DNA of 64,000 bases, taken from Streptomyces sp. NBC_00236 (GTDB lineage Bacteria > Actinomycetota > Actinomycetes > Streptomycetales > Streptomycetaceae). Every line of letters starts with the position of its first letter. The stretch's first letter is position 1. A program made the translations under genes and the position numbers. Of this stretch, positions 1 through 64,000 are shown piece after piece. The notes below the pieces were generated by a model. It was given only the letters and a program-made list of their open reading frames with translations, was not told the origin of the DNA and did not search any database. The stretch is from NCBI RefSeq assembly GCF_036195045.1, contig NZ_CP108100.1, positions 2,914,001-2,978,000 of the forward strand, in the 5' to 3' direction.

Positions 1-190
1 CGCCCACACCGCGGCCGCCTCGACCTTCGCCGGACGCCCCCTGATCGTCGGACCGGCCGTCACCTGGACCCTGCGCATGCCCTGGGAGGGCGACCAGGCC
101 GCGGACCGGGACCAGCCGCCCGGTCTCGCGTTCCACGTCCTCGACGAGGAACGGCGGCTGACGACCCACTACCGCGTCGTGCTCCCGTAG
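1..190 (+). CDS. metallophosphoesterase (Icc/CpdA-like), C-terminal fragment
   Basis: Only the last 62 codons are inside the window, read from base 2 to a TAG at 188-190. The visible tail contains AHTAAASTFAGRPLIVGPAV followed by a TWTLRMPWEG segment and ends in a short charged stretch. That His-Thr-Ala plus GRPL(I/V)VGPAV pattern is what I recall from the C-terminal end of actinobacterial calcineurin-like phosphoesterases of the 3',5'-cyclic AMP phosphodiesterase type, where the His is a metal ligand. Most of the metal-binding domain lies outside the window, so substrate cannot be judged. Family assignment is from motif memory only. Confidence 0.6.
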   Translation, partial: AHTAAASTFAGRPLIVGPAVTWTLRMPWEGDQAADRDQPPGLAFHVLDEERRLTTHYRVVLP

Positions 191-224
191 GCAGTCGCGC
201 ACGGCGTCGACCCGGGCGGGCGGC

Positions 225-1556
225 TCAGTCGGCTGTGCGGAGCGCGACCAGCTCGGAACCGAGCGCGTACACAAGGCGGTTGCCGAGGAAGAACGGGAAG
301 CCGCCGGTGGTGCGACGCCAAGTGATCTTCCCGTCGACGTCGGCCGCGATGACCTCACCCCTTCGGCCCTTCTCCGGGACGTACCAGAGGTTCTGCCCCA
401 AAGCCTCTGCGGTGGGCCCTAGTTCCACGGGACGGCTTCGGGGGAGAGTGGAGGCGGTGCGCAGCGGGTCGCGGTGACTGCCGTCCACGCGGTAGGCGAG
501 CACCTCGGAACCGTCGATGACGGGGTACTCACCGGGCTTCAGTCGCAGGAAGAACGTTCCGTGGTAATCGTCCCCGACCAGGGCGCCCGCCGCGTCCGGC
601 AGGATCAGGCAGGAGTCGGTGAGAAGCGGGATCGACGGATCCCTGCGGCACCCTTCGCGGACGGCCGCCCGGGGCTGGTCCCAGGTGAAGGCGCGTTGCC
701 AGGCCGGGGCACCCGTATCGGCCTCGAAGCCGTACGCCGCCGCCTGCGCGCGGCAGCCGGGTCCGTGCGGGGCTGTCACCACGACGATGCGGTAGCGGGT
801 GGGCAGCACCTGTGCGATGTCACCTCCGGGAAGGTCGAGGGGACTTGACCGGAGCCGGTCCTCACCGTTCAGGAGGGTCACGAGACGGCCGTCGGCGACG
901 GATACCAGCGGATCACATCTCCGCCAGAGGTGGTCCGGCCTTCCCCCCTGCATCCCGCCCTGGTCACATGGGCCGGCGAAGACGGCCGGGCCGCGGGTTC
1001 GGCGCTTCCACCGGATCTGGCCGGTGGCCGCGTCCCAGGCTGTCAGTGTGCAGGAGGATTCGGGCAGGCACGTGGCCGCCACCGCCGTACGCGTTTGCGT
1101 TTGCGATGCCAACGCAACAGTGACATAACGCAGTTCCCCAGGGGTACGGGCCGGAGGGTAGGCGAGTTCCGTGAAGCGACCGGTCAGGGGATCGAGCGTC
1201 GCGACGAACGGCAATCGGCCGGGCACGGGCGCGCCGATGAGCGTCAACGGCATCTCCGACGGGCTGACGACGGCGTGCACCTGCCCCGGCCGTCCGGTGA
1301 GGGCGAACCGGGCCGGCAGCCTCGTACGCCAGAGGACCTCCCCGCTCGGGTCGACCCTCGCCACCACTCTGCCCTGCCCGATGACCCCCAGGCGCCGGTT
1401 CACCAGCGCCCAGCCGCCCGATCCATCCGTCGGCACGGGCAACGGCACACGAAAGGCGTCCTCGACTTCCTCGTACCACTCGACGTCCGACGGACCGGGC
1501 GCGAAGCAGCCGGCGAGCAACGGAAGGAGAAGCAGAAGACCGAACAGTCTGCGCAT
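225..1556 (-). CDS. lipoprotein with PQQ/WD-like beta-propeller
   Basis: Predicted 443-residue exported lipoprotein. The chosen ATG gives MRRLFGLLLLLPLLAGCFAP, a textbook type II signal with lipobox LAGC (Cys17), preceded by an AAGGGG ribosome site. A longer frame with 33 more residues exists upstream but would bury the signal peptide. The mature part has repeated beta-propeller-like strands such as LTAWDAATGQIRWKRRT, AAYGFEADTGAPAWQRAF and IAADVDGKITWRRTTGG, typical of PQQ-binding-like (BamB-type) repeats. Several Cys residues (CLPESSC, CDQ..CDP, GC..CRR..C) suggest disulfides outside the cell. It lies alone, convergent to the fragment upstream. Function is unknown; scaffold or ligand binding at the membrane surface is the usual inference. 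Confidence 0.75.
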   Translation of the reverse strand: MRRLFGLLLLLPLLAGCFAPGPSDVEWYEEVEDAFRVPLPVPTDGSGGWALVNRRLGVIGQGRVVARVDPSGEVLWRTRLPARFALTGRPGQVHAVVSPSEMPLTLIGAPVPGRLPFVATLDPLTGRFTELAYPPARTPGELRYVTVALASQTQTRTAVAATCLPESSCTLTAWDAATGQIRWKRRTRGPAVFAGPCDQGGMQGGRPDHLWRRCDPLVSVADGRLVTLLNGEDRLRSSPLDLPGGDIAQVLPTRYRIVVVTAPHGPGCRAQAAAYGFEADTGAPAWQRAFTWDQPRAAVREGCRRDPSIPLLTDSCLILPDAAGALVGDDYHGTFFLRLKPGEYPVIDGSEVLAYRVDGSHRDPLRTASTLPRSRPVELGPTAEALGQNLWYVPEKGRRGEVIAADVDGKITWRRTTGGFPFFLGNRLVYALGSELVALRTAD

Positions 1557-1715
1557 GAAGAACCCCTTGCCCCACCCTGTACGGGTGCGCCGGTGGCGGG
1601 CAGCACGAATGATGACCGATTCGGTCACGGAACGGATCACCCTGTGCGCATGCACGTGCGCGACGACCGGCTCAACTCCCCTTGTGTGGCACGCTCATGG
1701 CGCTAGGGTCGCCGG

Positions 1716-2090
1716 ATGGGACTCTTCAGCCGCCGCAAGGAAAGCAGCAACGGAACACACCGACTGCTGCTGATGAAAGACGGGCACGTGAAGAACGTGC
1801 CGACCTCCCTGTTCGGGATGGAGCTCGTGCAGGAGGTCAGCCGCCTCCTGGGATCCGAGCACATACGGTCGACCAGGATCAGTGACGAACTGACCCTCTG
1901 GCACTCCGAGATCGCGCCCGGCCGGCCCCACCCGGGTGCGCCCAACGCCGCGGCGAGCAGCCTCGCGGCCGAGCACGGTTCACCTCCGGTCACCGGGCCC
2001 GCCGTGGTCACCGGCGAGATGCTGTACGGGTCTCCCTATCCGCTGGACGCGGACAAGGCGGCGCAGATGGCGACCCGCCTGGGCGGATAG
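1716..2090 (+). CDS. conserved small hypothetical protein
   Basis: A 124-residue cytosolic-looking protein beginning MGLFSRRKESSNGTHRLLLM. There is no signal peptide or membrane segment. The middle (NVPTSLFGMELVQEVSRLLG, then SEHIRSTRISDELTLWHSE) looks like a small folded domain; the rest is Ala/Pro/Gly-rich and probably disordered. I do not recognise the family. The coding 3' end (…TRLGG-stop) is itself the first unit of the tandem repeat at 2076-2292, so the C terminus and stop codon may have arisen or been copied during repeat expansion. It is transcribed divergently from the lipoprotein gene, with about 160 bases between them. Confidence 0.6.
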   Translation: MGLFSRRKESSNGTHRLLLMKDGHVKNVPTSLFGMELVQEVSRLLGSEHIRSTRISDELTLWHSEIAPGRPHPGAPNAAASSLAAEHGSPPVTGPAVVTGEMLYGSPYPLDADKAAQMATRLGG

Positions 2091-2292
2091 CGGTCGGCCG
2101 CGCGCGGTACCCCGCCTGGCGGACAGCGGTCGGTCTCGCGCGGCACGCGCCTGGGCAGAGAAGCGGTAAGCCCTGCGCGGTACCCCGCCTGGCGGACAGC
2201 GGCCGGTCTCGCGCGGCACGCGCCTGGGCAGAGAACGGTAGGCCGCGCGCGGTAACCGCCTGGGCGGCGAACGGTCGGCCGCGCGCGGCGAG
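2076..2292. repeat. six-unit imperfect tandem repeat, 35-38 bp period
   Basis: Six units each start with CGCCTGG(G)C at 2076, 2113, 2148, 2186, 2221 and 2257. The consensus continues as a GGA-nAGCGGTCGG block and a CGCGCGG block. A higher-order period of 73 bp is also present: 2102-2162 and 2175-2235 differ at one base. The first unit contains the stop codon of the upstream gene. The array fills nearly all of the space between that gene and the convergent Sel1 gene. Confidence 0.9.
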
Positions 2293-2321
2293 GGTCGGCC
2301 GGCCGGTCCGGCCACGGGTGT

Positions 2322-3347
2322 CTACTGGCCCTGGCCCTCGTCCCCCTGCTGCGACATCGCCTCTTCGGCTCGCCGGCACCACTCCTGCGCCTGCCGCGTG
2401 TGTCCCTCCCGCTCCGAGAGGTTCGCCAGCCGGACCATCGCGTCGATGTGCCCGGCCTCGGCGGCCTTCTCGTACCAGCCCTGCGCCGCGTGCAGATCAC
2501 GAGCCCGTTCCCTGGAACGCCCCAACTCGTACGCCGCTTTGGCGTCCCCCTTCCGGGCACGTTCGGTCATCCATGCGTCGAGTTCGGCGGCCAGCTCGGA
2601 GCGGCTGAGCAGGTCCGTGAGCCGGCGGGCGCCCTCGTCGTCGCCGGCCCTGGCCGACTTGCGGTACCAGGACTTCGCCGCCTCCTGGTCGCCCTTCTCC
2701 AGGGACAGTGCGCCCAGGGCGTTCATCGCTGCGGTGGATCCGCCGTCCGCCGCCTGCCGGGCCCACCGTGCGGACTCGTCGACGTCGCCCCGCTGGTACA
2801 GCAGCTGCCCGAGGGCGTAGGCCGCGTCGGCGAGACCCGCCTCGGCGGCCCGGCGGTACCAGCTCTCGGCCCCTGCTTCGGCGCCCCGCTTCTGACACAG
2901 CTCGCCGAGGACGGCCATCGCGTGCGTGTTGCCGCCATCCGCCGAACGCCGGTACCAGCGCTCGGACTCGACGTGCTCGCCGCGCCGCCTCAGGAGATAC
3001 CCGAGCATCTCCATCGCGCGCACGTGCCCGCCCCCGGCAGCCTCCCGCAGCAGTGCCTCGGCCTCGGCGTACCGTCCCCACTCCCCGATCATCGCCCCGA
3101 GGGCGGCGGCCGCATCGGGATGCCTCATCTCGGCGGCCAGGCGCAGCCAACGTTCGCCGCCGGGCCGGTCGTTGTGCGTACCGAGATACAGGCCGTACCA
3201 GAACATCGCCTCGGTATCCCCCGCCTCGGCGGCCTCACGCAGACGGCCGTCCTCGGCACGCTCACGCAGACGCCGGGCCTCGACGTCCGCACGCAGACCG
3301 CCGTCCTCGTCGCCGCCCGTCCCCTCGTTCCTTGAACTCCCCCGCAT
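2322..3347 (-). CDS. Sel1/TPR-repeat protein
   Basis: A 341-residue soluble protein made almost entirely of about eight 36-residue Sel1-like helical repeats. Each carries the A-x-x-x-LG…A…WY(R/E)(K/R)AA pattern, for example AESWYRRAAEAGLADAAYAL and WYRKSARAGDDEGARRL. Sel1 repeats are a TPR subclass that act as protein-protein scaffolds. The first 25 residues (MRGSSRNEGTGGDEDGG…) are acidic and flexible. There is no signal peptide and no catalytic domain, so a role as an adaptor is inferred from the fold alone. It is monocistronic and convergent with the small gene and repeat array at 1716-2292. Confidence 0.8.
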   Translation of the reverse strand: MRGSSRNEGTGGDEDGGLRADVEARRLRERAEDGRLREAAEAGDTEAMFWYGLYLGTHNDRPGGERWLRLAAEMRHPDAAAALGAMIGEWGRYAEAEALLREAAGGGHVRAMEMLGYLLRRRGEHVESERWYRRSADGGNTHAMAVLGELCQKRGAEAGAESWYRRAAEAGLADAAYALGQLLYQRGDVDESARWARQAADGGSTAAMNALGALSLEKGDQEAAKSWYRKSARAGDDEGARRLTDLLSRSELAAELDAWMTERARKGDAKAAYELGRSRERARDLHAAQGWYEKAAEAGHIDAMVRLANLSEREGHTRQAQEWCRRAEEAMSQQGDEGQGQ

Positions 3348-3513
3348 GAGACGCCCCTTACGCGTCAGTGGTGCGCCGATCGTGCGTGCTGTGAGACGGC
3401 GACGGCGGCTCGCGCGGTTCCGGCCCCGGCCGGCCGCACCGCAGGTGCGGATGGCGGGCGCGGGACGCCCGTCGGGTGGTCCCGCTCACGCACGGACAGC
3501 CATGAGGCCTCCC

Positions 3514-4083
3514 TCATCCCTCATCCCTCTCCCTGAGCCATTCCAGTACCTGCTGTGCGTGGGTGTTCGGCGGGAAGACCGGATAGAAGACGTGCTCGAT
3601 CACGCCGTCACGGATGACGAGGGTGATGCGCTTGTACAGGGGCACCCCGTCGGCCCGGAAGGTGGGCAGCCCGAGCAGGGCGGAGAGCCGGAAGCCGGTG
3701 TCGGAGAGCATCGGGAACGGGAGCCGGAGCCGGTCCACGACCTCCTGCTGGTACGCGGTGTCCTGGCTGGACAGCCCGAACACATGGGTCACCCCGGCGG
3801 CCTTGAGGTCGTCGTGGTGGTCGCGGAAGTCGCACGCCTCGCTGGTGCACCCGCGTGCTCCGGGGATGCTGTTCCAGCCTTCGGGAAGGTCGGTGTCGGG
3901 GCGTCCGGTGAGCGGGTAGCAGTAGACGATCGACCGGCCCTCGCCCAGATCGTGCAGCGCGACGTTGCCCCCGGTGGTGTCGGGCAGTTCGACGTCCGGG
4001 ACCGGGCGGCCCGGGAGATGGGCGGCCGCTCCGTCGTCCTCGGGGACGGGGAGGTCTGCGGGCAGATCGGTCAGGTGGCTCAC
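3514..4083 (-). CDS. peroxiredoxin (BCP-like, atypical 2-Cys)
   Basis: A 189-residue thiol peroxidase of the AhpC/TSA (Bcp-like) family that would reduce peroxides in the cytoplasm. The active-site region GARGCTSEACDFRDHHDDL holds the peroxidatic Cys in GCT and a second Cys five residues on, the spacing seen in atypical 2-Cys Bcp proteins. The redoxin core (VPDVELPDTTGGNVALHDLG, IVYCYPLTGRP, HVFGLSSQDTAYQQEVVDRL, FPMLSDTGF) is complete. Start is GTG at 4083, and the GTGA overlap with the stop of the upstream remnant at 4080-4214 implies a former two-gene operon. A MerR-type promoter at about 4224-4255 would drive it. A second Bcp lies at 37508. Confidence 0.85.
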   Translation of the reverse strand: MSHLTDLPADLPVPEDDGAAAHLPGRPVPDVELPDTTGGNVALHDLGEGRSIVYCYPLTGRPDTDLPEGWNSIPGARGCTSEACDFRDHHDDLKAAGVTHVFGLSSQDTAYQQEVVDRLRLPFPMLSDTGFRLSALLGLPTFRADGVPLYKRITLVIRDGVIEHVFYPVFPPNTHAQQVLEWLRERDEG

Positions 4084-4214
4084 GGTGTTCTCCTCGGCGC
4101 CCTCGGCGTGGGCGCGGCTGTTGCGGTGGGCTGCCTCGTGCGGATGCCGGGCCGGTACGGACCGGCGGGCGGTGAGTTCCTCGATCCGCAGCGCGCGACC
4201 TCACTGATCCTCAT
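4080..4214 (-). pseudogene. probable remnant of a MerR-family regulator
   Basis: An ATG at 4214 opens with MRISEVAR, the standard N-terminal start of Streptomyces MerR regulators, but then runs into unrelated Pro/Arg/Thr-rich sequence and stops after 44 codons. In another frame the same strand reads ALRIEELTARR, resembling the C-terminal coiled coil of a MerR protein. The HTH and middle are missing, consistent with an internal deletion plus frameshift. The stop overlaps the GTG of the peroxiredoxin gene (GTGA), as expected for a coupled regulator-peroxiredoxin operon. It could instead be a chance frame; the MerR-like promoter next to it favours the remnant reading. Confidence 0.5.
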
Positions 4215-4223
4215 GGTCCGACG

Positions 4224-4255
4224 ACCGTAAACCCTGCCCCCGGGGGCAACGTCAA
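4224..4255 (-). promoter_or_regulatory. MerR-type promoter with dyad in the spacer
   Basis: Reading the minus strand, TTGACG (4255-4250) is followed by a 20-bp spacer and TACGGT (4229-4224); a 19-bp spacer is also possible. The spacer contains the perfect palindrome TGCCCCCGGGGGCA (4235-4248). An over-long spacer with the dyad between -35 and -10 is the hallmark of MerR-family operators. It points at the regulator remnant and the peroxiredoxin. Confidence 0.6.
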
Positions 4256-4392
4256 GGGCCTGCCGGGCGAGGTCTGCCGGCCCCCGGCTCCGCGCCACGT
4301 CCACGCCCGCGGCGGGAACCACGAGGGCACCCGGCGGCGTCCTTTCAAGGACTCGGACGATCACCGACACGCTTCCAGAGGACCTCGCCTCC

Positions 4393-5016
4393 ATGACCGC
4401 AACAGCCACCCGTTACCTCTACCTCACGCGCCACGGCGAAGCCTCACCGGACGAGAGCGAGCTGACGGAGAGCGGTCGACGGCAAGCGGTACTTCTGGGT
4501 CAGCGGCTCCGGGGCTGCCCTCTCACGGCCATCCACCACGGCCCCCTTCCCCGGGCCGCGCAGACCGCCCGGCTGATCCGTGAACAGCTCGACGGCGTTC
4601 CCCTTCAGGTGTCCGAGCCGGCTGGGGACTACGTTCCGTACCTGCCGCAACGACACGAGCTGCCTCCGGAATCGGCCGCCGCCATGGTCGCCCGCCTGGC
4701 CGGGTTTCCCGCCCAGGAGCGCGAACGGGGGCCAGAGTTGGCCCGGGAAGCCCTCGTACGGTTCACGGGGCCGGTGGACGGGGAGCAGCCGCGTCACGAA
4801 CTGCTCGTCACCCACAACTTCCTCACCGGCTGGCTCGTCCGGGATGCCCTCGACGCTCCGAAGTGGCGGTGGATGGGCCTCTACCACGCCAACGCCGCCC
4901 TGACCGTGATCCGGTACGAGCCCGGCCGGCCCGCGGCCGTGCTCCTCTACAACGACACCGGGCACCTGCCCACGGAGCTGCGCGCGGCCTGCTTTCCGGC
5001 CGACCTTCACCTCTGA
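4393..5016 (+). CDS. histidine phosphatase family protein
   Basis: A 207-residue cytosolic protein of the phosphoglycerate-mutase-like (branch 1) superfamily. LYLTRHGEASPDESELTESG near the N terminus carries the catalytic RHG (His14 receives the phosphate), and HHGPLPRAAQTA supplies the next phosphate-pocket Arg. The second catalytic His is in LLVTHNFLTGWLVR. Length is normal for the family. Actual substrate is not predictable; members hydrolyse phosphate from sugars, nucleotides or proteins. It is divergent from the peroxiredoxin transcription unit, with about 180 bases separating its start from the regulator remnant. Confidence 0.85.
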   Translation: MTATATRYLYLTRHGEASPDESELTESGRRQAVLLGQRLRGCPLTAIHHGPLPRAAQTARLIREQLDGVPLQVSEPAGDYVPYLPQRHELPPESAAAMVARLAGFPAQERERGPELAREALVRFTGPVDGEQPRHELLVTHNFLTGWLVRDALDAPKWRWMGLYHANAALTVIRYEPGRPAAVLLYNDTGHLPTELRAACFPADLHL

Positions 5017-5197
5017 GGGTGCGTCGAGGAGGCGTATGCGTCGGCGGGGCGCGGCCTCGTCCGCGGCGGCCACTCCAACCCCGGATTACGGCCCGGCCGG
5101 ATCCGGCCCCGCGACCACGGGCGCGACGCGCACCGATGCAGTGCGCCTCCTGCCCCGAGCAGGGGCAAGAGGCGCAGGAGCGTACCGGGGCATGGAC

Positions 5198-5255
5198 GGC
5201 GGGCCCGTACGCGGGTGACGGCTATCGGCGGGCCCGTACGCGGGTGACGACTATC
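5198..5255. repeat. 29-bp tandem duplication
   Basis: The unit GGCGGGCCCGTACGCGGGTG plus ACGGCTATC occurs at 5198-5226 and again at 5227-5255 with a single difference (G to A at 5250). The second copy covers the stop codon (5251-5253) of the minus-strand membrane-peptide gene. Confidence 0.85.
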
Positions 5256-5439
5256 GGCGCTGCCGGCGTCCGCCCACGACCGTAAGGACGATGAGACCCA
5301 CCCCGACCAGGGTGGTGACGATCCCCGTAAGAAGGAAGCCCGACGACGACGAGCCCATCTGCGAGAGCAGGATCATCAGGATGCCGAGGATGACCAGCAT
5401 GGCCATATGCCGGGTATATCGGGACAGTTGACCGATCAC
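5251..5439 (-). CDS. small membrane protein
   Basis: A 62-residue protein beginning MIGQLSRYTRHMAMLVILGI. It has two hydrophobic helices (about residues 12-28 and 35-55) separated by a short Ser/Gly turn (QMGSSSSGF), and a basic GGRRQRR tail that would face the cytoplasm. I do not recognise a named family; such two-helix peptides are common in Streptomyces and usually uncharacterised. It stands alone between convergent neighbours. The stop codon is within a 29-bp tandem duplication. Confidence 0.6.
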   Translation of the reverse strand: MIGQLSRYTRHMAMLVILGILMILLSQMGSSSSGFLLTGIVTTLVGVGLIVLTVVGGRRQRR

Positions 5440-5771
5440 GGACGAGGTTCCTCACTTCTGGGGACGGTGCCGCGTGACGGTAGCAGCCCCGGGCCGGCCG
5501 GGCCTCTTCCGGTCGTTGCATGATGCCGGGCCGAGATCGGCGTCCGAATTCCGGTGATCGGTCACGGCGCCCTTCACGCACGTGCCAGGCGCTTCGTCCG
5601 GGGCGCAGGGGTTCGGCCGCAGCCCTGGGCTCACCCGGGCGAGGAGTCGGGGGCGGGCGTCGCGGTGACTCTGTGTATACCGAGGGGGCGCGTCACGGTC
5701 CCGTGGCCCCGTGCATGCCCGAAGGGCGCGGGGCGATGGTGATTCTCGCCCCGCGCCCTCCGGGTGGTGGC
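5440..5771. other. intergenic, no gene seen apart from a terminator
   Basis: This stretch separates the start of the small membrane-protein gene from the 3' end of the trypsin/FG-GAP gene. It should hold the promoter of the membrane-protein gene and the terminator at 5723-5759. I see no further coding signal; a 62-codon plus-strand frame here has no recognisable start context. Confidence 0.6.
5723..5759 (-). terminator. 14-bp perfect hairpin after trypsin/FG-GAP gene
   Basis: AGGGCGCGGGGCGA (5723-5736) pairs perfectly with 5746-5759 around a 9-base loop, 13 bases downstream of the minus-strand stop codon at 5772. Confidence 0.75.
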
Positions 5772-7985
5772 TCAGCGCGCGGCGTGGCCGAAGGCGCTGC
5801 CGGCTGCGGGCAGGCCGCCGGTGCCGGGCTGGTACGTGGTCACCGTGCCGTCGGTGCCGCCGGGGATGACGTTGCCGACCGGCAGGGCGTACAGCGCACC
5901 GTAGGTGCTGGGGCCGTAGGGCAGGCCGGCGTAGAGGCGGGTGCCGGTGAAGTGGATGCTCTCGCCCAGGCGCTGGCCCGCCTTGGAGGTGCCGGGGATG
6001 CCGTCGCCGTCGCCGGCCTCGATCCACAGATCGTTGTCACCGGCCGCGCCCAGCATCGAGAAGACGTGGATCGCGCCGGATTCCTTCTCCGTGCCGATGG
6101 CCTCGCCCGGGGTTCCGACGGCGACGAGCAGGGAGGAGGCGGTGGCCACCTGGCGCGGCGCGGTGTTGATCGCGGTCAGGCTCTCGCCCATCCGGTCGCC
6201 GGTCTCCGAGGTACCCGAGACCGTGTCGTCCGCTTCGCCCTGCCGCAGTTCGCGCAGGTAGGTCCAGGTGTTGTCGGCGTTGATCCGCACCAGGACGGCC
6301 CGTCCGGCGTCCGCGTGGTCGACGCCGCCGGAGGCGGTGGTCTCGCCCGGCGAACCGATCGCCAGCATCGAGGTGGTGGCGCCGGCCGTGGCGGAGGCGC
6401 GGTACGCGGTCATGGCCAGGGCGGCGCCGAACTCGTCGCCCGTCTCGGCGGCGCCGCTCACCGCGTCGTTGCCCTGGTCGACACCGCCGATGCTGGTGGG
6501 CCGGCCGTCCGCGTCCAGGGTGTGGTTGAACAGGGCCACCTGGCCGGCGTCGGCTGCGGTGTCGAGGTCCTCGCCGGGAGCGCCGATGGCGAAGAAGTTC
6601 CCGTCACCGGTGACGGAGGCGCCGAACCTGTCGCCCGCCTCGGGCGCTCCGGGCACCCCGGTCGGCAGGTCCTGGTGGAGGGAGCGGCTGGTGTCACCGT
6701 AGACGTAGAAGGCCATCCCGGCGGCGTCCTCGGTGCCGACGGACTCGCCCGGTACGCCGATGAGGATCCACGGGCGGCCCGCGGCCGTGGTGCCGGCCGC
6801 AAGGGCCTTGCCCATGTTGTCGCCGGCCTCGGAGGCCGAGACGGAGAGTGCGCCGGTGCCCGCGCCCTGCTCGAGGTGCTGACTCTTCACCGCGCCGGTG
6901 CCCAGGCCGCCGGCGCCGCCGAAGAGTATGTCGACCATGCCGGCGTCCGAGGCGCCGTCCACCGCTTCACCCGGGGTCGCGACCACCAGGTCGGTGTAGC
7001 CGTCCTGGTTGTAGTCGACGGTGGCGAGCGCCTCGCCGAAACCGTCGTTCGCCTCGCCCGAGCCGGCCACCCAGTCCAGGTCCTGGTCGATCTGCGCGAT
7101 GCCCTTGCCGGCGCCGTACACGATCCGGACGAGGCCGGCTCCGGCGTCGCCGCCCACGGTCGCCTTGGCGTCGGCGACGGCGATGTCCTCGACGCCGTCC
7201 CCGTTGAAGTCGGTGATGGCGGTGGCGCCGACCTTGGAGTCGATCCAGGACTTCAGGTCGTCGACGCGGGCGGTGACGCCCGCGGTGCTGGTCTGCGTCT
7301 CGTCGCTGCCGAAGCAACCGCCCTGGAAGGACTGGCTGTTCAGCGCCACCAGCTGTGCCGCGGTGCCGGTGCCGCGGAGGACCGGGCCGCCGGAGTCACC
7401 CATGCACGCGGCGGCGTCCTTGCCGGTGACGGCCGCCGTGGTCGCGGTGGCCGAGTCCACGGTGTAGGTGCCGGTGTGCAGGTTCAGCGGCGCCCATTCG
7501 TCCTTGGTGCGGCCGTATCCCGCGAACTTCAGCTCCTCGCCCGCGGCCGGGGCCGCGGTGGCCAGGGTGGCGGGGGCGACGTCGGTGACGGGCCGGTCGA
7601 GGCGGGCCAGGACCACGTCACGGTCGGTGCGCGGCACCAGTTCGACGATCTTGCGCTGGGCACCGGAGGTCGAGGTGAGGTCGGTGCGGCCGATCGTCGC
7701 GGTCACGTTCGACGCCGGGACCCCGGCGGTCACGGAGAGGCTCTGCGCCGGGTCGGCGGCGAAGCAGCTCGCGGCGGTGAGCAGCCATTCGGCGTCGACC
7801 AGGACACCGGAGCAGCCGCGGTCGTTCGCTCCGACGATGATCTGCGCGGTGTAGGCGTGGGTGGTGTCGGAGGCCGCGGAGGCCGGTCCGGTGACGGCGG
7901 CGGCGGGTACGGCGCACAGCGCGAGCGGCACGGCCACGAGGGAGGTGGCCGCGGCGAGAACGCGGGAGCGTCTGGTAAGGCGCAT
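5772..7985 (-). CDS. secreted trypsin-fold protein with FG-GAP repeats, probably catalytically dead
   Basis: A 737-residue exoprotein. Residues 1-38 are a Sec signal (MRLTRRSRVLAAATSLVAV…AAASD). Next comes an S1 chymotrypsin-fold domain (about 40-250): LLTAASCFA where trypsins have TAAHC, DVVLARLD with the Asp, and CMGDSGGPVL with the Ser. The catalytic His is therefore Ser here. The rest is a string of FG-GAP/integrin-alpha-like blades with a calcium-loop look (DFNGDGVEDIAVADA, DYNQDGYTDLVVATPGE) and repeated AGD.(F/M)G..L turns. Such proteins are common in Streptomyces; binding rather than proteolysis is the likely role. It is followed upstream by another secreted gene transcribed the same way. 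Confidence 0.85.
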   Translation of the reverse strand: MRLTRRSRVLAAATSLVAVPLALCAVPAAAVTGPASAASDTTHAYTAQIIVGANDRGCSGVLVDAEWLLTAASCFAADPAQSLSVTAGVPASNVTATIGRTDLTSTSGAQRKIVELVPRTDRDVVLARLDRPVTDVAPATLATAAPAAGEELKFAGYGRTKDEWAPLNLHTGTYTVDSATATTAAVTGKDAAACMGDSGGPVLRGTGTAAQLVALNSQSFQGGCFGSDETQTSTAGVTARVDDLKSWIDSKVGATAITDFNGDGVEDIAVADAKATVGGDAGAGLVRIVYGAGKGIAQIDQDLDWVAGSGEANDGFGEALATVDYNQDGYTDLVVATPGEAVDGASDAGMVDILFGGAGGLGTGAVKSQHLEQGAGTGALSVSASEAGDNMGKALAAGTTAAGRPWILIGVPGESVGTEDAAGMAFYVYGDTSRSLHQDLPTGVPGAPEAGDRFGASVTGDGNFFAIGAPGEDLDTAADAGQVALFNHTLDADGRPTSIGGVDQGNDAVSGAAETGDEFGAALAMTAYRASATAGATTSMLAIGSPGETTASGGVDHADAGRAVLVRINADNTWTYLRELRQGEADDTVSGTSETGDRMGESLTAINTAPRQVATASSLLVAVGTPGEAIGTEKESGAIHVFSMLGAAGDNDLWIEAGDGDGIPGTSKAGQRLGESIHFTGTRLYAGLPYGPSTYGALYALPVGNVIPGGTDGTVTTYQPGTGGLPAAGSAFGHAAR

Positions 7986-8064
7986 GGGATTCAGGGTTCC
8001 TTGCTGGACGTGGACGAGGGGTCTGCGGTGCTGAACAGGGCGCCGTCGGGGGCCCTGAGCGCGG

Positions 8065-8607
8065 CTACTTGGCTGCCCGGATCTCCACGAGCATGTGCTC
8101 CCGGCCCTCCGCGTCCGCGGACTCGCCCACCGGGGTCCAGGTGTTCTTGGTGATGTCGAAGGACTTCTCCTCGGTGCCGACGGTCATGTCGACGGTGGTG
8201 GAGTAGTCGTTGCCCTTGATCGAGTAGACGGCGGGGATCTCCAGGGTCAGCCAGCCCTCGTTGCCGATGACGTCGAAGCAGATCTTGGCAGCGTTGTCAC
8301 GGGCCAGGAGCTCGAGCTGCCCGGTGCCGGTCGCACAGTCGGCGAGCGTGATGTGGCCGTCGCCGCGCTTCAGGACGAGGTTCTTCTCCGCCAGGATCTT
8401 GTCGGCCTGCGGGTAGTTGTAGTCCTCGACGGCATAGCCCGGGGTTCCGTCCGCGACCAGCCCGGGGGACGTCTCATGGGCGGGCGTCCCAAGGAATCCG
8501 GTGGTCATCGCAAGGATCGCGAGAGCACCGGTCGCCGCAGTGCCGAGAATCCTTACCGCAAGCCGGTTTCTCCGCTGCCGCACGGTCATTGTGCTGTGTC
8601 TCCTCAT
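8065..8607 (-). CDS. secreted hypothetical protein
   Basis: A 180-residue protein with an N-terminal signal peptide (RILGTAATGALAILAMTTGF) after a basic leader; MTVRQRRN, six codons in, is an alternative start. The mature part has two Cys (LADCATGTGQLELL and AKICFDVIGNEGWLTL) likely forming a disulfide in a small beta-rich domain, ending EHMLVEIRAAK. I do not recognise a named family. It lies 79 bp upstream of the trypsin/FG-GAP gene on the same strand, so the two may be co-expressed exoproteins. Confidence 0.7.
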   Translation of the reverse strand: MRRHSTMTVRQRRNRLAVRILGTAATGALAILAMTTGFLGTPAHETSPGLVADGTPGYAVEDYNYPQADKILAEKNLVLKRGDGHITLADCATGTGQLELLARDNAAKICFDVIGNEGWLTLEIPAVYSIKGNDYSTTVDMTVGTEEKSFDITKNTWTPVGESADAEGREHMLVEIRAAK

Positions 8608-9091
8608 GGCATTCCTCAGTTCGAAACGGAATCACGGACATACGAAACAGGCCCTGCATCCAAGGGCTGTGGCGCTGCCTTGGGATGGCTCGTCCGACCC
8701 CGTGGCAAGGGTCATGACACTGCGTCATCGCGGTGGGCACCCGCCATGCCAGCACGAAGAAAAGGCCTGGTCCAGCGCCTTGATCCACTCAAAATCGGGC
8801 ATTGACCGCGCACCGGATGTGACCTTCACCATCTCGCGAAAAGGTTGTACGGACAGTTGTGCGGGTCACGTAAATGCTTAATGTGCAGCCGAACTGAATT
8901 GTCCAGATACGGCTACGTAAATGCCTGCATGGCGGCCGAGTTGCATATCCGGGATACGCAACTCGGCTTTCCTCGGCTCGCGTTGATAGGGTCACCGGAA
9001 TCCAGTGAATGCCCCCACCGCATTCCGTGGCGAGCCCTGCCCACAGGATTGCGACGGGCCTCACCCCACTGCCTTCGCGAGGAATTCCCTT
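8608..9091. other. divergent intergenic region with palindromes and a direct repeat
   Basis: No gene is supported here. It separates two divergent exoprotein genes and contains three symmetric elements. One is a near-perfect 33-bp palindrome at 8935-8967 with 10-bp outer arms (GCCGAGTTGC/GCAACTCGGC). The second is ATGAC-ACTGC-GTCAT at 8714-8728. The third is the direct repeat ACGTAAATGC at 8868-8877 and 8915-8924, 47 bp apart. AGGA at 9080-9083 is the ribosome site for the gene at 9092. Confidence 0.7.
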
Positions 9092-12000
9092 ATGCAGACA
9101 ACGTTCTGGAGCAGACGCCGCGTGCTCGGCGCTCTCGCCGCCGTGACCGCCGTCGCGGCCACCCCTTCGGTCCTGATGCCGGCCACCGCCGCTGCCACCG
9201 AAGGCACCGCGCCCGAACCCGTACCGCTGCCGGACACCGACCGCGCCCGGGTCGTCGGCGCGTGGCTGACCGGCGGCAAGGCCGTCAAGGCCGCCGCCGC
9301 CGAGGCCCTCTACGGCGCGGAAGCCGACATCCAGACCTTCCTCGCCGAGACGCTGCCGAAGCAGACCGTGGAGGACAACCGGGTCGCGATCGTCCGCAGC
9401 CTGGACCGCGCGGGCAAGGGCCTGCGCCGGGAGGCCGTCGCCGCTCTGGACAACGGCGACACCTCCATAGCCGACTTCCTCAAGGACGGCTTCGGCCCCG
9501 CCATCCTCGAGGACCTCCAGGTCGCCACCAGCATCGTCGCGTCCACCGGTGACAAGGCGGTGGTACGCGAGGCCAACGCCGCCCTCGACACCGGCACCGC
9601 TCCGGCGCTCACCGCCTTCCTCGCCGACCAGCAGTACGACGCGCGCCTGGAGGACACCCGGGTCCAGGTCAGCGCCATGCTGATGTCCGGTGGTCCGGAG
9701 GTGCAGAAGTACGCGGACCGCGCGCTCAGCGGCACCGCGGCCGATGCCGAGTGGTTCATGGAGACCGGCCAGCACATCGCGCGCGCCCGCGACCAGGAGT
9801 CGGCGACCATCGAGGAACTGGTGGCCGTCGTCGAGCGCGAGGGCAAGCGCGCCGAACGCGAGACCAACCTGGCCGTCGAGGCAGGAGCCCGCGCCGAGAC
9901 CGCCGCCGCGAAGGCCAAGGAAGCCGCGGAGAAGGCCGCCGCCGAGGCGTCCGCCGCCCAGAACGACGTACAGAAGTCGGCAGCCGCGGCGCGCAAGGCG
10001 GCAAGCGCGGCCAAGGGCGCGGCGGACGCCGCACGCAACGCCATCAACGCCTCCAACGCCGCGGTGAAGGCGTCCCGCCGTGCCTCCTGGGCGGCCGTCG
10101 GCGCCGCACAGGCCGCCTCGAAGGCGGGCAACGCCGCGGCCCGCGCCTACAACGCCGCGATCGCCGCGTCCAAGGACGCCGGCAAGACGCAGATCGCCAA
10201 GGACGCCGCGGTCGCCGCCAAGAACGCCGCCTCCAAGGCCCGTTCGGCCGCCGCCGCCGCTCTGAAGGCGGCCCTCGCCGGCGACGCGTGCAAGGCCGCC
10301 GGCAACTCCGCCGCCTCCGCCGCACGGAACTCGGCCGCCGCGGCCACCGCCGCCGCCCAGGCCGCCGTCGCGGCCGGTGCCTCCCAGGCCGAGGCCGCCG
10401 AGGCCAAGCGCCAGGCCGCCATCGCCACCAGCGCCGCCAACCGCGCCACCAACGCCGCCTCCACCGCCCAGGCCCTGGCGACCACCGCCGCGGCCGCGGC
10501 CCGCGCCGCCTCCGTCGCCGCCAACTCCGCGGCCGACCACGCCGAGAAGGCGGCAGCCGCCGCCGACGAGGCCGTCCTCAACGCGGGCAAGGCCATCGAC
10601 TACGCCAACAAGTCGACCGCCCACGCCGGCGAGGCCGTGAAGGCGGCCAACCTCGCCACCCAGGCCATCACCGACGCCCTGGAGGTGGAGAAGAACGCCC
10701 GCGCCGCCGAGGCCCAGACCCTGGAGCAGGACAAGCAGCAGGCCATCGAGGAGGCCCAGCAGCTCGCCGCCATCGAGCAGACCGAGCTGTCCGACGTCCG
10801 CGAGAAGCGGCTGATGGCCGAGCGCACCAGCCAGCAGACCAAGGACGTCATCGCGAACGCGGAAACGGCCCTGTACTCCGGCGACATGACGCTCGCCGCG
10901 ACCCTGGGCCGCAAGGCCGCGGTCGCCCTGATCGACGCCCGCGGCGCCCACACCCGTCAGGCGGCCCAGCACGCGCTGGCCGGTTCCGACGACGACGTCT
11001 TCGCCTGGATCGACCTCGACCGGTCCCTCGCCCAGGGGCAGGACGACCGCGAGACAACCCTCCACGTGGCGACGATCGGCGCACCCAAGGTCGCCGAGGC
11101 CGCCGCGGCCGCGCTGGAGAGCAACGACTCGCTCGCCGTCGGGGACTTCCTCACCAGCGGGATGAAGCGCGCCTCGGACGAGGAACTGCGCGTCGCGATC
11201 AACAAGATCATGGCTGATGAGGCGGCGGGCAAGGCCGTCAAGGAAGCCGGCAACAAGGCGCTGGACGCCAACACCACCGAATCCCTCAACTACTTCTTCG
11301 ACCACGACTACCCCCTGGCCGTCCAGGAGGACGACCGGGTCCGCGCCAACCAACTGCTCGTCACCGCCGGTGCGTTCACCAAGGCCTACGCGGAGGTCGC
11401 GCTGGAGGGCCCGGCGTGGATGCTGCGCAACTTCATCACCGTGATCCAGTACCGCACCGCGCAGCTCGATTTCGACACCGCCACCCATGTCGCCGCGGTC
11501 CGCGGAGCCATCGCCGCGGCCGCGAAGATCGCCGAGAAGGCACAGGAGGACGCGGCCCTCGCCTCGAAGGCCGCCGCCGACGCCCGTAACGCCGCCGCCG
11601 AGGCCCAGGAGTGGGCGCAGAAGGCCCTCGACTCCGCCGCCAAGGCCGACGACTACGCCCAGCAGGCGCGGGACAACGCGACCGCCGCCGACAAGTCGGC
11701 CGCCGACGCCCAGGCCTCCGCCACCACGGCGAAGAACGCCGCCGCGACCGCCCGCTCCGCCTCCCGTTCCGCCAACTACTCGGCGAACAAGGCCATCGAC
11801 TCCGCCCGCGCCGCCGCGGCCTCCTCCGCCGCGGCCCAGCGGTCGGCCGCCGCCGCCCGCGCCTCCGAGCTCGCGGCAAGCGCCGACGCGAAGGCCGCCG
11901 CCGCCGCGTACTCCCAGGCCAAGCAGATCGCCGCCGACAAGAAGCGGGCCGAGGAGATCGCCAAGGCCAAGGCTGCCGCCCTCAAGGCCCAGGAAGAACG

Positions 12001-12478
12001 CGAGGCGAAGCAGGACCCGGCCAACAACGACAAGAACAACCAGGTCAACCCCAACGGCACCGCGGACGGCGACGCCGACGAGTGGTGGAACGACGCCCAG
12101 TTCTACGCGGACGCCGCCAACGTGGTCAGCATCGGCGCCGGGTTCCTGGCGGCCGGCTGTGCCCTCGCCGCGTTCGTCTTCCCGCCGGCCCTCGCGGCGG
12201 CCGGCTTCTTCGCGGGCGTCTCCGCGGGCGCGGGCGCCCTGGGCTCTCTCTTCACGGGCATCGAGCACGGCTTCACCAGCGGCGCCTTCTTCGAGTCCGC
12301 CGTCGGCACCGGCCTCAGCCTGGTCTCCTTCGGCGCCTACAAGTGGGTCGGCGCCGCCGACAAGGCACTCGGCGGCGGCCTCGTCAAGCCCGTCGTCAGC
12401 AAGATCACCGACACCGGCGAGGACCTGGTCTCCGGCATCACGAAGGGCCTCAGCGACATCTGGGGCCTGGCCGCCTGA
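9092..12478 (+). CDS. TAT-exported ALF-repeat / alanine-rich coiled-coil protein
   Basis: An 1128-residue protein. The start MQTTFWSRRRVLGALAAVTA follows AGGA by 8 bases and carries a twin-arginine-like signal. Short ALF repeats of about 25-40 residues follow (e.g. RREAVAALDNGDTSIADFL, VREANAALDTGTAPALTAFL) to about residue 240, then an Ala-rich coiled coil, a second ALF block (about 600-780), a second coiled coil, a hydrophilic linker (QDPANNDKNNQVNPNG) and a C-terminal block with two hydrophobic hairpins (VSIGAGFLAAGCALAAFVF…). ALF repeats are known from actinobacterial polymorphic-toxin-like exoproteins. No toxin domain is fused here; a nuclease gene follows 83 bp downstream. Role as a delivery or surface filament is inference. 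Confidence 0.8.
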   Translation: MQTTFWSRRRVLGALAAVTAVAATPSVLMPATAAATEGTAPEPVPLPDTDRARVVGAWLTGGKAVKAAAAEALYGAEADIQTFLAETLPKQTVEDNRVAIVRSLDRAGKGLRREAVAALDNGDTSIADFLKDGFGPAILEDLQVATSIVASTGDKAVVREANAALDTGTAPALTAFLADQQYDARLEDTRVQVSAMLMSGGPEVQKYADRALSGTAADAEWFMETGQHIARARDQESATIEELVAVVEREGKRAERETNLAVEAGARAETAAAKAKEAAEKAAAEASAAQNDVQKSAAAARKAASAAKGAADAARNAINASNAAVKASRRASWAAVGAAQAASKAGNAAARAYNAAIAASKDAGKTQIAKDAAVAAKNAASKARSAAAAALKAALAGDACKAAGNSAASAARNSAAAATAAAQAAVAAGASQAEAAEAKRQAAIATSAANRATNAASTAQALATTAAAAARAASVAANSAADHAEKAAAAADEAVLNAGKAIDYANKSTAHAGEAVKAANLATQAITDALEVEKNARAAEAQTLEQDKQQAIEEAQQLAAIEQTELSDVREKRLMAERTSQQTKDVIANAETALYSGDMTLAATLGRKAAVALIDARGAHTRQAAQHALAGSDDDVFAWIDLDRSLAQGQDDRETTLHVATIGAPKVAEAAAAALESNDSLAVGDFLTSGMKRASDEELRVAINKIMADEAAGKAVKEAGNKALDANTTESLNYFFDHDYPLAVQEDDRVRANQLLVTAGAFTKAYAEVALEGPAWMLRNFITVIQYRTAQLDFDTATHVAAVRGAIAAAAKIAEKAQEDAALASKAAADARNAAAEAQEWAQKALDSAAKADDYAQQARDNATAADKSAADAQASATTAKNAAATARSASRSANYSANKAIDSARAAAASSAAAQRSAAAARASELAASADAKAAAAAYSQAKQIAADKKRAEEIAKAKAAALKAQEEREAKQDPANNDKNNQVNPNGTADGDADEWWNDAQFYADAANVVSIGAGFLAAGCALAAFVFPPALAAAGFFAGVSAGAGALGSLFTGIEHGFTSGAFFESAVGTGLSLVSFGAYKWVGAADKALGGGLVKPVVSKITDTGEDLVSGITKGLSDIWGLAA

Positions 12479-12491
12479 TCCCCTCCCGCCC

Positions 12492-12521
12492 AGGGGGCGC
12501 CGCCGTCGTGCGGCGCCCCCT
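12492..12521 (+). terminator. 12-bp hairpin between ALF gene and nuclease gene
   Basis: AGGGGGCGCCGC (12492-12503) pairs perfectly with GCGGCGCCCCCT (12510-12521) around a 6-base loop, 14 bp after the ALF-gene stop and 40 bp before the nuclease start. It could end or attenuate transcription inside the locus. Confidence 0.7.
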
Positions 12522-12560
12522 GCCCCTCCCCATCCCCCTTCACGGAAAGTTCCTGCCTTC

Positions 12561-14477
12561 ATGCACGGAATACGTACCGGGCGCGCCTCCGGAAGACGCG
12601 TCCGCTCAGCGGCCCTGACCGGCCTCACCGCCCTGACCCTCGTTCTCACGACGGCCGTCACGGGCCAGGCGGCAGAGCAGCCCCCCTCCCCGGCGACCAC
12701 GACGTCGGCCACGAAGGCCGCCGGCACCAGTAGCGAGACCAGCACACTCGCGGTCGGCTCCGGTGAGGACTGCACCGCCACCGCGCCGGGCTCCAAGGAG
12801 CGCCGCGCCGGTGCCGTCGAGTCCTGTGTGACGGTCACCCCCGCCCCGGCGAAGGCCGAGGCCCGCACCGGTTTCGCCGCCACCGCCACCGGCGACGTCG
12901 GAAGCTGCGACATCACCAACCCCGGCAGCTACAGCTACGAGCGCTTCTCGTACTGCGTGACCGGAATCAACGTCACCTACATCCTCCGCAACGCCAACGG
13001 CGTGGAGATCGGCCGCGGCACCCTGGCGGTCTCCACCGGCGGCGACCTCTCCGCGACCGCCACGACCTGGAGCGAACAGGTCACCGTCACGATGACCAGC
13101 GCCGCCGGCGATGTCACCGCCCTGGACGCCAAGTTCCGCGCCTCCTGCACCGCCGGCTGCACCGCCACCAAGACCGCCCCCTGGTACAACAGCGACCTCG
13201 TCGTCGGGAAGACCCTCACCGGCACCGTCACCTACTCCTCGCCGCAGACGACGGGCTCCTCCGCCTCCTTCCTCACGTCGTACGCGATGTACGTGACGTC
13301 CCCGGGTGCGACGGCGGTCGACCCGAACGCGTCATGGAAGAACGCGCGTCAGATCAGGTGCGACGACGCGGTCGGGGGCACTTCGGTGGCGGGGTGTGCG
13401 GTCCCCTCGATCACGCCTGTCGTGCCGATGGACACCCGCACCTCGGGCCAGGGCGCCGCGGTGGCCGCCTACGTGTGGGCCCAGACGAACCTGGACGATC
13501 ACTGGGGGCGCGACAAGCTCCTGACCCGGGCGACGAGCGGCATTTCTGATCGCGCGAACAGGACCTGCGGCAGCTTCACGGCCATCGACATCATTCCGGA
13601 CGACACCTGCGCCGGCTTTCCCTTCGCGGAGACACAGGAAGGCGGCATCGACGGCTCCCAGTGTGCCGAGGTCATTCCCAGCTTCAGCAACGGCGGTTGG
13701 GATTTCACCGCGCTGAACGGCGGTTCGGACCTGGATCCCACCACCCCTTGCGTGCGGGCCCACGTCCCGGCCGGCAACAAGAGTTTCGCCGATACCCAAC
13801 TCACCTCGGGATTCCAGGCCCAGAGAGTGATCGACGCCGATCAGTTCGAGCTGAAGGTCACGGCGACATCCCCCGGCTCCTGCCTGAACAGCCCGCCGTC
13901 AGGCTCCCGGCAGTCCGGCCGCGGGTGGATCAAGAACACCACTGAGACGGTCCCCCACATCAACAGGACCGACCCGTCCAGCCCGGCCGGGGAGCGGGCG
14001 AGCGTGGCTCAGGCCTGCCTCGGTAACCCGTACGAGCTGGGAAGCGACGCCACGGGCGGGGAGATCACCGGGTGGCAGGATGCCCAGGCGTTCGCCGCGC
14101 TCCCCGGCGTGCCTACGGCCGGGCTCGCCCGATGCCACCTGATCGCCAATGTCTTCGGTGGCACCGGCCTGGTCGGAGACGGCGGGCTGACCAACCTCGT
14201 TCCCTGCTGGCAGGTGGGAATGAATACGGGAACACCGAGTATGCGGACCCACGAGGCCGAAGTGGTCAACGAGCTGGATGCCGACGATTTCGGTCCGAAC
14301 GACTCGATCTTCTATGAGGTGACACCCGTCTACGAGAGCGCCGACAGTACGATCCCCATTGGGGTGAACATGACCGGTACGCTGGTGCGGGCGAACGGAT
14401 GGTCACATCCGGTTTTCGACGACGAATTCATCCCCAATACCCAGGGCAATAGCGGAAGTTACAACCTGGGAAACTGA
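12561..14477 (+). CDS. secreted nuclease with NucA/NucB-like and DNA/RNA non-specific endonuclease motifs
   Basis: A 638-residue exoprotein. Start ATG 12561 follows GGAAAG and gives a Sec signal cleaved near GQAAE. Residues about 100-240 form a Cys-containing beta region. The middle resembles NucA/NucB (RCDDAVGG…GCAVPS, then TCAGFPFAETQEGG near residue 353), but the usual catalytic DEYPFA reads AGFPFA. Near residue 523 RCHLIANVFGGTG, TNLVPCWQ and MRTHEAEV match the beta-beta-alpha-metal core of DNA/RNA non-specific endonucleases, with His of HLIA as the expected base. The second domain is thus the probable active one. It sits between the ALF protein and a DUF1963-like gene. GC bias drops towards the 3' end, hinting at separate origin of the C-terminal part. 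Confidence 0.75.
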   Translation: MHGIRTGRASGRRVRSAALTGLTALTLVLTTAVTGQAAEQPPSPATTTSATKAAGTSSETSTLAVGSGEDCTATAPGSKERRAGAVESCVTVTPAPAKAEARTGFAATATGDVGSCDITNPGSYSYERFSYCVTGINVTYILRNANGVEIGRGTLAVSTGGDLSATATTWSEQVTVTMTSAAGDVTALDAKFRASCTAGCTATKTAPWYNSDLVVGKTLTGTVTYSSPQTTGSSASFLTSYAMYVTSPGATAVDPNASWKNARQIRCDDAVGGTSVAGCAVPSITPVVPMDTRTSGQGAAVAAYVWAQTNLDDHWGRDKLLTRATSGISDRANRTCGSFTAIDIIPDDTCAGFPFAETQEGGIDGSQCAEVIPSFSNGGWDFTALNGGSDLDPTTPCVRAHVPAGNKSFADTQLTSGFQAQRVIDADQFELKVTATSPGSCLNSPPSGSRQSGRGWIKNTTETVPHINRTDPSSPAGERASVAQACLGNPYELGSDATGGEITGWQDAQAFAALPGVPTAGLARCHLIANVFGGTGLVGDGGLTNLVPCWQVGMNTGTPSMRTHEAEVVNELDADDFGPNDSIFYEVTPVYESADSTIPIGVNMTGTLVRANGWSHPVFDDEFIPNTQGNSGSYNLGN

Positions 14478-14508
14478 CTTAGGTCAGTTCGTGCCATCGG
14501 GAGCAATC

Positions 14509-15564
14509 ATGAGTATCACTACGCCACCGCGGCCGCACGACGTGACCGCGCTCTTCCCTCAACTTGCCCCGCTGGCACGCACGGCGACCCGCCTGCACCC
14601 GCGGCCCGGGTCGCCGACCATGCACGACAGCTCCGTCGGCGGACCACTCCTGTGGCCCGCCGACGAGCCATGGCCCCACTGCGCGGGGCCCCACGTACGG
14701 TACGGACGGCAGCTGGCCCTCTCCCCGGCCGACGTCCGGTGGGAGCGGCGCATCCGGGCGGAACTGACCGGCCGGCCGTGCAGCGACCCCGATCTCCCCC
14801 TGGCCGCCCGGTACACGCCTGAAGAAGCAGCGATCGCGAAGCGGATCAAGGCTGGACGCCCATGGCCCGAGGGGCCCGTCGCCATGCTTCCCATGGCCCA
14901 GCTGTACGTGCGCGATGTTCCCGGCCTGCGCCCGCCCGGGCAGTCCGAGGCCGATCTGCTCCAGGTGCTCTGGTGTCCCTTCGACCACCCGGCGAACCCC
15001 ACGACCACATTGCGCTGGCGGTCCACCGCCGAGATCACCAACGTACTCGACGCACCACCGGAGCCGTCCGCGATGCAATCCCGCGGCTACCTGCCGGAGC
15101 CGTGCCTGCTCGCACCGGAACAGATCACCGAATACCCCGACCCCTTGGAGCTGAGCAAGGAGCTGCGAGAGATACTGCTCGACTGGTCCAACTGGCAGGC
15201 GGCCGGAGCGGCGGTCGACATTTCCTACTGGGTCGATCCGGGTGACTTCTACGCGAGCCAACTGTCCGTCGCCCCCGGCTGGAAGGTCGGCGGCTGGACC
15301 CGCTGGGGGCTCACCGACCCCATGCCCCGGCACTGCCCGGAATGCGGCACCTCCACAGACCCGCTGCTGACCATCGCCGGCTCCGAATGGAGTGCGAACA
15401 CCAAGGACTGGGCCCCTGACGAGGACGGGGCAAACCCCACCTCGCCCCTCCCACTGCCCACGTCCCAACATCCCACCGAGCTCGACATCGCCCGCGGCTA
15501 CAACCTGCAGCTCCACGCCTGCCCGGTCTCGGTCGACCATCCCCACATCGAACTGATCCAGTAG
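14509..15564 (+). CDS. DUF1963-like cytosolic protein, candidate immunity partner
   Basis: A 351-residue protein without signal peptide, starting 31 bp after the nuclease stop, so in the same transcript. GGPLLWPADEPWPHC, MLPMAQLYVRDVPGL and LLQVLWCPFDHP resemble the pattern of DUF1963/YwqG-like proteins (WP…P followed by Q…R…P.LPPG). A single CPECG knuckle lies near residue 280. DUF1963-like proteins occur beside toxins in several bacteria, and a cytosolic protein downstream of a secreted nuclease fits an immunity role, but nothing in the sequence proves this. The start at 14509 (MSITTPP) is preferred over a GTG 18 bp upstream because GGGAG lies just ahead of it. Confidence 0.6.
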   Translation: MSITTPPRPHDVTALFPQLAPLARTATRLHPRPGSPTMHDSSVGGPLLWPADEPWPHCAGPHVRYGRQLALSPADVRWERRIRAELTGRPCSDPDLPLAARYTPEEAAIAKRIKAGRPWPEGPVAMLPMAQLYVRDVPGLRPPGQSEADLLQVLWCPFDHPANPTTTLRWRSTAEITNVLDAPPEPSAMQSRGYLPEPCLLAPEQITEYPDPLELSKELREILLDWSNWQAAGAAVDISYWVDPGDFYASQLSVAPGWKVGGWTRWGLTDPMPRHCPECGTSTDPLLTIAGSEWSANTKDWAPDEDGANPTSPLPLPTSQHPTELDIARGYNLQLHACPVSVDHPHIELIQ

Positions 15565-15640
15565 CCGGTACGCCGGGAGCCGCCTGACATGTCGCGCTCG
15601 CCGCTCGCCGCCGGCCCGGGAGAATCCCCGTCCGCGCCGC

Positions 15641-16126
15641 TCACACGGCCGGGCGGTCGGCCCCGGCCCCTTCGGTGGAGTTCACGCCGAAGGCGTGCGC
15701 CCCGCCGTCGATGGTCCACCCGGCGGCAAGCGGCATGAGGTCCCTGATCCGGACGCTCCGCAGGCCGTCGGCCGTGGGAAGAATGACCCTGATACCCGGG
15801 TGGTAGTCGAAGAGCACCTGACGGTCCCGGCCGCACGGGTCGAAGACGCCCCGTTCGAGATTGCCCACCGCGACGATCGTCGTGAGCTCCCTGGCACCGG
15901 ACGCGCGGGCGTGCCCCAGCGCGACGAGTTCGGCGCACGGGCCGCCGGTGAAGTGGTAGACGTTGATGCCGCCGTAGATCTTTCCGTCGGCCCCGCGCAC
16001 GGCGGCGCCCATGGTGTGCGCCCCCTCCTCACCATCGGTGTTCGCGTCGACAATGCGCTTGGCGAAGGCGATGAGTTCGAGGTCCTCGGATGTCAGCTCG
16101 CGGCAGGGAATGTCCATGCCGCGCAT
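15641..16126 (-). CDS. cytidine deaminase-like protein with altered zinc motif
   Basis: A 161-residue member of the cytidine deaminase superfamily, which hydrolyses the amino group of cytidine (or blasticidin-type nucleosides). The first zinc motif GGPCAELVALGHA is intact (Cys ligand and catalytic Glu). The second motif, normally PCGxCRQ, reads DPCGRDRQVLFDYHP: one of the two zinc Cys is Asp. The enzyme may still bind zinc through Asp or be inactive. Starts at 16126 (MRGMD) or 16117 (MDIPC) are equally plausible; neither has a clear ribosome site and transcription may begin close to the ATG. It is monocistronic and convergent to the DUF1963-like gene. Confidence 0.7.
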   Translation of the reverse strand: MRGMDIPCRELTSEDLELIAFAKRIVDANTDGEEGAHTMGAAVRGADGKIYGGINVYHFTGGPCAELVALGHARASGARELTTIVAVGNLERGVFDPCGRDRQVLFDYHPGIRVILPTADGLRSVRIRDLMPLAAGWTIDGGAHAFGVNSTEGAGADRPAV

Positions 16127-16321
16127 GATAGGCCGCGCCCTCAAGCAGCGGTTCCCGCTCAACGTCCGTGCGGGTGCTCACTTCGGCAGCGTGGAGGCGT
16201 CGCCCACCCCAACGCTTGGCCGGCACCGCACCGTGACGAGTGAGAGATGAGAGCTGCCTCCAACTCTTCCCCGGCCGCCGCGGCCGCCGCAGTCGCCGCC
16301 GGACCAGGACCGTCCCAGAAG

Positions 16322-16354
16322 TCCCGGCTCTCCCGGCTCTACCGGCTCTCCCGG
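16322..16354. repeat. short CCGGCTCT tandem repeat
   Basis: Four imperfect copies of a 9-10 base CTCCCGGCT unit lie 20 bp from the tRNA-like gene. No coding content is seen between 16127 and the tRNA-like gene. Confidence 0.6.
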
Positions 16355-16373
16355 AAAGCAGCGATGCCGGCCG

Positions 16374-16492
16374 CGGTGCCGACGGGATTCGAACCCGCGG
16401 ACGGATAGGGGCAGGCCCGCCCCGTCCCCATCAGTCGCCGTGAGCGGGACCTCGCTCACGCCGATCGCAATGGGCCGCTCTGCCACGGCACC
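16374..16492 (-). tRNA. abnormal tRNA-like gene (Ser-like body, no normal anticodon loop)
   Basis: On the minus strand a perfect 7-bp acceptor stem forms between GGTGCCG (16492-16486) and CGGCACC (16381-16375), discriminator G16374. The D-arm GGCAGAGCGGCC…TGC is tRNA-Ser-like. The T-arm is GCGGG-TTCGAAT-CCCGT. A long GC-rich variable arm lies between. The presumed anticodon stem ATCGG (16465-16461)/CTGAT (16434-16430) encloses 26 bases instead of 7, made of an 8-bp hairpin (CGTGAGCG/CGCTCACG, loop AGGTCC) plus GCGA. No CCA is encoded. At 119 nt it is far longer than a class II tRNA. It could be a tRNA-derived regulatory RNA, an interrupted tRNA-Ser or a decayed gene. Confidence 0.55.
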
Positions 16493-16747
16493 ACGGCCTG
16501 CGAGACGGCGCGCCATCCCGCTCCGCCTCAAGGTAGACGACCGTCCGGTGTACGGCGAGCCGTTGTCCGGCACCGGCGGCCACTGCTGAAGTGCCACGGA
16601 AGTTGCGCCGGAACGACGGAACGACTTCTCGTGAACATCAGCCGGGCCCGTTGGCCCATGACCGCTGCCGCGGAGGTCGCCAACCCCGAATCCGTCCGAT
16701 GTATTGACGTGCCCCTGACTCAATGGCTTCATAGGAGCGCATAACTG

Positions 16748-16761
16748 TGGGAGCGCTCCCA
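16748..16761. promoter_or_regulatory. CebR-type operator upstream of mannanase
   Basis: The perfect 14-bp palindrome TGGGAGCGCTCCCA lies 61 bp upstream of the mannanase start. It matches the operator recognised by the LacI-family cellobiose sensor CebR (CelR) of streptomycetes and thermobifidas. A possible TTGACG at 16704-16709 lies upstream. The box would repress the gene until cello-oligosaccharides appear. Confidence 0.85.
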
Positions 16762-16822
16762 CACAGCTTGGAAACGTCTGTCGATGCTCAGCTCTTGATC
16801 CCGCTCACCCCCTGGAGCCGCA

Positions 16823-18493
16823 GTGAGAACAGCAAGAAGCACGACGAAGAAGAACCCGGCGCACAAGCATCCCGTCACCGCCCTCCTGACCGCCCTGGTC
16901 ACCCTCCTCGGGCTCCTCGCCCTCGGCGGCCTCGCCCCGGCGCAGGCCGCCACATCCGCCGCGACCGGGCTGCACATCAGCGACGGCCGGCTGGTCGAGG
17001 GCAACGGCAACGACTTCGTCATGCGCGGGGTCAACCACGCCCATACCTGGTACCCCGGCGAGACCCAGTCGCTGGCCGACATCAAGGCGACGGGCGCCAA
17101 CACCGTCCGCGTCGTGCTCTCCGACGGCTTCCGCTGGACCAGGAACGGGCCCGACGACGTGGCCGCCGTCATCGCCCAGTGCAAGGCCAACCGGCTCATC
17201 TGCGTACTCGAGGTGCACGACACCACGGGGTACGGGGAGGACGCCGCGGCCGGCACGCTCGATCACGCCGCCGACTACTGGATCAGCCTGAAGGACGTCC
17301 TCGCCGGCCAGGAGGACTACGTCATCATCAACATCGGCAACGAGCCCTGGGGCAACACGAATCCGGCCGGCTGGACCGCACCCACGACCGCCGCGATCCA
17401 GAAGCTGCGCACCGCCGGGTTCGCGCACACGATCATGGTGGACGCGCCCAACTGGGGCCAGGACTGGCAGGGCGTCATGCGGGACAACGCCCAGGCCGTG
17501 TACGACGCCGACACCACCGGCAACCTGATCTTCTCGATCCACATGTACAGCGTCTACAACACGGCCCAGAAGGTCACCGACTACCTGAACGCCTTCGTGG
17601 ACGCCGGACTGCCGCTGCTCATCGGGGAGTTCGGGGGACCGGCCGACCAGTACGGCGACCCCGACGAGGACACGATGATGGCCACCGCCGAGCAGCTGCA
17701 GCTCGGTTACATCGCCTGGTCCTGGAGCGGCAACACCGACCCGATCCTCGACCTGACGATCGGTTTCGACCCCACGCAGCTCAGCTCCTGGGGTGAGCGC
17801 ATCTTCCACGGCGCCAACGGCATCGCCCAGACCTCCCGCGAGGCGACCGTCTTCGGCGGCGCCTCCGAGGACACCGAGGCCCCCACCGCTCCGGGTACCC
17901 CGGTCGCCTCCGCGGTGACGGACACCTCCGCCGCCCTGACCTGGACCGCGTCGTCCGACAACGTTGCCGTCGCCGGCTACGCCGTCGTCCGCGTCAACGG
18001 CACCACGGAGACGGCCGTCGCCGCCTCCGCCACCACCGGCGTCTCCGTCACCGGCCTCACCGCCGACACCGCGTACACGTTCGCCGTGTACGCCCGCGAC
18101 GCGGCGGGGAACCGCTCGGCGCGCTCGGCCACGGTGACCGTCACCACGGACGAGGGCGGCACCACACCGGGCGTCGGCTGCTCCGTCGGCTACCGCGTCG
18201 TGAACCAGTGGTCGGGTGGCTTCCAGGGTGAGATCACCATCCGCAACACCGGCACCACCACGATCGACGGCTGGACGCTCGGCTTCGCCTTCGCCAACGG
18301 CCAGACCGTCACCAACATGTGGGGCGGAACCCCCACCCAGACCGGCGGTTCGGTGAACGTCGCGCCCGCGTCGTACACCTCCACGATCGCCGCGAACGGC
18401 TCGGTCACGGTCGGCTTCACCGGCAGCCAGAGCGGTACGAACGCGGCCCCGGCCGCGTTCACCCTCAGCGGCGCCACCTGCGCCGCGAGCTGA
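16823..18493 (+). CDS. endo-1,4-beta-mannanase GH5 with FN3 and CBM2
   Basis: A 556-residue secreted glycanase that should cleave internal beta-1,4 links of mannan or glucomannan. Start is GTG with TGGAG upstream. Signal peptide runs to about 42 (LAPAQA). The GH5 catalytic domain (about 47-350) matches the Streptomyces ManA type (GH5_8): FVMRGVNHAHTWYPGET, LICVLEVHDTTGYGEDAAAG, acid/base Glu174 in NIGNEPWGN and nucleophile Glu269 in LLIGEFGG. A fibronectin type III module (about 354-442) links to a C-terminal CBM2-type cellulose-binding module (about 451-556, SVGYRVVNQWSGGFQGEITI). The CebR box suggests co-regulation with cellulases, so the enzyme may be released on plant cell walls. Confidence 0.9.
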   Translation: MRTARSTTKKNPAHKHPVTALLTALVTLLGLLALGGLAPAQAATSAATGLHISDGRLVEGNGNDFVMRGVNHAHTWYPGETQSLADIKATGANTVRVVLSDGFRWTRNGPDDVAAVIAQCKANRLICVLEVHDTTGYGEDAAAGTLDHAADYWISLKDVLAGQEDYVIINIGNEPWGNTNPAGWTAPTTAAIQKLRTAGFAHTIMVDAPNWGQDWQGVMRDNAQAVYDADTTGNLIFSIHMYSVYNTAQKVTDYLNAFVDAGLPLLIGEFGGPADQYGDPDEDTMMATAEQLQLGYIAWSWSGNTDPILDLTIGFDPTQLSSWGERIFHGANGIAQTSREATVFGGASEDTEAPTAPGTPVASAVTDTSAALTWTASSDNVAVAGYAVVRVNGTTETAVAASATTGVSVTGLTADTAYTFAVYARDAAGNRSARSATVTVTTDEGGTTPGVGCSVGYRVVNQWSGGFQGEITIRNTGTTTIDGWTLGFAFANGQTVTNMWGGTPTQTGGSVNVAPASYTSTIAANGSVTVGFTGSQSGTNAAPAAFTLSGATCAAS

Positions 18494-18499
18494 TCCGGC

Positions 18500-18542
18500 G
18501 CGTGTGCCTCCACAAGTGCCGCGCCGCTGTGGAGGCACACGC
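18500..18542. terminator. 15-bp perfect bidirectional hairpin
   Basis: GCGTGTGCCTCCACA (18500-18514) pairs perfectly with 18528-18542, loop 13 bases. It lies between the convergent mannanase and DHFR-like genes and can serve both. Confidence 0.85.
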
Positions 18543-18556
18543 CCCGGCCGGGCCGG

Positions 18557-19171
18557 TCAGTTGCTGACGGTGAGCGTCGTGGCGTTGCGCTCGTACGTCA
18601 GGTACGCGGCCCCGCTCGCCAGGACCTTGTGGCTCCCGAGCGCCCAGGCGGCCGGCTCGAACGAGGCCTCCCGGCCGAACAGCGGGATGCCCGCACCGAT
18701 CGTCATCGGGCTCAACTTGACGATGAGCGTGTCGATCTCGGTGTACAGGGAAGCGGCCAGCTCGCCACCGCCGACGAGCCAGATGTCCTTGCCGTCCTCC
18801 TGCTTCAGCTCCTTCACGCGCGCGACCGGATCGGTCGCGACGATCTCCACGGCGGGGTCGGGGCTCTCGCCCAGCGTGCGGGAGAAGACGAGGTGCCGCA
18901 GATGCGGATAGGCGTCCGTGACACCGGCCTTGAGACCGATCTCGTAGGAGCGGCGCCCTTCGACGACCGTGTCGAAGTGTGTGCCCTCCGCCGTGATCGA
19001 CAGCGCGGCGCGGGCCGGCCCGGGAAGGGTCTCCGGGTACTCGGCGATCAAGTGCGCGACGTAGTCCTCCGGAATCGGCCAGAACCCGTCCGGACCGGTC
19101 GGGTCGGCGCCGTCCGGACCGGCGATGAAGCCGTCGAGGGTGGAGGCGATGAAGTACACGAGCTTGCGCAC
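18557..19171 (-). CDS. dihydrofolate-reductase-like (RibD C-terminal domain) family protein
   Basis: A 204-residue NADPH-binding-type protein of the DHFR/RibD superfamily. It starts VRKLVYFIASTLDGFIAGPD (GTG at 19171, with AAAGG upstream), the standard start of these proteins; a longer frame upstream lacks homology. TVVEGRRSYEIG, HLVFSRTL and DIWLVGGGELAASLY give the nucleotide-binding motifs, and the C terminus LGSHKVLASGAAYLTYER is typical. Most members are uncharacterised and are not true folate reductases. It is monocistronic and convergent with the mannanase. Confidence 0.8.
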   Translation of the reverse strand: MRKLVYFIASTLDGFIAGPDGADPTGPDGFWPIPEDYVAHLIAEYPETLPGPARAALSITAEGTHFDTVVEGRRSYEIGLKAGVTDAYPHLRHLVFSRTLGESPDPAVEIVATDPVARVKELKQEDGKDIWLVGGGELAASLYTEIDTLIVKLSPMTIGAGIPLFGREASFEPAAWALGSHKVLASGAAYLTYERNATTLTVSN

Positions 19172-19371
19172 GTAGGACCTTTCGTCCGTCGGCCGGACGC
19201 CGCCGGCTCGGCGCCCGTCGGCAGTCATGATCAAACAGACGTGCCCGCCACGCAACGGGAACGGCACCTTCCGCATGGGCGGCGTCGTCCCGGACTCCCG
19301 GGCGATCGCTCACACCGGAACGCCGCGGACCCACCGTGCGATGAGGGCCGCGGCGCCCGCGGGACACACGG

Positions 19372-19758
19372 TCAGGAGGAGACGAACCCGTGGTCGAGCG
19401 TCAGCTCGTCGCCGCCCTTGGTCCGATAGGTGATGATCAGGTACCTGTTGCCCTCGGGCAGGTTGCCGGTCTTCCAGACGCTGCAGTGCCCAGCACTGAG
19501 TCCCGACGTGGTCGCCGTGCGAAGGATGTCGTAGTTCGAGTTCAGCAGCTTCGCCGTGACACCGTAGCCATCGGCGTTGTTGTCACAGGCCCTGAGCGCG
19601 TCGCCCGGTGTCGAACCGGACGGGTCTGCGTTCCACTCGGCGTAGCCGTAGCCGGCCGCCGGAATGGTGGCCGCCGAGGCAGCCGTCGACATCCCGAGCA
19701 CGAGCACTCCGCTCGCCAGGACCGTGCCGATCGCCTTGGTCTTCGAGCCGATACGCAT
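19372..19758 (-). CDS. small secreted hypothetical protein
   Basis: A 128-residue exported protein. ATG 19758 is preceded by GGGAGG and gives a signal peptide MRIGSKTKAIGTVLASGVLV ending near ASAAT. The mature domain of about 98 residues has two Cys (LRACDNNADGYG, AGHCSVWKTGNL) that probably form one disulfide, and a Trp/Tyr-rich start (AGYGYAEWNADPSGST). I do not recognise a named family; small single-disulfide exoproteins of this kind are frequent in Streptomyces. It is divergent from the Ser/Thr kinase gene with about 450 bp between them. Confidence 0.7.
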   Translation of the reverse strand: MRIGSKTKAIGTVLASGVLVLGMSTAASAATIPAAGYGYAEWNADPSGSTPGDALRACDNNADGYGVTAKLLNSNYDILRTATTSGLSAGHCSVWKTGNLPEGNRYLIITYRTKGGDELTLDHGFVSS

Positions 19759-20211
19759 CAGACCGTCTCCCTCCCATCGGGGCGACCGAGCATGCCGCCC
19801 CTCGAACACGTGATCATGCCGCAGCCCGGGGCAAGGGGTCCAGCGCATAAGTCCCTTGCAGGCATGGGCAGTCCGAGCATCGGCACCAGGACGACACCCC
19901 TCGGCGATGCCGATCCCGGAGGAGGCCGGGGCGGCCCCCCGTTGGCGCGTCCGGCGCCGCCCCGTCGCAGTCGTACGCGGCGACCGACCCCGGCGCGCGG
20001 GGCGGCGAGTCCATCGGGCCGGGCGGGGTGGCGGACCTGCGCGGCGCACCGGCGCGAGTGCGCGGGAGCGACCAGGAACGGCATGACCGGGCTTTGTCAC
20101 AGCCCCGCCCGCAGGAACGTACGAACCGCCCGGAACACACGTACTGCGCCCGGCCGGATTTGGATAGGGTGCCGGTTCTACAGCAGTGCTCTCCGGGGGA
20201 GTTATGAGTTC
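19759..20211. other. intergenic, no gene seen
   Basis: This is the divergent promoter region of the small secreted protein and the kinase. I see no recognisable domain in any frame. GGGGGAG at 20195-20201 is the kinase ribosome site. A three-codon reading frame ATG-AGT-TCA-TGA at 20204-20215 overlaps the kinase start in ATGA fashion. Confidence 0.5.
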
Positions 20212-22098
20212 ATGAGCGGTCAGCAGCCACAGCGCGGCAGCGCCTCCCAGGTCTTCCAGCCACTGGCGGGTGACGACCCGGTCACCATCGCCGGATACCG
20301 GCTCGCCGCCAAGCTCGGTGCGGGCGGCATGGGCAAGGTGTACCTGTCGTACACACCCGGCGGACGGCCCGTCGCCATCAAGGTGATCCGTCCCGAGTTC
20401 GGCGAGGACCCCGAGTTCCGGCGGCGGTTCGCGCAGGAGGTGCAGTCCGCGCAGCGTGTGCAGGGGCTGTTCACCGCGCCCGTCATCGACGCCGACACCA
20501 ACGGCGCGCAGCCGTGGCTCGCCACCGCGTACGTGCCGGGGCCCTCCCTCGCCGACGCGGTCGTCGCCCACGGGGCGCTGCCGGTCGAGGCCGTGCTGCT
20601 GCTGATCGCCGGTATGGCGGAGGCGCTGCACGTCATCCACGGGGCGGGCATCGTGCACCGCGACCTCAAGCCGTCGAACGTGCTGCTGGCCGCCGACGGC
20701 CCGCGCGTCATCGACTTCGGTATCGCGTACGCGGCCGACGCGACCTCGCTCACCGGCAGCGGCGTCACCATCGGCACCCCGTCGTTCATGGCCCCGGAGC
20801 AGGCCGCGGGGCGCCGGGTCACTCCGGCCACCGACATCTTCGCGCTCGGTCAGGTCGCGGCGTTCGCGGCCACGGGCTCACCGGCCTTCGGTGAGGGGAC
20901 CTCGCACGGGGTGCTCTACCGGATCGTCCACGAGGAGCCGGACCTCACCGGTGTGCCGGAGCGGCTGATGGAGCTCGTCAGCCGTTGCCTGGCCAAGGAC
21001 GCGGAGGCCAGGCCCTCGGTCGCCGAGGTCATCGCGCTGTGCCAGACCGCGAACGCGGAGACGGTGCTGCGGCGCCCCGAGGACTGGCTGCCGAGCCCGG
21101 TGGCCGCCGACATCACCGTACGGGCGGCGGCCCCGGCCCCCGTCCAGACCCCGCCGCCTCCGGCCACCGCCCCGGCCACCGCCCCGTCGGCCGGGTACGC
21201 GCCCACGGCCCCGGCGGCTCCGAGTACGCCGCCCCCGGGGTTCGGCCCGCCGGTCACGCCGCCGCCCGGCCAGGTGCCGCTGGTTGCGCAGGGCCCGCAG
21301 GCTCCTCAGAACCCGCAGCCCCCGGCTCCTCAGAGTCCTTATCCGGTGCAGCCGCCGGCCGGGCAGGCCGCGCAGGCGCACACACCGGCGCCGTTCCCCG
21401 CCGCGTACCCGGCGCAGGCCCAGACGCACCCCGGGCATCTCCCGCCCCAGGGCCCCGCCGCGCCGCAGCCCCCGAAGCGCCGCGGTGGCCGGGTCGCCGC
21501 CATCGCCATCGCCGTCGCACTCGTCGTCGGCGTCGCGGGCGGCGGGACGGCGTACTTCCTGCTCAAGGATGAGGGGAAGTCGTCGCAGAGCAGCGACTCG
21601 CCCAAGGGCGGCAGCACCCCGACGAAGAAGAACAACTCGACGCCGACCCCGGCTGCGGAGGGGGACGGGAGCTCGGGTGCCGCGACGGATCCGATGCCGT
21701 CCGCGACGTCGGACCCCGAACCCGTCGACTTCACCGGCATCAACCTCACCCAGGGCTACCACCTGACGCTGGGGGACGAGGACGTCCGCCCGCAGGACGG
21801 CGAGGACGCCGGGTACGAACTCACCTACGACTCCGGCGGTTATCTCGAAGCCGAGGCCGAAGGCGGGAAGCTCATCCTGCTCGACCCGGGGCAGCAGGGG
21901 TCGTTGGACATCTGCCGGACGGAGACCCGGTTCGCCGACGACATCGGTCTGGAGAAGCTCACCAAGGGCCGGCAGGTCTGCGTCATCACGGGTACGGGGC
22001 ACCTGGCGCTCCTGACGTACCAGGGCCACTCCGCCGACGACTCGCCCAGTGACTACATGACGATCGACCTGACCGTCTGGCGCAACGCGGCCAGGTGA
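20212..22098 (+). CDS. eukaryotic-type Ser/Thr protein kinase, membrane-anchored
   Basis: A 628-residue PknB-type kinase. The kinase domain (about 23-285) has the Gly loop KLGAGGMGKVY, Lys57 in VAIKVI, catalytic HRDLKPSN (149-156), IDFG (167-170) and the MAPEQ activation-segment end. A Pro/Ala-rich linker (about 300-420) leads to one membrane helix (about 428-448, VAAIAIAVALVVGVAGGGTA) and an extracellular tail of about 160 residues with Cys pairs (DICRTETRF, GRQVCVITGTG) instead of PASTA repeats. The tail is a candidate sensor for an unknown ligand. The gene stands alone, and no substrate is suggested by its neighbours. Confidence 0.9.
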   Translation: MSGQQPQRGSASQVFQPLAGDDPVTIAGYRLAAKLGAGGMGKVYLSYTPGGRPVAIKVIRPEFGEDPEFRRRFAQEVQSAQRVQGLFTAPVIDADTNGAQPWLATAYVPGPSLADAVVAHGALPVEAVLLLIAGMAEALHVIHGAGIVHRDLKPSNVLLAADGPRVIDFGIAYAADATSLTGSGVTIGTPSFMAPEQAAGRRVTPATDIFALGQVAAFAATGSPAFGEGTSHGVLYRIVHEEPDLTGVPERLMELVSRCLAKDAEARPSVAEVIALCQTANAETVLRRPEDWLPSPVAADITVRAAAPAPVQTPPPPATAPATAPSAGYAPTAPAAPSTPPPGFGPPVTPPPGQVPLVAQGPQAPQNPQPPAPQSPYPVQPPAGQAAQAHTPAPFPAAYPAQAQTHPGHLPPQGPAAPQPPKRRGGRVAAIAIAVALVVGVAGGGTAYFLLKDEGKSSQSSDSPKGGSTPTKKNNSTPTPAAEGDGSSGAATDPMPSATSDPEPVDFTGINLTQGYHLTLGDEDVRPQDGEDAGYELTYDSGGYLEAEAEGGKLILLDPGQQGSLDICRTETRFADDIGLEKLTKGRQVCVITGTGHLALLTYQGHSADDSPSDYMTIDLTVWRNAAR

Positions 22099-22190
22099 CG
22101 GGCGCGCTGCAGGGAGTCCGGAGGCGGCGGACCGCGTGAACCGCGCGCCCGCCGCCCCCGTCCGCGTCCCCGTCCGCGTCCGCCGCGCGC

Positions 22191-23111
22191 CTACGCGCCC
22201 AGCAGGTCCCGCTCCACATGGGCCGTGACCACCCAGTTCGGCGCGTCCACCACCTCGGAGATCCGCAGGTCCGCCGCCACGCTCGCCAGCAGGTACGCGT
22301 CCTGCGGGGCGAGTCCCGTGCGGGCCGTGATCTCGTCGATCAGCGCACGGACGGCGTCCCTGGCCGCCTCCATCAGGTCCGGGACGATACCGGTCGTCGC
22401 CAGGGCAGCTCCGGCGCGGGCGCTCACCGGGTCGGTCTCGATCACGGGCGTCCGGGGCGCCGCGCCCTTGCGCACGTCCACACGCAGCCGTGCCGTCGCC
22501 CGGGTCTCGACCCCCGTACCGCACACCTCGCCGTCGCCCATCGCGGCGTGCGCGTCGCCCGCCGAGAGCAGGGCGCCCTCCACACCGACGGGCAGGATCA
22601 GCCGGGCGCCGGGGCCGATGTGGCGGATGTCCATGTTGCCGCCCCAGCGGCGGGGCGGGATGACCGAGTGCGGTCCGGGCTCGGGAGGGGCGACGCCGAT
22701 CGTGCCGATCATCGGCACGACGGGGATCCGCAGACCCGGCAGCAGTTCGGCGTGGCCGTCGCCGATGGACGAGATCCGCAGGTGGGGGTCGGGGAAGTCG
22801 TCGGCGAGCAGCCCGAAGCCCGGCAGACAGGCGGTCCAGCCCCACTCCCCCACCTGTACGTCGAGGATGTCGATGACGAGCGCGTCCCCCGGCTCGGCCC
22901 CGGCCACGTGCAGCGGTCCGGTGACGGGGTTGAGGGTGGCGAAGTCGAGCGTGGTGAGCTCCGCGGCGGTCGACGCCCTGCCCAGCTGCCCGCCGCTCGC
23001 GTCCTGGAACTCCAGGACGGCCTCGTCGCCGGGGGCGAGCGTGGCGACAGGGGCGATGGTCCGGTCCCAGGTGTGGTGCGCCTGTCCGCGGTGGATGCTG
23101 AAGTCAGTCAT
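22191..23111 (-). CDS. acetamidase/formamidase family protein
   Basis: A 306-residue member of the FmdA/AmdA family, which hydrolyses short-chain amides (formamide, acetamide) to ammonia and acid. Landmarks are NPVTGPLHVAGAEPGDALVI near residue 80, PRRWGGNMDIRHIGPGARLI and the metal/active region GVEGALLSAGDAHAAMGDGE. MTDFSIHRG at 23111 is chosen over an upstream extension because GGAGG lies just ahead and the family starts here. It appears monocistronic. A short GTCC/GCGTCC-rich simple repeat fills the gap to the kinase gene. Confidence 0.85.
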   Translation of the reverse strand: MTDFSIHRGQAHHTWDRTIAPVATLAPGDEAVLEFQDASGGQLGRASTAAELTTLDFATLNPVTGPLHVAGAEPGDALVIDILDVQVGEWGWTACLPGFGLLADDFPDPHLRISSIGDGHAELLPGLRIPVVPMIGTIGVAPPEPGPHSVIPPRRWGGNMDIRHIGPGARLILPVGVEGALLSAGDAHAAMGDGEVCGTGVETRATARLRVDVRKGAAPRTPVIETDPVSARAGAALATTGIVPDLMEAARDAVRALIDEITARTGLAPQDAYLLASVAADLRISEVVDAPNWVVTAHVERDLLGA

Positions 23112-23288
23112 GAACGGTCCGGCCTCCAGGTCGAGTTCGGTGCGGTGGCCGTCCGTCCGGTGGCCGGCCCGCCGCACGGCACCGTCGATCCTTACGCGGG
23201 TGCGCGGGTGACACAACACGGTCCGCCGGGGGGCTTCTCGGGAGTTAATTCCGGGCGCGGATCCCGCGCCCGAATGTAGGTTGCCGGG

Positions 23289-23759
23289 ATGTCCTCATCG
23301 CTCCGGCTCGTGCCGGTCACATCCGACAACGTCGAAGCAGCCTGCGCACTCACGGTCCGGCCCGACCAGAGCAAGCTCGTGGAGCCCGTCGCCTGGTCGC
23401 TGGCCCAGGCCTACACCACGCCCGACATCGCGTGGCCCCGGCTGATCGCCGACGGCGAGACGTTCGTGGGCTTCGTCATGGCGTTCATCGGCGTGCAGTT
23501 CGCCCCCGGGACGCCCGACGACCCCTTCCGTTCCGGGCTCTGGCGGCTGAACATCGACGCCGGACACCAGGGGCGCGGATACGGGCGGTTCGCCGTGGAG
23601 GCCGTCAACGACGAGCTGCGGGGGCGGGGGAGCACACGGACGACCGTGACGTACGTGCCTGGTGCGCGTGGGCCCGAGGAGTTCTACCGGAAGCTCGGTT
23701 TCCGGCCCACCGGTGAGTTGAGCGGGGATCAGGTGGTCGCGGAGCGGGAGTTGGCGTAG
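23289..23759 (+). CDS. GNAT-family N-acetyltransferase
   Basis: A 156-residue acetyltransferase of the GNAT fold. LWRLNIDAGHQGRGYGRFAV contains the acetyl-CoA-binding motif A (Q/RGxGxG/A), and the C-terminal EEFYRKLGFRPTGE is the usual motif B. The N-terminal half (RLVPVTSDNVEAACALTVRP) resembles polyamine-type acetyltransferases such as PaiA/SSAT, but the substrate cannot be fixed. The start codon at 23289 lies immediately behind a likely promoter region shared with the divergent amidase gene. Monocistronic. Confidence 0.85.
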   Translation: MSSSLRLVPVTSDNVEAACALTVRPDQSKLVEPVAWSLAQAYTTPDIAWPRLIADGETFVGFVMAFIGVQFAPGTPDDPFRSGLWRLNIDAGHQGRGYGRFAVEAVNDELRGRGSTRTTVTYVPGARGPEEFYRKLGFRPTGELSGDQVVAERELA

Positions 23760-23833
23760 CCGGCGGGAGCTGTCCACGGGGGCGGGCGCAGGCCTACGGC
23801 GGGCTTGCCGTCCCCTACCCGCCCCTTCCGGGC

Positions 23834-24400
23834 TCAGCGGTAGTCCTCCGGGTGGCCCTGCATCCAGGTGTTGACGCGGTCGCGCGTGCCCAGCAGTTGC
23901 TTACGGTGCTTCTCCAGGTTGGCCGTTGTGCTGTCACCGGCCAGCTTGGTGCGCAGCACGCTGATCCAGCCCATCGGCTCCTTGAAGTGGTTCGGCCCGC
24001 CGCCGTCGGCCCTCATCGACCTGTCCAGGCCGTTCAGTTCGTCGTTCACCCGGCCGAGGAAGTAGGCACAGTTGCCGTCCCCGGGTGCGCAGCCGTCCTG
24101 GTACGTGGCCTGGAGGCCGGCGAAGGCGCTGCGTACCTCCTGAGGCCTGTTCATGGCCTCCTCCTGTGCCGCGCTCGCCGCAGCCGCCTCCGAGGCCTCC
24201 GCGTCGGCCGCCGCCTCGGCCTCGTCCTGCTCGATCTCCTTGTTCACCGCCGACGCGTTCGCCGAGGGTGGGACGTACGGGACATCGCCCCCGGGGCCCT
24301 GTGACGTACTCGCCCCGGTGCAGCCGGCCAGGGCCCCCACCAGAGCGGTTGTCATCGCCAGTGCGGCCGTGGACGTGCGGATGCGGACGCGAACAGACAT
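23834..24400 (-). CDS. lipoprotein with Ala/Glu-rich helix
   Basis: A 188-residue predicted lipoprotein with lipobox ALAGC (Cys27) after a hydrophobic h-region. Next comes a flexible segment, then a strongly alpha-helical Ala/Glu/Asp stretch (EIEQDEAEAAADAEASEAAA) and a C-terminal domain with two Cys (GCAPGDGNCAYFLGRV). Family not recognised. It ends 74 bp from the convergent GNAT gene and follows the TetR gene on the same strand after 65 bp. Confidence 0.7.
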   Translation of the reverse strand: MSVRVRIRTSTAALAMTTALVGALAGCTGASTSQGPGGDVPYVPPSANASAVNKEIEQDEAEAAADAEASEAAAASAAQEEAMNRPQEVRSAFAGLQATYQDGCAPGDGNCAYFLGRVNDELNGLDRSMRADGGGPNHFKEPMGWISVLRTKLAGDSTTANLEKHRKQLLGTRDRVNTWMQGHPEDYR

Positions 24401-24465
24401 GTGGGGCCCCCTCGTCGGTTGGCCCAGACCATACCGCGCGGTCCCGGTCGGCGAGCCGTCCGCGA

Positions 24466-25044
24466 TCAGCCCGTGATCAGCTTCTGGAGGGCGGGCGCGT
24501 AGAGGTCGGCGATGCGTTCCGGGGTGGCACTCGCGCCCGCGCCCTCGCGGTGGAGGCCGAGCGTCGCGCCGAGGCCCAGGAGGAGGCCGGCCAGGAGTTC
24601 GGCGCGCAGGGCGCGGTCATGGCCGGGGAGCCGGGCGGTCAGGGCGCCGGTGACCTGTTCGTGGAAGCGGTCGCGGAGCAGGGAGCGCTCGTCCTGGTTG
24701 CCGAGGGAGAACACGACGCGCAGCAGAGGGTCGGACTTGAGTTCGCGGCGGTGCGTCACCACCGTGACGACCATGTGGCGGCCCAGGACGTCGAGCGGGG
24801 CGTCGAAGAGTTCCGCGGCCGCCGGGCCGAAGTCGGCCACGGTGTTGAAGAGTTCCTCCTTGCGGCCGAAGTGCTTGACCACGAGGGACGGGCTCACGCC
24901 GGCGTCCGCGGCGATCTTGCGGATCGTCACCTCGGCGTACGGACGCTGGGTGAACGCCCGTCGCGCAGCGCGCAGGATCGCGTCCCGGCCGCTGCCCGCG
25001 TCCGCGGGGACGGGGGCCGTCGCGATGGCCTGGCCACCGGTCAT
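24466..25044 (-). CDS. TetR-family transcriptional regulator
   Basis: A 192-residue TetR-type repressor. The N-terminal helix-turn-helix (about 18-65: GRDAILRAARRAFTQRPYAE … IRKIAADAGVSPSLVVKHFG) is canonical; the C-terminal ligand domain is generic. Its ATG overlaps the stop codon of the MFS exporter gene (ATGA at 25041-25044), so the two are translated from one message. The 41-bp palindrome at 26601-26641, in front of the MFS gene, is the obvious operator, giving an autoregulated drug-export module. Confidence 0.9.
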   Translation of the reverse strand: MTGGQAIATAPVPADAGSGRDAILRAARRAFTQRPYAEVTIRKIAADAGVSPSLVVKHFGRKEELFNTVADFGPAAAELFDAPLDVLGRHMVVTVVTHRRELKSDPLLRVVFSLGNQDERSLLRDRFHEQVTGALTARLPGHDRALRAELLAGLLLGLGATLGLHREGAGASATPERIADLYAPALQKLITG

Positions 25045-26552
25045 GCGCCCTCCTTGAATTCTGCCGTCCGCACACCCTCCTTACGGGCGTCCGGCGCCTT
25101 GCCGTTCTCCTCGACCGTACCCGTCCGGGCCGGCTTCCCGCCCGGCAGGAACAGCGTCACGGCCAGGGCGGCGAGTGCCGCGCCCGCCGCGATGACGAAG
25201 ACCAGTTGGTACGCGTGGAGCGTCGGAGCCGTTCTGCCGCCCGCCCGGAACGTGATGTTGGCCAGGACCGCGGCGACCGTCGCACTGCAGAAGGCCTGGC
25301 CGATCGACCGCATGAGGGTGTTGAGACCGTTCGCCGCACCGGTCTCGCCGGCCGGCACTCCGCGCATCACGAGGGCGGGCAGCGCCGAGTACGCGATGGC
25401 CGTGCCGGAGGCGACGACCGTGGCACCCGCGATGATCAGCCACAGGCTGTGGCTGGTGAAGTACCGCACCCCGTAGCCGACGGCGATGATCCCGGCGGCG
25501 AGCGCGAGGCTGACCTTCGGGCCGTGCCTGGCCGATATCCGGGCCGAGACGGGTGACAGCGCCACCATCGCCACCCCGCCCGGCAGCAGGCACAGTCCGC
25601 TGACGACGAGCGAGGCGCCGAGCCCGTACCCCGTGGACTTCGGCTCCTGCACCATCTGTGCGGTGACCAGCGAGTTCGCGTAGAACGCGAAGCCGATCAG
25701 CAGGGCGGCGACGTTGGTCAGCAGGACGGCCGGGCGCGCCGAGACCCTCAGGTCGACCATGGGTGTGGTCACGCGGAGCTCGTACGCACCCCAGAGCAGC
25801 GCCACGACCACGGCGGTCGCGAGCAGGCCGACCGTGCGGACCGAGCCCCAGCCCCAGTCGGCGCCCTGGGTGACCGCGAGCAGCAGACAGACGAGGGCGG
25901 CCGACAGGCCCAGCGCGCCGACCGCGTCGAAGCGGCCACGGGTGCGCAGCGGGGATTCGGGTACGCAGCGCAGCACCAGCACGATGTCGACGAGGCCGAT
26001 CAGGCCGGAGACCCAGAACATCGTGTGCCAGTCGAAGTTCTCCACGACGAGGGCGGCGACGGGCAGGCCGATCGCCGCGCCGATGCCGAGCGTCGAGCTC
26101 ATCAGGGCGACGGCGGACAGGACGCGTTCGGGCGGCAGTTCGTCGCGCAGGATGCTGATGCCCAGCGGTACGACGGCGATCGCCGCGCCCTGCAGGGCGC
26201 GGCCGGTGATCAGCACCCCGATGTGGGAGCTGACCGCGCACAGCACCGAGCCCACGACCAGGACCGCGAGCGAGGCCACCAGCACCCGGCGTTTGCCGTA
26301 CATGTCGCCGACCCGGCCGAGGACCGGGGTGAAGACCGCACCGGTGAGGAGCGTGACGGTGACCAGCCAGCTCGCGGCGGCGGGGGTGGCGCCGGTCAGC
26401 TCGGGGATGTGCGGGAGCAGCGGCACGACGATGGTCTGCATGACCGCGACGACGACCCCGCAGAAGGCCAGCACGCCGACCGCGAAGCGGGGGTGCGGAG
26501 GCCGGACGCCGGAAGGGGCGGGGGGCGCTGGGACGGGTAGGTCCGCGGGCAT
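25041..26552 (-). CDS. MFS drug exporter, 14-helix type (DHA2-like)
   Basis: A 503-residue integral membrane protein with 12-14 hydrophobic helices. It contains the MFS motif A (LGRVGDMYGKRRVLVASL) and an antiporter-like loop VPLGISILRDELPPERVLSAVALMSS. Proton-coupled efflux of small hydrophobic compounds is the expected role. MPADLPVP at 26552 is the likely start (GGAG just upstream) instead of the longer frame from 26609, which would run back towards the operator. Co-transcribed with the overlapping TetR gene. Confidence 0.85.
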   Translation of the reverse strand: MPADLPVPAPPAPSGVRPPHPRFAVGVLAFCGVVVAVMQTIVVPLLPHIPELTGATPAAASWLVTVTLLTGAVFTPVLGRVGDMYGKRRVLVASLAVLVVGSVLCAVSSHIGVLITGRALQGAAIAVVPLGISILRDELPPERVLSAVALMSSTLGIGAAIGLPVAALVVENFDWHTMFWVSGLIGLVDIVLVLRCVPESPLRTRGRFDAVGALGLSAALVCLLLAVTQGADWGWGSVRTVGLLATAVVVALLWGAYELRVTTPMVDLRVSARPAVLLTNVAALLIGFAFYANSLVTAQMVQEPKSTGYGLGASLVVSGLCLLPGGVAMVALSPVSARISARHGPKVSLALAAGIIAVGYGVRYFTSHSLWLIIAGATVVASGTAIAYSALPALVMRGVPAGETGAANGLNTLMRSIGQAFCSATVAAVLANITFRAGGRTAPTLHAYQLVFVIAAGAALAALAVTLFLPGGKPARTGTVEENGKAPDARKEGVRTAEFKEGA

Positions 26553-26600
26553 GTGTCTCCGTACGGTGCTCGGCTGCCGGAAGGAAGCAGGGGCAGGAGG

Positions 26601-26641
26601 GGTGCACAAGCGTTCACCCCCAGGGTAAACGCTTGTGCACC
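26601..26641. promoter_or_regulatory. 41-bp palindrome, probable TetR operator
   Basis: GGTGCACAAGCGTT (26601-26614) is mirrored by AACGCTTGTGCACC (26628-26641). Symmetry continues inward through CACCC/GGGTA with one mismatch, leaving a 3-base centre. It lies 49 bp upstream of the MFS start and 112 bp upstream of the divergent small membrane gene, and could control both. Confidence 0.75.
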
Positions 26642-26752
26642 CCCTCGGCGACGGGATGCCCGAAGACCGCGTTAGCCTCGGATCCGAGAGCCGGTACGGG
26701 CGGACACGCCGCAGGTCCGGTGACGATCTACGAGAAGGCTGAGGTGGCTGCG

Positions 26753-27055
26753 ATGGCGAAGGTTCCGGCAGCGGCGGTGGCGGCGGGCGGACTGGTCGGT
26801 GGTTACGCCGTCGCGCGGTGGACCAGGAAGCGGCCGCTGGGCGGGGTCGCGCTCGCCGCCGCGGGAGGCGTCGCCGCGTACGAGTGGAACCGGCAGGCGG
26901 GGCCGCGGGCCGCCGTCGCCCTGACCACCGCCTATGTGGCCGCCTTCGCGGGATCGCACCCGCTGGCGAAGAAGGTCGGCGCCTGGCCCGCGGTGTTCAC
27001 CGTGGCGGGCACCGTGGCCGCCGCGTCCTGGGCCGTCACCCGCCGCGCCGCCTGA
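26753..27055 (+). CDS. small hydrophobic membrane protein
   Basis: A 100-residue Ala/Val/Gly-rich protein with three to four predicted membrane segments (PAAAVAAGGLVGGYAVARWT, LGGVALAAAGGVAAYEW, VALTTAYVAAFAGSHPLA, FTVAGTVAAASWAVTRR). ATG 26753 is chosen because GAGGTGG lies just upstream; a GTG 33 bp earlier is possible. No named family is recognised. It is divergent from the MFS/TetR operon and close to its palindromic operator. Confidence 0.65.
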   Translation: MAKVPAAAVAAGGLVGGYAVARWTRKRPLGGVALAAAGGVAAYEWNRQAGPRAAVALTTAYVAAFAGSHPLAKKVGAWPAVFTVAGTVAAASWAVTRRAA

Positions 27056-27280
27056 GCGGAGACTTTTTCGGCCGGGGTGAACGCGGGCGGCCCGGCACGC
27101 GTACTGATGGGCACTCCCCCGCGTAACCCGGGTGCGTATCCGAACGAATCGACAGGGCGGATACGCACCCGGTCCCCCGGAGGACTGCTTTCAGGCCAAC
27201 CTGAGGCGCCGTTCACACGCCTGTCGGACGCATCTCACACGCCTCTCAAGCGCCTCGCGAGCACCTCGCGGGCACCTCGC

Positions 27281-27330
27281 GGGCGCTCTCAGGCGCTCTC
27301 AGGCGCTCTCAGGCGCTCTCAGGCGCTCTC
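27281..27330. repeat. 10-bp tandem array (GGCGCTCTCA) overlapping a stop codon
   Basis: Five direct copies of a 10-base (A/G)GGCGCTCTC unit run from 27281 to 27330, preceded by degenerate GCACCTCGCGG and CGCCTCTCA copies from about 27236. The last copy supplies the TGA of the minus-strand DUF445 gene (27329-27331). The rest of the gap back to 27056 has no gene. Confidence 0.9.
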
Positions 27331-28774
27331 AGGCGCCGAACGCCCGCGACACCGAATAGATCACCAGTCCCGCCAGTGCACCCACCACCGTGCCGTTGAT
27401 CCGGATGAACTGCAGGTCACGGCCGATGTGGGCCTCGATCTTCTTCGACGTCTGGTCCGCGTCCCAGCCGGCCACCGTGTCACTGATCAGCGACGTGATC
27501 TCCGCCCGGTACGTCGTCACGACATACACCGCCGCGTCCTCCAGCCAGCCCTCTACCTTCGCCTGGAGCCGCCCGTCCGTCGCCAGCCTGGCGCCCAGCG
27601 ACATCAGCGAGGCACGGGCCCGCAGCCGCAGCTCGCTCCGCTCGTCCTCCGCGGCCGCGATCACCATCTGCCGGACGGACGACCAGGCGGACGCGATGAC
27701 GTCCTGGACCTCGCCGCGCCCCAGGATCTCCGACTTCAGCCGCTCCACCCGGGCCCGGGTCTCCGAATCCGTCTGGAGGTCGGCCGCGAAGTCGGTCAGG
27801 AACGTGTCGATCGAGCCGCGCGCCGGGTGCCCCGGCATGTCACGCATCTCGGTGATGAACCGCAGCAGCTCCTTGTAGACCCGCTCGCCCACCCGCTTGT
27901 CCACGAACCGCGGGGTCCAGCCCGGCGCACCGCCCTGCACCGCGTCCATCACCGAGTCGCCGTGCTGCACCAGCCAGTCGTGCGCCCGCACACAGACCAG
28001 GTCCACCACCTTGCGGTGGCCGCCGTCGGCGACGACCTTCTCCAGCATCTTGCCGAGACCCGGGCCGACCTCCGCCGCGTTCGCCCGCCGGGTGATCGCC
28101 TCACCGACCACCGCCTGCACATCCGAGTCGCGGAGCACGGTGAGCGCGCCCCGCAGCGCGGTCGCCAGCTCGGCCGTGACCCGGTCCGCGTGCTCCGGCT
28201 CCGCGAGCCAGGCGCCCACCCGGCCTCCGATGGCGAGGGAATGGATCCGGTCACGGACGACCCCGCCCGACAGAAAGTTCTCACCGACGAAGGAACCGAG
28301 CGAGGCCCCCAGCTGGTCCTTCTTGTTGGGAATAATGGCGGTGTGCGGAATCGGCAGTCCGAGCGGACGCTTGAAGAGAGCGGTGACCGCGAACCAGTCG
28401 GCCAGCGCACCCACCATTCCCGCCTCGGCGGCCGCTGCGACGAAGCCCGGCCAGCCGCCCACCCCCTCGTTCTTCGCCCAGGTGGCGAGGACGTACACCA
28501 GTGCGACCAACAGAAGGAGGCCAGTGGCCGTGGTCTTCATACGGCGTACGCCACGACGCTTCTCCTCGTCGGCGGCCGTGTACGCGAACGAGGCCAGGGA
28601 CGCCGACGGGCGGGGCCCCGTTCGGCGCCCCGGCCCTTCCCCGGGGCCGCCCGGGCCCGTGCCGGTGTCCGCCGTGCCGGCCGCCGCGTCCTCGGCCGTG
28701 CCTTCGATCCGTTCCATCCGCTCCACCCGTCCGCGTAACCGTCGCCCCCGGCGCCCCCGGCGCCCCGTACGCAT
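27329..28774 (-). CDS. DUF445 membrane-associated protein
   Basis: About 481 residues from the start chosen at 28774 (MRTGRRGRRG, with AGGTAGG upstream); MERIEG at 28717 is an alternative. One N-terminal membrane helix (TGLLLLVALVYVLATWA) follows a disordered Gly/Pro/Arg region. The conserved DUF445 core then begins with GMVGALADWFAVTALFKRPL and PIPHTAIIPNKKDQLGASLG, and a second helix lies at the C terminus (VVGALAGLVIYSVSRAFGA). DUF445 proteins are of unknown function; the YheB/YjiN name is used in other bacteria. Divergent from the SGNH hydrolase gene. The stop lies in a 10-bp tandem array. Confidence 0.8.
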   Translation of the reverse strand: MRTGRRGRRGRRLRGRVERMERIEGTAEDAAAGTADTGTGPGGPGEGPGRRTGPRPSASLASFAYTAADEEKRRGVRRMKTTATGLLLLVALVYVLATWAKNEGVGGWPGFVAAAAEAGMVGALADWFAVTALFKRPLGLPIPHTAIIPNKKDQLGASLGSFVGENFLSGGVVRDRIHSLAIGGRVGAWLAEPEHADRVTAELATALRGALTVLRDSDVQAVVGEAITRRANAAEVGPGLGKMLEKVVADGGHRKVVDLVCVRAHDWLVQHGDSVMDAVQGGAPGWTPRFVDKRVGERVYKELLRFITEMRDMPGHPARGSIDTFLTDFAADLQTDSETRARVERLKSEILGRGEVQDVIASAWSSVRQMVIAAAEDERSELRLRARASLMSLGARLATDGRLQAKVEGWLEDAAVYVVTTYRAEITSLISDTVAGWDADQTSKKIEAHIGRDLQFIRINGTVVGALAGLVIYSVSRAFGA

Positions 28775-28872
28775 TGTGCCTACCTGACCTACTCCCGGGC
28801 CGCACGTCGAGTTCCCCGAGCCCTGCCGCATCATGGGTCCGGCCCACGAACGATTGAGGAGACACACCGTCC

Positions 28873-30117
28873 ATGCCCAGGCGCCAGGGATCCGCCCTGC
28901 TCATAGCCCTCCTGGTGGGCACCGCCGCGCTCGCCGCCCTCGTGGCGTTCACCGGCTCCCTGCTGTTCACCGAGCCCCGGGCGAAGGCCGAGGCCGCCGC
29001 AGGCCCGCAGGGCGTGGCCCGCACCCCCGCCGCCCCGGCTCGCTCCACCGGCCTCTGGCTCGCCACCTGGGCCGCGGCACCCGTCCTCGGCGCGACCGAC
29101 CCGGAACAGGGCCCGGACCCGAGCCTGCGCACCATCCGTAACGTCGTGCACACCAGCATCGGCGGCGACGCGGCCCGCATCACCCTCTCCAACCTCTTCG
29201 GTACGCACCCGCTGCTCGTCGACCACGTCACCGTGAACGCCGTCCCGGTGACGTTCCGCAACGCCGCCTACGTCACGATCCCCGCCGGGGGCCAGATCAT
29301 CAGCGACGCGGTCGTCGTCCCGGTCGCCGCCGACGCCGATCTCGTCGTCACGCTGCGCACTCCCACCGCCCGGGGCCCGGTCACCGTCCACCCCAACAGC
29401 CACCAGACGTCCTCCACCGAGGGCCCGCAGGGAACCAGGCCCACCACCGACTGGCGCTACCTCACCGCCGTCGACGTGCGGGGCAGGGCCGCCACCGGAA
29501 CACTCGTGGCGTTCGGCGACTCGCTCACCGCGGGCAGCGGCTCCACCACCGACGCGAACAGCCGCTGGCCCGACGTCCTCGCCGACCGGCTGGCCGGCCG
29601 GTACGCGGTCGTGAACCAGGGCATCGGGGGCAACCGCATCCTGCTGGGCGGCGTCGGACCGCGCGCCCTCGACCGCTTCGACCGTGACGTCCTGGCCGTC
29701 ACCGGGGTGAAGACCGTCGTCATCGCCCTCGGCATCAACGACATCCAGGCCTTCCCCCAGGAAGGCAACCCCGCACGGATCGTGGACGCCCTGCACACCC
29801 TGACCGAGCGCGCACACGCCCGCGGGCTACGGGTCATCGGCGCGACCCTGATGCCGTACGAGGGCCAGGGCAACTGGACCCCCGCCCGGAACGCCGTACG
29901 CGAACACGTCAACGAGGCCATCCGGGCCGGCGGAGTCTTCGACGAGTTCCTCGACTTCGACCTCGCGGTCCAGGACCCGTCGCGGCCGAACCGGCTGCTG
30001 CCCGCCTACGACTCCGGCGACCACCTCCACCTGAACGACGACGGCTACCAGCGCCTGGGCTCCCTCGCCGACGTGGCCTCCCTGCTGCGCGCCCAGCCGT
30101 CGTCGGACGCGCTGTAG
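28873..30117 (+). CDS. secreted SGNH/GDSL hydrolase
   Basis: A 414-residue exported esterase/lipase. After a signal anchor (SALLIALLVGTAALAALVAF) and linker, an N-terminal beta domain (about 55-190) precedes the SGNH core. The core shows block I LVAFGDSLTAGSGS (Ser nucleophile), block II NQGIGGNRIL (Gly), block III ALGINDI (Asn) and block V DSGDHLHLNDDGY (Asp-x-x-His). All four catalytic/oxyanion residues are present, so the enzyme should be active on ester bonds of unknown substrates. Monocistronic; divergent from DUF445 and convergent with the DUF1707 gene. Confidence 0.9.
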   Translation: MPRRQGSALLIALLVGTAALAALVAFTGSLLFTEPRAKAEAAAGPQGVARTPAAPARSTGLWLATWAAAPVLGATDPEQGPDPSLRTIRNVVHTSIGGDAARITLSNLFGTHPLLVDHVTVNAVPVTFRNAAYVTIPAGGQIISDAVVVPVAADADLVVTLRTPTARGPVTVHPNSHQTSSTEGPQGTRPTTDWRYLTAVDVRGRAATGTLVAFGDSLTAGSGSTTDANSRWPDVLADRLAGRYAVVNQGIGGNRILLGGVGPRALDRFDRDVLAVTGVKTVVIALGINDIQAFPQEGNPARIVDALHTLTERAHARGLRVIGATLMPYEGQGNWTPARNAVREHVNEAIRAGGVFDEFLDFDLAVQDPSRPNRLLPAYDSGDHLHLNDDGYQRLGSLADVASLLRAQPSSDAL

Positions 30118-30132
30118 GCGAAAGGCCTGTTC

Positions 30133-30843
30133 TTAACGGTCGCCGTCGCCCTTCTCCAGCCGCGGACGCTCCGCGTCGCTCAGCCGCCGCCGCTCGGCAT
30201 CGCGCTCACGCTGCTTCTCGGCCTTGCTCCGCTTGCGCTCCACACCGACACCGCCCATCAGCGCCAGGCCGGTGACCCGCACCCGGGGAGCATCGGGTGC
30301 GGGGAACCCGTCGTCCTTCGTGTGCTCCCCGAAACCGCCCATGATGCCGATCCCGCGAACCTCGACGTTCAGCTCCGGCGGAACCGTCACCTGCATGCCA
30401 CCCATGATCGCGAAACAGCGGACGACCACCTCGCCGTCCTCGAAGTTCGCCTCGCGCAGATCGATCTCGCCGCCGCCCCACATCGCGAACGCGGTGAACA
30501 CCCGGCTGACCGTCCAGTTCCCCCGACGGGAGAACCCGCCCCAGAACGCGAAAGCGCCCCTCGACGTGGCGGGCTTGCCCACCCGGTCCGACCAGCGGGC
30601 CAGCGAACCCGTCGGGGGCCGCTGCCCCGCGACGGCCGGCGCCACCGCCCCGCCACCGGGGGCCGGCAGATCGCGGACGAGCGGTTCGAGCTCACCGTGC
30701 GTGCGAGCCCTGTACGTCGCGTCGAGCCGCTGCTCGAACTCCTCCATCTGCAGACGGCCCTCGGCCACCGCCTCACGCAGAACCTCGGCGACCCGTTCAC
30801 GCTCGGCATCGGAGGCACGCATCTCCGGAAGTTCGCTTGTCAT
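30133..30843 (-). CDS. DUF1707 / LiaF-like (DUF2154) protein
   Basis: A 236-residue protein. The N terminus MRASDAERERVAEVLREAVA with the GRLxxxEFxxRLDATYRARTHGEL continuation is DUF1707, an actinobacterial domain found with membrane sensors. The C-terminal half (VFTAFAMWGGGEIDLREANF, FAIMGGMQVTVPPELNVEV, GLALMGGVGV) is the beta-solenoid seen in LiaF-type/DUF2154 proteins. No clear membrane helix. Start uncertain: ATG 30843 is favoured over a GTG at 30879. It follows the ABC-transporter genes by 40 bp and may be in their transcript. Confidence 0.8.
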   Translation of the reverse strand: MTSELPEMRASDAERERVAEVLREAVAEGRLQMEEFEQRLDATYRARTHGELEPLVRDLPAPGGGAVAPAVAGQRPPTGSLARWSDRVGKPATSRGAFAFWGGFSRRGNWTVSRVFTAFAMWGGGEIDLREANFEDGEVVVRCFAIMGGMQVTVPPELNVEVRGIGIMGGFGEHTKDDGFPAPDAPRVRVTGLALMGGVGVERKRSKAEKQRERDAERRRLSDAERPRLEKGDGDR

Positions 30844-30883
30844 ACCGAGCAGCCTATTGAACGTGTCCGCTCCCGTCACCGCA

Positions 30884-31876
30884 CTACAGGCCGGGAGCCG
30901 ACGCGTACATCTTCGCGATCACCGCCTCGATGTCCGGCTCCCGCACCGAAAGATCCGACAACGGGTACTCCGCGGCGATCCGCGCCACCAGCGGCGCCGC
31001 CGAAGCGGACGCCGGAAACGCCAGCCACTGCCGCGCCCCCTCGACCTTCACCGTGCGCACCGAGTGCTCCGACTCCAGCACGATCGGCGGGAGTTCACGC
31101 TCCAGATCCACCACGAGCATCCGCTCGCTCTCCCCCACCTCATGCAGCCCGGCAAGCGCGCCGTCATACATCAGACGCCCGTGATCGATCACCATCACCC
31201 GCTTGCACAGCTGCTCGATATCGGTCAGATCGTGGGTGGTGAGCAGCACCGTCGTACCGCGCTCCGCATTCAAGTCCCGTAGAAAACCACGCACCTTGGC
31301 CTTCGACACCACATCGAGACCGATCGTCGGCTCATCCAGGTACAGCACCTCCGGATCGTGCAGCAGCGCCGCCGCGATATCGCCCCGCATCCGCTGCCCC
31401 AACGACAACTGACGCACCGGCACATCCAACAGCTCGGCCAGATCGAGGAGTTCGATGCAGCGGTCCATGTTCACCCGGAAGCGGTCATCGGGAATCCGGT
31501 ACATCCGGTGCATCAGCCGGTACGAGTCACGCAGCGGCAGGTCCCACCACAGCGTGGTGCGCTGCCCGAAGACCACACCGATGCGCTGCGCCAGCCTCGT
31601 ACGCTCCCGGGACGGGTCGATGCCCGCCACCCGCAGCGAACCGGCACTCGGGGTGAGGATCCCGGTCAGCATCTTGATCGTCGTCGACTTCCCCGCCCCG
31701 TTCGGGCCGATGTAGCCGACCATCTCACCGCGCCCCACCCGGAAACTGATCCCGTCGACGGCCCGCACCTCACGCCGTTCGCTGCGCAGGAAGCCCGTCC
31801 TGCGACGGACGTCGAAAACCTTCTCGACCCCGTCGAGCTCGATGAAGTCCGTATCCGTATCCACACTCACGCCCAT
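30884..31876 (-). CDS. ABC transporter ATP-binding protein (ABC-2 exporter)
   Basis: A 330-residue ATPase. Walker A is GPNGAGKST (58-66), the signature is LSLGQRMRGD (157-166), Walker B is LYLDEPTIGLD (178-188) and the switch His is in LLTTHDL. The non-canonical LSLGQRM signature and C-terminal extension resemble ATPases paired with ABC2_membrane_6 permeases. Third gene of a permease-permease-ATPase operon, 29 bp after the preceding gene. Substrate unknown. Confidence 0.9.
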   Translation of the reverse strand: MGVSVDTDTDFIELDGVEKVFDVRRRTGFLRSERREVRAVDGISFRVGRGEMVGYIGPNGAGKSTTIKMLTGILTPSAGSLRVAGIDPSRERTRLAQRIGVVFGQRTTLWWDLPLRDSYRLMHRMYRIPDDRFRVNMDRCIELLDLAELLDVPVRQLSLGQRMRGDIAAALLHDPEVLYLDEPTIGLDVVSKAKVRGFLRDLNAERGTTVLLTTHDLTDIEQLCKRVMVIDHGRLMYDGALAGLHEVGESERMLVVDLERELPPIVLESEHSVRTVKVEGARQWLAFPASASAAPLVARIAAEYPLSDLSVREPDIEAVIAKMYASAPGL

Positions 31877-31905
31877 GTCCGTCGCCTCTTCCCGCTCGCC
31901 CCGCG

Positions 31906-32781
31906 TCAACTTCCCGTACTCCGGTACGCCCGCAGCCCCGCCCGCCACGCCAGGCCCGCGACCGCCCAGCACGCACCCGCCACCAGCGGCGGCAGGAACG
32001 CCACCCAGTCCGGCAGACCCAGCGGGTAGTCCCGGCCCAGCACATACAGCGCCGGCAGCCAGTTCACGAAGGCCAGCGGCACGACGAACGTCACCCCGCG
32101 CACCAGATCCGTCGCGAAGACCGTCGGCGGGTACTGGAGCAGCGTGGCGCCTCCGTACGTGAAGGAGTTCTGCACCTGCGAGGCGTCCTGCGCCACGAAC
32201 TGGAACGCCGCCCCGGCCACGAACACCGCGGCGAAGATCGCCGTACCGCTCAGCACCATCAACGGCACCAGCAGCACCTTCGCCACCGTCCATTCGATGT
32301 CCAGCGTCACCAGCGCATAGCCGAGCACCAGCGCCCCCTGCGACACCCGCCCCAGCCTGCGCAGCGCGAACCGGTCCGCCGCCACCTGCGCGAGCACCGG
32401 CACCGGCCGCACCAGCAACGTGTCCAGCGTGCCGTCCCGCACCCGCCGGCCCAGCCGGTCCATCGACCCCATCAGCAGATCCGCCAGCCCGAACGCCGTA
32501 CCCGCGGACCCGTACAGCAGGGCGATCTCCGGCAGCGTGTAACCGCCCAGCACGTCGATGTGGGAGAACATCAGCAGGATCGTGACGAAGTCGAACGCCG
32601 TCGCCGCGAAGTTCCCGAACGTCGTCAGCACGAACGACGTCCGGTAGGCCATCGTCGAGCGCAGCCACATCGCCACGATCAGCCCGTACGCCCGCACCCC
32701 CTCGACCCACCGCGAACGCGGGACGAACACCGCCGCCCCGAGCTCCTCCCCCACAGCCGCCGACTCCACCGACTCAGCCAC
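31906..32781 (-). CDS. ABC-2 family permease (second subunit)
   Basis: A 291-residue membrane protein with six predicted helices (e.g. FVLTTFGNFAATAFDFVTIL, VLLVPLMVLSGTAIFAAVFV, WVAFLPPLVAGACWAVAGLA). The motif GRRVRDGTLDTLLVRPVPVL is characteristic of ABC2_membrane_6 permeases. Start GTG at 32781 overlaps the stop of the upstream permease by 8 bp (GTGGCTGA), so it is translationally coupled. Forms the channel with the other permease and the downstream ATPase. Confidence 0.85.
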   Translation of the reverse strand: MAESVESAAVGEELGAAVFVPRSRWVEGVRAYGLIVAMWLRSTMAYRTSFVLTTFGNFAATAFDFVTILLMFSHIDVLGGYTLPEIALLYGSAGTAFGLADLLMGSMDRLGRRVRDGTLDTLLVRPVPVLAQVAADRFALRRLGRVSQGALVLGYALVTLDIEWTVAKVLLVPLMVLSGTAIFAAVFVAGAAFQFVAQDASQVQNSFTYGGATLLQYPPTVFATDLVRGVTFVVPLAFVNWLPALYVLGRDYPLGLPDWVAFLPPLVAGACWAVAGLAWRAGLRAYRSTGS

Positions 32782-33583
32782 CCTGAACCACCACCCTCCG
32801 CGTCGCCACCGACTGCAACAGCCGCCCCGCCAGCAACAGCACCAGCGCCCAGCCCGCCTGGAACGCGTACACCCGCACCAGACCCCAGCCCGTGTGCTTC
32901 CCGAGGAACACATCCGCCGGCACCTGGAGCAGCGCCGACCACGGCAGCGCCCGCGCCACCTCACCCAGCAGCCCCGGGAACAGGTTCAGCGGCAGCAGCA
33001 TCCCCGAGAAGAACATCCCCGCCAGGAACGCCATCTGCGCCGCCCCCGCCCCGTCCAGCAGCCAGAACGCCGACAGCGCGACCAGATAGCGGATCGCGAA
33101 ACTCACCACGACCCCCAGCGCCACCGCGACCAGGAAAGCCACCCAGGTCCCCGGCGACCCGGGCATCGCCAGATCGAAGACGAGCGAGCCGAAGACCATC
33201 GGCACGATGCCGCGCCCCAGGAGGTGAAACGCCGCCCGTCCCAAGTCACCAGCCAGCCACCACAGTTGAAGATCGACCGGCCGGTAGAGATCGACCGCCA
33301 CATCACCCGTACGGATCCGCTCGATCAGCTCGTCCTCGAAGCCGCCGCCCATCATCACGCACGTCATCAGCAGCGCCTGGCCCAGCCACACATACGTGAG
33401 CGCCTGCGACATGTCGTACCCGCCGAGCTGCGGACGCTCGTCCCACAGCGCCATGTACGTGTACGCCAGAATGAAACCGAAGACGGTGTTGGTGAACACC
33501 CCCGCGGCCGTCTCGATCCGGTACGTGGCATAGCGCCGGAACCCGCCCGCCGCCACCACGGCATAGAGCCGCACCTCAACCAC
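32774..33583 (-). CDS. ABC-2 family permease (first subunit)
   Basis: A 269-residue membrane protein with about six helices, starting GTG at 33583 (VVEVRLYAVVAAGGFRRYAT), the usual N terminus of the family; earlier in-frame codons give non-homologous sequence. IERIRTGDVAVDLYRPVDLQ is the conserved cytoplasmic loop equivalent to that in the partner permease. First gene of a three-gene exporter operon, divergent from the class A PBP gene, with about 160 bp of shared promoter region. Confidence 0.85.
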   Translation of the reverse strand: MVEVRLYAVVAAGGFRRYATYRIETAAGVFTNTVFGFILAYTYMALWDERPQLGGYDMSQALTYVWLGQALLMTCVMMGGGFEDELIERIRTGDVAVDLYRPVDLQLWWLAGDLGRAAFHLLGRGIVPMVFGSLVFDLAMPGSPGTWVAFLVAVALGVVVSFAIRYLVALSAFWLLDGAGAAQMAFLAGMFFSGMLLPLNLFPGLLGEVARALPWSALLQVPADVFLGKHTGWGLVRVYAFQAGWALVLLLAGRLLQSVATRRVVVQGG

Positions 33584-33746
33584 CCCCCACGATCGGGGTG
33601 CCTCGCCGTGCGCGGACACCAAAGCGCAGGAGCCTAGTCCAGCCGGGGGAACCGCCGCGACCGCTTTTCCGAGGTCGATCCGGTGGTTATTCCGCAGAAA
33701 AGTGCAGTATGGGGGAACTGACCGCGGCCGAGGAGTCTGCACCGAC

Positions 33747-36152
33747 ATGAGCGACGAGCCACAGCAGCCGAACGGGGACCCGGCAGACCCGGGCTGGACC
33801 CCCAGGGACCTGTCTGCCGACGCCGCCGCCCCCGCGGATCAGGGCACCCAGGCCAAGGGCGCGGGAAAGCAGAAGAAGCCCAAACGCCCCAAACGCACCG
33901 GCTGGCGCCGCGCGATCCCCACCTGGCGCATGGTCCTCGGCGCCGTCCTCCTCGTCGCACTGGTCCTGATCGGCGGATTCATCGCCGGCTACCAACTCGT
34001 CGACATCCCGCCCGCCAACGCCAGCGCCACCGCCCAGTCCAACGTCTACCTCTACAAGGACGGCAGCGTCATCGCCCGCGACGGCGAGGTGAACCGGGAG
34101 AACGTCAGACTCGCCCAGGTCCCCCGCACCGTCCAGCACGCCGTCCTCGCCGCCGAGGACCGCGACTTCTACTCCGAACGCGCTGTCGACATCAAGGCGA
34201 TGGTCCGGGCCGGCTGGAACACCCTCACCGGCAAGGGCAAACAGGGCGGCTCCACCATCACCCAGCAGTACGTCAAGAACTACTACCTGGGCCAGGAACA
34301 GACCGTCGTCCGCAAGATCAAGGAATTCTTCATCGCGATCAAGCTCAACCGCGAGGAGACCAAGGACCAGATCTTCGAGGGCTACCTCAACACCAGCTAC
34401 TTCGGCCGCAACGCCTACGGCATCCAGGCCGCCGCCCAGGCCTACTACAGCAAGGACATCGGCGACATCACCACCGCCGAAGGCGCCTACCTCGCCTCCC
34501 TGCTCAACGCCCCCAGCGCCTACGACGTCATCACCCACCCCGAGAACAAACCCGCGGCCCTCGCCCGCTGGAACTACGTACTCGACGGCATGGTCAAGGA
34601 GGACTGGCTCGGCGCCGGCGAACGCGCCGCCCTCACCTTCCCCCTGCCCGGCCCCGTCAAGCCCGCCAACAGCCTCTCCGGACAGCGCGGCTACATCGTC
34701 CAGGCCGTCGAGGACTACCTGATCCAGAACGACATCCTCGACGAGAAGACCCTCGCCACCCGCGGCTACCGCATCACCACCACGCTGGAGAAGAAGAAAC
34801 AGGACGCCCTCGTCGAAGCCGTCGACGACAACGTCATGTCCAAGACCAGCAAGAAGAACAAGGCCGACCGCAACGTCCGCGTCGGCGGCGCCTCCATCGA
34901 CCCCGCCACCGGCCGCGTCCTCGCCCTGTACGGCGGCATCGACTACACCCGGCAGTACGTCAACAACGCGACCCGCCGCGACTACCAGGTCGGCTCCACC
35001 TTCAAACCGTTCGTCTTCACCTCCGCCGTCGCCAACCGCTCCACCACCCAGGACGGCCGCCGCATCACCCCCAGCACCATCTACGACGGCACCAACAAAC
35101 GCATGGTCCAGGGACCCGACGGACCCACCGGATACGACCCCGCCAACGAGGACGACGTCAGCTACGGCCCCATCACCGTCCGCACCGCCACCGACAAGTC
35201 CGTCAACGCCGTCTACGCGCAGATGGCCGAGGACGTCGGCCCCGAGAAGGTACGCACCACCGCCATCGACCTCGGCATCCCGAAGGACACCCCCGACCTC
35301 ACCGCATCACCGTCGATCGCCCTGGGCCCCTCCACCGCCAGCGTCCTCGACATGACCGAGGCCTACGCCACCCTCGCCGACCACGGCAGGCACGGCGACC
35401 ACGTCCTCGTCGACCAGGTCACCAAGGACGGCGAGAGCGTCAGGCTCCCCGGCCGCACCACCAAGCAGGCCGTCACCCGCGAAGCCGCCGACACCACCAC
35501 GTCAATCCTCCAGAGCGTCGTCGACGGCGGCACCGGCACCGCCGCCCAGGGCTCCGGCCGCCCCTCCGCCGGAAAGACCGGCACCGCCGAGGAGGACAGG
35601 GCCGCCTGGTTCGCCGGCTACACCCCCGACCTCGCCACCGTCATCGCCGTCATGGGCCAGGACCCCGACACCGGCGCCCAGGAGTCCCTCTACGGAGCGC
35701 TCGGCCTGCCCCGCATCAACGGCGGCGGCGCCCCCGCCCAGACCTGGGCCCAGTACACCCGCACCGCCCTGCGCGGCACCCCGGTCGCCAACTTCCACCT
35801 CAATCTGGAGAGCGGAACCGACGAGACCGAACTCCCCAGCGAGGAGGACACCGCACCCGGCACCACCGGACAGCCCTCCCGCACCCCCTCCAGCACCGCA
35901 CCCACCACGTCCTCCAGCGCCCCGCCCACCACCCCGTCGACCCCGGAGACCACCCCCGGCACCACCGACAACCCCATCGGCGGCCTCACGAACGGCGGCA
36001 CGGACACCGAAGGCGGCGCCAACGGCGGCGACACAGGCGGCGAGGACGACGGCGGCGGAGACAACGGGGGAAACGACAACGGTGGCGGAGACAACGGCGG
36101 CGGCATCCTCGAAGGCGCCCGCGGCACCCGCGCCCCCGCCACCCGTCCATGA
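33747..36152 (+). CDS. class A penicillin-binding protein (bifunctional glycosyltransferase/transpeptidase)
   Basis: An 801-residue cell-wall synthase. A disordered basic N terminus is followed by one membrane helix (about 62-83). The GT51 glycosyltransferase domain has AAEDRDFYSE (Glu137), GGSTITQQ and RKIKEFFIAIKLNRE. The transpeptidase domain has the three active-site motifs S417-TF-K420, S485-V-N487 and K610-T-G612. An acidic, Ser/Thr/Pro then Gly/Asp/Asn-rich tail follows to the end. It polymerises lipid II and crosslinks glycan outside the membrane. Start MSDEPQQP at 33747 is preferred over an upstream frame. Monocistronic. Confidence 0.95.
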   Translation: MSDEPQQPNGDPADPGWTPRDLSADAAAPADQGTQAKGAGKQKKPKRPKRTGWRRAIPTWRMVLGAVLLVALVLIGGFIAGYQLVDIPPANASATAQSNVYLYKDGSVIARDGEVNRENVRLAQVPRTVQHAVLAAEDRDFYSERAVDIKAMVRAGWNTLTGKGKQGGSTITQQYVKNYYLGQEQTVVRKIKEFFIAIKLNREETKDQIFEGYLNTSYFGRNAYGIQAAAQAYYSKDIGDITTAEGAYLASLLNAPSAYDVITHPENKPAALARWNYVLDGMVKEDWLGAGERAALTFPLPGPVKPANSLSGQRGYIVQAVEDYLIQNDILDEKTLATRGYRITTTLEKKKQDALVEAVDDNVMSKTSKKNKADRNVRVGGASIDPATGRVLALYGGIDYTRQYVNNATRRDYQVGSTFKPFVFTSAVANRSTTQDGRRITPSTIYDGTNKRMVQGPDGPTGYDPANEDDVSYGPITVRTATDKSVNAVYAQMAEDVGPEKVRTTAIDLGIPKDTPDLTASPSIALGPSTASVLDMTEAYATLADHGRHGDHVLVDQVTKDGESVRLPGRTTKQAVTREAADTTTSILQSVVDGGTGTAAQGSGRPSAGKTGTAEEDRAAWFAGYTPDLATVIAVMGQDPDTGAQESLYGALGLPRINGGGAPAQTWAQYTRTALRGTPVANFHLNLESGTDETELPSEEDTAPGTTGQPSRTPSSTAPTTSSSAPPTTPSTPETTPGTTDNPIGGLTNGGTDTEGGANGGDTGGEDDGGGDNGGNDNGGGDNGGGILEGARGTRAPATRP

Positions 36153-36194
36153 CGTCGGTTGGCGTCGGTTGGCGTCAGGTCACATCAGGTGACG

Positions 36195-36515
36195 TCAGTG
36201 ACCCGAAGTCGCCTTCAGCCCCACCACGGCCACCAGCAGCAGACACACGAAGAAGATCCGGGCCGCCGTCACCGGCTCATGCAGCACCACCATGCCCAGC
36301 ACCGCCGCACCCGCCGCACCGATACCGACCCACACCCCGTACGCCGTACCGATCGGCAACGTCCGCGCCGCATGCGACAACAACAGCATGCTCGCCACGA
36401 TCCCCAGCCCCGTGAACACACTCGGCCACAGCCGCGTGAACCCCTCGGTGTACTTCATCCCGATCGACCAGGCCACTTCCAGCAGACCCGCGACCACCAA
36501 CAGAACCCACGCCAT
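36195..36515 (-). CDS. SMR-family guanidinium exporter (SugE/Gdx type)
   Basis: A 106-residue four-helix small multidrug resistance protein. GLLEVAWSIGMKYTEGFTRL holds the essential helix-1 Glu in the W/K/G context of the Gdx (SugE) subclass, and helix 4 ends FFVCLLLVAVVGLKA. Gdx proteins export guanidinium in exchange for protons as antiparallel dimers. The upstream guanidine-III-like riboswitch fixes the substrate far better than the protein alone. Start at 36515 follows GGAGG; the longer upstream frame would pass through the riboswitch. Convergent with the PBP gene. Confidence 0.9.
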   Translation of the reverse strand: MAWVLLVVAGLLEVAWSIGMKYTEGFTRLWPSVFTGLGIVASMLLLSHAARTLPIGTAYGVWVGIGAAGAAVLGMVVLHEPVTAARIFFVCLLLVAVVGLKATSGH

Positions 36516-36555
36516 GACGGCACCTCCGACGACAGAACACACGAACAAAACGGGT

Positions 36556-36598
36556 GCGTCGTCTTTACGGAAACCCGGTACGGCGCGTCTCGTCGGGG
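36556..36598 (-). promoter_or_regulatory. guanidine-III (ykkC-III) riboswitch
   Basis: On the minus strand the leader reads CCCG-ACGAG-A-CGCGCCGTAC-CGGG, then a short spacer and AAAGACGACGC. This matches the compact actinobacterial guanidine-III pseudoknot: P1 CCCG/CGGG, the ACGAG purine strand, GCGCCGTAC and the 3' AAGACG(G/A)CGC strand. One pseudoknot pair would be C-A. Just 3', GCACC (36557-36553) can pair with GGTGC (36524-36520) overlapping the ribosome site GGAGG, offering an off-state. Confidence 0.85.
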
Positions 36599-36627
36599 TC
36601 CCACCACCGTAGCAAAGAACAGGCAAA

Positions 36628-36655
36628 AGGCCTGGTGACCACGGTCACCAGGCCT
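36628..36655 (-). terminator. 12-bp hairpin after GroES-like gene
   Basis: AGGCCTGGTGAC (36628-36639) pairs perfectly with GTCACCAGGCCT (36644-36655), 4-base loop, 20 bp beyond the stop of the minus-strand GroES-like gene and upstream of the riboswitch. Confidence 0.8.
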
Positions 36656-36674
36656 CGCACACCACCACCGGGGA

Positions 36675-37013
36675 CTACAGGTACAAGCCGGTCGAATCCA
36701 CCGAACCCTCGAAGCGGTCCGCAGCCACCGCATGCAGATCCCGCTCCCGCATCAGCACATACGCCACGCCCCGCACCTCGACCTCGGCCCGGTCCTCGGG
36801 GTCGTACAGCACCCGGTCCCCCGGCTCCACCGTCCGCACGTTCTGCCCCACCGCAACCACCACGGCCCACCCCAGCCGGCGCCCGACCGCAGCCGTCGCC
36901 GGAATCAGAATGCCGCCGCCCGAACGCCGCTCGCCCTCGGGCGAATCGGACCGGACCAGCACACGGTCGTGCAGCATCCGGATGGGCAGCTTGTCGTCGC
37001 TGTTCTCGCTCAC
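36675..37013 (-). CDS. GroES-like co-chaperonin family protein
   Basis: A 112-residue GroES/Cpn10-fold protein. LPIRMLHDRVLVRSDSPEGE matches the GroES N-terminal strand, GGGILIPATAA is the mobile-loop exit, and VVVAVGQNVRTVEPGDRVLY and YVLMRERDLHAV match the C-terminal barrel. It lacks a neighbouring groEL and the loop differs from true GroES, so it is probably a paralog with unknown partner. Start is GTG at 37013 (VSENSDDKLP), in keeping with the family; the longer frame has no homology. Downstream of, and about 46 bp from, the DUF3618 gene on the same strand. Confidence 0.8.
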   Translation of the reverse strand: MSENSDDKLPIRMLHDRVLVRSDSPEGERRSGGGILIPATAAVGRRLGWAVVVAVGQNVRTVEPGDRVLYDPEDRAEVEVRGVAYVLMRERDLHAVAADRFEGSVDSTGLYL

Positions 37014-37059
37014 GCCCCGCAACCTACCCGGCCGCGAGGCGAGCGCACTCCCTCGGGGG

Positions 37060-37380
37060 TCACCGCTTCCTGCGCCGCCCCGACACGACGACCAGACCCA
37101 CCACACCCACCACCAGCAACGCCGCCGGAATCACCCGCTCCAGACGCGGCGCACCATCCTCCGACACGAACTGCGCCTTCACGTCCGACACCGTCCGGTT
37201 CACCGCGACGAACGCCCGCCCGGCCGTCCGGTCCACGGCCTCGGCCGCCTTCGCCTTCGCGTCACCAACGATCGTCTTCGGGTGCACCCGCACCCCGATC
37301 TCATCGAGCACCACCGCGAGCTGCTCGCGCCTGCTGATGATGTCCGCCTCGATCTGCGCAGGGCTCCTGGCATCCGACAC
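37060..37380 (-). CDS. DUF3618 membrane protein
   Basis: A 106-residue protein with the DUF3618 start (SPAQIEADIISRREQLAVVL DE), an amphipathic helix rich in Ala/Lys (IVGDAKAKAAEAVDRTAG), and one C-terminal membrane helix (VIPAALLVVGVVGLVVVSG) ending in GRRRKR. Members of this family often sit with envelope stress genes in actinobacteria, but function is unknown. Divergent from bcp and followed by the GroES-like gene. Confidence 0.8.
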   Translation of the reverse strand: MSDARSPAQIEADIISRREQLAVVLDEIGVRVHPKTIVGDAKAKAAEAVDRTAGRAFVAVNRTVSDVKAQFVSEDGAPRLERVIPAALLVVGVVGLVVVSGRRRKR

Positions 37381-37507
37381 TGCGCCGCCTCCGTGGTCCT
37401 CGTCCGGTAAACCTTCATCGACAGTCTGTCAGCTCGACCGCTCCCGCACCCGGCGGCACCCCTATTACGCTCGGTCCCGTACACCCCACGTACCAACGAG
37501 GAGAACC

Positions 37508-37975
37508 ATGAGCGAGCGACTCAAGCCCGGCGACACCGCCCCCGCCTTCACCCTCCCCGACGCCGACGGGAACGACGTCTCGCTCGCGGACCACAAAGGC
37601 CGCAAGGTCATCGTCTACTTCTACCCCCGCGCCCTCACCCCCGGCTGCACCAAGCAGGCCTGCGACTTCACCGACAACCTCGACCTCCTGGCCACCGCCG
37701 GATACGACGTCATCGGCGTCTCCCCCGACAAGCCGGAGAAGCTCGCCAAATTCCGCGACGAGGAAAACCTCAAGGTCACCCTGGTCGGCGACCCCGCCAA
37801 GGAGACCCTGGAGGCCTACGGCGCCTTCGGCGAGAAGCAGAACTACGGCAAAACGGTGATGGGCGTCATCCGCTCCACGATCGTCGTCGACGAGAACGGC
37901 AAGGTCGAGCACGCCTTCTACAACGTGCGCGCCACCGGCCACGTCGCCAAGATCATCAAGGACCTCGGCATCTGA
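37508..37975 (+). CDS. bcp: peroxiredoxin Bcp (thioredoxin-dependent thiol peroxidase)
   Basis: A 155-residue Bcp. PRALTPGCTKQACDFTDNLD holds the peroxidatic Cys47 and resolving Cys52, giving an atypical 2-Cys enzyme recycled by thioredoxin. The redoxin core (PGDTAPAFTLPDADGNDVSL, VIGVSPDKPEKLAKFRDEEN, LVGDPAKETLEAYGAFGEKQ) is full length. It protects against hydrogen and organic peroxides in the cytoplasm. ATG 37508 follows GAGGAGAACC. Monocistronic and divergent from DUF3618. The other Bcp-like gene at 3514 is a paralog. Confidence 0.95.
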   Translation: MSERLKPGDTAPAFTLPDADGNDVSLADHKGRKVIVYFYPRALTPGCTKQACDFTDNLDLLATAGYDVIGVSPDKPEKLAKFRDEENLKVTLVGDPAKETLEAYGAFGEKQNYGKTVMGVIRSTIVVDENGKVEHAFYNVRATGHVAKIIKDLGI

Positions 37976-38012
37976 CCGCAGGCCAAACCATCCGGAAACC
38001 GTCCGGAAACCC

Positions 38013-38065
38013 CCGGGGATTGGGCCGAACGGCCGAAAACATGTGATGGACATCCCAATCCCCGG
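38013..38065. promoter_or_regulatory. 12-bp inverted repeat upstream of ProP-type gene
   Basis: CCGGGGATTGGG (38013-38024) and CCCAATCCCCGG (38054-38065) are perfect inverted copies separated by 29 bases. They lie 74 bp upstream of the transporter start. This could be a two-site operator or a long hairpin. Confidence 0.6.
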
Positions 38066-38138
38066 CCGATTCGGTTTGCACCCGCCATGACCGCGCAGAA
38101 GCCTTTCCTGGAACACCCACCGAGGAAAGGACCCGGCC

Positions 38139-39635
38139 ATGGCGGCCTCCGACCCCCACCAGGCGGCCGACCCCGAAGCGGTCAAACGCCACCCCGCCCT
38201 CTTCCGTGCCATCCGAAAGCGCCAGAACCCCAAGCTGCGCCGGACGGACATCACCATCACGGACGACCAGGCGGTCAAGCGCGCGGTCAAGGCGGCGTCG
38301 CTCGGTAACGCCATGGAGTGGTTCGACTTCGGCATCTACTCCTACCTCGCCGCCACCCTGGGCCATGTCTTCTTCCCGTCCGGGAACGACACCACCCAGC
38401 TCCTCTCCTCCTTCGCCACCTTCGCCGTCGCCTTCCTCGTACGCCCGCTCGGCGGCATGTTCTTCGGCCCCATGGGCGACAAGATCGGCCGCAAGAAGGT
38501 CCTCGCCCTCACCATGATCCTCATGGCGGTCGGCACCTTCGCCATCGGCGTCATCCCCTCCCACGACACCATCGGCGTAGGCGCCCCCATCCTCCTCATC
38601 GTCTTCCGGATGCTCCAGGGCTTCTCCACCGGCGGCGAGTACGGCGGCGCGTCCACGTTCATCGCCGAGTACGCCCCCGACAAGCGCCGCGGCTACTTCG
38701 GCAGCTTCCTCGAATTCGGCACCCTCGCCGGATACGTCGGCGCCGCCGGCCTCGTCACCGCGCTCTACGCCCTCCTCAACGACACCCAGATGGAAGCCTG
38801 GGGCTGGCGCATCCCCTTCCTCGTCGCCGGCCCCCTCGGCCTCGTCGGCCTCTACCTGCGACTGCGCCTCGACGAGACCCCCGCCTTCCAGAAACTGGAG
38901 GGCGGCACCGCACACGCCACCGAGGCGGCGGACCACGTGGAGACCACCGCGAAGGGCGACCTCGCCAAGATCTTCCGCAACTACTGGCCGACGCTCATCC
39001 TCTGCATCTGCCTGGTCGGCGCGTACAACATCACCGACTACATGCTGCTGTCGTACATGCCGACGTACCTCTCCGACGAACTCGGCTACAGCGAGACCCA
39101 CGGCCTGCTGATCCTGCTCGCCGTCATGGTCTTCCTGATGCTGATCATCAGCCAGGTCGGCAAGCTCTCCGACCACTTCGGCCGCAAGCCCCTCCTCATG
39201 ACGGGCATGATCGGCTTCCTGGTCCTCTCCCTCCCCGCCTTCCTCCTGATCCGCCAGGGCAGCATCCCCGCCATCACGATCGGCATGCTGATGCTGGGCC
39301 TCTCCCTGGTCTGCATGCTCGGCACGATGTCGGCGGCGCTCCCGGCCCTGTTCCCGACGAACGTCCGCTACGGGTCCCTGTCGGTGGGCTACAACCTGTC
39401 GGCGTCGATCTTCGGCGGCACGACCCCGCTGGTCATCACGGCCCTGATCAGCTGGTCGGGCAGCAACCTGATGCCGGCGTACTACGCGATGGCGGCGGCG
39501 CTGGTGGGCGTGATCGCGGTGGCCTGCATGAAGGAGACCGCGAACAAGCCGCTGGCGGGCTCGCCCCCTTCGGTGGAGACGAGCGCGGAGGCGGAGGAAC
39601 TGGTCGCGGCCCAGACCCCGGACCCGAAGTTCTGA
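38139..39635 (+). CDS. MFS metabolite:H+ symporter (ProP-like)
   Basis: A 498-residue 12-helix transporter of the metabolite:H+ symporter branch. ASLGNAMEWFDFGIYSYLAA and the RPLGGMFFGPMGDKIGRKKV motif A, plus LLIVFRMLQGFSTGGEYGGA, are diagnostic of the ProP/KgtP group. ProP homologs take up proline, betaine and related osmolytes, so an osmoprotectant role is likely but the substrate could be another metabolite. ATG 38139 follows GAGGAAAGG. Ends with a 20-bp terminator hairpin; monocistronic. Confidence 0.85.
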   Translation: MAASDPHQAADPEAVKRHPALFRAIRKRQNPKLRRTDITITDDQAVKRAVKAASLGNAMEWFDFGIYSYLAATLGHVFFPSGNDTTQLLSSFATFAVAFLVRPLGGMFFGPMGDKIGRKKVLALTMILMAVGTFAIGVIPSHDTIGVGAPILLIVFRMLQGFSTGGEYGGASTFIAEYAPDKRRGYFGSFLEFGTLAGYVGAAGLVTALYALLNDTQMEAWGWRIPFLVAGPLGLVGLYLRLRLDETPAFQKLEGGTAHATEAADHVETTAKGDLAKIFRNYWPTLILCICLVGAYNITDYMLLSYMPTYLSDELGYSETHGLLILLAVMVFLMLIISQVGKLSDHFGRKPLLMTGMIGFLVLSLPAFLLIRQGSIPAITIGMLMLGLSLVCMLGTMSAALPALFPTNVRYGSLSVGYNLSASIFGGTTPLVITALISWSGSNLMPAYYAMAAALVGVIAVACMKETANKPLAGSPPSVETSAEAEELVAAQTPDPKF

Positions 39636-39650
39636 CCCGCTCGGTACGGC

Positions 39651-39698
39651 GAATGGCCCGCCCCGCTTCGATTGCCGTCGAAGCGGGGCGGGCCATTC
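39651..39698 (+). terminator. 20-bp perfect hairpin after transporter
   Basis: GAATGGCCCGCCCCGCTTCG (39651-39670) pairs perfectly with 39679-39698, loop ATTGCCGT. It lies 15 bp after the transporter stop and 92 bp before the HNH gene start. Confidence 0.9.
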
Positions 39699-39790
39699 CG
39701 CATCTTGTCGGATATCGGACGTGACTCTCCGATAAACGGTTCGTTACTCCGTACGAGGTCGCGAACGGGCGGCCGGATACGGAGGGGAAC

Positions 39791-40417
39791 GTGCCGATTC
39801 GGTACACGCGTGAACTGCTCCACGAGGCAGCGCGCGAGACGACGAACGCCAATGATGCTGTGCGGTGGTGCGGAGGCACGCCTACGCCCGGGAGCCGGAG
39901 TTATCTGCGGGGGAAGATGGCGGAGTGGGACATCGACATCTCGCACTTCGTCGACACGAGGGTGCGCCACACCAAAGAGAAGCTGCGCGAACTTGCCGCC
40001 AGTTCCGGGAGCGTGGCCGAGGTCGTGCGTCGCCTGGGCATCAATCCGGTGGGCGGCAATCACGCACATATCAGCCGCCGCATCACAGCGCTCGGGATCG
40101 ACACATCACATTTCGTGCGCACACCGCCTCGTCGCCCCAAAGGGACGCTGGGGAGCCGCCTGACGCTCGGCTCCCCTTCGGAGGGCCGGGTCCCCGGCCA
40201 ACGACTGCGTCGGGAACTCGTCCAAACGGGGATTGGCGATGAATGTGCCGTCTGCGGCAACGAAGGCGAGTGGCAAGGCGATCCTCTCCGGCTCGAAGTG
40301 GATCACATCAATGGCGACTGGTGGGACAACCGCCCGGAGAATCTCCGGATCCTGTGCCCCAACTGCCATGCCGCGACCGATACTTATCGCGGCCGCAAGC
40401 GCAGGAAGGCGCTATGA
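39791..40417 (+). CDS. HNH endonuclease with two N-terminal repeat modules
   Basis: A 208-residue protein starting GTG with GGAGGGG upstream. Two reiterated ~50-residue modules come first (ending …WDIDISHF and …LGIDTSHF), each with a predicted helix-turn-helix-like A…S…EVVRRLG core. A Zn-type HNH nuclease follows: ECAVCGNEGEW, VDHINGDWWDNRPENLRILC, PNCH. His of VDHINGD and the Asn/His residues form the metal site; the CxxC pairs bind structural zinc. The stop overlaps the start of a second HNH gene (ATGA), so the pair is co-translated. Codon third positions look less GC-rich than in flanking genes, in keeping with a mobile cassette. Confidence 0.85.
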   Translation: MPIRYTRELLHEAARETTNANDAVRWCGGTPTPGSRSYLRGKMAEWDIDISHFVDTRVRHTKEKLRELAASSGSVAEVVRRLGINPVGGNHAHISRRITALGIDTSHFVRTPPRRPKGTLGSRLTLGSPSEGRVPGQRLRRELVQTGIGDECAVCGNEGEWQGDPLRLEVDHINGDWWDNRPENLRILCPNCHAATDTYRGRKRRKAL

Positions 40418-41256
40418 GCGGCAAGTACCCCCGTGATGTGCTCGCACGAACCGCCGCTGCCGCAACCAGCCTCGTCGACGTCCTGCGCCGCCTCGACGCG
40501 CCGCTGGGCACCAGGTCCTGCCGCTACGTGCGCGACCGGCTCCGGCACTACGCCATCGACACGTCCCACTTCGTCGAGGAGGCCTTACCGGATCGAGAGC
40601 ACCACGCGTACCCGGAAGAGGTCCTTGCCGAAGCCGCCGCCCACTCCCACAGCATCCGGGAGATGTTCGAGTACATGGGCCTGCCACCAAGCGACAGCCC
40701 CTACGGCTACGTACGCAGGAAGCTCGATCGACTCGGGATTGATACGTCCCACTTCACCAGCGGGCGCCGATACGGGACTCCCTGCACGCCGCGTCACAAG
40801 CTGGCCGCCGCGGTAGGCGAGTCACAAAGCCTCGCCGGTGTGCTGAGTGCTCTGGGTCAAGTAGACAACGGCGGCGCTCGCGCCCGCCTGAAACGGGATA
40901 TTGAGGCGTATGGCCTGTCAATCGACCACTTCACCGGCCAAGGCCATTCGGCCGGCACACGCTCCTCGCACCGCAAATCCGCCGCCAGCATCCTCGTCCG
41001 CCTGGAAGACGGGGCATACCGAACGCGTACGCCGTTCCTGAGACGAGCACTTGACGACGTCGGGGTTCCTCGGGAATGCGCGAGATGCGGAACTGGCGAG
41101 ACATGGCGGGGAGGCCGGCTCGTCCTGGAGATCGATCACATCAGTGGCGACCGCTTGGACAACCGGCTCGAGAACCTTCGCTATCTCTGCCCTTCATGCC
41201 ACAGCCAAACAGCTACTTTCTCCACTCGCACCCGCTCGGCCTCCCCGAAGCGGTAA
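40414..41256 (+). CDS. HNH endonuclease with three N-terminal repeat modules
   Basis: A 280-residue paralog of the preceding gene, starting at the ATGA overlap. Three modules precede the nuclease: YPRDVLARTAAAATSLVDVL…IDTSHF, YPEEVLAEAAAHSHSIREMF…IDTSHF and a more diverged copy …LSIDHF. The HNH part is ECARCGTGETW, LEIDHISGDRLDNRLENLRY and LCPSCHSQTATF, all metal and zinc residues present. Codon 58 (40585-40587) is TTA, so translation should depend on the developmental bldA tRNA. The stop is only 15 bp before an unusual tRNA gene. Target site unknown. Confidence 0.85.
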   Translation: MSGKYPRDVLARTAAAATSLVDVLRRLDAPLGTRSCRYVRDRLRHYAIDTSHFVEEALPDREHHAYPEEVLAEAAAHSHSIREMFEYMGLPPSDSPYGYVRRKLDRLGIDTSHFTSGRRYGTPCTPRHKLAAAVGESQSLAGVLSALGQVDNGGARARLKRDIEAYGLSIDHFTGQGHSAGTRSSHRKSAASILVRLEDGAYRTRTPFLRRALDDVGVPRECARCGTGETWRGGRLVLEIDHISGDRLDNRLENLRYLCPSCHSQTATFSTRTRSASPKR

Positions 41257-41271
41257 GCTAGTCGGCGATAT

Positions 41272-41346
41272 GCGCCCGCACGCCAACTGGTTTGAGCGGC
41301 GGCCTTTAGGTGGCCGTGTATGTCGGTTCGAATCCGACCGGGCGTA
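41272..41346 (+). tRNA. class I tRNA with TAG anticodon (Leu-type anticodon)
   Basis: Full cloverleaf: acceptor GCGCCCG (41272-41278)/CGGGCGT (41339-41345), discriminator A41346. The D-stem is CGC/GCG with GG in the loop. The anticodon stem is CGGCC/GGCCG with loop TTTAGGT and anticodon TAG (41307-41309). The variable loop is 5 nt (TGTAT), and the T-arm is GTCGG-TTCGAAT-CCGAC. UAG reads the Leu codon CUA, yet bacterial tRNA-Leu is class II with a long variable arm. Position 8 is C rather than the conserved U. CCA is not encoded. Confidence 0.8.
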
Positions 41347-41357
41347 CCCGACAGCGA

Positions 41358-41388
41358 GATGCCCGGCCCCTCCGAGGGGCCGGGCATC
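41358..41388. terminator. 14-bp perfect bidirectional hairpin
   Basis: GATGCCCGGCCCCT (41358-41371) pairs perfectly with AGGGGCCGGGCATC (41375-41388), loop CCG. It lies between the tRNA and the convergent rdgB gene. Confidence 0.9.
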
Positions 41389-41394
41389 ACTGCG

Positions 41395-41997
41395 TCACCC
41401 CACCAGTTCCCGCACCACCGGCACCAACGCCCGGAACGCCTTCCCCCGGTGGCTGATCGCGTTCTTCTCCGCCGGGGTCAGCTCCGCACACGTCCGGGTA
41501 TCGCCCTCCGGCTGGAGGATCGGGTCGTAGCCGAAGCCGCCCGCACCGGCGGGGACGTGGCGCAGGGTGCCGAGCAGGCGGCCCTCGACCACGCGTTCCG
41601 TGCCGTCCGGGAGGGCGAGGGCGGCCGCGCAGGCGAAGTGGGCCCCGCGATGGGGGTCGGAGATGTCACCGAGCTGGGCCAGGAGCAGGTCCAGGTTGGC
41701 CTGGTCGTTGCCGTGGGTGCCGGCCCAGCGGGCCGAGAAGATGCCGGGGGCGCCGCCGAGGACGTCGACGCAGAGGCCGGAGTCGTCGGCGATGGCGGGG
41801 TGGCCGGTGGCCTGGGCGAGGGCGTGGGCCTTGAGGAGGGCGTTCTCGGCGAAGGTGACGCCGGTTTCCTTGACGTCGGGGATCTCCGGGTACGCGTCCG
41901 CGCCGACGAGCTCGTGGGTGAGGCCTGCGTCGGCGAGGATCGCGTGGAGTTCGGTGATCTTCCCGGCGTTGCGGGTGGCGAGGATGAGGCGGGTCAT
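41395..41997 (-). CDS. rdgB: XTP/dITP diphosphatase (RdgB/HAM1)
   Basis: A 200-residue house-cleaning nucleotide pyrophosphatase that hydrolyses XTP, ITP and dITP to the monophosphates, keeping them out of nucleic acids. LATRNAGKITELHAIL is the nucleotide-binding start, TGVTFAENALLKAHALAQAT and AIADDSGLCVDVLGGAPGIF carry the acidic metal-binding residues, and GGFGYDPILQPEG plus ISHRGKAF complete the base pocket. Full length. It lies downstream of rph on the same strand, the usual rph-rdgB order, but a lipoprotein gene and a hairpin intervene here. Confidence 0.95.
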   Translation of the reverse strand: MTRLILATRNAGKITELHAILADAGLTHELVGADAYPEIPDVKETGVTFAENALLKAHALAQATGHPAIADDSGLCVDVLGGAPGIFSARWAGTHGNDQANLDLLLAQLGDISDPHRGAHFACAAALALPDGTERVVEGRLLGTLRHVPAGAGGFGYDPILQPEGDTRTCAELTPAEKNAISHRGKAFRALVPVVRELVG

Positions 41998-42029
41998 GGA
42001 TCGATTATCGCCGCGCCGGGGTCAGGTCG

Positions 42030-42425
42030 TTACGGGGTGCAGACCTTGCCGATCTCGGTTGCGGCGTCGGTGACGGGGGTGATGTCAGGGGTGGCGTCGC
42101 CCTTGTCGATGGAGTCGCGGACGTTGGCGACGCCGGCCTGGAGGTCGTCGACGGCCTTGCTGAGGTCGGCGTCGTCGGTCTTGTCGCCCAGGCTGTTGAG
42201 TTCCTTCTGGATCTCGTCGAGTGACTCCGAGGCCTGGGTGGGGTCGCTGGAGGCGTTGGCGACGGCCTGCTGGAGGTTGTCGACGCTGGTGGCGATGGCA
42301 TCGGCGGTGCGGACGCAGTCGAGGGTCTTGTCGAGGGCGCTGCAGCCGGCTGCGGCGGTGACGGTGAGCAGCGTGGCGGCGATGGCCAGTGCGGTGCGGC
42401 GGTGGCGTCGGTGGCGCGTGGCCAT
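42030..42425 (-). CDS. small helical lipoprotein
   Basis: A 131-residue predicted lipoprotein with a basic start (MATRHRRHRRTALAIAATLL) and lipobox AAAGC (Cys28). The mature part is hydrophilic, probably all-helical (IATSVDNLQQAVANASSDPT, SLDEIQKELNSLGDKTDDAD), and has two more Cys (LDCVRTADA, GKVCTP) that could join its two ends. Function unknown. Situated between rph and rdgB on their strand, after a strong hairpin, so it may share its transcript with rdgB, whose start is 33 bp downstream. Confidence 0.8.
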   Translation of the reverse strand: MATRHRRHRRTALAIAATLLTVTAAAGCSALDKTLDCVRTADAIATSVDNLQQAVANASSDPTQASESLDEIQKELNSLGDKTDDADLSKAVDDLQAGVANVRDSIDKGDATPDITPVTDAATEIGKVCTP

Positions 42426-42456
42426 GGTGGGTCCCTCCCCTGGTGCGGACACGTGG

Positions 42457-42486
42457 ACGGGCGCACGGTTCGACCCGTGCGCCCGT
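42457..42486 (-). terminator. 12-bp perfect hairpin after rph
   Basis: ACGGGCGCACGG (42457-42468) pairs perfectly with CCGTGCGCCCGT (42475-42486), 6-base loop, between the rph stop and the lipoprotein start. Confidence 0.75.
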
Positions 42487-42538
42487 ACTCGTATCGACGC
42501 TGTGCGGAGGGACTTGGTTGCTTCTTTACCTGCCGGCT

Positions 42539-43276
<738 letters not shown>

Positions 43277-43337
43277 GGCGTCGACTTTATCGGGTGCGGG
43301 GTGTGGGCCGTTCCGGTGCCGGCTGGCTTCGGGTGTG

Positions 43338-43372
43338 CCGCAGGCCCCGTCCTGGTGGGGCGGGGCCTGCGG
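43338..43372 (-). terminator. 12-bp hairpin after nagF
   Basis: CCGCAGGCCCCG (43338-43349) pairs perfectly with CGGGGCCTGCGG (43361-43372); CC/GG pairs may extend the stem inwards. It is 37 bp past the stop of the minus-strand EIIB gene. Confidence 0.8.
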
Positions 43373-43408
43373 GGTGTCGGGCCGGGGCCCGAGGGGTTCA
43401 GCGGTGGG

Positions 43409-43642
43409 TCACATCATGTCTTCGATGTCGGCGGCGATGGGGTCGGCGTCGGTGCCGATGACGACCTGGATCGCGGTGCCCATCTTGACGACGCCGTGGG
43501 CTCCGGCGGCCTTGAGCGCGGCTTCGTCGACCTTGCTCGGGTCGATGACCTCGGTGCGGAGGCGGGTGATGCAGCCTTCGACCTCTTCGATGTTCTCGAT
43601 TCCGCCGAGCCCGGCGACGATCTTCTCAGCCTTGCTGGCCAT
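43409..43642 (-). CDS. nagF: PTS EIIB component, N-acetylglucosamine type
   Basis: A 77-residue single-domain phosphotransferase protein. IEEVEGCITRLRTEVIDPSK contains the phospho-accepting Cys24 in the GCxTRLR motif of glucose/GlcNAc-family IIB domains. It takes phosphate from the general PTS (EI, HPr, IIA elsewhere) and passes it to sugar carried by the EIIC permease encoded divergently next door. In streptomycetes this separate IIB is NagF, needed for GlcNAc uptake. No IIA gene is present in the window. Confidence 0.9.
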   Translation of the reverse strand: MASKAEKIVAGLGGIENIEEVEGCITRLRTEVIDPSKVDEAALKAAGAHGVVKMGTAIQVVIGTDADPIAADIEDMM

Positions 43643-43806
43643 GGCCTTCTCCCTGGTTCTTCACGTACTTGCGACGGCCCACCCTGGGTCCGTTTCGTCA
43701 CGGTAACGCACGGTTGGCCCAACTTCGCGAGCGAGTAGCCGATCCATCACCAAAGATGACGATCACCGGCGCCCTGTCTTCCGGGCGGGCTCCGCACCGT
43801 ACCGCA

Positions 43807-43822
43807 ACTGGTCTACACCAGT
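43807..43822. promoter_or_regulatory. DasR box (dre), nagE1/nagF intergenic
   Basis: The perfect 16-bp palindrome ACTGGTCTACACCAGT matches the DasR-responsive element bound by the GlcNAc-sensing GntR regulator DasR. It lies 42 bp upstream of the EIIC start, in the divergent intergenic region shared with nagF. Confidence 0.95.
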
Positions 43823-43864
43823 CTGCAACACCCGCCAAACGTGGCCTGTTCCGGGAGGACGCCG

Positions 43865-45175
43865 ATGAGCTCAAGCAGCGCAGCGATCCCACAGAAAAAG
43901 TGGTGGAACGGCCTCTTCCAGGGCCTGCAGAAGATGGGGCGCAGCCTTCAGCTCCCGATCGCCGTACTGCCGGCGGCAGGCATTCTGAACCGGCTCGGCC
44001 AGCCGGATGTGTTCGGCGACGACGGTCTCGGCTGGAACAACATCGCCAAGGTGTTCGCGGCGGCCGGTGGTGCGCTGCTGGACTCGGGGCTCGGGCTCCC
44101 GCTGTTGTTCTGCGTGGGTGTCGCGATCGGCATGGCGAAGAAGTCGGACGGTTCGACGGCACTGGCCGCCGTGACCGGCTTCCTCGTCTTCTACGCGGTG
44201 CTGCACGCCTTCCCGGTGGACTGCCCCAGCGGTTCCACGTTCACCTCGGGCGGTACGTGGTTCGGTACGTGTGTCACGGGTGACGCCCAGGTGACGGCGG
44301 CCGAGTACCAGAACCCGGGGGTGTTCGGCGGCATCGTGATGGGCCTGCTGTCGGCCTGGTTCTGGCAGCGGTATCACCGGGTGAAGCTGGTGGACTGGCT
44401 GGGCTTCTTCAACGGCCGGCGGCTGGTCCCGATCATCATGGCGTTCGTCGGCCTGCTCTTCGCGGCGTTGTGTGCGTGGCTGTGGCAGCCGATCGGTGAC
44501 GGCCTGACGAGCTTCTCGAAGTGGCTGGTGGACCTGGACTGGGCGGGTTCGGGCATCTTCGGTGTGGCCAACCGTGCGTTGCTGGTGATCGGTCTGCACC
44601 AGTTCCTGAACACGTTCGTCTGGTTCCAGTTCGGTGATTACACGAAGCCGGACGGGACGATGGTGCACGGTGACATCAACCGGTTCCTGGCGGGTGACCC
44701 GACGGCCGGTCAGTTCACGACGGGCTTCTTCCCGATCATGATGTTCGCGCTGCCGGCGGCGGCGCTGGCGATCTACCACTGCGCGAAGCCGCACCGGCGC
44801 AAGGCGGTCGGCGGCATGATGGTCTCGGTCGGTCTGACGTCGTTCGTGACGGGAATCACGGAACCGATCGAGTACTCGTTCCTCTTCGTCGCACCCCTGC
44901 TGTACGCGATCCACGCGGTGCTCACGGGTGTGTCGATGGCGGTAACGTGGGCGCTCGGGGTGAAGGACGGCTTCAGCTTCTCGGCGGGTCTGATCGACTA
45001 CGTCATCAACTGGAGTCTGGCGACGAAACCCTGGCTGATCATCCCGATCGGGCTGGCGTTCGCCGTCGTGTATTACGTGATCTTCCGGTTCGCGATCACC
45101 AGGTTCAACCTCCAGACGCCGGGCCGTGAGCCCGACGAGGTGGAGGAGGAGATCGAGAAGAACCTCACGAAGTAA
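43865..45175 (+). CDS. nagE1: PTS EIIC permease, GlcNAc family (first copy)
   Basis: A 436-residue membrane permease of the glucose/GlcNAc IIC family, lacking fused IIA and IIB domains. Opening motif: GLFQGLQKMGRSLQLPIAVL PAAGIL. Conserved LGFFNGRRLVPIIMAF, GLHQFLNTFVWFQFGDYT and VTGITEPIEYSFLFVAPLLY (with the ITEPIE substrate motif) are present; about ten hydrophobic segments. It has a longer, Cys-containing periplasmic loop (VDCPSGSTFTSGGTWFGTCV) absent from the second copy. Start MSSSSAAI at 43865. A dre box and a terminator hairpin delimit it. Paralog of the next gene; NagE2 is the known major GlcNAc permease in S. coelicolor. Confidence 0.85.
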   Translation: MSSSSAAIPQKKWWNGLFQGLQKMGRSLQLPIAVLPAAGILNRLGQPDVFGDDGLGWNNIAKVFAAAGGALLDSGLGLPLLFCVGVAIGMAKKSDGSTALAAVTGFLVFYAVLHAFPVDCPSGSTFTSGGTWFGTCVTGDAQVTAAEYQNPGVFGGIVMGLLSAWFWQRYHRVKLVDWLGFFNGRRLVPIIMAFVGLLFAALCAWLWQPIGDGLTSFSKWLVDLDWAGSGIFGVANRALLVIGLHQFLNTFVWFQFGDYTKPDGTMVHGDINRFLAGDPTAGQFTTGFFPIMMFALPAAALAIYHCAKPHRRKAVGGMMVSVGLTSFVTGITEPIEYSFLFVAPLLYAIHAVLTGVSMAVTWALGVKDGFSFSAGLIDYVINWSLATKPWLIIPIGLAFAVVYYVIFRFAITRFNLQTPGREPDEVEEEIEKNLTK

Positions 45176-45207
45176 CCCCTCCGACCAGGGCTTATATCCT
45201 GGACGAC

Positions 45208-45240
45208 GAAGGCCCTCGGACTTCCGGTCCGAGGGCCTTC
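45208..45240 (+). terminator. 14-bp perfect hairpin after nagE1
   Basis: GAAGGCCCTCGGAC (45208-45221) pairs with GTCCGAGGGCCTTC (45227-45240), loop TTCCG, 33 bp after the nagE1 stop. Confidence 0.9.
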
Positions 45241-45322
45241 GGCATGTCACTGTGCGTGCGCGAAGGCCACTGCGAAGTAGTCGGAAATTGCAGGTTCCTT
45301 ATCTAACCCTCACCGTGCTACA

Positions 45323-45355
45323 ACTGGTCTACACCACTCAGTGGTCCAGACCACG
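45323..45355 (+). promoter_or_regulatory. tandem DasR boxes upstream of nagE2
   Basis: ACTGGTCTACACCACT (45323-45338) and AGTGGTCCAGACCACG (45340-45355) are two near-palindromic dre sites separated by one base, 87 bp upstream of the nagE2 ATG. Centre-to-centre spacing is 17 bp. DasR repression is relieved by GlcN-6-P. Confidence 0.95.
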
Positions 45356-45441
45356 CGCCGCGCAGCGGCGCGTTTCTCGAGTCGTCGCCCACCCCCAGAA
45401 CACCCTGTCCTTGGCGGCGCCTTGCCTACTGGAGGAAGTTG

Positions 45442-46689
45442 ATGAGTACGGCCACCGCCACGGCGGCCCCCGCGAAGAAGCGGGGCTCCGGCCTGTTCCA
45501 GGGCCTGCAGAAGGTGGGACGCAGCCTCCAGCTGCCGATCGCCGTGCTGCCAGCCGCGGGCATTCTGCTCCGTCTCGGCCAGCCCGACGTCTTCGGTGAC
45601 GACGGTCTCGGCTGGCACAAGGTCGCGTCCGTGTTCGCCACGGCGGGCAGCGCGGTCTTCGACAACCTGCCGATGCTGTTCTGCATCGGTGTCGCGATCG
45701 GGTTCGCCAAGAAGTCGGACGGCTCGACCGCGCTGGCCGCCCTGGTCGGCTTCCTCGTCTACAGCAATGTGCTCAAGGCCTTCCCGGTCGCCGAAGCGGT
45801 GGTCCAGAAGGGCGCGGACACTCCGGCGGTGTACAACAACCCCGGCGTCCTCGGCGGCATCCTGATGGGTCTCGTCACGGCGATCCTGTGGCAGAAGTTC
45901 CACCGCACCAAGCTGGTCGACTGGCTGGGCTTCTTCAACGGCCGCCGCCTCGTCCCGATCATCATGGCCTTCGTCGGCGTGCTCTTCGGTGTGTTCTTCG
46001 GCCTGGTCTGGGAGCCCATCGGTGAGGGCATATCCAACTTCGGCGAGTGGATGACGGGTCTCGGTTCCGTCGGTGCCGGTCTGTTCGGCCTGATCAACCG
46101 TGCGCTGATCCCCGTCGGCATGCACCAGTTCGTCAACACCGTTTCGTGGTTCCAGCTGGGTGACTTCACCGACGCCACGGGCGCGGTCGTGCACGGCGAC
46201 CTGAACCGCTTCTTCGCCGGTGACCCGACCTCGGGCCAGTTCATGTCGGGCTTCTTCCCGATCATGATGTTCGGCCTCCCGGCCGCCGCCATCGCCATCG
46301 CCCACGCCGCTCGCCCCGAGCGCCGCAAGGCCGTGATGGGCATGATGGTCTCTCTGGCGCTGACCTCGTTCGTCACCGGTGTGACCGAGCCGATCGAGTT
46401 CTCGTTCATGTTCATCGCGCCGGTCCTCTACGCGATCCACGCGGTTCTGACCGCCCTGTCGATGGCCATCACCTGGGCACTGGGCGTGCACGCCGGATTC
46501 ACCTTCTCCGCGGGCTTCATCGACTACGCGCTGAACTGGAACCTGGCGACCAAGCCGTGGCTGATCATCCCGATCGGTCTGGTCTTCGGAGTGGTCTACT
46601 ACGTGCTCTTCCGCTTCGCGATCACCAAGTTCAACCTCACCACCCCGGGCCGCGAGCCCGAGGAAGAGGTCGAGGACCTGACCAAGTAG
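45442..46689 (+). CDS. nagE2: PTS EIIC permease, GlcNAc family (second copy)
   Basis: A 415-residue IIC permease, start ATG 45442 behind GGAGGA (an in-frame TTG precedes it). Conserved blocks are GLFQGLQKVGRSLQLPIAVL, LGFFNGRRLVPIIMAFVGVL, MHQFVNTVSWFQLGDFT, and VTGVTEPIEFSFMFIAPVLY. It imports GlcNAc using phosphate delivered through the IIB protein NagF. In S. coelicolor the equivalent of this gene is the main GlcNAc transporter, so the order nagF-nagE1-nagE2 supports the name. Own dre pair and terminator, so independently transcribed. Confidence 0.9.
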   Translation: MSTATATAAPAKKRGSGLFQGLQKVGRSLQLPIAVLPAAGILLRLGQPDVFGDDGLGWHKVASVFATAGSAVFDNLPMLFCIGVAIGFAKKSDGSTALAALVGFLVYSNVLKAFPVAEAVVQKGADTPAVYNNPGVLGGILMGLVTAILWQKFHRTKLVDWLGFFNGRRLVPIIMAFVGVLFGVFFGLVWEPIGEGISNFGEWMTGLGSVGAGLFGLINRALIPVGMHQFVNTVSWFQLGDFTDATGAVVHGDLNRFFAGDPTSGQFMSGFFPIMMFGLPAAAIAIAHAARPERRKAVMGMMVSLALTSFVTGVTEPIEFSFMFIAPVLYAIHAVLTALSMAITWALGVHAGFTFSAGFIDYALNWNLATKPWLIIPIGLVFGVVYYVLFRFAITKFNLTTPGREPEEEVEDLTK

Positions 46690-46714
46690 GCCGGGGTCCG
46701 TCCCACGACAGCTC

Positions 46715-46750
46715 GAAGCCCTCACCTTCCCGGCGGAAGGTGAGGGCTTC
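46715..46750 (+). terminator. 16-bp perfect hairpin after nagE2
   Basis: GAAGCCCTCACCTTCC (46715-46730) pairs with 46735-46750, loop CGGC. Confidence 0.9.
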
Positions 46751-46797
46751 GTCGTGCGTGGGGCGCGGGGCGCGCTGCCTCGTGCGTGCTGCGTGGA

Positions 46798-47550
46798 CTA
46801 GATCTCGTAGACCGCGCCCGGGACCGCCAGCTCCGTCGGCCCGTCGAAGGCCTCGCGGGCGTCGGAGAGGTTGCGGTCGGCGTCGGTCCACGGCGGGATG
46901 TGGGTGAGCACCAGGCGGCCCACCTGCGCCCGGGCCGCGAGTTCGCCCGCTTCGCGGCCGTTGAGGTGGAGGTCCGGGATGTCCTCCTTGCCGTGCACGA
47001 ACGACGCCTCGCAGAGGAAGAGGTCGGTGCCCTCCGCGAGCTCGTCCAGGGCCTCGCAGGTGCCGGTGTCGCCCGAGTACGTGAGCGAGCTGCCGCCGTG
47101 CTCGATGCGGATGCCGAACGTCTCGACGGGGTGGCAGAGCTTCTCGGTACGGACCGAGAAGGGGCCGATGTCGAAGGAGCCCGGCTTCAGCGTGTGGAAG
47201 TCGAAGACCTCGCTCATCGCGTGGTCGGACGGGGTGTCGGCGTGCGCGGTGGTGAGCCGCTGCTCCGTGCCGTCGGGGCCGTAGACCGGGATGCGGGCCG
47301 GGCGTCCGCCGTCGGGCGGGTAGTACCGGACGACGAAGTACGCGCACATGTCGATGCAGTGGTCGGCATGGAGGTGGCTGAGGAAGATGGCGTCGAGGTC
47401 GTACAGACCGACGTGGCGCTGCAGCTCGCCGAGGGCTCCGTTGCCCATGTCGAGGAGCAGCCTGAAGCCGTCGGCCTCTACGAGGTAGCTCGAGCATGCC
47501 GATCCCGCGGACGGGAACGAGCCGGAGCAGCCGACGACGGTGAGCTTCAT
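46798..47550 (-). CDS. MBL-fold metallo-hydrolase (RNase Z/phosphodiesterase-like)
   Basis: A 250-residue metallo-beta-lactamase-fold hydrolase. Its start MKLTVVGCSGSFPSAGSACS is typical of cyclic-nucleotide-phosphodiesterase-like members. The zinc motif is LSHLHADHCID, further His ligands lie in LCHPVETFGIRIEH and LVLTHIPPWTD, and the bridging Asp is in TYSGDTGTC. Substrate could be a cyclic nucleotide or RNA end; it lacks the tRNase Z exosite. Monocistronic. Confidence 0.9.
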   Translation of the reverse strand: MKLTVVGCSGSFPSAGSACSSYLVEADGFRLLLDMGNGALGELQRHVGLYDLDAIFLSHLHADHCIDMCAYFVVRYYPPDGGRPARIPVYGPDGTEQRLTTAHADTPSDHAMSEVFDFHTLKPGSFDIGPFSVRTEKLCHPVETFGIRIEHGGSSLTYSGDTGTCEALDELAEGTDLFLCEASFVHGKEDIPDLHLNGREAGELAARAQVGRLVLTHIPPWTDADRNLSDAREAFDGPTELAVPGAVYEI

Positions 47551-47777
47551 GGAGCGTGAACCTCCGAGACGTGGGAACGGGGAGGGTTCGTGCGGTTCGT
47601 TGAGCGGTTTGTTGAGCGTAAGGCGCGAAACAGGTGGTCGCTCCTTCGGAGTGTGCCGTTGTGGGGGAACTCACCTGTGCTGTCACCGGTTCGATGGAAG
47701 CGGGGCGCCCTTCGGGGCGCGGGTGGGGGGTGTGCGCCTGCGGCGGGCCTGTTCCCCTGCCCGCCCCTTCCCGTACC

Positions 47778-47915
47778 GGGGGCTCCGCCCCCGGGCCCCC
47801 GCTCCTCAATCGCCGGAGGGGCTTGATTCGGCCCCTCGCCGAGCGCAGGCCATCGGCGGGAAACTCAGCCCCGCCGGCGCTTGAGGCGCGGGGGTGTGGG
47901 GGCGGAGCCCCCGCT
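47778..47915. repeat. inverted pair of dispersed Streptomyces palindromic element
   Basis: Copy A (47778-47830) reads GGGGGCTCCGCCCCC, then CGCTCCTCAATCGCCGGAGG GGCTTGA. Copy B (47865-47915) is the same element on the other strand (GGGGGCTCCGCCCCC and CCTCAAGCGCCGGCGGGGCT in reverse). I know this as a very common intergenic element of Streptomyces genomes. No gene is seen between 47551 and 47989. Confidence 0.75.
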
Positions 47916-47922
47916 AAACGGC

Positions 47923-47967
47923 GGACGCCGGGGGCCCGGACCTGTGTGGTCCTGGCCCCCGGCGTCC
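47923..47967 (-). terminator. 14-bp hairpin after cysM with nested inner hairpin
   Basis: 47923-47936 pairs perfectly with 47954-47967 (GGACGCCGGGGGCC/GGCCCCCGGCGTCC). The loop itself forms GGACC/GGTCC. It lies 23 bp beyond the cysM stop. Confidence 0.85.
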
Positions 47968-47989
47968 GGGGTGCGTACTGCGCGGGCGG

Positions 47990-49218
<1,229 letters not shown>

Positions 49219-49343
49219 GGCGTGGGCTCCTGTCGAAGCTGAGTGGTGGCGGTGGGCGTGGGGCGCGCGGCTCTGCCCCCGCGCAGGGGTCGGTGCGTGA
49301 AGAGCGGCGTCCGGTGGGGCGGCGCGCCGGGCCTCGGCCCGGC

Positions 49344-49469
49344 TCAGGCCTCGCGGCCGGCGGTCCGGTGGTTCGTACAGATCGCGCTGGCGAGCCGGCA
49401 CAGGTCGACGTGCAGGCGCGCCACGAGCAGCGTGCCCGGCGTCTTGTCGCTCACGTCATGGGGAACCAT
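49344..49469 (-). CDS. cysteine-type leader peptide upstream of cysO-cysM
   Basis: A 41-codon frame from ATG 49467-49469 to TGA 49344-49346. The core RLHVDLCRLASAIC matches the 'putative leader peptide' family found ahead of sulfur-assimilation genes in actinobacteria. Two Cys codons sit in the conserved block. A TACGAT -10-like hexamer ends 6 bases before the ATG, so transcription should begin at or next to the start codon (leaderless). Translation speed over the Cys codons could tune expression of cysO-cysM, by analogy with mycobacterial Cys uORFs. A 125-bp gap separates it from cysO. Confidence 0.7.
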   Translation of the reverse strand: MVPHDVSDKTPGTLLVARLHVDLCRLASAICTNHRTAGREA

Positions 49470-49544
49470 GCGCTCATCGTATCGATTCCCGGTCCGGGAT
49501 CCGGAATGTGATCTCACCTGCTGGATGGTTGGCGTTCGACAGGT

Positions 49545-49572
49545 GGACAGGGCCGGGCGGGCGGCCCTGTCC
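49545..49572 (-). terminator. 10-bp perfect hairpin after mec
   Basis: GGACAGGGCC (49545-49554) pairs with GGCCCTGTCC (49563-49572), 8-base loop, 31 bp after the mec stop and before the leader-peptide promoter. It makes mec and cysO-cysM separate units. Confidence 0.8.
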
Positions 49573-49602
49573 GGGCGCGGCGGGCGGGTGCCGGTGTCGA
49601 GG

Positions 49603-50034
49603 TCAGGAGGCGGCGTACGCCTCGACGACCTCGACGTCCTCCTCGGTGATCTCGCCGTCCACGATGCGGTACGAGCGGAACTGGAAGGGCCCGGCCTCGT
49701 CGGCGTCGGCGGTCGAGACGAGGACGTAGTGGGCGCCGGGCTCGTTGGCGTACGTGACGTCGGTGCGGGAGGGGTAGGCCTCGGTCGCGGTGTGCGAGTG
49801 ATAGACGATCACGGGTTCCTCGTCGCGGTCGTCCATGTCGCGGTAGAGCTTGAGGAGGTCGGCCGAGTCGAATTCGTAGAACGTGGGCGAGCGGGCCGCG
49901 TTGAGCATGGGGATGAAGCGTTCGGGGCGGCCGGTTCCGGCGGGCCCGGCGACCACGCCGCACGCCTCGTCGGGGTGGTCGGCGCGGGAGTGCGCGACGA
50001 TCTGGTCGTACAGCGCCTGGGTGATGGTCAGCAT
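49603..50034 (-). CDS. mec: JAMM/MPN+ metalloprotease Mec (CysO-cysteine hydrolase)
   Basis: A 143-residue Zn protease. JAMM motif: Glu23 in HPDEACGVVAG, then His79-Ser-His81 and Ser89…Asp92 in YHSHTATEAYPSRTD, the E…HxHx(7)SxxD signature. In Mycobacterium the homolog cleaves the CysO-Cys conjugate to release cysteine; here it may also remove the two extra C-terminal residues of CysO. Cytosolic. Its own terminator and promoter separate it from cysO. Confidence 0.93.
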   Translation of the reverse strand: MLTITQALYDQIVAHSRADHPDEACGVVAGPAGTGRPERFIPMLNAARSPTFYEFDSADLLKLYRDMDDRDEEPVIVYHSHTATEAYPSRTDVTYANEPGAHYVLVSTADADEAGPFQFRSYRIVDGEITEEDVEVVEAYAAS

Positions 50035-50053
50035 GGCGCCCAGGATAGGACGA

Positions 50054-50092
50054 CGGGCCCTCGCGTACCGAGGAGTGGTACGCGGGGGCCCG
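50054..50092 (-). terminator. 16-bp hairpin after amino-acid permease
   Basis: 50054-50069 (CGGGCCCTCGCGTACC) pairs with 50077-50092; one pair is a T-G wobble, loop 7 bases. It lies 34 bp after the permease stop. Confidence 0.85.
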
Positions 50093-50125
50093 CATCGTGG
50101 ACGCGACCTCTGCGAGGCCTGGGGT

Positions 50126-51562
50126 TCAGCGGCCGGCGAAGGCCTTGTTCTCGGGGTTGCGGGCCTTGAGGACCAGATAGGAGACGCCCAGGATCAGGGC
50201 CCAGAGCGGGGCGCAGTAGAGCGAGATCCTGGTGTCCTTGTCGATGCCCATCATGACGATGACGACGCCGATGAAGGCGAGGGCGAAGACGCTGGTGTAC
50301 GGGGCTCCGGGGGCCCGGAAGGTGGACTGCGGGAGGACGCCCCGGTCGGCGAGGCGGCGGTAGCGGATCTGGCTGATCAGGATCATGATCCAGGCCCACA
50401 TGCCGGAGATGGTGGCGAAGGAGACGACGTAGGTGAAGGCGTCACCGGGCCACTGGTAGTTGATCCAGACGCCGACGAGCATGAGGGCGGCGGAGAAGGT
50501 GGTGCCGACCAGCGGGGTGCCGCTCCTGGTCAGTTTGGTGAAGAACTTCGGGCCCTGTCCGTTGAGCGCGAGGTCGCGCAGCATGCGGCCGGTGGAGTAC
50601 ATCCCGGAGTTGCAGGAGGAGAGCGCGGCGGTCAGGACGACGAAGTTGACGATGCCCGCGCCGACGCCGAGGCCCATCTTCTCGAAGGCCTCGACGAACG
50701 GGGAGACGCCCGGCGAGAACTCGGTCCAGGGGACGACCGAGAGGATCATGATGAGGGCGCCGACGTAGAAGACGGCGATGCGCCACGGCACGGTGTTGAT
50801 GGCCTTGGGCAGGACGGTCTTGGGGTCCTTGGACTCGCCTGCGGTGACGCCGACGAGTTCGACGGCGAGGAAGGCGAACATCACGATCTGCAGCGTCATC
50901 AGGGTGCCCTTGATGCCGTGCGGGAAGAATCCGCCGTCGGACCAGAGGTGGGTGACGGACGCGGTGTCGCCGGCGTCGGAGAAGCCGAGGGTGAGGATTC
51001 CGGCGCAGATGAGGATCATGCCGACGATGGCGGTGACCTTGACCATCGAGAACCAGAATTCGAGTTCACCGAACAGCTTTACGGAGATCAGGTTCACGCC
51101 GTACAGGATGATCGTGAAGATCAGCGCGGACACCCATTGGGGAATGTCGAACCAGAACGTCATGTACTGGGCTGCCGCGGTGACTTCGGTGATTCCGGTG
51201 ACGACCCAGAACAGCCAGTAGGTCCAGCCGGTGACGAATCCTGCGAAGGGGCCGATGAATTCGCGGGCGTACTCCGAGAAGGAGCCCGAGACCGGGCGGT
51301 ACATGAGGAGTTCGCCCAGGGCCCGCATGATGAAGAAGATCACCAGGCCTGCGATGGCGTACGCCAGGATGAGGCTGGGTCCGGCCTTGGCGATGGCTTT
51401 GCCCGCGCCGAGGAAGAGGCCGGTGCCGATGGCCCCGCCGATCGCGATCATCTGGATCTGGCGGGCGCCGAGTGCCCGCTGATAGCCCTCGGCGGACGTG
51501 GTGGCATCCGCGGCTGCGCCGTGCGGGCCCTGTCCCTTGTCGTCGACCTGCGCCGATGTCAT
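50126..51562 (-). CDS. amino-acid permease (APC superfamily, AAT family)
   Basis: A 478-residue 12-helix transporter. QRALGARQIQMIAIGGAIGT GLFLG is the AAT-family signature start, with RALGELLMYRPVSGSFSEYA and WTYWLFWVVTGITEVTAAAQ in helices 3-4. Resembles the proline/GABA/asparagine permease group; substrate not resolvable. A 21-51 bp upstream element of three complementary segments (51583-51621) forms alternative hairpins, so expression may be controlled in the leader. Monocistronic with its own hairpin. Confidence 0.9.
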   Translation of the reverse strand: MTSAQVDDKGQGPHGAAADATTSAEGYQRALGARQIQMIAIGGAIGTGLFLGAGKAIAKAGPSLILAYAIAGLVIFFIMRALGELLMYRPVSGSFSEYAREFIGPFAGFVTGWTYWLFWVVTGITEVTAAAQYMTFWFDIPQWVSALIFTIILYGVNLISVKLFGELEFWFSMVKVTAIVGMILICAGILTLGFSDAGDTASVTHLWSDGGFFPHGIKGTLMTLQIVMFAFLAVELVGVTAGESKDPKTVLPKAINTVPWRIAVFYVGALIMILSVVPWTEFSPGVSPFVEAFEKMGLGVGAGIVNFVVLTAALSSCNSGMYSTGRMLRDLALNGQGPKFFTKLTRSGTPLVGTTFSAALMLVGVWINYQWPGDAFTYVVSFATISGMWAWIMILISQIRYRRLADRGVLPQSTFRAPGAPYTSVFALAFIGVVIVMMGIDKDTRISLYCAPLWALILGVSYLVLKARNPENKAFAGR

Positions 51563-51582
51563 GTGCTGCGCCTTTCTCCACG

Positions 51583-51621
51583 CTGATCCGAGCCTTGCGG
51601 CTGCGGATCAGGTCCTGATCC
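51583..51621 (-). promoter_or_regulatory. three-segment switch-like leader of the permease
   Basis: In transcript order the leader reads GGATCAG, GAC, CTGATCC, a 15-base spacer, then GGATCAG ahead of the ribosome site GGAGAAAGG. The middle CTGATCC (51611-51605) can pair with either GGATCAG, giving two mutually exclusive hairpins. The second also pairs GCC/GGC in its loop. This is typical of an attenuation or ribosome-access switch. Confidence 0.6.
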
Positions 51622-51871
51622 CCCCGGATATGGATGGAGTGCTGCCGGTGGTTGCCGGACTCGTCGCGCCTACCCGGGAACAGGGGTGGCGTCCCCGAGT
51701 GGTCGTGAAGATTTATCACGGGCACATCGGTGATCCACCGGACATTATGTGGCGCACACCACAGGAAAAAGCGGACAACGGTGTTCAGGCGCTGCAAAAA
51801 AGACCGATCAGGTGACGCGATCGTTATTCGGATTTGAGCGTCCGTTGAGCGAACGCCCGGTCACCGGTCGC
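51622..51871. other. permease promoter region with a small palindrome
   Basis: No gene is seen between 51622 and the DUF2017 stop. CGTGAAGATTTATCACG (51704-51720) is a symmetric 17-mer (5-bp arms) in an AT-richer patch about 140 bp upstream of the permease, a possible operator. Confidence 0.4.
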
Positions 51872-52456
51872 TTACGGCATCAGCGTTTCGACGAGCGTTT
51901 CCTGGAGCGCGCCCAGCCAGAGATAGGCCATGACCATGGGCTTGCGCGGATCGCTGTCCGGCAGCCGGTAGAGGGAGCCGTCCTCGCCGCCGTCCTCGTC
52001 GGAGACCTCAAGGCGGGTGCCGATGGTGAGGCGGAGGTCGTTGAGGGAGCCCAGCCAGCTGCGGCACTCGTCGGCGGTGAGGCCGAGTACGGCGGCGCCG
52101 TCCCCGGCGGGTGTGAGCGCGTCGAGGGTGCGGACGACGACGAGTGCGTCCTCGCGCTTGCGGGTGCGCAGGTCGTTCTCGGTGAAGCGGCGGAACTCGG
52201 CGGAAGCGGCGCGCAGTTCGGTGTCGTCGTCGCCGTAGGCCTCCGGGAAGAGGCGGGCGAGGGCCGGGTCGGAGGGCGGTTCGCTGGGGCCCTCGGCGAA
52301 GAGGGCGGCGAGCGGGTCCTCGCCCTCGGCGGGTTCGTCGCCGGGTCCGATGAGTTCGAGCAGCTGGACGGCGAGGGAGCGCAGGATCGCGATCTCCACC
52401 TCGTCGAGCGCGACGGCCGCGCCGCCGCCGGGGGTGGCCTCGAAGTGGCCGGCCAT
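51872..52456 (-). CDS. DUF2017 protein
   Basis: A 194-residue, acidic, mostly helical protein (VALDEVEIAILRSLAVQLLE, ASAEFRRFTENDLRTRKRED, TADECRSWLGSLNDLRLTIG, YLWLGALQETLVETL) that matches DUF2017, an actinobacterial family encoded directly after clpS. Function unknown; the fixed neighbourhood suggests a link to Clp-dependent proteolysis. It starts 49 bp after clpS on the same strand, so both are probably on one transcript. Confidence 0.85.
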   Translation of the reverse strand: MAGHFEATPGGGAAVALDEVEIAILRSLAVQLLELIGPGDEPAEGEDPLAALFAEGPSEPPSDPALARLFPEAYGDDDTELRAASAEFRRFTENDLRTRKREDALVVVRTLDALTPAGDGAAVLGLTADECRSWLGSLNDLRLTIGTRLEVSDEDGGEDGSLYRLPDSDPRKPMVMAYLWLGALQETLVETLMP

Positions 52457-52505
52457 GGGTTGACTCCGATGGTGTTCGGGCGGGCGGGGCGGGGGAATCA
52501 GGGGG

Positions 52506-52811
52506 TCAGTTGCGGTCCTGGGTGAGGGTGGCCCACAGTCCGTAGCCGTGCATGGCCTGGACGTCGCGCTCCATCTCTTCGCGGCTGCCGCTGGAGACGA
52601 CGGCGCGGCCCTTCTGGTGGACGTCCAGCATCAGCTTGTGGGCCTTGTCCTTGGAGTAGCCGAAGTAGGCCTGGAAGACATAGGTCACGTAGCTCATGAG
52701 GTTGACCGGGTCGTTGTGGACCAGCGTCACCCAGGGGACGTCGGGCTCGGGGACGACGAGGTTCTCCTCGGCCGATTCGGGACGTTCGATCTCTACGGGG
52801 GCGACGCTCAC
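52506..52811 (-). CDS. clpS: ClpS adaptor protein
   Basis: A 101-residue N-recognin that binds proteins with destabilising N-terminal residues and hands them to the ClpA/ClpC-ClpP protease. [20 protein letters not shown] is the conserved core with the N-end-binding Asn/Asp, and [20 protein letters not shown] completes the binding pocket. The N-terminal 25 residues are flexible as usual. First gene of a clpS-DUF2017 unit, divergent from pncB. Confidence 0.95.
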
Positions 52812-52895
52812 CTACCCCATGCTGCCACTCGGGAGGGTCCATCGCACACACGGGGCCGGTGGCGCGGCGGGCCCGACACAGGCCCGGCACCCCCC

Positions 52896-52916
52896 ATCTC
52901 GTCACTTTGACGAAAT
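52896..52916. promoter_or_regulatory. 21-bp palindrome at the pncB promoter
   Basis: ATCTCGTCA (52896-52904) and TGACGAAAT (52908-52916) flank CTT; one mismatch in 9 bp. It covers the likely -35 of a promoter with TAGCAT (52922-52927) only 7 bases before the pncB ATG. A repressor of NAD salvage could bind here, but no named box is recognised. Confidence 0.55.
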
Positions 52917-52934
52917 AGGGGTAGCATCCCCGGC

Positions 52935-54263
52935 ATGAACTCAGCGGACCTTGGGCGACGGGTCGGTGTGCCGTCGACCGCACTCTTCACCGACCAGTAC
53001 GAGCTCACGATGGTGCAGGCCGCGTTGAAGGCCGGCACCGCCGACCGGCGCTCGGTCTTCGAGGCGTTCACCCGCCGGCTGCCCGAGGGGCGGCGCTACG
53101 GCGTCGTCGCAGGCATCGGGCGGGTCCTGGACGCGGTGGAGAACTTCCACTTCGACGACGAGATGCTCGCCTTCCTGCGTGACCAGAACGTGGTCGACGG
53201 GCCGACCCTCGACTACCTGGCCGATTACCGCTTCAGCGGCGACATCTGGGGCTACCCGGAGGGCGAGGTGTACTTCCCGGGCTCGCCCGTCCTGCGGGTC
53301 GAGGGCTCCTTCGCCGAGTGCGTGCTGCTGGAGACGGTGATCCTGTCGATCCTCAACCACGACTCGGCGATCGCCGCGGCGGCCTCGCGGATGTCGGCGG
53401 CGGCGGGCGGGCGCGGGCTGATCGAGATGGGTGCCCGGCGCACGCACGAGCTGTCGGCGGTGGCCTCGGCCCGTGCCGCGTACATCGGCGGCTTCGACAC
53501 CACGTCCGACCTGGCCGCGGGCTTCCGCTACAACATCCCGACCGTCGGCACGAGCGCCCACGCGTTCACCCTGCTGCACGACTCCGAGCGCGACGCGTTC
53601 CGGGCGCAGGTCGACTCGCTGGGCCGGGACACGACGCTGCTGGTCGACACGTACGACGTCACCGCGGCGGTCCGTACGGCGGTCGAGGTGGCCGGGCCGG
53701 AACTGGGAGCGGTCCGCATCGACTCGGGCGACCTGCTGCTCGTCGCGCACCGGGTGCGCCAGCAGCTGGACGAGCTGGGCGCCACGGGCACGAAGATCGT
53801 GGTGACGTCGGACCTGGACGAGTACGCCATCGCCTCGCTGGCCGCGGCGCCGGTGGACGCGTACGGGGTGGGCACGCAGCTGGTGACCGGCAGCGGGCAC
53901 CCCACGTGCTCGATGGTCTACAAGCTGGTCGCCCGCGCCTCCTCGGCGGACCCGGCGGACGAGCTGCGGCCGGTGGCGAAGAAGTCGATGGGCGCGAAGT
54001 CCTCGAAGGGCGGTCGCAAGTGGGCGGCCCGCCGGCTGGACGAGGACGGGGTGGCCGACGCCGAGGTGATCGGCACGGGCCCGGTCCCTGCCGAGCTGGC
54101 CGGCCGGCAGCTGCTGGTGGAGCTGGTCAGGGGCGGCGAGGTCGTGGCGCGCGAGCCGCTGGATGCGGCCCGGGAGCGGCATATCGCCGCGCGGGCGGGG
54201 CTGCCGATGTCGGCGATGCAGTTGTCGCGGGGGGAGCCGGTGCTGCCCACGGAGTACGTGTGA
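52935..54263 (+). CDS. pncB: nicotinate phosphoribosyltransferase
   Basis: A 442-residue NAD-salvage enzyme joining nicotinate and PRPP to give nicotinate mononucleotide, coupled to ATP hydrolysis. ALFTDQYELTMVQAALKAGT opens the fold; GARRTHELSAVASARAAYIG, FDTTSDLAAGFRYNIPTVGT SAH (with the autophosphorylated His region) and VRIDSGDLLLVAHRVRQQLD are conserved. -10 element TAGCAT lies 7 bases from the ATG, so the message is probably leaderless. Followed 194 bp later by pncA, completing nicotinamide-to-NaMN salvage. Divergent from clpS. Confidence 0.93.
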   Translation: MNSADLGRRVGVPSTALFTDQYELTMVQAALKAGTADRRSVFEAFTRRLPEGRRYGVVAGIGRVLDAVENFHFDDEMLAFLRDQNVVDGPTLDYLADYRFSGDIWGYPEGEVYFPGSPVLRVEGSFAECVLLETVILSILNHDSAIAAAASRMSAAAGGRGLIEMGARRTHELSAVASARAAYIGGFDTTSDLAAGFRYNIPTVGTSAHAFTLLHDSERDAFRAQVDSLGRDTTLLVDTYDVTAAVRTAVEVAGPELGAVRIDSGDLLLVAHRVRQQLDELGATGTKIVVTSDLDEYAIASLAAAPVDAYGVGTQLVTGSGHPTCSMVYKLVARASSADPADELRPVAKKSMGAKSSKGGRKWAARRLDEDGVADAEVIGTGPVPAELAGRQLLVELVRGGEVVAREPLDAARERHIAARAGLPMSAMQLSRGEPVLPTEYV

Positions 54264-54323
54264 GGGGGCGGCGCGACGCGATGCGAGGCCGGGGGCGCCC
54301 GGCGGTCGCTTTGTCCTCAATCT

Positions 54324-54356
54324 CCGGACGGGCTTGATTTTCCCGGACGGGCTTGA
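54324..54356. repeat. 14-bp direct repeat pair between pncB and pncA
   Basis: CCGGACGGGCTTGA occurs at 54324-54337 and 54343-54356, preceded by CCTCAATCT. It looks like a decayed copy of the dispersed Streptomyces element also present at 47778-47915. Confidence 0.6.
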
Positions 54357-54457
54357 ATTGCGCGGGCGCCCCCTCCCTAACGCAGGCCCGATTCCCTAGG
54401 CTCGGCACCACCCAGTAACCGCCCCTTGCTCCCCTCCCCCACCGAAGGACACCCGTC

Positions 54458-55045
54458 ATGCACCGCGCCTTGATCGTCGTGGACGTCCAGAACGACTTCT
54501 GCGAAGGCGGGAGCCTCGCGGTCGCCGGGGGCGCCGATGTCGCCGCCGCCATCACCGATCTGATCGGTGAGGCCCAGCCGGGATACCGGCACGTGGTGGC
54601 CACCCGTGACCACCACGTCGACCCGGGTGACCACTTCTCCGCGGCACCGGACTTCGAGCACTCCTGGCCGGAGCACTGCGTCGCCGGTACGGAGGGCGTG
54701 GGCTTCCACCCCAATTTCGCGCCCGCGGTCGCCTCCGGGGCGATCGACACCGTCTTCGACAAGGGTGCGTACGCCGCCGCGTACAGCGGCTTCGAGGGCC
54801 AGGACGAGAACGGGACGGGGCTGGCCGCATGGCTGCGTGAGCGCGGGGTCACGGAGGTCGACGTGGTCGGTATCGCGACCGACCACTGCGTCCGGGCCAC
54901 CGCGCTCGACGCCGTCCGTGAGGGCTTCGCCACGCACGTACTGCTGGATCTGACCGCGGGCGTCGCCGAGGCGACGACGGACCGGGCGCTGGCCGAGCTG
55001 CGGGATGCCGGTGTGGTGCTCTCCGGCAAGCCGGCGGTCGGCTGA
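54458..55045 (+). CDS. pncA: nicotinamidase
   Basis: A 195-residue isochorismatase-fold amidase converting nicotinamide to nicotinate. Catalytic Asp is in ALIVVDVQNDFCEGGS, metal ligands in ATRDHHVDPGDHF, Lys in DTVFDKGAYAAAYSGFEG and nucleophile Cys in GIATDHCVRATALDA. The DHH…DH pattern is that of PncA, so it is preferred over generic isochorismatase. ATG 54458. Next to pncB in the same orientation; a hairpin ends the unit. Confidence 0.93.
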   Translation: MHRALIVVDVQNDFCEGGSLAVAGGADVAAAITDLIGEAQPGYRHVVATRDHHVDPGDHFSAAPDFEHSWPEHCVAGTEGVGFHPNFAPAVASGAIDTVFDKGAYAAAYSGFEGQDENGTGLAAWLRERGVTEVDVVGIATDHCVRATALDAVREGFATHVLLDLTAGVAEATTDRALAELRDAGVVLSGKPAVG

Positions 55046-55058
55046 GGGCAGGGTATGC

Positions 55059-55088
55059 CGTCACGCTGCGTCGCACGGCAGCGTGACG
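55059..55088. terminator. 11-bp perfect hairpin after pncA
   Basis: CGTCACGCTGC (55059-55069) pairs with GCAGCGTGACG (55078-55088), 8-base loop, between convergent pncA and the unknown gene. Confidence 0.85.
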
Positions 55089-55094
55089 ACAGGC

Positions 55095-55427
55095 TCAGCT
55101 CTGCCGGGCCGGGAGGGCGGGCCTCAGGAGGGCGCGTATCGGGTGCCAGAGCTCCTGGGCCCGCTCGGGTCTCGCGCGCCACAGGAGGCCGTCGGGGTGG
55201 TGCAGGACGGCGGTGATCTCGTCCGGCGTGGGCGGCTCCGCGTTGCCGCGGAGGTAGACCGCGCGCAGGCCCAGATTGCGCAGCCTGGTCAGGGCCCGGG
55301 CCCGGTTCGCCGCGTGTACCAGGACGCGTACCGGAGTGTCCGGTCCCACGCCCTCCGCCGGGCTCGGCAGGGTGATCGCGACGACCACACTGCCGTTCGG
55401 CAATTTGCTGAATCCTCCGCCTGCCAT
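55095..55427 (-). CDS. conserved hypothetical protein
   Basis: A 110-residue soluble protein (MAGGGFSKLPNGSVVVAITL … LRPALPARQS). A beta-rich N-terminal half is followed by RARALTRLRNLGLRAVYLRG and a Pro-rich DEITAVLHHPDGLLWRARPE segment. No signal, no metal or catalytic motif visible, family not recognised. It is convergent with pncA and follows the M6 protease gene region on the same strand, separated by 127 bp and a terminator. Confidence 0.6.
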   Translation of the reverse strand: MAGGGFSKLPNGSVVVAITLPSPAEGVGPDTPVRVLVHAANRARALTRLRNLGLRAVYLRGNAEPPTPDEITAVLHHPDGLLWRARPERAQELWHPIRALLRPALPARQS

Positions 55428-55491
55428 GCTCCGCGCTCCCCCGTGAGACGTCGTGTGTCAATAAGAATCCGAACAAGAGGCACCTAAACAC

Positions 55492-55527
55492 GATCGGCCG
55501 CCGCCCGCTAGAGGGCGACGGCCGATC
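55492..55527 (-). terminator. 15-bp hairpin after M6 protease gene
   Basis: 55492-55506 (GATCGGCCGCCGCCC) pairs with 55513-55527 with one mismatch, 6-base loop, 27 bp after the protease stop. Confidence 0.85.
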
Positions 55528-55553
55528 ATGCTTTGACCTGCGGTTTTACCGAA

Positions 55554-57953
55554 CTACTTGTGCGACGGACCCACCTTGACGGTCATCGTCGAGCCGCTGA
55601 GCGGCTCGCTGACGATCGAGATCCGGGTGTTCGTGTCAGTAACCTGCACGCTTCCGGTCTTGTTCTCCTTGTACCAGTAGGTGCCCTTGTGGTCGTCGAA
55701 GACCGGAACGCCGAGCTGCGGCTTGATCTTCGTGGCCACGTCACCGTTGTGCAGCGTGAAGCCGTCGGTGGGGTACCAGCTGAACGGAGCGTCGAAGGGC
55801 TGGATCTTGTTGCGGATGACCGTGCCGTCCGACCACTTCAGCGGCTTGGCGTGCGCGTCGATCGGCAGGATCAGGCCCTGACCCGGGTGGGCCGAGACGT
55901 TGTTGTCCTTCTGGGAGGTGTCCCACAGCCAGATGAGCAGGCCGTTCTGGTACGGGTAGTGCTCGACCCAGTCCGGACGGCTGTTGGAGAACCCGAAGTT
56001 GTACGGGCCGACCTTCAGGGTCCGGTCGTACGAGACGTACTGGCGGTTCTCCGCGAGGTAGTACTGCTCGTAGTCCTTGGTGAAGGACGCACCCACGCGC
56101 GAGAAGCCCTTGGCGGTCCAGCCGTTGTCGTCGCCCTCGGCGTTGTCCGTGAAGAGCACGGCGCCGTCGGCGTTGACCGTGATGGTGTCGGCCGCGAAGC
56201 CGATGCCACCCGCGCCACCGTCGGTGGCGTAGCGGAACCGGACGTCGATCTTCTTGCCGGCGTAGGCGTCCAGCGAGTACGAGAGCTTCTGGTACTTGCC
56301 GGAGACGTCGGTCAGGGACGGCTTGTCACTGGCGTCGCGCGGGATGGCCACGCCGTCGGCGGTGCCGTCGATCGCGGTCCAGCTGGTGCCACCGTTGTCC
56401 GACACCTCGGTGTAGAGGTAGTCGTAGTCCTTCTCGATGTCCCACCAGCCCGCGAGGTCCAGGGACGCCTTGGACTTGCCGGTCAGGTCGACCGGACGGG
56501 ACAGGGTGTTGCTGAGGTTGTCACCCATGTCGCTCCACCACTGCTTGGCGCCCTCGGCGGGCGTCGTGACGGCGGTGGTGACGGCCTTGGCGGGCAGCTC
56601 GACGACGAGCGCCTGCTTGTTCTCGGTGTTGTACTCGGAGACGCCCAGCTTGTGGGTGGACTTCGTCGCGGCCTTGGCCTTGTCGTAGTTCAGCCAGCCC
56701 AGCTGGAACTTGTCCCAGGCGGTCATGTCGCCGGGCAGGTCACCGATGCTGTTCTTACCGGTGCCGAGCCAGGAACCGGCCGACATCAGCGACCAGAAAC
56801 CGACCGAGTTCTCGGCGGTGTTGGTCGTGTCGTACAGGTCCGGCAGACCGAGGTCGTGGCCGTACTCGTGGGCGAAGACGCCCAGGCCGCCGTTCTCGGG
56901 CTGTGCGGTGTAGTCGCCGACCCAGATGCCGGTGTCACCGATCTGAGTGCCGCCGGCCTTGTTGTCGGCCGGGCCGGTCGCGCCCGCGTTGGTGCCGTAG
57001 GCGTACCAGCGGTGCGCCCAGATGGCGTTGGTGCCCTCGGCACCGCCGCCCGCGGACTCGTCCTCACCGGCGTGCACGATCTGGAAGTGATCGATGTAGC
57101 CGTCGGGCTCGTTGAAGTTGCCGTCACCGTCGAAGTCGTAACGGTCCCACTGGTCGTACTCAGCGAGATCGGCCTTGATCTGCTCGGGCGTACGGCCCTT
57201 GGCCTTCTGGTCGGCGGCCCAGGCGTTGGTGCCGTCCTTGATCATGTCCCAGGCGTTGGCGCAGTTGGTCGAACCGCAGTAGTTCGAGCCGTAGCGTGCC
57301 TCGTTGTACGGGACCTTGACCCAGTCGGAGACCTCGCCGTCGACCGAGTAGCGCCCGGAGGACGTCTTCTCGTAGTACGTCTTGAGCGAGTCCTTGCCGG
57401 CACCCGTACCGAAGTACAGGTCCTGGAAGTGGGCCTGGTTGTAGTCGGCCTGCCAGGCGGTGCTGTTGTCCTTCTCGGGGTCCGGCTGGGCTATCTTGTT
57501 GTGCGCCGGTCCGGGCTTGCCGCCGTACTTCGGCACGGCGGGCTTGGGGCCCGCGCCGTCCGGGTCGAACATGGTCGTGTTGTCGACCTGGTCGCCGAAC
57601 TCCACCAGGATGGTGAAGATCTTGTCGGTCTTCTGCCGCTGCAACTCGACGTACTTGTTGTCGTCGAGCTTGACGACCTTCGAGCCGTTGCGCGACAGCG
57701 TCTTCTTGTCGCCGGATATGACCTGTTCGAGGGCGGCCTGACGCTGGGCGTCCTGCTGCTTGCTGAACGGGCCTTCCAGGTTGTGCGCGTCACCCTTGGC
57801 CGACCCCGGGTCCCGGCGGTCGACACTGGCGGCGGCGCTGCTTGACGCCTGGTCATCTGCCTGAGCGGTGGCGAAGGCGGATGCGGTGGCGGCAGTTGCG
57901 GCCATGGCCACGACAACCGCTCCGGTGCGAAGCGCCCGTCTTTTAATGATCAC
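55554..57953 (-). CDS. secreted M6 metalloprotease (immune inhibitor A family)
   Basis: A 799-residue exoprotease. A signal peptide (ALRTGAVVVAMAATAATASA) and a propeptide precede the zinc catalytic domain, whose motif HEYGHDLGLPD lies at 362-372 (HExxHxxGxxD). Surrounding blocks DRYDFDGDGNFNEPDGYIDH (calcium-like loop) and AIWAHRWYAYGTNAGATGP are typical of InhA-type proteins. The C-terminal half holds jelly-roll-like domains (LDLAGWWDIEKDYDYLYTEV). It would degrade host or competitor proteins outside the cell. Monocistronic, with a palindromic promoter region. Confidence 0.93.
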   Translation of the reverse strand: MIIKRRALRTGAVVVAMAATAATASAFATAQADDQASSSAAASVDRRDPGSAKGDAHNLEGPFSKQQDAQRQAALEQVISGDKKTLSRNGSKVVKLDDNKYVELQRQKTDKIFTILVEFGDQVDNTTMFDPDGAGPKPAVPKYGGKPGPAHNKIAQPDPEKDNSTAWQADYNQAHFQDLYFGTGAGKDSLKTYYEKTSSGRYSVDGEVSDWVKVPYNEARYGSNYCGSTNCANAWDMIKDGTNAWAADQKAKGRTPEQIKADLAEYDQWDRYDFDGDGNFNEPDGYIDHFQIVHAGEDESAGGGAEGTNAIWAHRWYAYGTNAGATGPADNKAGGTQIGDTGIWVGDYTAQPENGGLGVFAHEYGHDLGLPDLYDTTNTAENSVGFWSLMSAGSWLGTGKNSIGDLPGDMTAWDKFQLGWLNYDKAKAATKSTHKLGVSEYNTENKQALVVELPAKAVTTAVTTPAEGAKQWWSDMGDNLSNTLSRPVDLTGKSKASLDLAGWWDIEKDYDYLYTEVSDNGGTSWTAIDGTADGVAIPRDASDKPSLTDVSGKYQKLSYSLDAYAGKKIDVRFRYATDGGAGGIGFAADTITVNADGAVLFTDNAEGDDNGWTAKGFSRVGASFTKDYEQYYLAENRQYVSYDRTLKVGPYNFGFSNSRPDWVEHYPYQNGLLIWLWDTSQKDNNVSAHPGQGLILPIDAHAKPLKWSDGTVIRNKIQPFDAPFSWYPTDGFTLHNGDVATKIKPQLGVPVFDDHKGTYWYKENKTGSVQVTDTNTRISIVSEPLSGSTMTVKVGPSHK

Positions 57954-58323
57954 GTGATGCAGTCCTCCCCGACGCCCGCGACTGCGACCTTGGAGGTGTG
58001 AAGGGGCCGCGCGCGGAAACGCGTCACAAGTGACGACATTCGACCGGAGTTACGGAAGAAAAGACAGACCTTGACTTGAACAGGCCAAGTGCACTATGCA
58101 GGAGTTCATTTCCGCTATCCGGACGATCGCTCCGCGCCGGACCGGCGCGCCAAAGGCCCCCGGGGGCTTGCGACATGACTCCGTGCGCCCCCCGTGCACC
58201 GGTACCGTGGGTTAGGTGACGCTTACTACCCGTTCCGCTCGGGCATTCACCGTCGTAGAGTCACTTGACAGCGAAACCGTGTCGAGAGACTGCCCATCCG
58301 ACGTCCCGAGGACGGATACCGCC
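57954..58323. other. divergent intergenic region with small palindrome
   Basis: No gene supported. CGTCACAAGTGACG (58022-58035, 6-bp arms) lies about 70 bp upstream of the M6 protease. TTGACT (58071-58076) with TATGCA 18 bases later could be a plus-strand promoter. An extended start for the downstream gene at GTG 58216 is possible but less likely. Confidence 0.5.
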
Positions 58324-58665
58324 ATGCCGCGTCCCACTGCTGCACAGCTCTCCTACGGTTCGGTGACCGTCGTCTTCTCGACCCTCGCCATGCTGCTGCT
58401 GTCCCGTACCGAAACGGGCATCGGCATCGCCGTCATCGGCACGGCCGCGCTCGCGCTCGGTCTGCTGGTGGCCGTCACCGTTCCGCTTCCGGCGCGCAGG
58501 AACACAGCGAAAGCGGCGAGGACAGGGGCCGCGGTGTCCGTACACCGTGACACCGTCCCCGCCGCTGCCGAACCCGAGGGTCGCACCCTCGACCCCGTAC
58601 AGAGCAGGATCCCGGCCGCACGCGCCGCATCGGAGCGGGTGGGCGAGCACTCGCTGAGGCGCTGA
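58324..58665 (+). CDS. small two-helix membrane protein
   Basis: A 113-residue protein from ATG 58324 (MPRPTAAQLSYGSVTVVFST), with GAGGACGG upstream. Two hydrophobic helices (YGSVTVVFSTLAMLLL and GIGIAVIGTAALALGLLVAV) are joined by a short SRTETG turn, followed by a hydrophilic tail of about 50 residues. Family not recognised. An in-frame GTG at 58216 would add 36 residues with no clear role. Shares a bidirectional hairpin with the RDD gene. Confidence 0.65.
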   Translation: MPRPTAAQLSYGSVTVVFSTLAMLLLSRTETGIGIAVIGTAALALGLLVAVTVPLPARRNTAKAARTGAAVSVHRDTVPAAAEPEGRTLDPVQSRIPAARAASERVGEHSLRR

Positions 58666-58674
58666 CGGCCGAAA

Positions 58675-58706
58675 CGGCCGGAAGGGTGCCGACACCCTCC
58701 CGGCCG
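58675..58706. terminator. 14-bp bidirectional hairpin
   Basis: 58675-58688 (CGGCCGGAAGGGTG) pairs with 58693-58706 with one mismatch, 4-base loop, between convergent genes. Confidence 0.85.
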
Positions 58707-58710
58707 TCCG

Positions 58711-59370
58711 TCAGTTGGTGACCACCACCACGGTCTTGGCCGCCTTGTCCTGGAGCCCCTGCTTGTACGGCTTGTCGGTGAACATCAGCACGATGTTGAT
58801 CAGCCACCACAGGCACGGGCAGCACAGCAGCGCCGGGACCCACAGCACGACGGCCCGCATGAAGGCGCTGCCGGTGTCCGGCACCCTGCCGTCGTTGAGC
58901 ATCGCGACCCGCAGCTTCAGCAGCCGCTTGCCCAGGGTGCGGCCGTCCTTGTGCGTGAAGTACGTGTCGTACCCGACGTAGATCACCAGGGCGATCAGCG
59001 ACCAGAGCAGCTGATGCCCGCTGTAGGTCTGGGCGAAGACATCGCCGACGTCGTCGTCGTTGTTGCTGTCCGACATCACCGCGCCGCCCCAGGGCAGCGA
59101 GATCAGATACAGCGGGATCGAGATGATCAGGAAGTCGATCAGCCGGGCCAGGATGCGCTTGCCGGGTTCGGCGAGCGGCGGCATGCCCGCCAGAGGATCC
59201 GTTCCGCCGTACTGACCGCCGCCGTAAGGACCCGGATCGTACGGGGGCGGGGGCGGCGGCGCGCTGCCGTAGGGCGAGCCCGAGGACGGCGGCGGCTGGG
59301 ACCCGGGCGGCTTCTTGGAGAACGGGTCGTCCTCGGGCGGCTGACCGGACGTCGGCTGATCGTTGCTCAT
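58711..59370 (-). CDS. RDD-family membrane protein
   Basis: A 219-residue protein. A Pro/Gly/Ser-rich disordered N terminus (about 1-65, PPPPPPYDPGPYGGGQYGG) precedes an RDD domain: PGKRILARLIDFLIISIPLY has the Arg and Asp, and THKDGRTLGKRLLKLRVAML is the second conserved motif. Three membrane helices are predicted. RDD proteins are of unknown or diverse function. A second RDD gene follows 152 bp upstream on the same strand, so the two may be duplicates. Confidence 0.85.
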   Translation of the reverse strand: MSNDQPTSGQPPEDDPFSKKPPGSQPPPSSGSPYGSAPPPPPPYDPGPYGGGQYGGTDPLAGMPPLAEPGKRILARLIDFLIISIPLYLISLPWGGAVMSDSNNDDDVGDVFAQTYSGHQLLWSLIALVIYVGYDTYFTHKDGRTLGKRLLKLRVAMLNDGRVPDTGSAFMRAVVLWVPALLCCPCLWWLINIVLMFTDKPYKQGLQDKAAKTVVVVTN

Positions 59371-59522
59371 GCGGGCAGTGCACCCCGCCCCACGGGCGCC
59401 CGCAACGGCTCAGGTGCGTTCGGGGGAACGGAATCCGTCCGACGGCCCTCACCCGAAGGGCCGTCAGCCGTGCGGGTCGCTCCCGCCGCCCCGGAAACGC
59501 GACCGGGGACGCGGACCGCTGC

Positions 59523-61055
59523 TCAGCCCGCGACGAAGGTGCGGGCCGCCTTGTCGTGCCAGCACTGGCGCCACGGCCGGTCGACCAGGCACCAGAGCAC
59601 GTTGACCACGCCGATCACCAGAAGACCCAGCACCCCGTAGACCAGCCAGCGGCGCAGGGCGGCACCGAAGCCGGGCGCGTCGTGGGACTCGATGTCGCGT
59701 ACGTCGAGACCGCAGAGCTTCTTGCCGAGCGTACGGCCCCACTTCGCGGTCGGCAGCGCCTCCAGGAGGATGCCCAGCACCAGGAAGACGCCGAGGACCG
59801 CGCCGGCCAGGGAGGCCGTGGTGGAGTCCACCAGCCAGACCGTGACCGTCTCGCCCGACAGCTTGGCCGCGTCGATCTTCTCGTTGACGTGGTCCGCGGC
59901 GCGGGACACGAGCGGTACGGCGACGGCGCCGACGAGGGCGCCGAGCACCACCGTGTCGATGAGCCGGGCGGCGAACCGCTTGCCGAGCGCCGCCGGTCGG
60001 GCCGCTGTCCGGGCCGCGGCGAGCTGCTGGAAGTGGTCGTCCACCGGGGGCTTCCAGGGCACGACGGGCTGATCGGGCCGCGGCGCCTGCTGGGACTGCT
60101 GCGGGAACGCGGGCCGTTGCTGCTGTGCGGGCGCCTGCGGCTGCGGCCGGGGGGCTGGTTCGGGCCTGGCCAGTTGGTGGACCTGCTGCGCCCAGGAGGT
60201 GGAGCCGCCGCCGGGGCCTGGCGTGAGCGGGCTGTTGAGCTCCGCGGGGGCCGGGGCGGACTGGGCGGGCCGCGGGGTGGGCGCGGGGGGCTGTACGGCG
60301 GGTGTGGAGGGCTGAGGGACGGGCTGCGGGGCGGCGGGTGCGGTGCCGGGGCCGACCGCCCGGATCGTCATCGTGCCGTCGGCGGGAGGCTGCTGTGCGT
60401 CGCGCGGGCCGGGCGTCCTGCCACCGGATCCCAGGGCGCGCATCGTGACGGTGCCGTCGGAGGGCGGTTCCGGCGTGTCGCCGCTCGTGGCGGGGCGACC
60501 CGGGCGGCCGACCCGGATGGCGACCGTGTGCTCGGGGGCCTGGCCGCCGCCGTCGCGCATGCCGGGCAGCGCGCCGCCGGTGGGGTCCGCGGGCGCGGGG
60601 CTGCGGGGGTCGGCGGGGGCCCGGTCCGCGGGAGCGGCCTCGGGGGAACCGGCCGCGGGCGTCCGCGGATCGGCTTCGGCCGTGCCTTCCTGCGGTTCGG
60701 GCTGTCCGCCCCAGGAGACCCGTCGGTCGCGCTCGCCGCCGAAGCCGGTCTGCCGGGAGGCGTCGGCCTGCCAGGCGGTGGCGGGTTCGGGGCGGTTCCC
60801 CTCGTACGGTTCCTCGTCGAAGAAGACCGGGCCGGTCTCGTCCACCGCGGCGGGTCCGGGGGCGGGGGTGTGCGGCGCGGCCTCCTCCCCGGCGGGTGCG
60901 GCGGGCATGGGTTCGCCCTGCTGAGGGGCGGGCCGGCTGGTGCCGGGCACCCAGGAGGCGCCGTTCCAGTACCGGACGTATCCGGGAATGGACGGGTCGG
61001 GGTAGTACCCCTCGCGGGGTCGGTCGTCACCGGGTGCCGGGGTTGGGGCGCTCAT
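59523..61055 (-). CDS. DUF2510-RDD fusion membrane protein
   Basis: A 510-residue protein. The N terminus EGYYPDPSIPGYVRYWNGAS W is DUF2510 (a short Trp-rich domain seen on actinobacterial membrane proteins). A long Pro/Ala/Gly/Gln-rich linker of about 300 residues follows, then an RDD domain (LGKRFAARLIDTVVLGALVG, GRTLGKKLCGLDVRD) with three to four helices. It shares the RDD core with the gene at 58711. Start MSAPTPAPGD at 61055. Divergent from the SsgA-like gene. Confidence 0.85.
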   Translation of the reverse strand: MSAPTPAPGDDRPREGYYPDPSIPGYVRYWNGASWVPGTSRPAPQQGEPMPAAPAGEEAAPHTPAPGPAAVDETGPVFFDEEPYEGNRPEPATAWQADASRQTGFGGERDRRVSWGGQPEPQEGTAEADPRTPAAGSPEAAPADRAPADPRSPAPADPTGGALPGMRDGGGQAPEHTVAIRVGRPGRPATSGDTPEPPSDGTVTMRALGSGGRTPGPRDAQQPPADGTMTIRAVGPGTAPAAPQPVPQPSTPAVQPPAPTPRPAQSAPAPAELNSPLTPGPGGGSTSWAQQVHQLARPEPAPRPQPQAPAQQQRPAFPQQSQQAPRPDQPVVPWKPPVDDHFQQLAAARTAARPAALGKRFAARLIDTVVLGALVGAVAVPLVSRAADHVNEKIDAAKLSGETVTVWLVDSTTASLAGAVLGVFLVLGILLEALPTAKWGRTLGKKLCGLDVRDIESHDAPGFGAALRRWLVYGVLGLLVIGVVNVLWCLVDRPWRQCWHDKAARTFVAG

Positions 61056-61300
61056 CACCGTGGTCCCGTATCTCTTCGAGGCCTGGGACCGGCCGGCGAT
61101 GGGGGAACGACCGGTCCTCATACAAGGGTCCACATCTATCAGACAGTCGCCTGTCACCGGGCCGGTCCCGGTGTTTGGACCACTTTCCGGTCTCTCCGAA
61201 ATATTTTTCCCGAAGTCGCGTAATGAATGGCGGGGAGGGCGCTCTCTCCCTGTGCGGGCGGTCGTGCGACCGGCCCACAGGCATCGAAAGGACGCACCTC

Positions 61301-61777
61301 ATGAACACCGTCGTGGAACGAGAGCTGGAGCTCAAGCTCGTCCTGTCGCCCGAGCGCAGCATCCCCGTGCCCGCCCGGCTGACGTATCGCACCGAGGACC
61401 CCTACGCCGTGCACATCACCTTCCACATCGGCTCCGACGCCCCCGTGCACTGGACCTTCGCCCGCGATCTGCTGGTCGAGGGGGTGTTCCGGCCGTGCGG
61501 GCACGGGGACGTGCGGATCTGGCCCACCAAGGTCGAGGGGCGCAGCGTCATCTGCGTGGCGCTGACCTCGCCGGACGGCAACGCCCTGCTGGAGGTGCCG
61601 TCCGCCGCGGTGGCCACCTGGGTGGAGCGGACGCTGTACGCCGTCGCGCCGGGTACGGAGTCCGAGCGGCTCGGCATCGACGAGGCGCTGGCCGAGCTGC
61701 TCGCGCCGCTGCCGGCCGACGACCTGTGGATGAGCGACCCGTGGCCGTCGGACGAGTCGCAGGACGGGGAGAGTTGA
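61301..61777 (+). CDS. ssgG: SsgA-like sporulation/cell-division regulator, probably SsgG
   Basis: A 158-residue member of the SsgA-like (SALP) family confined to sporulating actinomycetes. MNTVVERELELKLVLSPERS, LTYRTEDPYAVHITFHIGSD, PVHWTFARDLLVEGVFRPCG and GDVRIWPTKVEGRSVICVAL are conserved family blocks. SALPs direct septum placement and peptidoglycan changes during sporulation. The name SsgG is inferred because in S. coelicolor ssgG is a neighbour of this kind of gene block; SsgB-like identity is not excluded. AAAGGA upstream. Monocistronic. Confidence 0.8.
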   Translation: MNTVVERELELKLVLSPERSIPVPARLTYRTEDPYAVHITFHIGSDAPVHWTFARDLLVEGVFRPCGHGDVRIWPTKVEGRSVICVALTSPDGNALLEVPSAAVATWVERTLYAVAPGTESERLGIDEALAELLAPLPADDLWMSDPWPSDESQDGES

Positions 61778-61802
61778 GAGGGCAGGGGGGTCGGCCGGGG
61801 CG

Positions 61803-63170
61803 TCAGAAGACCTTGCCCGGGTTGAGGAGGCCCAGGGGGTCGAAGGCCTGCTTGATGCCTCGGTGCAGTTCCACGCTCACCTCGCCGAGTTCCCGGGCGA
61901 GCCACTCCTTCTTGAGGACGCCCACGCCGTGTTCGCCGGTGATCGTGCCGCCGAGTTCGAGGCCGAGGGCCATGATCTCGTCGAAGGACTCGCGGGCCCG
62001 CCGGGACTCGTCGGCGTCGGTGTGGTCGAAGCAGACGACGGGGTGGGTGTTGCCGTCGCCGGCGTGCGCGCAGACGCCGATGGTGAGGTCGTACTTCTCG
62101 GCGACGGCGGCCGTGCCTTCGAGCATGGCGCCGAGCTGTGAGCGGGGTACGCACACGTCGTCGATCATGGTCGCCGACTTGACGGTCTCCAGCGCGGTGA
62201 GCGACATGCGCCGGGCCTGGAGCAGCATTTCGGACTCGGCGGCGTTCTCGGCGGGGACGACCTCGGTGGCTCCGGCGGCGGTGCACAGCTCGGCGACGGC
62301 GGCGAGGTCGGCGGAGGGGTCCGGGGTGTCGAAGGCGGCGAGCAGGAGGGCCTCGGTGGACTCGGGGAGGCCCATGTTCGCCATCTTGTTGACCGCCTGG
62401 ACTGTTGTACGGTCCATCAGTTCGAGGAGTGACGGGGTGTGGCCGCGTTCCATGATGCGGCAGACGGCGTCGCAGGCGCTCGCCGCGCTGGGGAACTCGG
62501 CGGCCAGGACGAGCTGCTGGGGCGGTTGCGGTTTGAGCGCGAGCACGGCCTTGACGACGATGCCGAGGCTGCCCTCGGAGCCGACGAAGAGCCGGGTGAG
62601 GTCGTATCCGGCGACGCCCTTGGCGGTGCGGCGGCCAGTGGTGAGCAGGCGTCCGTCGGCGAGGACGATGTCGAGGCCCAGGACGTATTCGGCGGTGACC
62701 CCGTACTTCACGCAGCACAGGCCGCCGGAGGCGGTGCCGATGTTGCCGCCGATGGTGCACATCTCCCAGCTGGAGGGGTCCGGCGGGTAGTACAGCCCGT
62801 GCTCGTTGACCGCGCGGGACAGGACGGCGTTGATGACGCCCGGCTCCACCACGGCGATGCGGTCGACGGGGCTGATCTCCAGGATCCGGTCCATCTTCAC
62901 CAGGGAGAGCACGATGCAGCCGTCCGAGGCGTTGGCCGCGCCGGACAGGCCCGTGCGGGCGCCCTGGGGGACGACCGGGACGCGCAGCGCGGTGGCCGTG
63001 CGCATGATGTGCTGGACCTGCTCGACGGTACGGGGCAGCGTGACGACGGCGGGTGTGCCCGCTTCGCAGAAGCTCGCCATGTCGTTGGCGTAGGAGGCGG
63101 TGATGTCCGGATCGGTGATCAGTGCCTCGGCCGGCAGACCCGCACGCAGTAGTTCGAGAAGATCGTCCAT
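61803..63170 (-). CDS. FAD-binding oxidase, glycolate oxidase GlcD/D-lactate dehydrogenase type
   Basis: A 455-residue FAD-linked oxidoreductase of the vanillyl-alcohol-oxidase/PCMH family. VPVVPQGARTGLSGAANASD, GGNIGTASGGLCCVKYGVTA (FAD binding) and FVGSEGSLGIVVKAVLALKP lead to a C-terminal substrate domain with HAGDGNTHPV and GTITGEHGVGVLKKEWLARE. Oxidises 2-hydroxy acids such as glycolate or D-lactate. ATG 63168-63170 (MDDLLELLRAGL) is the standard start. Convergent with the SsgA-like gene, with 25 bp between stops. Confidence 0.9.
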   Translation of the reverse strand: MDDLLELLRAGLPAEALITDPDITASYANDMASFCEAGTPAVVTLPRTVEQVQHIMRTATALRVPVVPQGARTGLSGAANASDGCIVLSLVKMDRILEISPVDRIAVVEPGVINAVLSRAVNEHGLYYPPDPSSWEMCTIGGNIGTASGGLCCVKYGVTAEYVLGLDIVLADGRLLTTGRRTAKGVAGYDLTRLFVGSEGSLGIVVKAVLALKPQPPQQLVLAAEFPSAASACDAVCRIMERGHTPSLLELMDRTTVQAVNKMANMGLPESTEALLLAAFDTPDPSADLAAVAELCTAAGATEVVPAENAAESEMLLQARRMSLTALETVKSATMIDDVCVPRSQLGAMLEGTAAVAEKYDLTIGVCAHAGDGNTHPVVCFDHTDADESRRARESFDEIMALGLELGGTITGEHGVGVLKKEWLARELGEVSVELHRGIKQAFDPLGLLNPGKVF

Positions 63171-63267
63171 GATCCAAGACTGGCACCCGGGCCCATTGGT
63201 GTGAACCCGTATGCGGCAGCGTTCGCAAGGCACGGTGTGATCTTCGTACTGACGCAGAGTGATCGAC

Positions 63268-64000
63268 ATGGACGTCACGCCACAGCAGACCCCGACGGCC
63301 CACGGGCCGGACCACGACCTCGACTCTCCCGCCACCGCGCCCTACGCTCCCCCGCCGGACCCCGTGTCCCTGGCCGAGCCGCCGCCCGCCTCCTTGCGCA
63401 CGACGCTGCGCAGGGCCGCGTTCGGTGTGGTGGCGGGGGCGGTGCTGGTGACGGGTGCGGTGGTCGCGGTGCCCGACGACGACGATGGCGCGGCGCCGCT
63501 GCCGGGCCCGGTGTCGCGGGCGATGAGCGCGACGGCCGCGGGCTCCCCCGCCTCGCTCTCCGATCTGACGGCGCTCATCGGGGACCGGCAGAAGTGGGTC
63601 GGCACGCATCCCTCGGACGCGCGGTCGTGGGCGGTGCTCGGTTCGGCGTACGTGGAGTGGGGGCGGCGGGCCTCGGACGCGGCGTACTACACCCGGGCCG
63701 AGCAGGCGCTGAAGCGGTCCCTGAACGTGCAGCCGGGTGAGCGGGGCAACGAGGCGGCCTGGGTGGGCCTCGCCTCGCTCGCCAACGCCCGGCACGACTA
63801 CACCTCGGCGAAGAAGTGGGGCGAGACCGTACGGGCTCGGCAGCCCAAGCAGTGGGCCGTGTACCCGGAGCTGATCGACGCGTACAACGGCCTCGGCGAC
63901 TACAAGTCGGCGACGAAGGCGGTGGAGAAGTACGCGACGCTGCGGTCCGGTGTCCCGTCGCTGGGTCTGACGGCGGAGATGTACCGGGACCGGGGCTGGC
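63268..64000 (+). CDS. TPR-repeat membrane protein, N-terminal part
   Basis: Open to the window end (244 codons seen). ATG 63268 gives MDVTPQQTPTAHGPDHDLDS, a Pro-rich tail, one membrane helix (AAFGVVAGAVLVTGAVVAVP, about residues 53-72) and then helical repeats (SWAVLGSAYVEWGRRASDAA, AEQALKRSLNVQPGERGNEA AW, NARHDYTSAKKWGETVRARQ) of tetratricopeptide type facing the outside. TPR proteins scaffold complexes; no partner is visible. Divergent from the FAD oxidase gene. Confidence 0.8.
   Translation, partial: MDVTPQQTPTAHGPDHDLDSPATAPYAPPPDPVSLAEPPPASLRTTLRRAAFGVVAGAVLVTGAVVAVPDDDDGAAPLPGPVSRAMSATAAGSPASLSDLTALIGDRQKWVGTHPSDARSWAVLGSAYVEWGRRASDAAYYTRAEQALKRSLNVQPGERGNEAAWVGLASLANARHDYTSAKKWGETVRARQPKQWAVYPELIDAYNGLGDYKSATKAVEKYATLRSGVPSLGLTAEMYRDRGW

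Follow-up and report, generated by a model that had tools for sequence, protein, structure and literature searches.

What kind of gene has the body of a serine tRNA but a long hairpin in the place of the anticodon loop, so that no codon could be read in the ordinary way? This question is raised by a locus in Streptomyces sp. NBC_00236, within a stretch of 64,000 nucleotides (contig NZ_CP108100.1, positions 2,914,001 to 2,978,000; hereafter, the window, in which all positions below are counted). The candidate RNA gene occupies positions 16492 to 16374 on the minus strand (119 nt), and all parts of it described below are read from that strand. The general tRNA model of Rfam aligns over its full length with this tRNA-like body, passing over about 40 nt at the anticodon; the covariance-model scoring proposed in the original prediction, which was made from the sequence alone, gave 28.9 bits (E-value 0.005 for the 5 kb searched), 0.1 bit under the curated gathering cut-off of 29. 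ARAGORN called no tRNA at this element, nor did it report anything in the related loci L032, L104 and L279-L281. The tRNA model was the sole Rfam 15 family that matched this RNA at the loci searched, with scores of 28.9, 28.2, 29.9 and 32.6 bits for L001, L121, L114 and L119, respectively, against the same cut-off, and the phage copies discussed below were absent from its matches at E-values up to 0.5. Because ARAGORN misses the tested copies and the Rfam scores lie at the edge of the cut-off, this RNA may be overlooked or taken for an odd tRNA. The window holds another unusual tRNA-like gene (41271-41349, plus strand), reported by ARAGORN as a tRNA-Leu without a printed anticodon; its loop, read by eye as CUUUAGG, contains the triplet UUA, which would read the stop codon UAA.

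All the elements of a class II, tRNA-Ser-like body that had been predicted are present at the locus: a 7-bp acceptor stem (5' strand, 16486-16492; 3' strand, 16375-16381, with no encoded CCA), a D-arm (16467-16483), a T-arm with the loop UUCGAAU (16382-16398) and a long variable arm (16400-16432) that consists of an outer 6-bp and an inner 5-bp stem. Where an anticodon loop would be, the 8-bp hairpin CGUGAGCG/CGCUCACG was recovered as well, within a longer hairpin that replaces the anticodon arm (16433-16466). The proposed anticodon stem AUCGG/CUGAU did not survive comparison with the homologs: its outer A-U pair is A-C in seven of 10 copies, as judged by eye, its 3' half is part of the variable-arm stem GAYGGR/UCYGUC, and the base of the anticodon-position hairpin is UCG/CGA, beneath the 8-bp stem.

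To delineate the family, we searched for homologs at increasing phylogenetic distances. In a DNA search of 100 genomes, including that of the window, full-length homologs with 82-93% identity were detected in five other genomes of the same genus, one of which holds two copies. A covariance model initially built from ten copies produced matches in 55 of the 392 genomes of the genus, and 47 of these genomes were retained as carriers after sorting by hand: seven genomes with only an 87-nt match of the tRNA-Ser type (the one in G046 was checked with ARAGORN) and G203, with a truncated copy, were left out, and G109, G209 and G269, with damaged copies, were kept. Two copies each were found in G054, G357, G421 and G385, the last at contig ends. 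A larger model matched 28 of the 200 genomes of the family, in seven of its 17 genera; in 15 of these 28 genomes, from six genera, the matches score at least 118 bits, and the weakest ones resemble ordinary tRNAs (the one that was checked, L133, is a tRNA-Ser). Among the matches listed for a class-wide sample of 296 genomes, 158 of which had some match, nothing beyond the family exceeded 65.7 bits, and those of the best matches from outside the family that were checked, four in number (L144, L145, L147 and L161), are tRNA-Ser genes.

A pattern scan of the genome_contigs collection returned 109 stretches, 80 of which were scored with the model and 14 read by eye. All 47 scored loci labeled Streptomyces reached at least 91.5 bits, Streptomyces sp. 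SirexAA-E being one of the carriers, and the other carriers were Kitasatospora purpeofusca, two Yinghuangia, Actinacidiphila cocklensis and Embleya scabrispora; one locus labeled Microtetraspora glauca NRRL B-3735 appears to correspond to the same-genus genome G115. Plasmid records contain four copies, three from Streptomyces, including the plasmid of Streptomyces sp. NBC_01237, and one from Embleya. The RNA appears to be dispensable, as the majority of the genomes in the genus do without it. Several copies are truncated or decayed (L099, L100, L108 and L111), and one of these, L100, which sits in G109 at a locus of the window type and lacks the 5' half, indicates that loss of the RNA continues. 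A search for an empty site equivalent to the window locus in 61 genomes identified no other genome in which both flanks occur together. Taken together, the distribution of the relatives, which extends over several genera of the family and takes in a small transposable element, plasmids and a few phages, makes this look like a working RNA family rather than a dead tRNA gene. The original prediction was to be refuted if the element were confined to this genome and in decay; its presence in 47 of 392 genomes and the covariation described next speak against both.

From 56 matches, we aligned 49 copies, each with a 32-nt leader and a 12-nt trailer. The seven that were excluded are a tRNA-Ser (L112), a truncated copy (L111), three deleted or decayed copies (L099, L100 and L108) and the near-identical L085 and L094, both from G385, with leaders cut at the contig end. 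The alignment supports a structure of 54 pairs in which 94.0% of the cells are standard pairs, compared to 85.5% in shuffles, and sliding the partners out of register brings pairing down to 38.7-50.0%. The check for covariation in other Streptomyces that had been suggested for this element thus has a clear outcome: 204 cells show two-sided changes, compared to the shuffle mean of 47.9, such changes occur somewhere in 31 of the 54 pairs, and the covariation score is 0.311 versus 0.158 in shuffles; none of 500 shuffles attained any of the five measures, although relatedness of the copies may inflate such counts. Two-sided changes are found in seven of the eight helices, the T-stem being nearly invariant. 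By part, pairing amounts to 93.9% in a hairpin 5' of the body, 97.3% in the acceptor helix, 95.2% in the D-stem, 90.3% in the anticodon-position hairpin (with two-sided changes at eight of 10 pairs), 83.6% and 94.7% in the variable-arm stems, and 99.2% in the T-stem.

The folded RNA extends beyond the tRNA body on both sides. The acceptor helix comprises 13 bp, that is, the seven tRNA pairs and six outer pairs between the leader (GGCCGU, 16493-16498) and the trailer (GCGGCC, 16369-16374), whose first base is tRNA position 73. At least five of the six outer pairs form in 47 of the 49 copies; in loci taken from other genomes, the corresponding numbers are 6 of 33 for tRNA-Ser genes and 10 of 87 for tRNA genes in general. 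Further upstream, the leader folds into the 5' hairpin (16500-16521), with two-sided changes at three of six pairs, that is also present in the minimum-energy fold. In 39 of the 49 copies, the 5' hairpin contains a palindrome of six bases (GCGCGC and CGCGCG, and also CACGUG and UGCGCA), compared to a shuffle mean of 23.1 and maximum of 31; these palindromes could permit formation of dimers, and are partly explained by the G+C-rich composition.

These observations bear on the most trivial explanation, namely, that a tRNA-Ser gene happened to receive an insertion in its anticodon loop and is now decaying as a pseudogene. The score barely under the Rfam cut-off, the patchy occurrence in the genus and the existence of decayed relatives would fit such an origin. 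However, a decaying gene would not be expected to show two-sided changes in nearly all its helices, an invariant elbow and a promoter-like box at a fixed position (see below) across many species, and given the covariation over the 49 copies, we reject this explanation as extremely improbable. The conservation instead supports the original suggestion of a tRNA mimic or another non-translating RNA, and we conclude that, on comparative evidence, the locus is best described as a predicted structured, non-decoding RNA gene of about 165 nt that is derived from a serine tRNA.

The central feature of the predicted fold is a contact between the two long arms. The loop of the anticodon-position hairpin, AGGUCC (16452-16447), is complementary to the loop of the variable arm, GGGCCU (16418-16413). 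Across the 49 copies, 97.6% of the cells in this kissing helix are paired, with two-sided changes at five of the six pairs; all six pairs form in 43 copies, and one or two are broken in the remaining six. The compensated loop pairs include GUGCCU/GGGCAC in L097, AGGCUC/GAGUCU in L034, AGGUUC/GAACCU in L103 and GGGUCC/GGACCC in L102. The kissing pairs were left out of the search models, and in 40 copies outside the alignment, 222 of 237 kissing cells are paired (93.7%), a value above the maximum of 92.4% seen in 1000 partner shuffles (mean 89.7%); because the loops resemble each other, this margin is narrow. In the automatic alignment, 13 of these 40 copies have fewer than six kissing pairs, partly through misalignment. 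Of 48 Streptomycetaceae sequences, 24 satisfy a strict rule that calls for two hairpins whose loops are complementary, compared to 0.58 expected from shuffles. A relaxed version, passed by 43 of 48 compared to 34 expected, is accordingly a weak test, so that the strict rule and the covariation carry the weight.

Comparison of the copies thus shows the predicted kissing contact to be maintained through compensatory changes. We infer that the contact forms within one molecule; pairing between two molecules would also be compatible with the sequences, and the one-molecule arrangement is favored by the adjacency of the arms and their similar length. As originally proposed, ordinary codon reading can be discounted: there is no anticodon, and its position is taken by a long hairpin predicted to pair with the variable arm.

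Related RNAs are also encoded in phage genomes. When the viral_contigs collection was scanned for a tRNA pattern in two parts, three stretches were obtained, all with the layout of this RNA family as judged by eye. Two of these, L279 (73.2 bits) and L281 (69.5 bits), are akin to the bacterial family in sequence and form five of the six kissing pairs each. The third, L280, scores 46.7 bits, inside the range of ordinary tRNA-Ser, and its loops, read by eye as CUGCGA/UCGCAG, form six perfect pairs, with a sequence unlike that of the bacterial family. L279 and L281 pass neither the strict nor the relaxed two-hairpin rule, and L280 is outside the tested set. Matches to PHROGs suggest that these contigs come from tailed phages: terminase is matched in L279 and L281, and both the portal and the major head protein in L280 and L281. 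Neither the window RNA nor two of the phage copies had a match in a collection of phage records.

We also considered whether kissing arms are used generally by tRNA-like RNAs of phages, and dropped this idea: in 41 odd tRNA-like phage sequences, brought up by looser patterns, one passed the strict rule (0.18 expected) and eight passed the relaxed rule (7.3 expected), and given that there is no set-wide excess, the kissing claim is not extended to them. Complementary loops were seen in tRNA-like sequences of the viral contigs L358 (CCAGUC/GACUGG), L475 (GUACCU/AGGUAC) and L311 (GGUGACUGC/GCAGUCGCC), single cases to which the set-wide control gives no backing. Other viral contigs encode different kinds of unusual class II tRNA-like sequences. 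In L340 (388 kb) and L341 (101 kb), the anticodon arm is a long hairpin with a GAAA tip, that is, a further tRNA body without an anticodon but with a different plan, and in L383 and L388, the anticodon loops, read by eye, carry CUA and UUA, which would correspond to stop codons.

The part of the tRNA that is most strictly retained is the elbow. The bases U8, G18, G19, U54, U55 and C56 are present in all 49 copies, A58 in 48, and the T-loop consensus UUCRAAU also in 48. The tRNA elbow is known as a recognition site of many tRNA-binding factors. The decoding end is lost, with no 7-nt anticodon loop with U33 seen by eye in the aligned copies, and the acceptor end is altered: unlike the unpaired G73 of a functional tRNA-Ser, position 73 is engaged in a standard pair, with the base preceding the acceptor stem, in 45 of the 49 copies. 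The base that follows the 7-bp acceptor strand is G in 35 copies, C in nine, A in four and U in one; these numbers differ from the count in the alignment column (G 41, C 5, A 3) because six copies hold an extra base at position 73.

The acceptor end is where the RNA can be weighed as a serine carrier, that is, a molecule that retains a tRNA-Ser-like function. The class II body is close to tRNA-Ser, and the prevalence of G after the acceptor strand is also what serine-tRNA function would favor. Nevertheless, position 73 is nearly always paired, the following base is C, A or U in 14 of the 49 copies, and pairing between leader and trailer is far above that of tRNA-Ser genes; moreover, the kissing contact would swing the variable arm toward the anticodon arm, and outside one clade, there is no common neighbor, apart from scattered clusters. 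We therefore consider a serine carrier improbable, although it is, together with a role in transposition (see below), one of the two main rivals of the reading that we prefer. In short, compared to canonical tRNA-Ser, the RNA shares the elbow nucleotides, the sequences of the D- and T-arms and the long variable arm, but differs in having no anticodon loop, in the kissing arms, the 13-bp acceptor helix and the 5' hairpin, and in the variable base after the acceptor strand.

The genomic setting suggests independent expression. A box of the form TAnnnT begins at -44 to -40 relative to the body in 47 of the 49 copies, whereas 200 shuffles of the flanks gave 5.0 such copies on average and at most 13; in the window, this is the -10-like box TACCTT (16530-16535), 43 to 38 nt upstream of the body. 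All 51 copies examined are intergenic, and no gene predicted around them with a simple custom gene finder overlaps the RNA; in 16 of 50 copies, the first gene downstream shares the strand of the RNA. Neighbors are retained in one clade only, which consists of seven syntenic genomes with genes for TetR, GH3, carbon-nitrogen hydrolase and M4 peptidase; outside it, the largest cluster of neighboring proteins covers seven of 56 loci, and its distance from the RNA varies. In seven genomes of the genus, one conserved chromosomal site, surrounded by carbon-nitrogen hydrolase, TetR and GH3 genes, is occupied by a divergent subfamily (L103-L107, L109 and L110), and no transposon ends were found around its members. 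Given the intergenic position, the mix of strands and the lack of conserved neighbors outside one clade, the RNA looks like a free-standing gene, as far as genomic context goes. In the window, a near-perfect hairpin (18494-18548) directly follows a gene for a GH5 cellulase with a CBM2 domain (16823-18493); it has a weak Rfam match to a microRNA family (26.3 bits versus the cut-off of 59) and is most likely a terminator.

The same data address the possibility that the element acts in cis on the gene downstream, either as a leader or as a signal for processing. Messenger RNAs that contain tRNA-like structures can be cleaved there by RNase P, and by eye, two phage copies directly follow a terminator-like hairpin, one of which (L281) also directly precedes a ribosome-binding site and start codon. 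In Streptomycetaceae, however, the gene downstream is co-directional in less than a third of the copies and is not conserved beyond one clade, so that neither orientation nor neighbors fit, and we reject a cis-acting role as quite improbable.

A distinct line of evidence connects the RNA to transposition. Of 91 copies, 14 lie inside a complete unit, which measures 313-322 bp and is bounded on either side by the inverted repeat GGCTCTGGCACAACTTCTGTGG, and eight more copies have one end only (up to six mismatches were permitted in this search; L178 and L122 are rows from a single contig). For a subset of 54 copies, left ends numbered 12 and right ends 14, compared to shuffle means of 0.07 and 0.03, respectively. 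Eight-bp target duplications, the kind generated by ISL3 elements, accompany several of the 14 units: five are exact, one matches at seven of eight positions, two at six of eight, and six units have none. Loci of ISL3-family transposases (PF01610) have ends that differ from those of the unit by four to six mismatches, and in G212, an RNA unit lies 8 nt from the end of an ISL3-type transposon (L451); an autonomous transposon with ends identical to those of the unit was searched for and not found. The window copy retains a remnant of the left inverted repeat (16594-16615; five mismatches in 22 positions), with no right end found (the best candidate has 11 mismatches); when 54 left flanks were shuffled 100 times, no match with five or fewer mismatches arose. 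Comparison of the flanks shows that part of the spread of the RNA took place on a non-autonomous transposable unit of the ISL3-like type. This unit resembles the MITEs mobilized by ISL3-family transposases in its terminal inverted repeats and 8-bp target duplications, and differs from them in bearing a putative folded RNA gene as cargo, with most copies of the RNA lying beyond any recognizable unit. G054, G212 and G357 contain short units of 141-142 bp that share the inverted repeats of the RNA-bearing unit but could not accommodate the RNA.

It might be argued, then, that the RNA is a component of the transposable unit that is required for ISL3-type movement, given the complete units with exact duplications and the similar ends of transposons with ISL3-family transposases in the same genomes. 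Against this stand the 77 of 91 copies for which there is no complete unit (some are cut by contig ends), the clade in which the RNA resides at a single syntenic site without a unit, the phage copies, and the short units with the same ends that have no room for the RNA. Accordingly, we regard a requirement of the RNA for transposition as improbable, slightly more so than a serine carrier and slightly less so than a cis-acting element.

Among the known RNAs, one of the closest parallels is provided by the bacterial Y RNAs. Y RNAs of the YrlA type are non-decoding tRNA mimics, and like the RNA described here, they are non-coding molecules with a tRNA-like domain in which the acceptor side continues into a longer stem. 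If the RNA were such a molecule, a Ro (TROVE) protein would bind it and use it to direct or gate a nuclease. A TROVE match is indeed found in 26 of the 47 carrier genomes, but also in 191 of the 392 genomes overall (Fisher p = 0.35), with the listed matches spanning only about 60-75 of the 442 model positions. Furthermore, the genome of the window, 99.99% complete in one contig, has no TROVE match; in a set of 37 carriers, 23 have a TROVE match, and in these the match is separated from the RNA by 700 kb or more, or is on a different contig; and there was no Rfam Y RNA match at E-values up to 1 for positions 14000-19000 of the window, or up to 0.5 for seven loci. Unlike the YrlA RNAs, the RNA described here is thus free of any TROVE association or Y RNA match and, to our knowledge, kissing long arms are not known in Y RNAs. 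In the absence of a TROVE association, a Ro-bound Y RNA is rejected as even a little less probable than a cis-acting leader; the Y RNAs retain their relevance as one already known case of non-decoding tRNA mimicry.

Some relatives of allo-tRNAs are another such case, according to a review (PMC7609411). As described there, allo-tRNAs and their relatives (Mukai et al. 2017) have serine-type bodies with unusual branches, and some were unusable for translation in E. coli. The likeness to our RNA lies in the serine-type body with unusual branches; the difference is that the allo-tRNAs described there have anticodons and acceptor branches of the 8/4 or 9/3 type (12 bp), whereas the RNA described here is of the 7/5 type with six outer pairs and no anticodon. 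The host groups named there are Clostridia, Proteobacteria and Acidobacteria (PMC7609411). Searches of the open-license PMC literature brought up no description of the present RNA and, as far as these searches go, what is new is the kissing between the arm at the anticodon position and the variable arm, along with carriage of the RNA as cargo on an ISL3-like unit.

Considering all of the above, the reading that we prefer, with a probability of roughly 0.6, is that the RNA is a trans-acting, non-decoding tRNA mimic. The part of the original prediction that stands is the non-decoding, tRNA-Ser-like body; it did not include the kissing contact, the acceptor extension, the 5' hairpin, the promoter-like box, the transposable unit or the phage copies. 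In the scenario that we envisage, the RNA would be transcribed alone and be stable, with the 13-bp acceptor helix and the docked arms creating a rigid, nuclease-resistant body. The locked arms and closed ends would keep it from maturation, charging and the ribosome, and the invariant elbow would be the part recognized by a partner, on which the RNA would act in trans. The partner would most likely be a tRNA-handling protein or RNP, such as RNase P, tRNA-modifying enzymes, seryl-tRNA synthetase, tRNA-cutting toxins or defense nucleases, and the RNA might occupy it as a decoy or as a scaffold; a role as a decoy alone is a tentative proposition that we consider less likely than not.

The setting for this activity could be conflict between mobile elements and their hosts, a guess from the occurrence of the RNA on phages, plasmids and transposable units, which fits such a role. 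More speculatively still, and in our estimate unlikely, the RNA could be the first known member of a class of conflict-type mobile tRNA mimics, in which a serine-tRNA body carried by a phage, plasmid or transposable unit, with its anticodon removed and its arms locked by kissing, would occupy tRNA-handling enzymes or tRNA-cutting defense nucleases, while itself being neither cut at the anticodon nor used for translation.

If the preferred reading holds, a tRNA gene has given rise to a separate RNA whose tertiary plan is new and that appears to be kept by selection across many species and moved by mobile elements. The fold is defined sufficiently for testing, with two six-base loops as the points of contact and, if the RNA binds tRNA-handling enzymes, it would become a tool for studying those enzymes.
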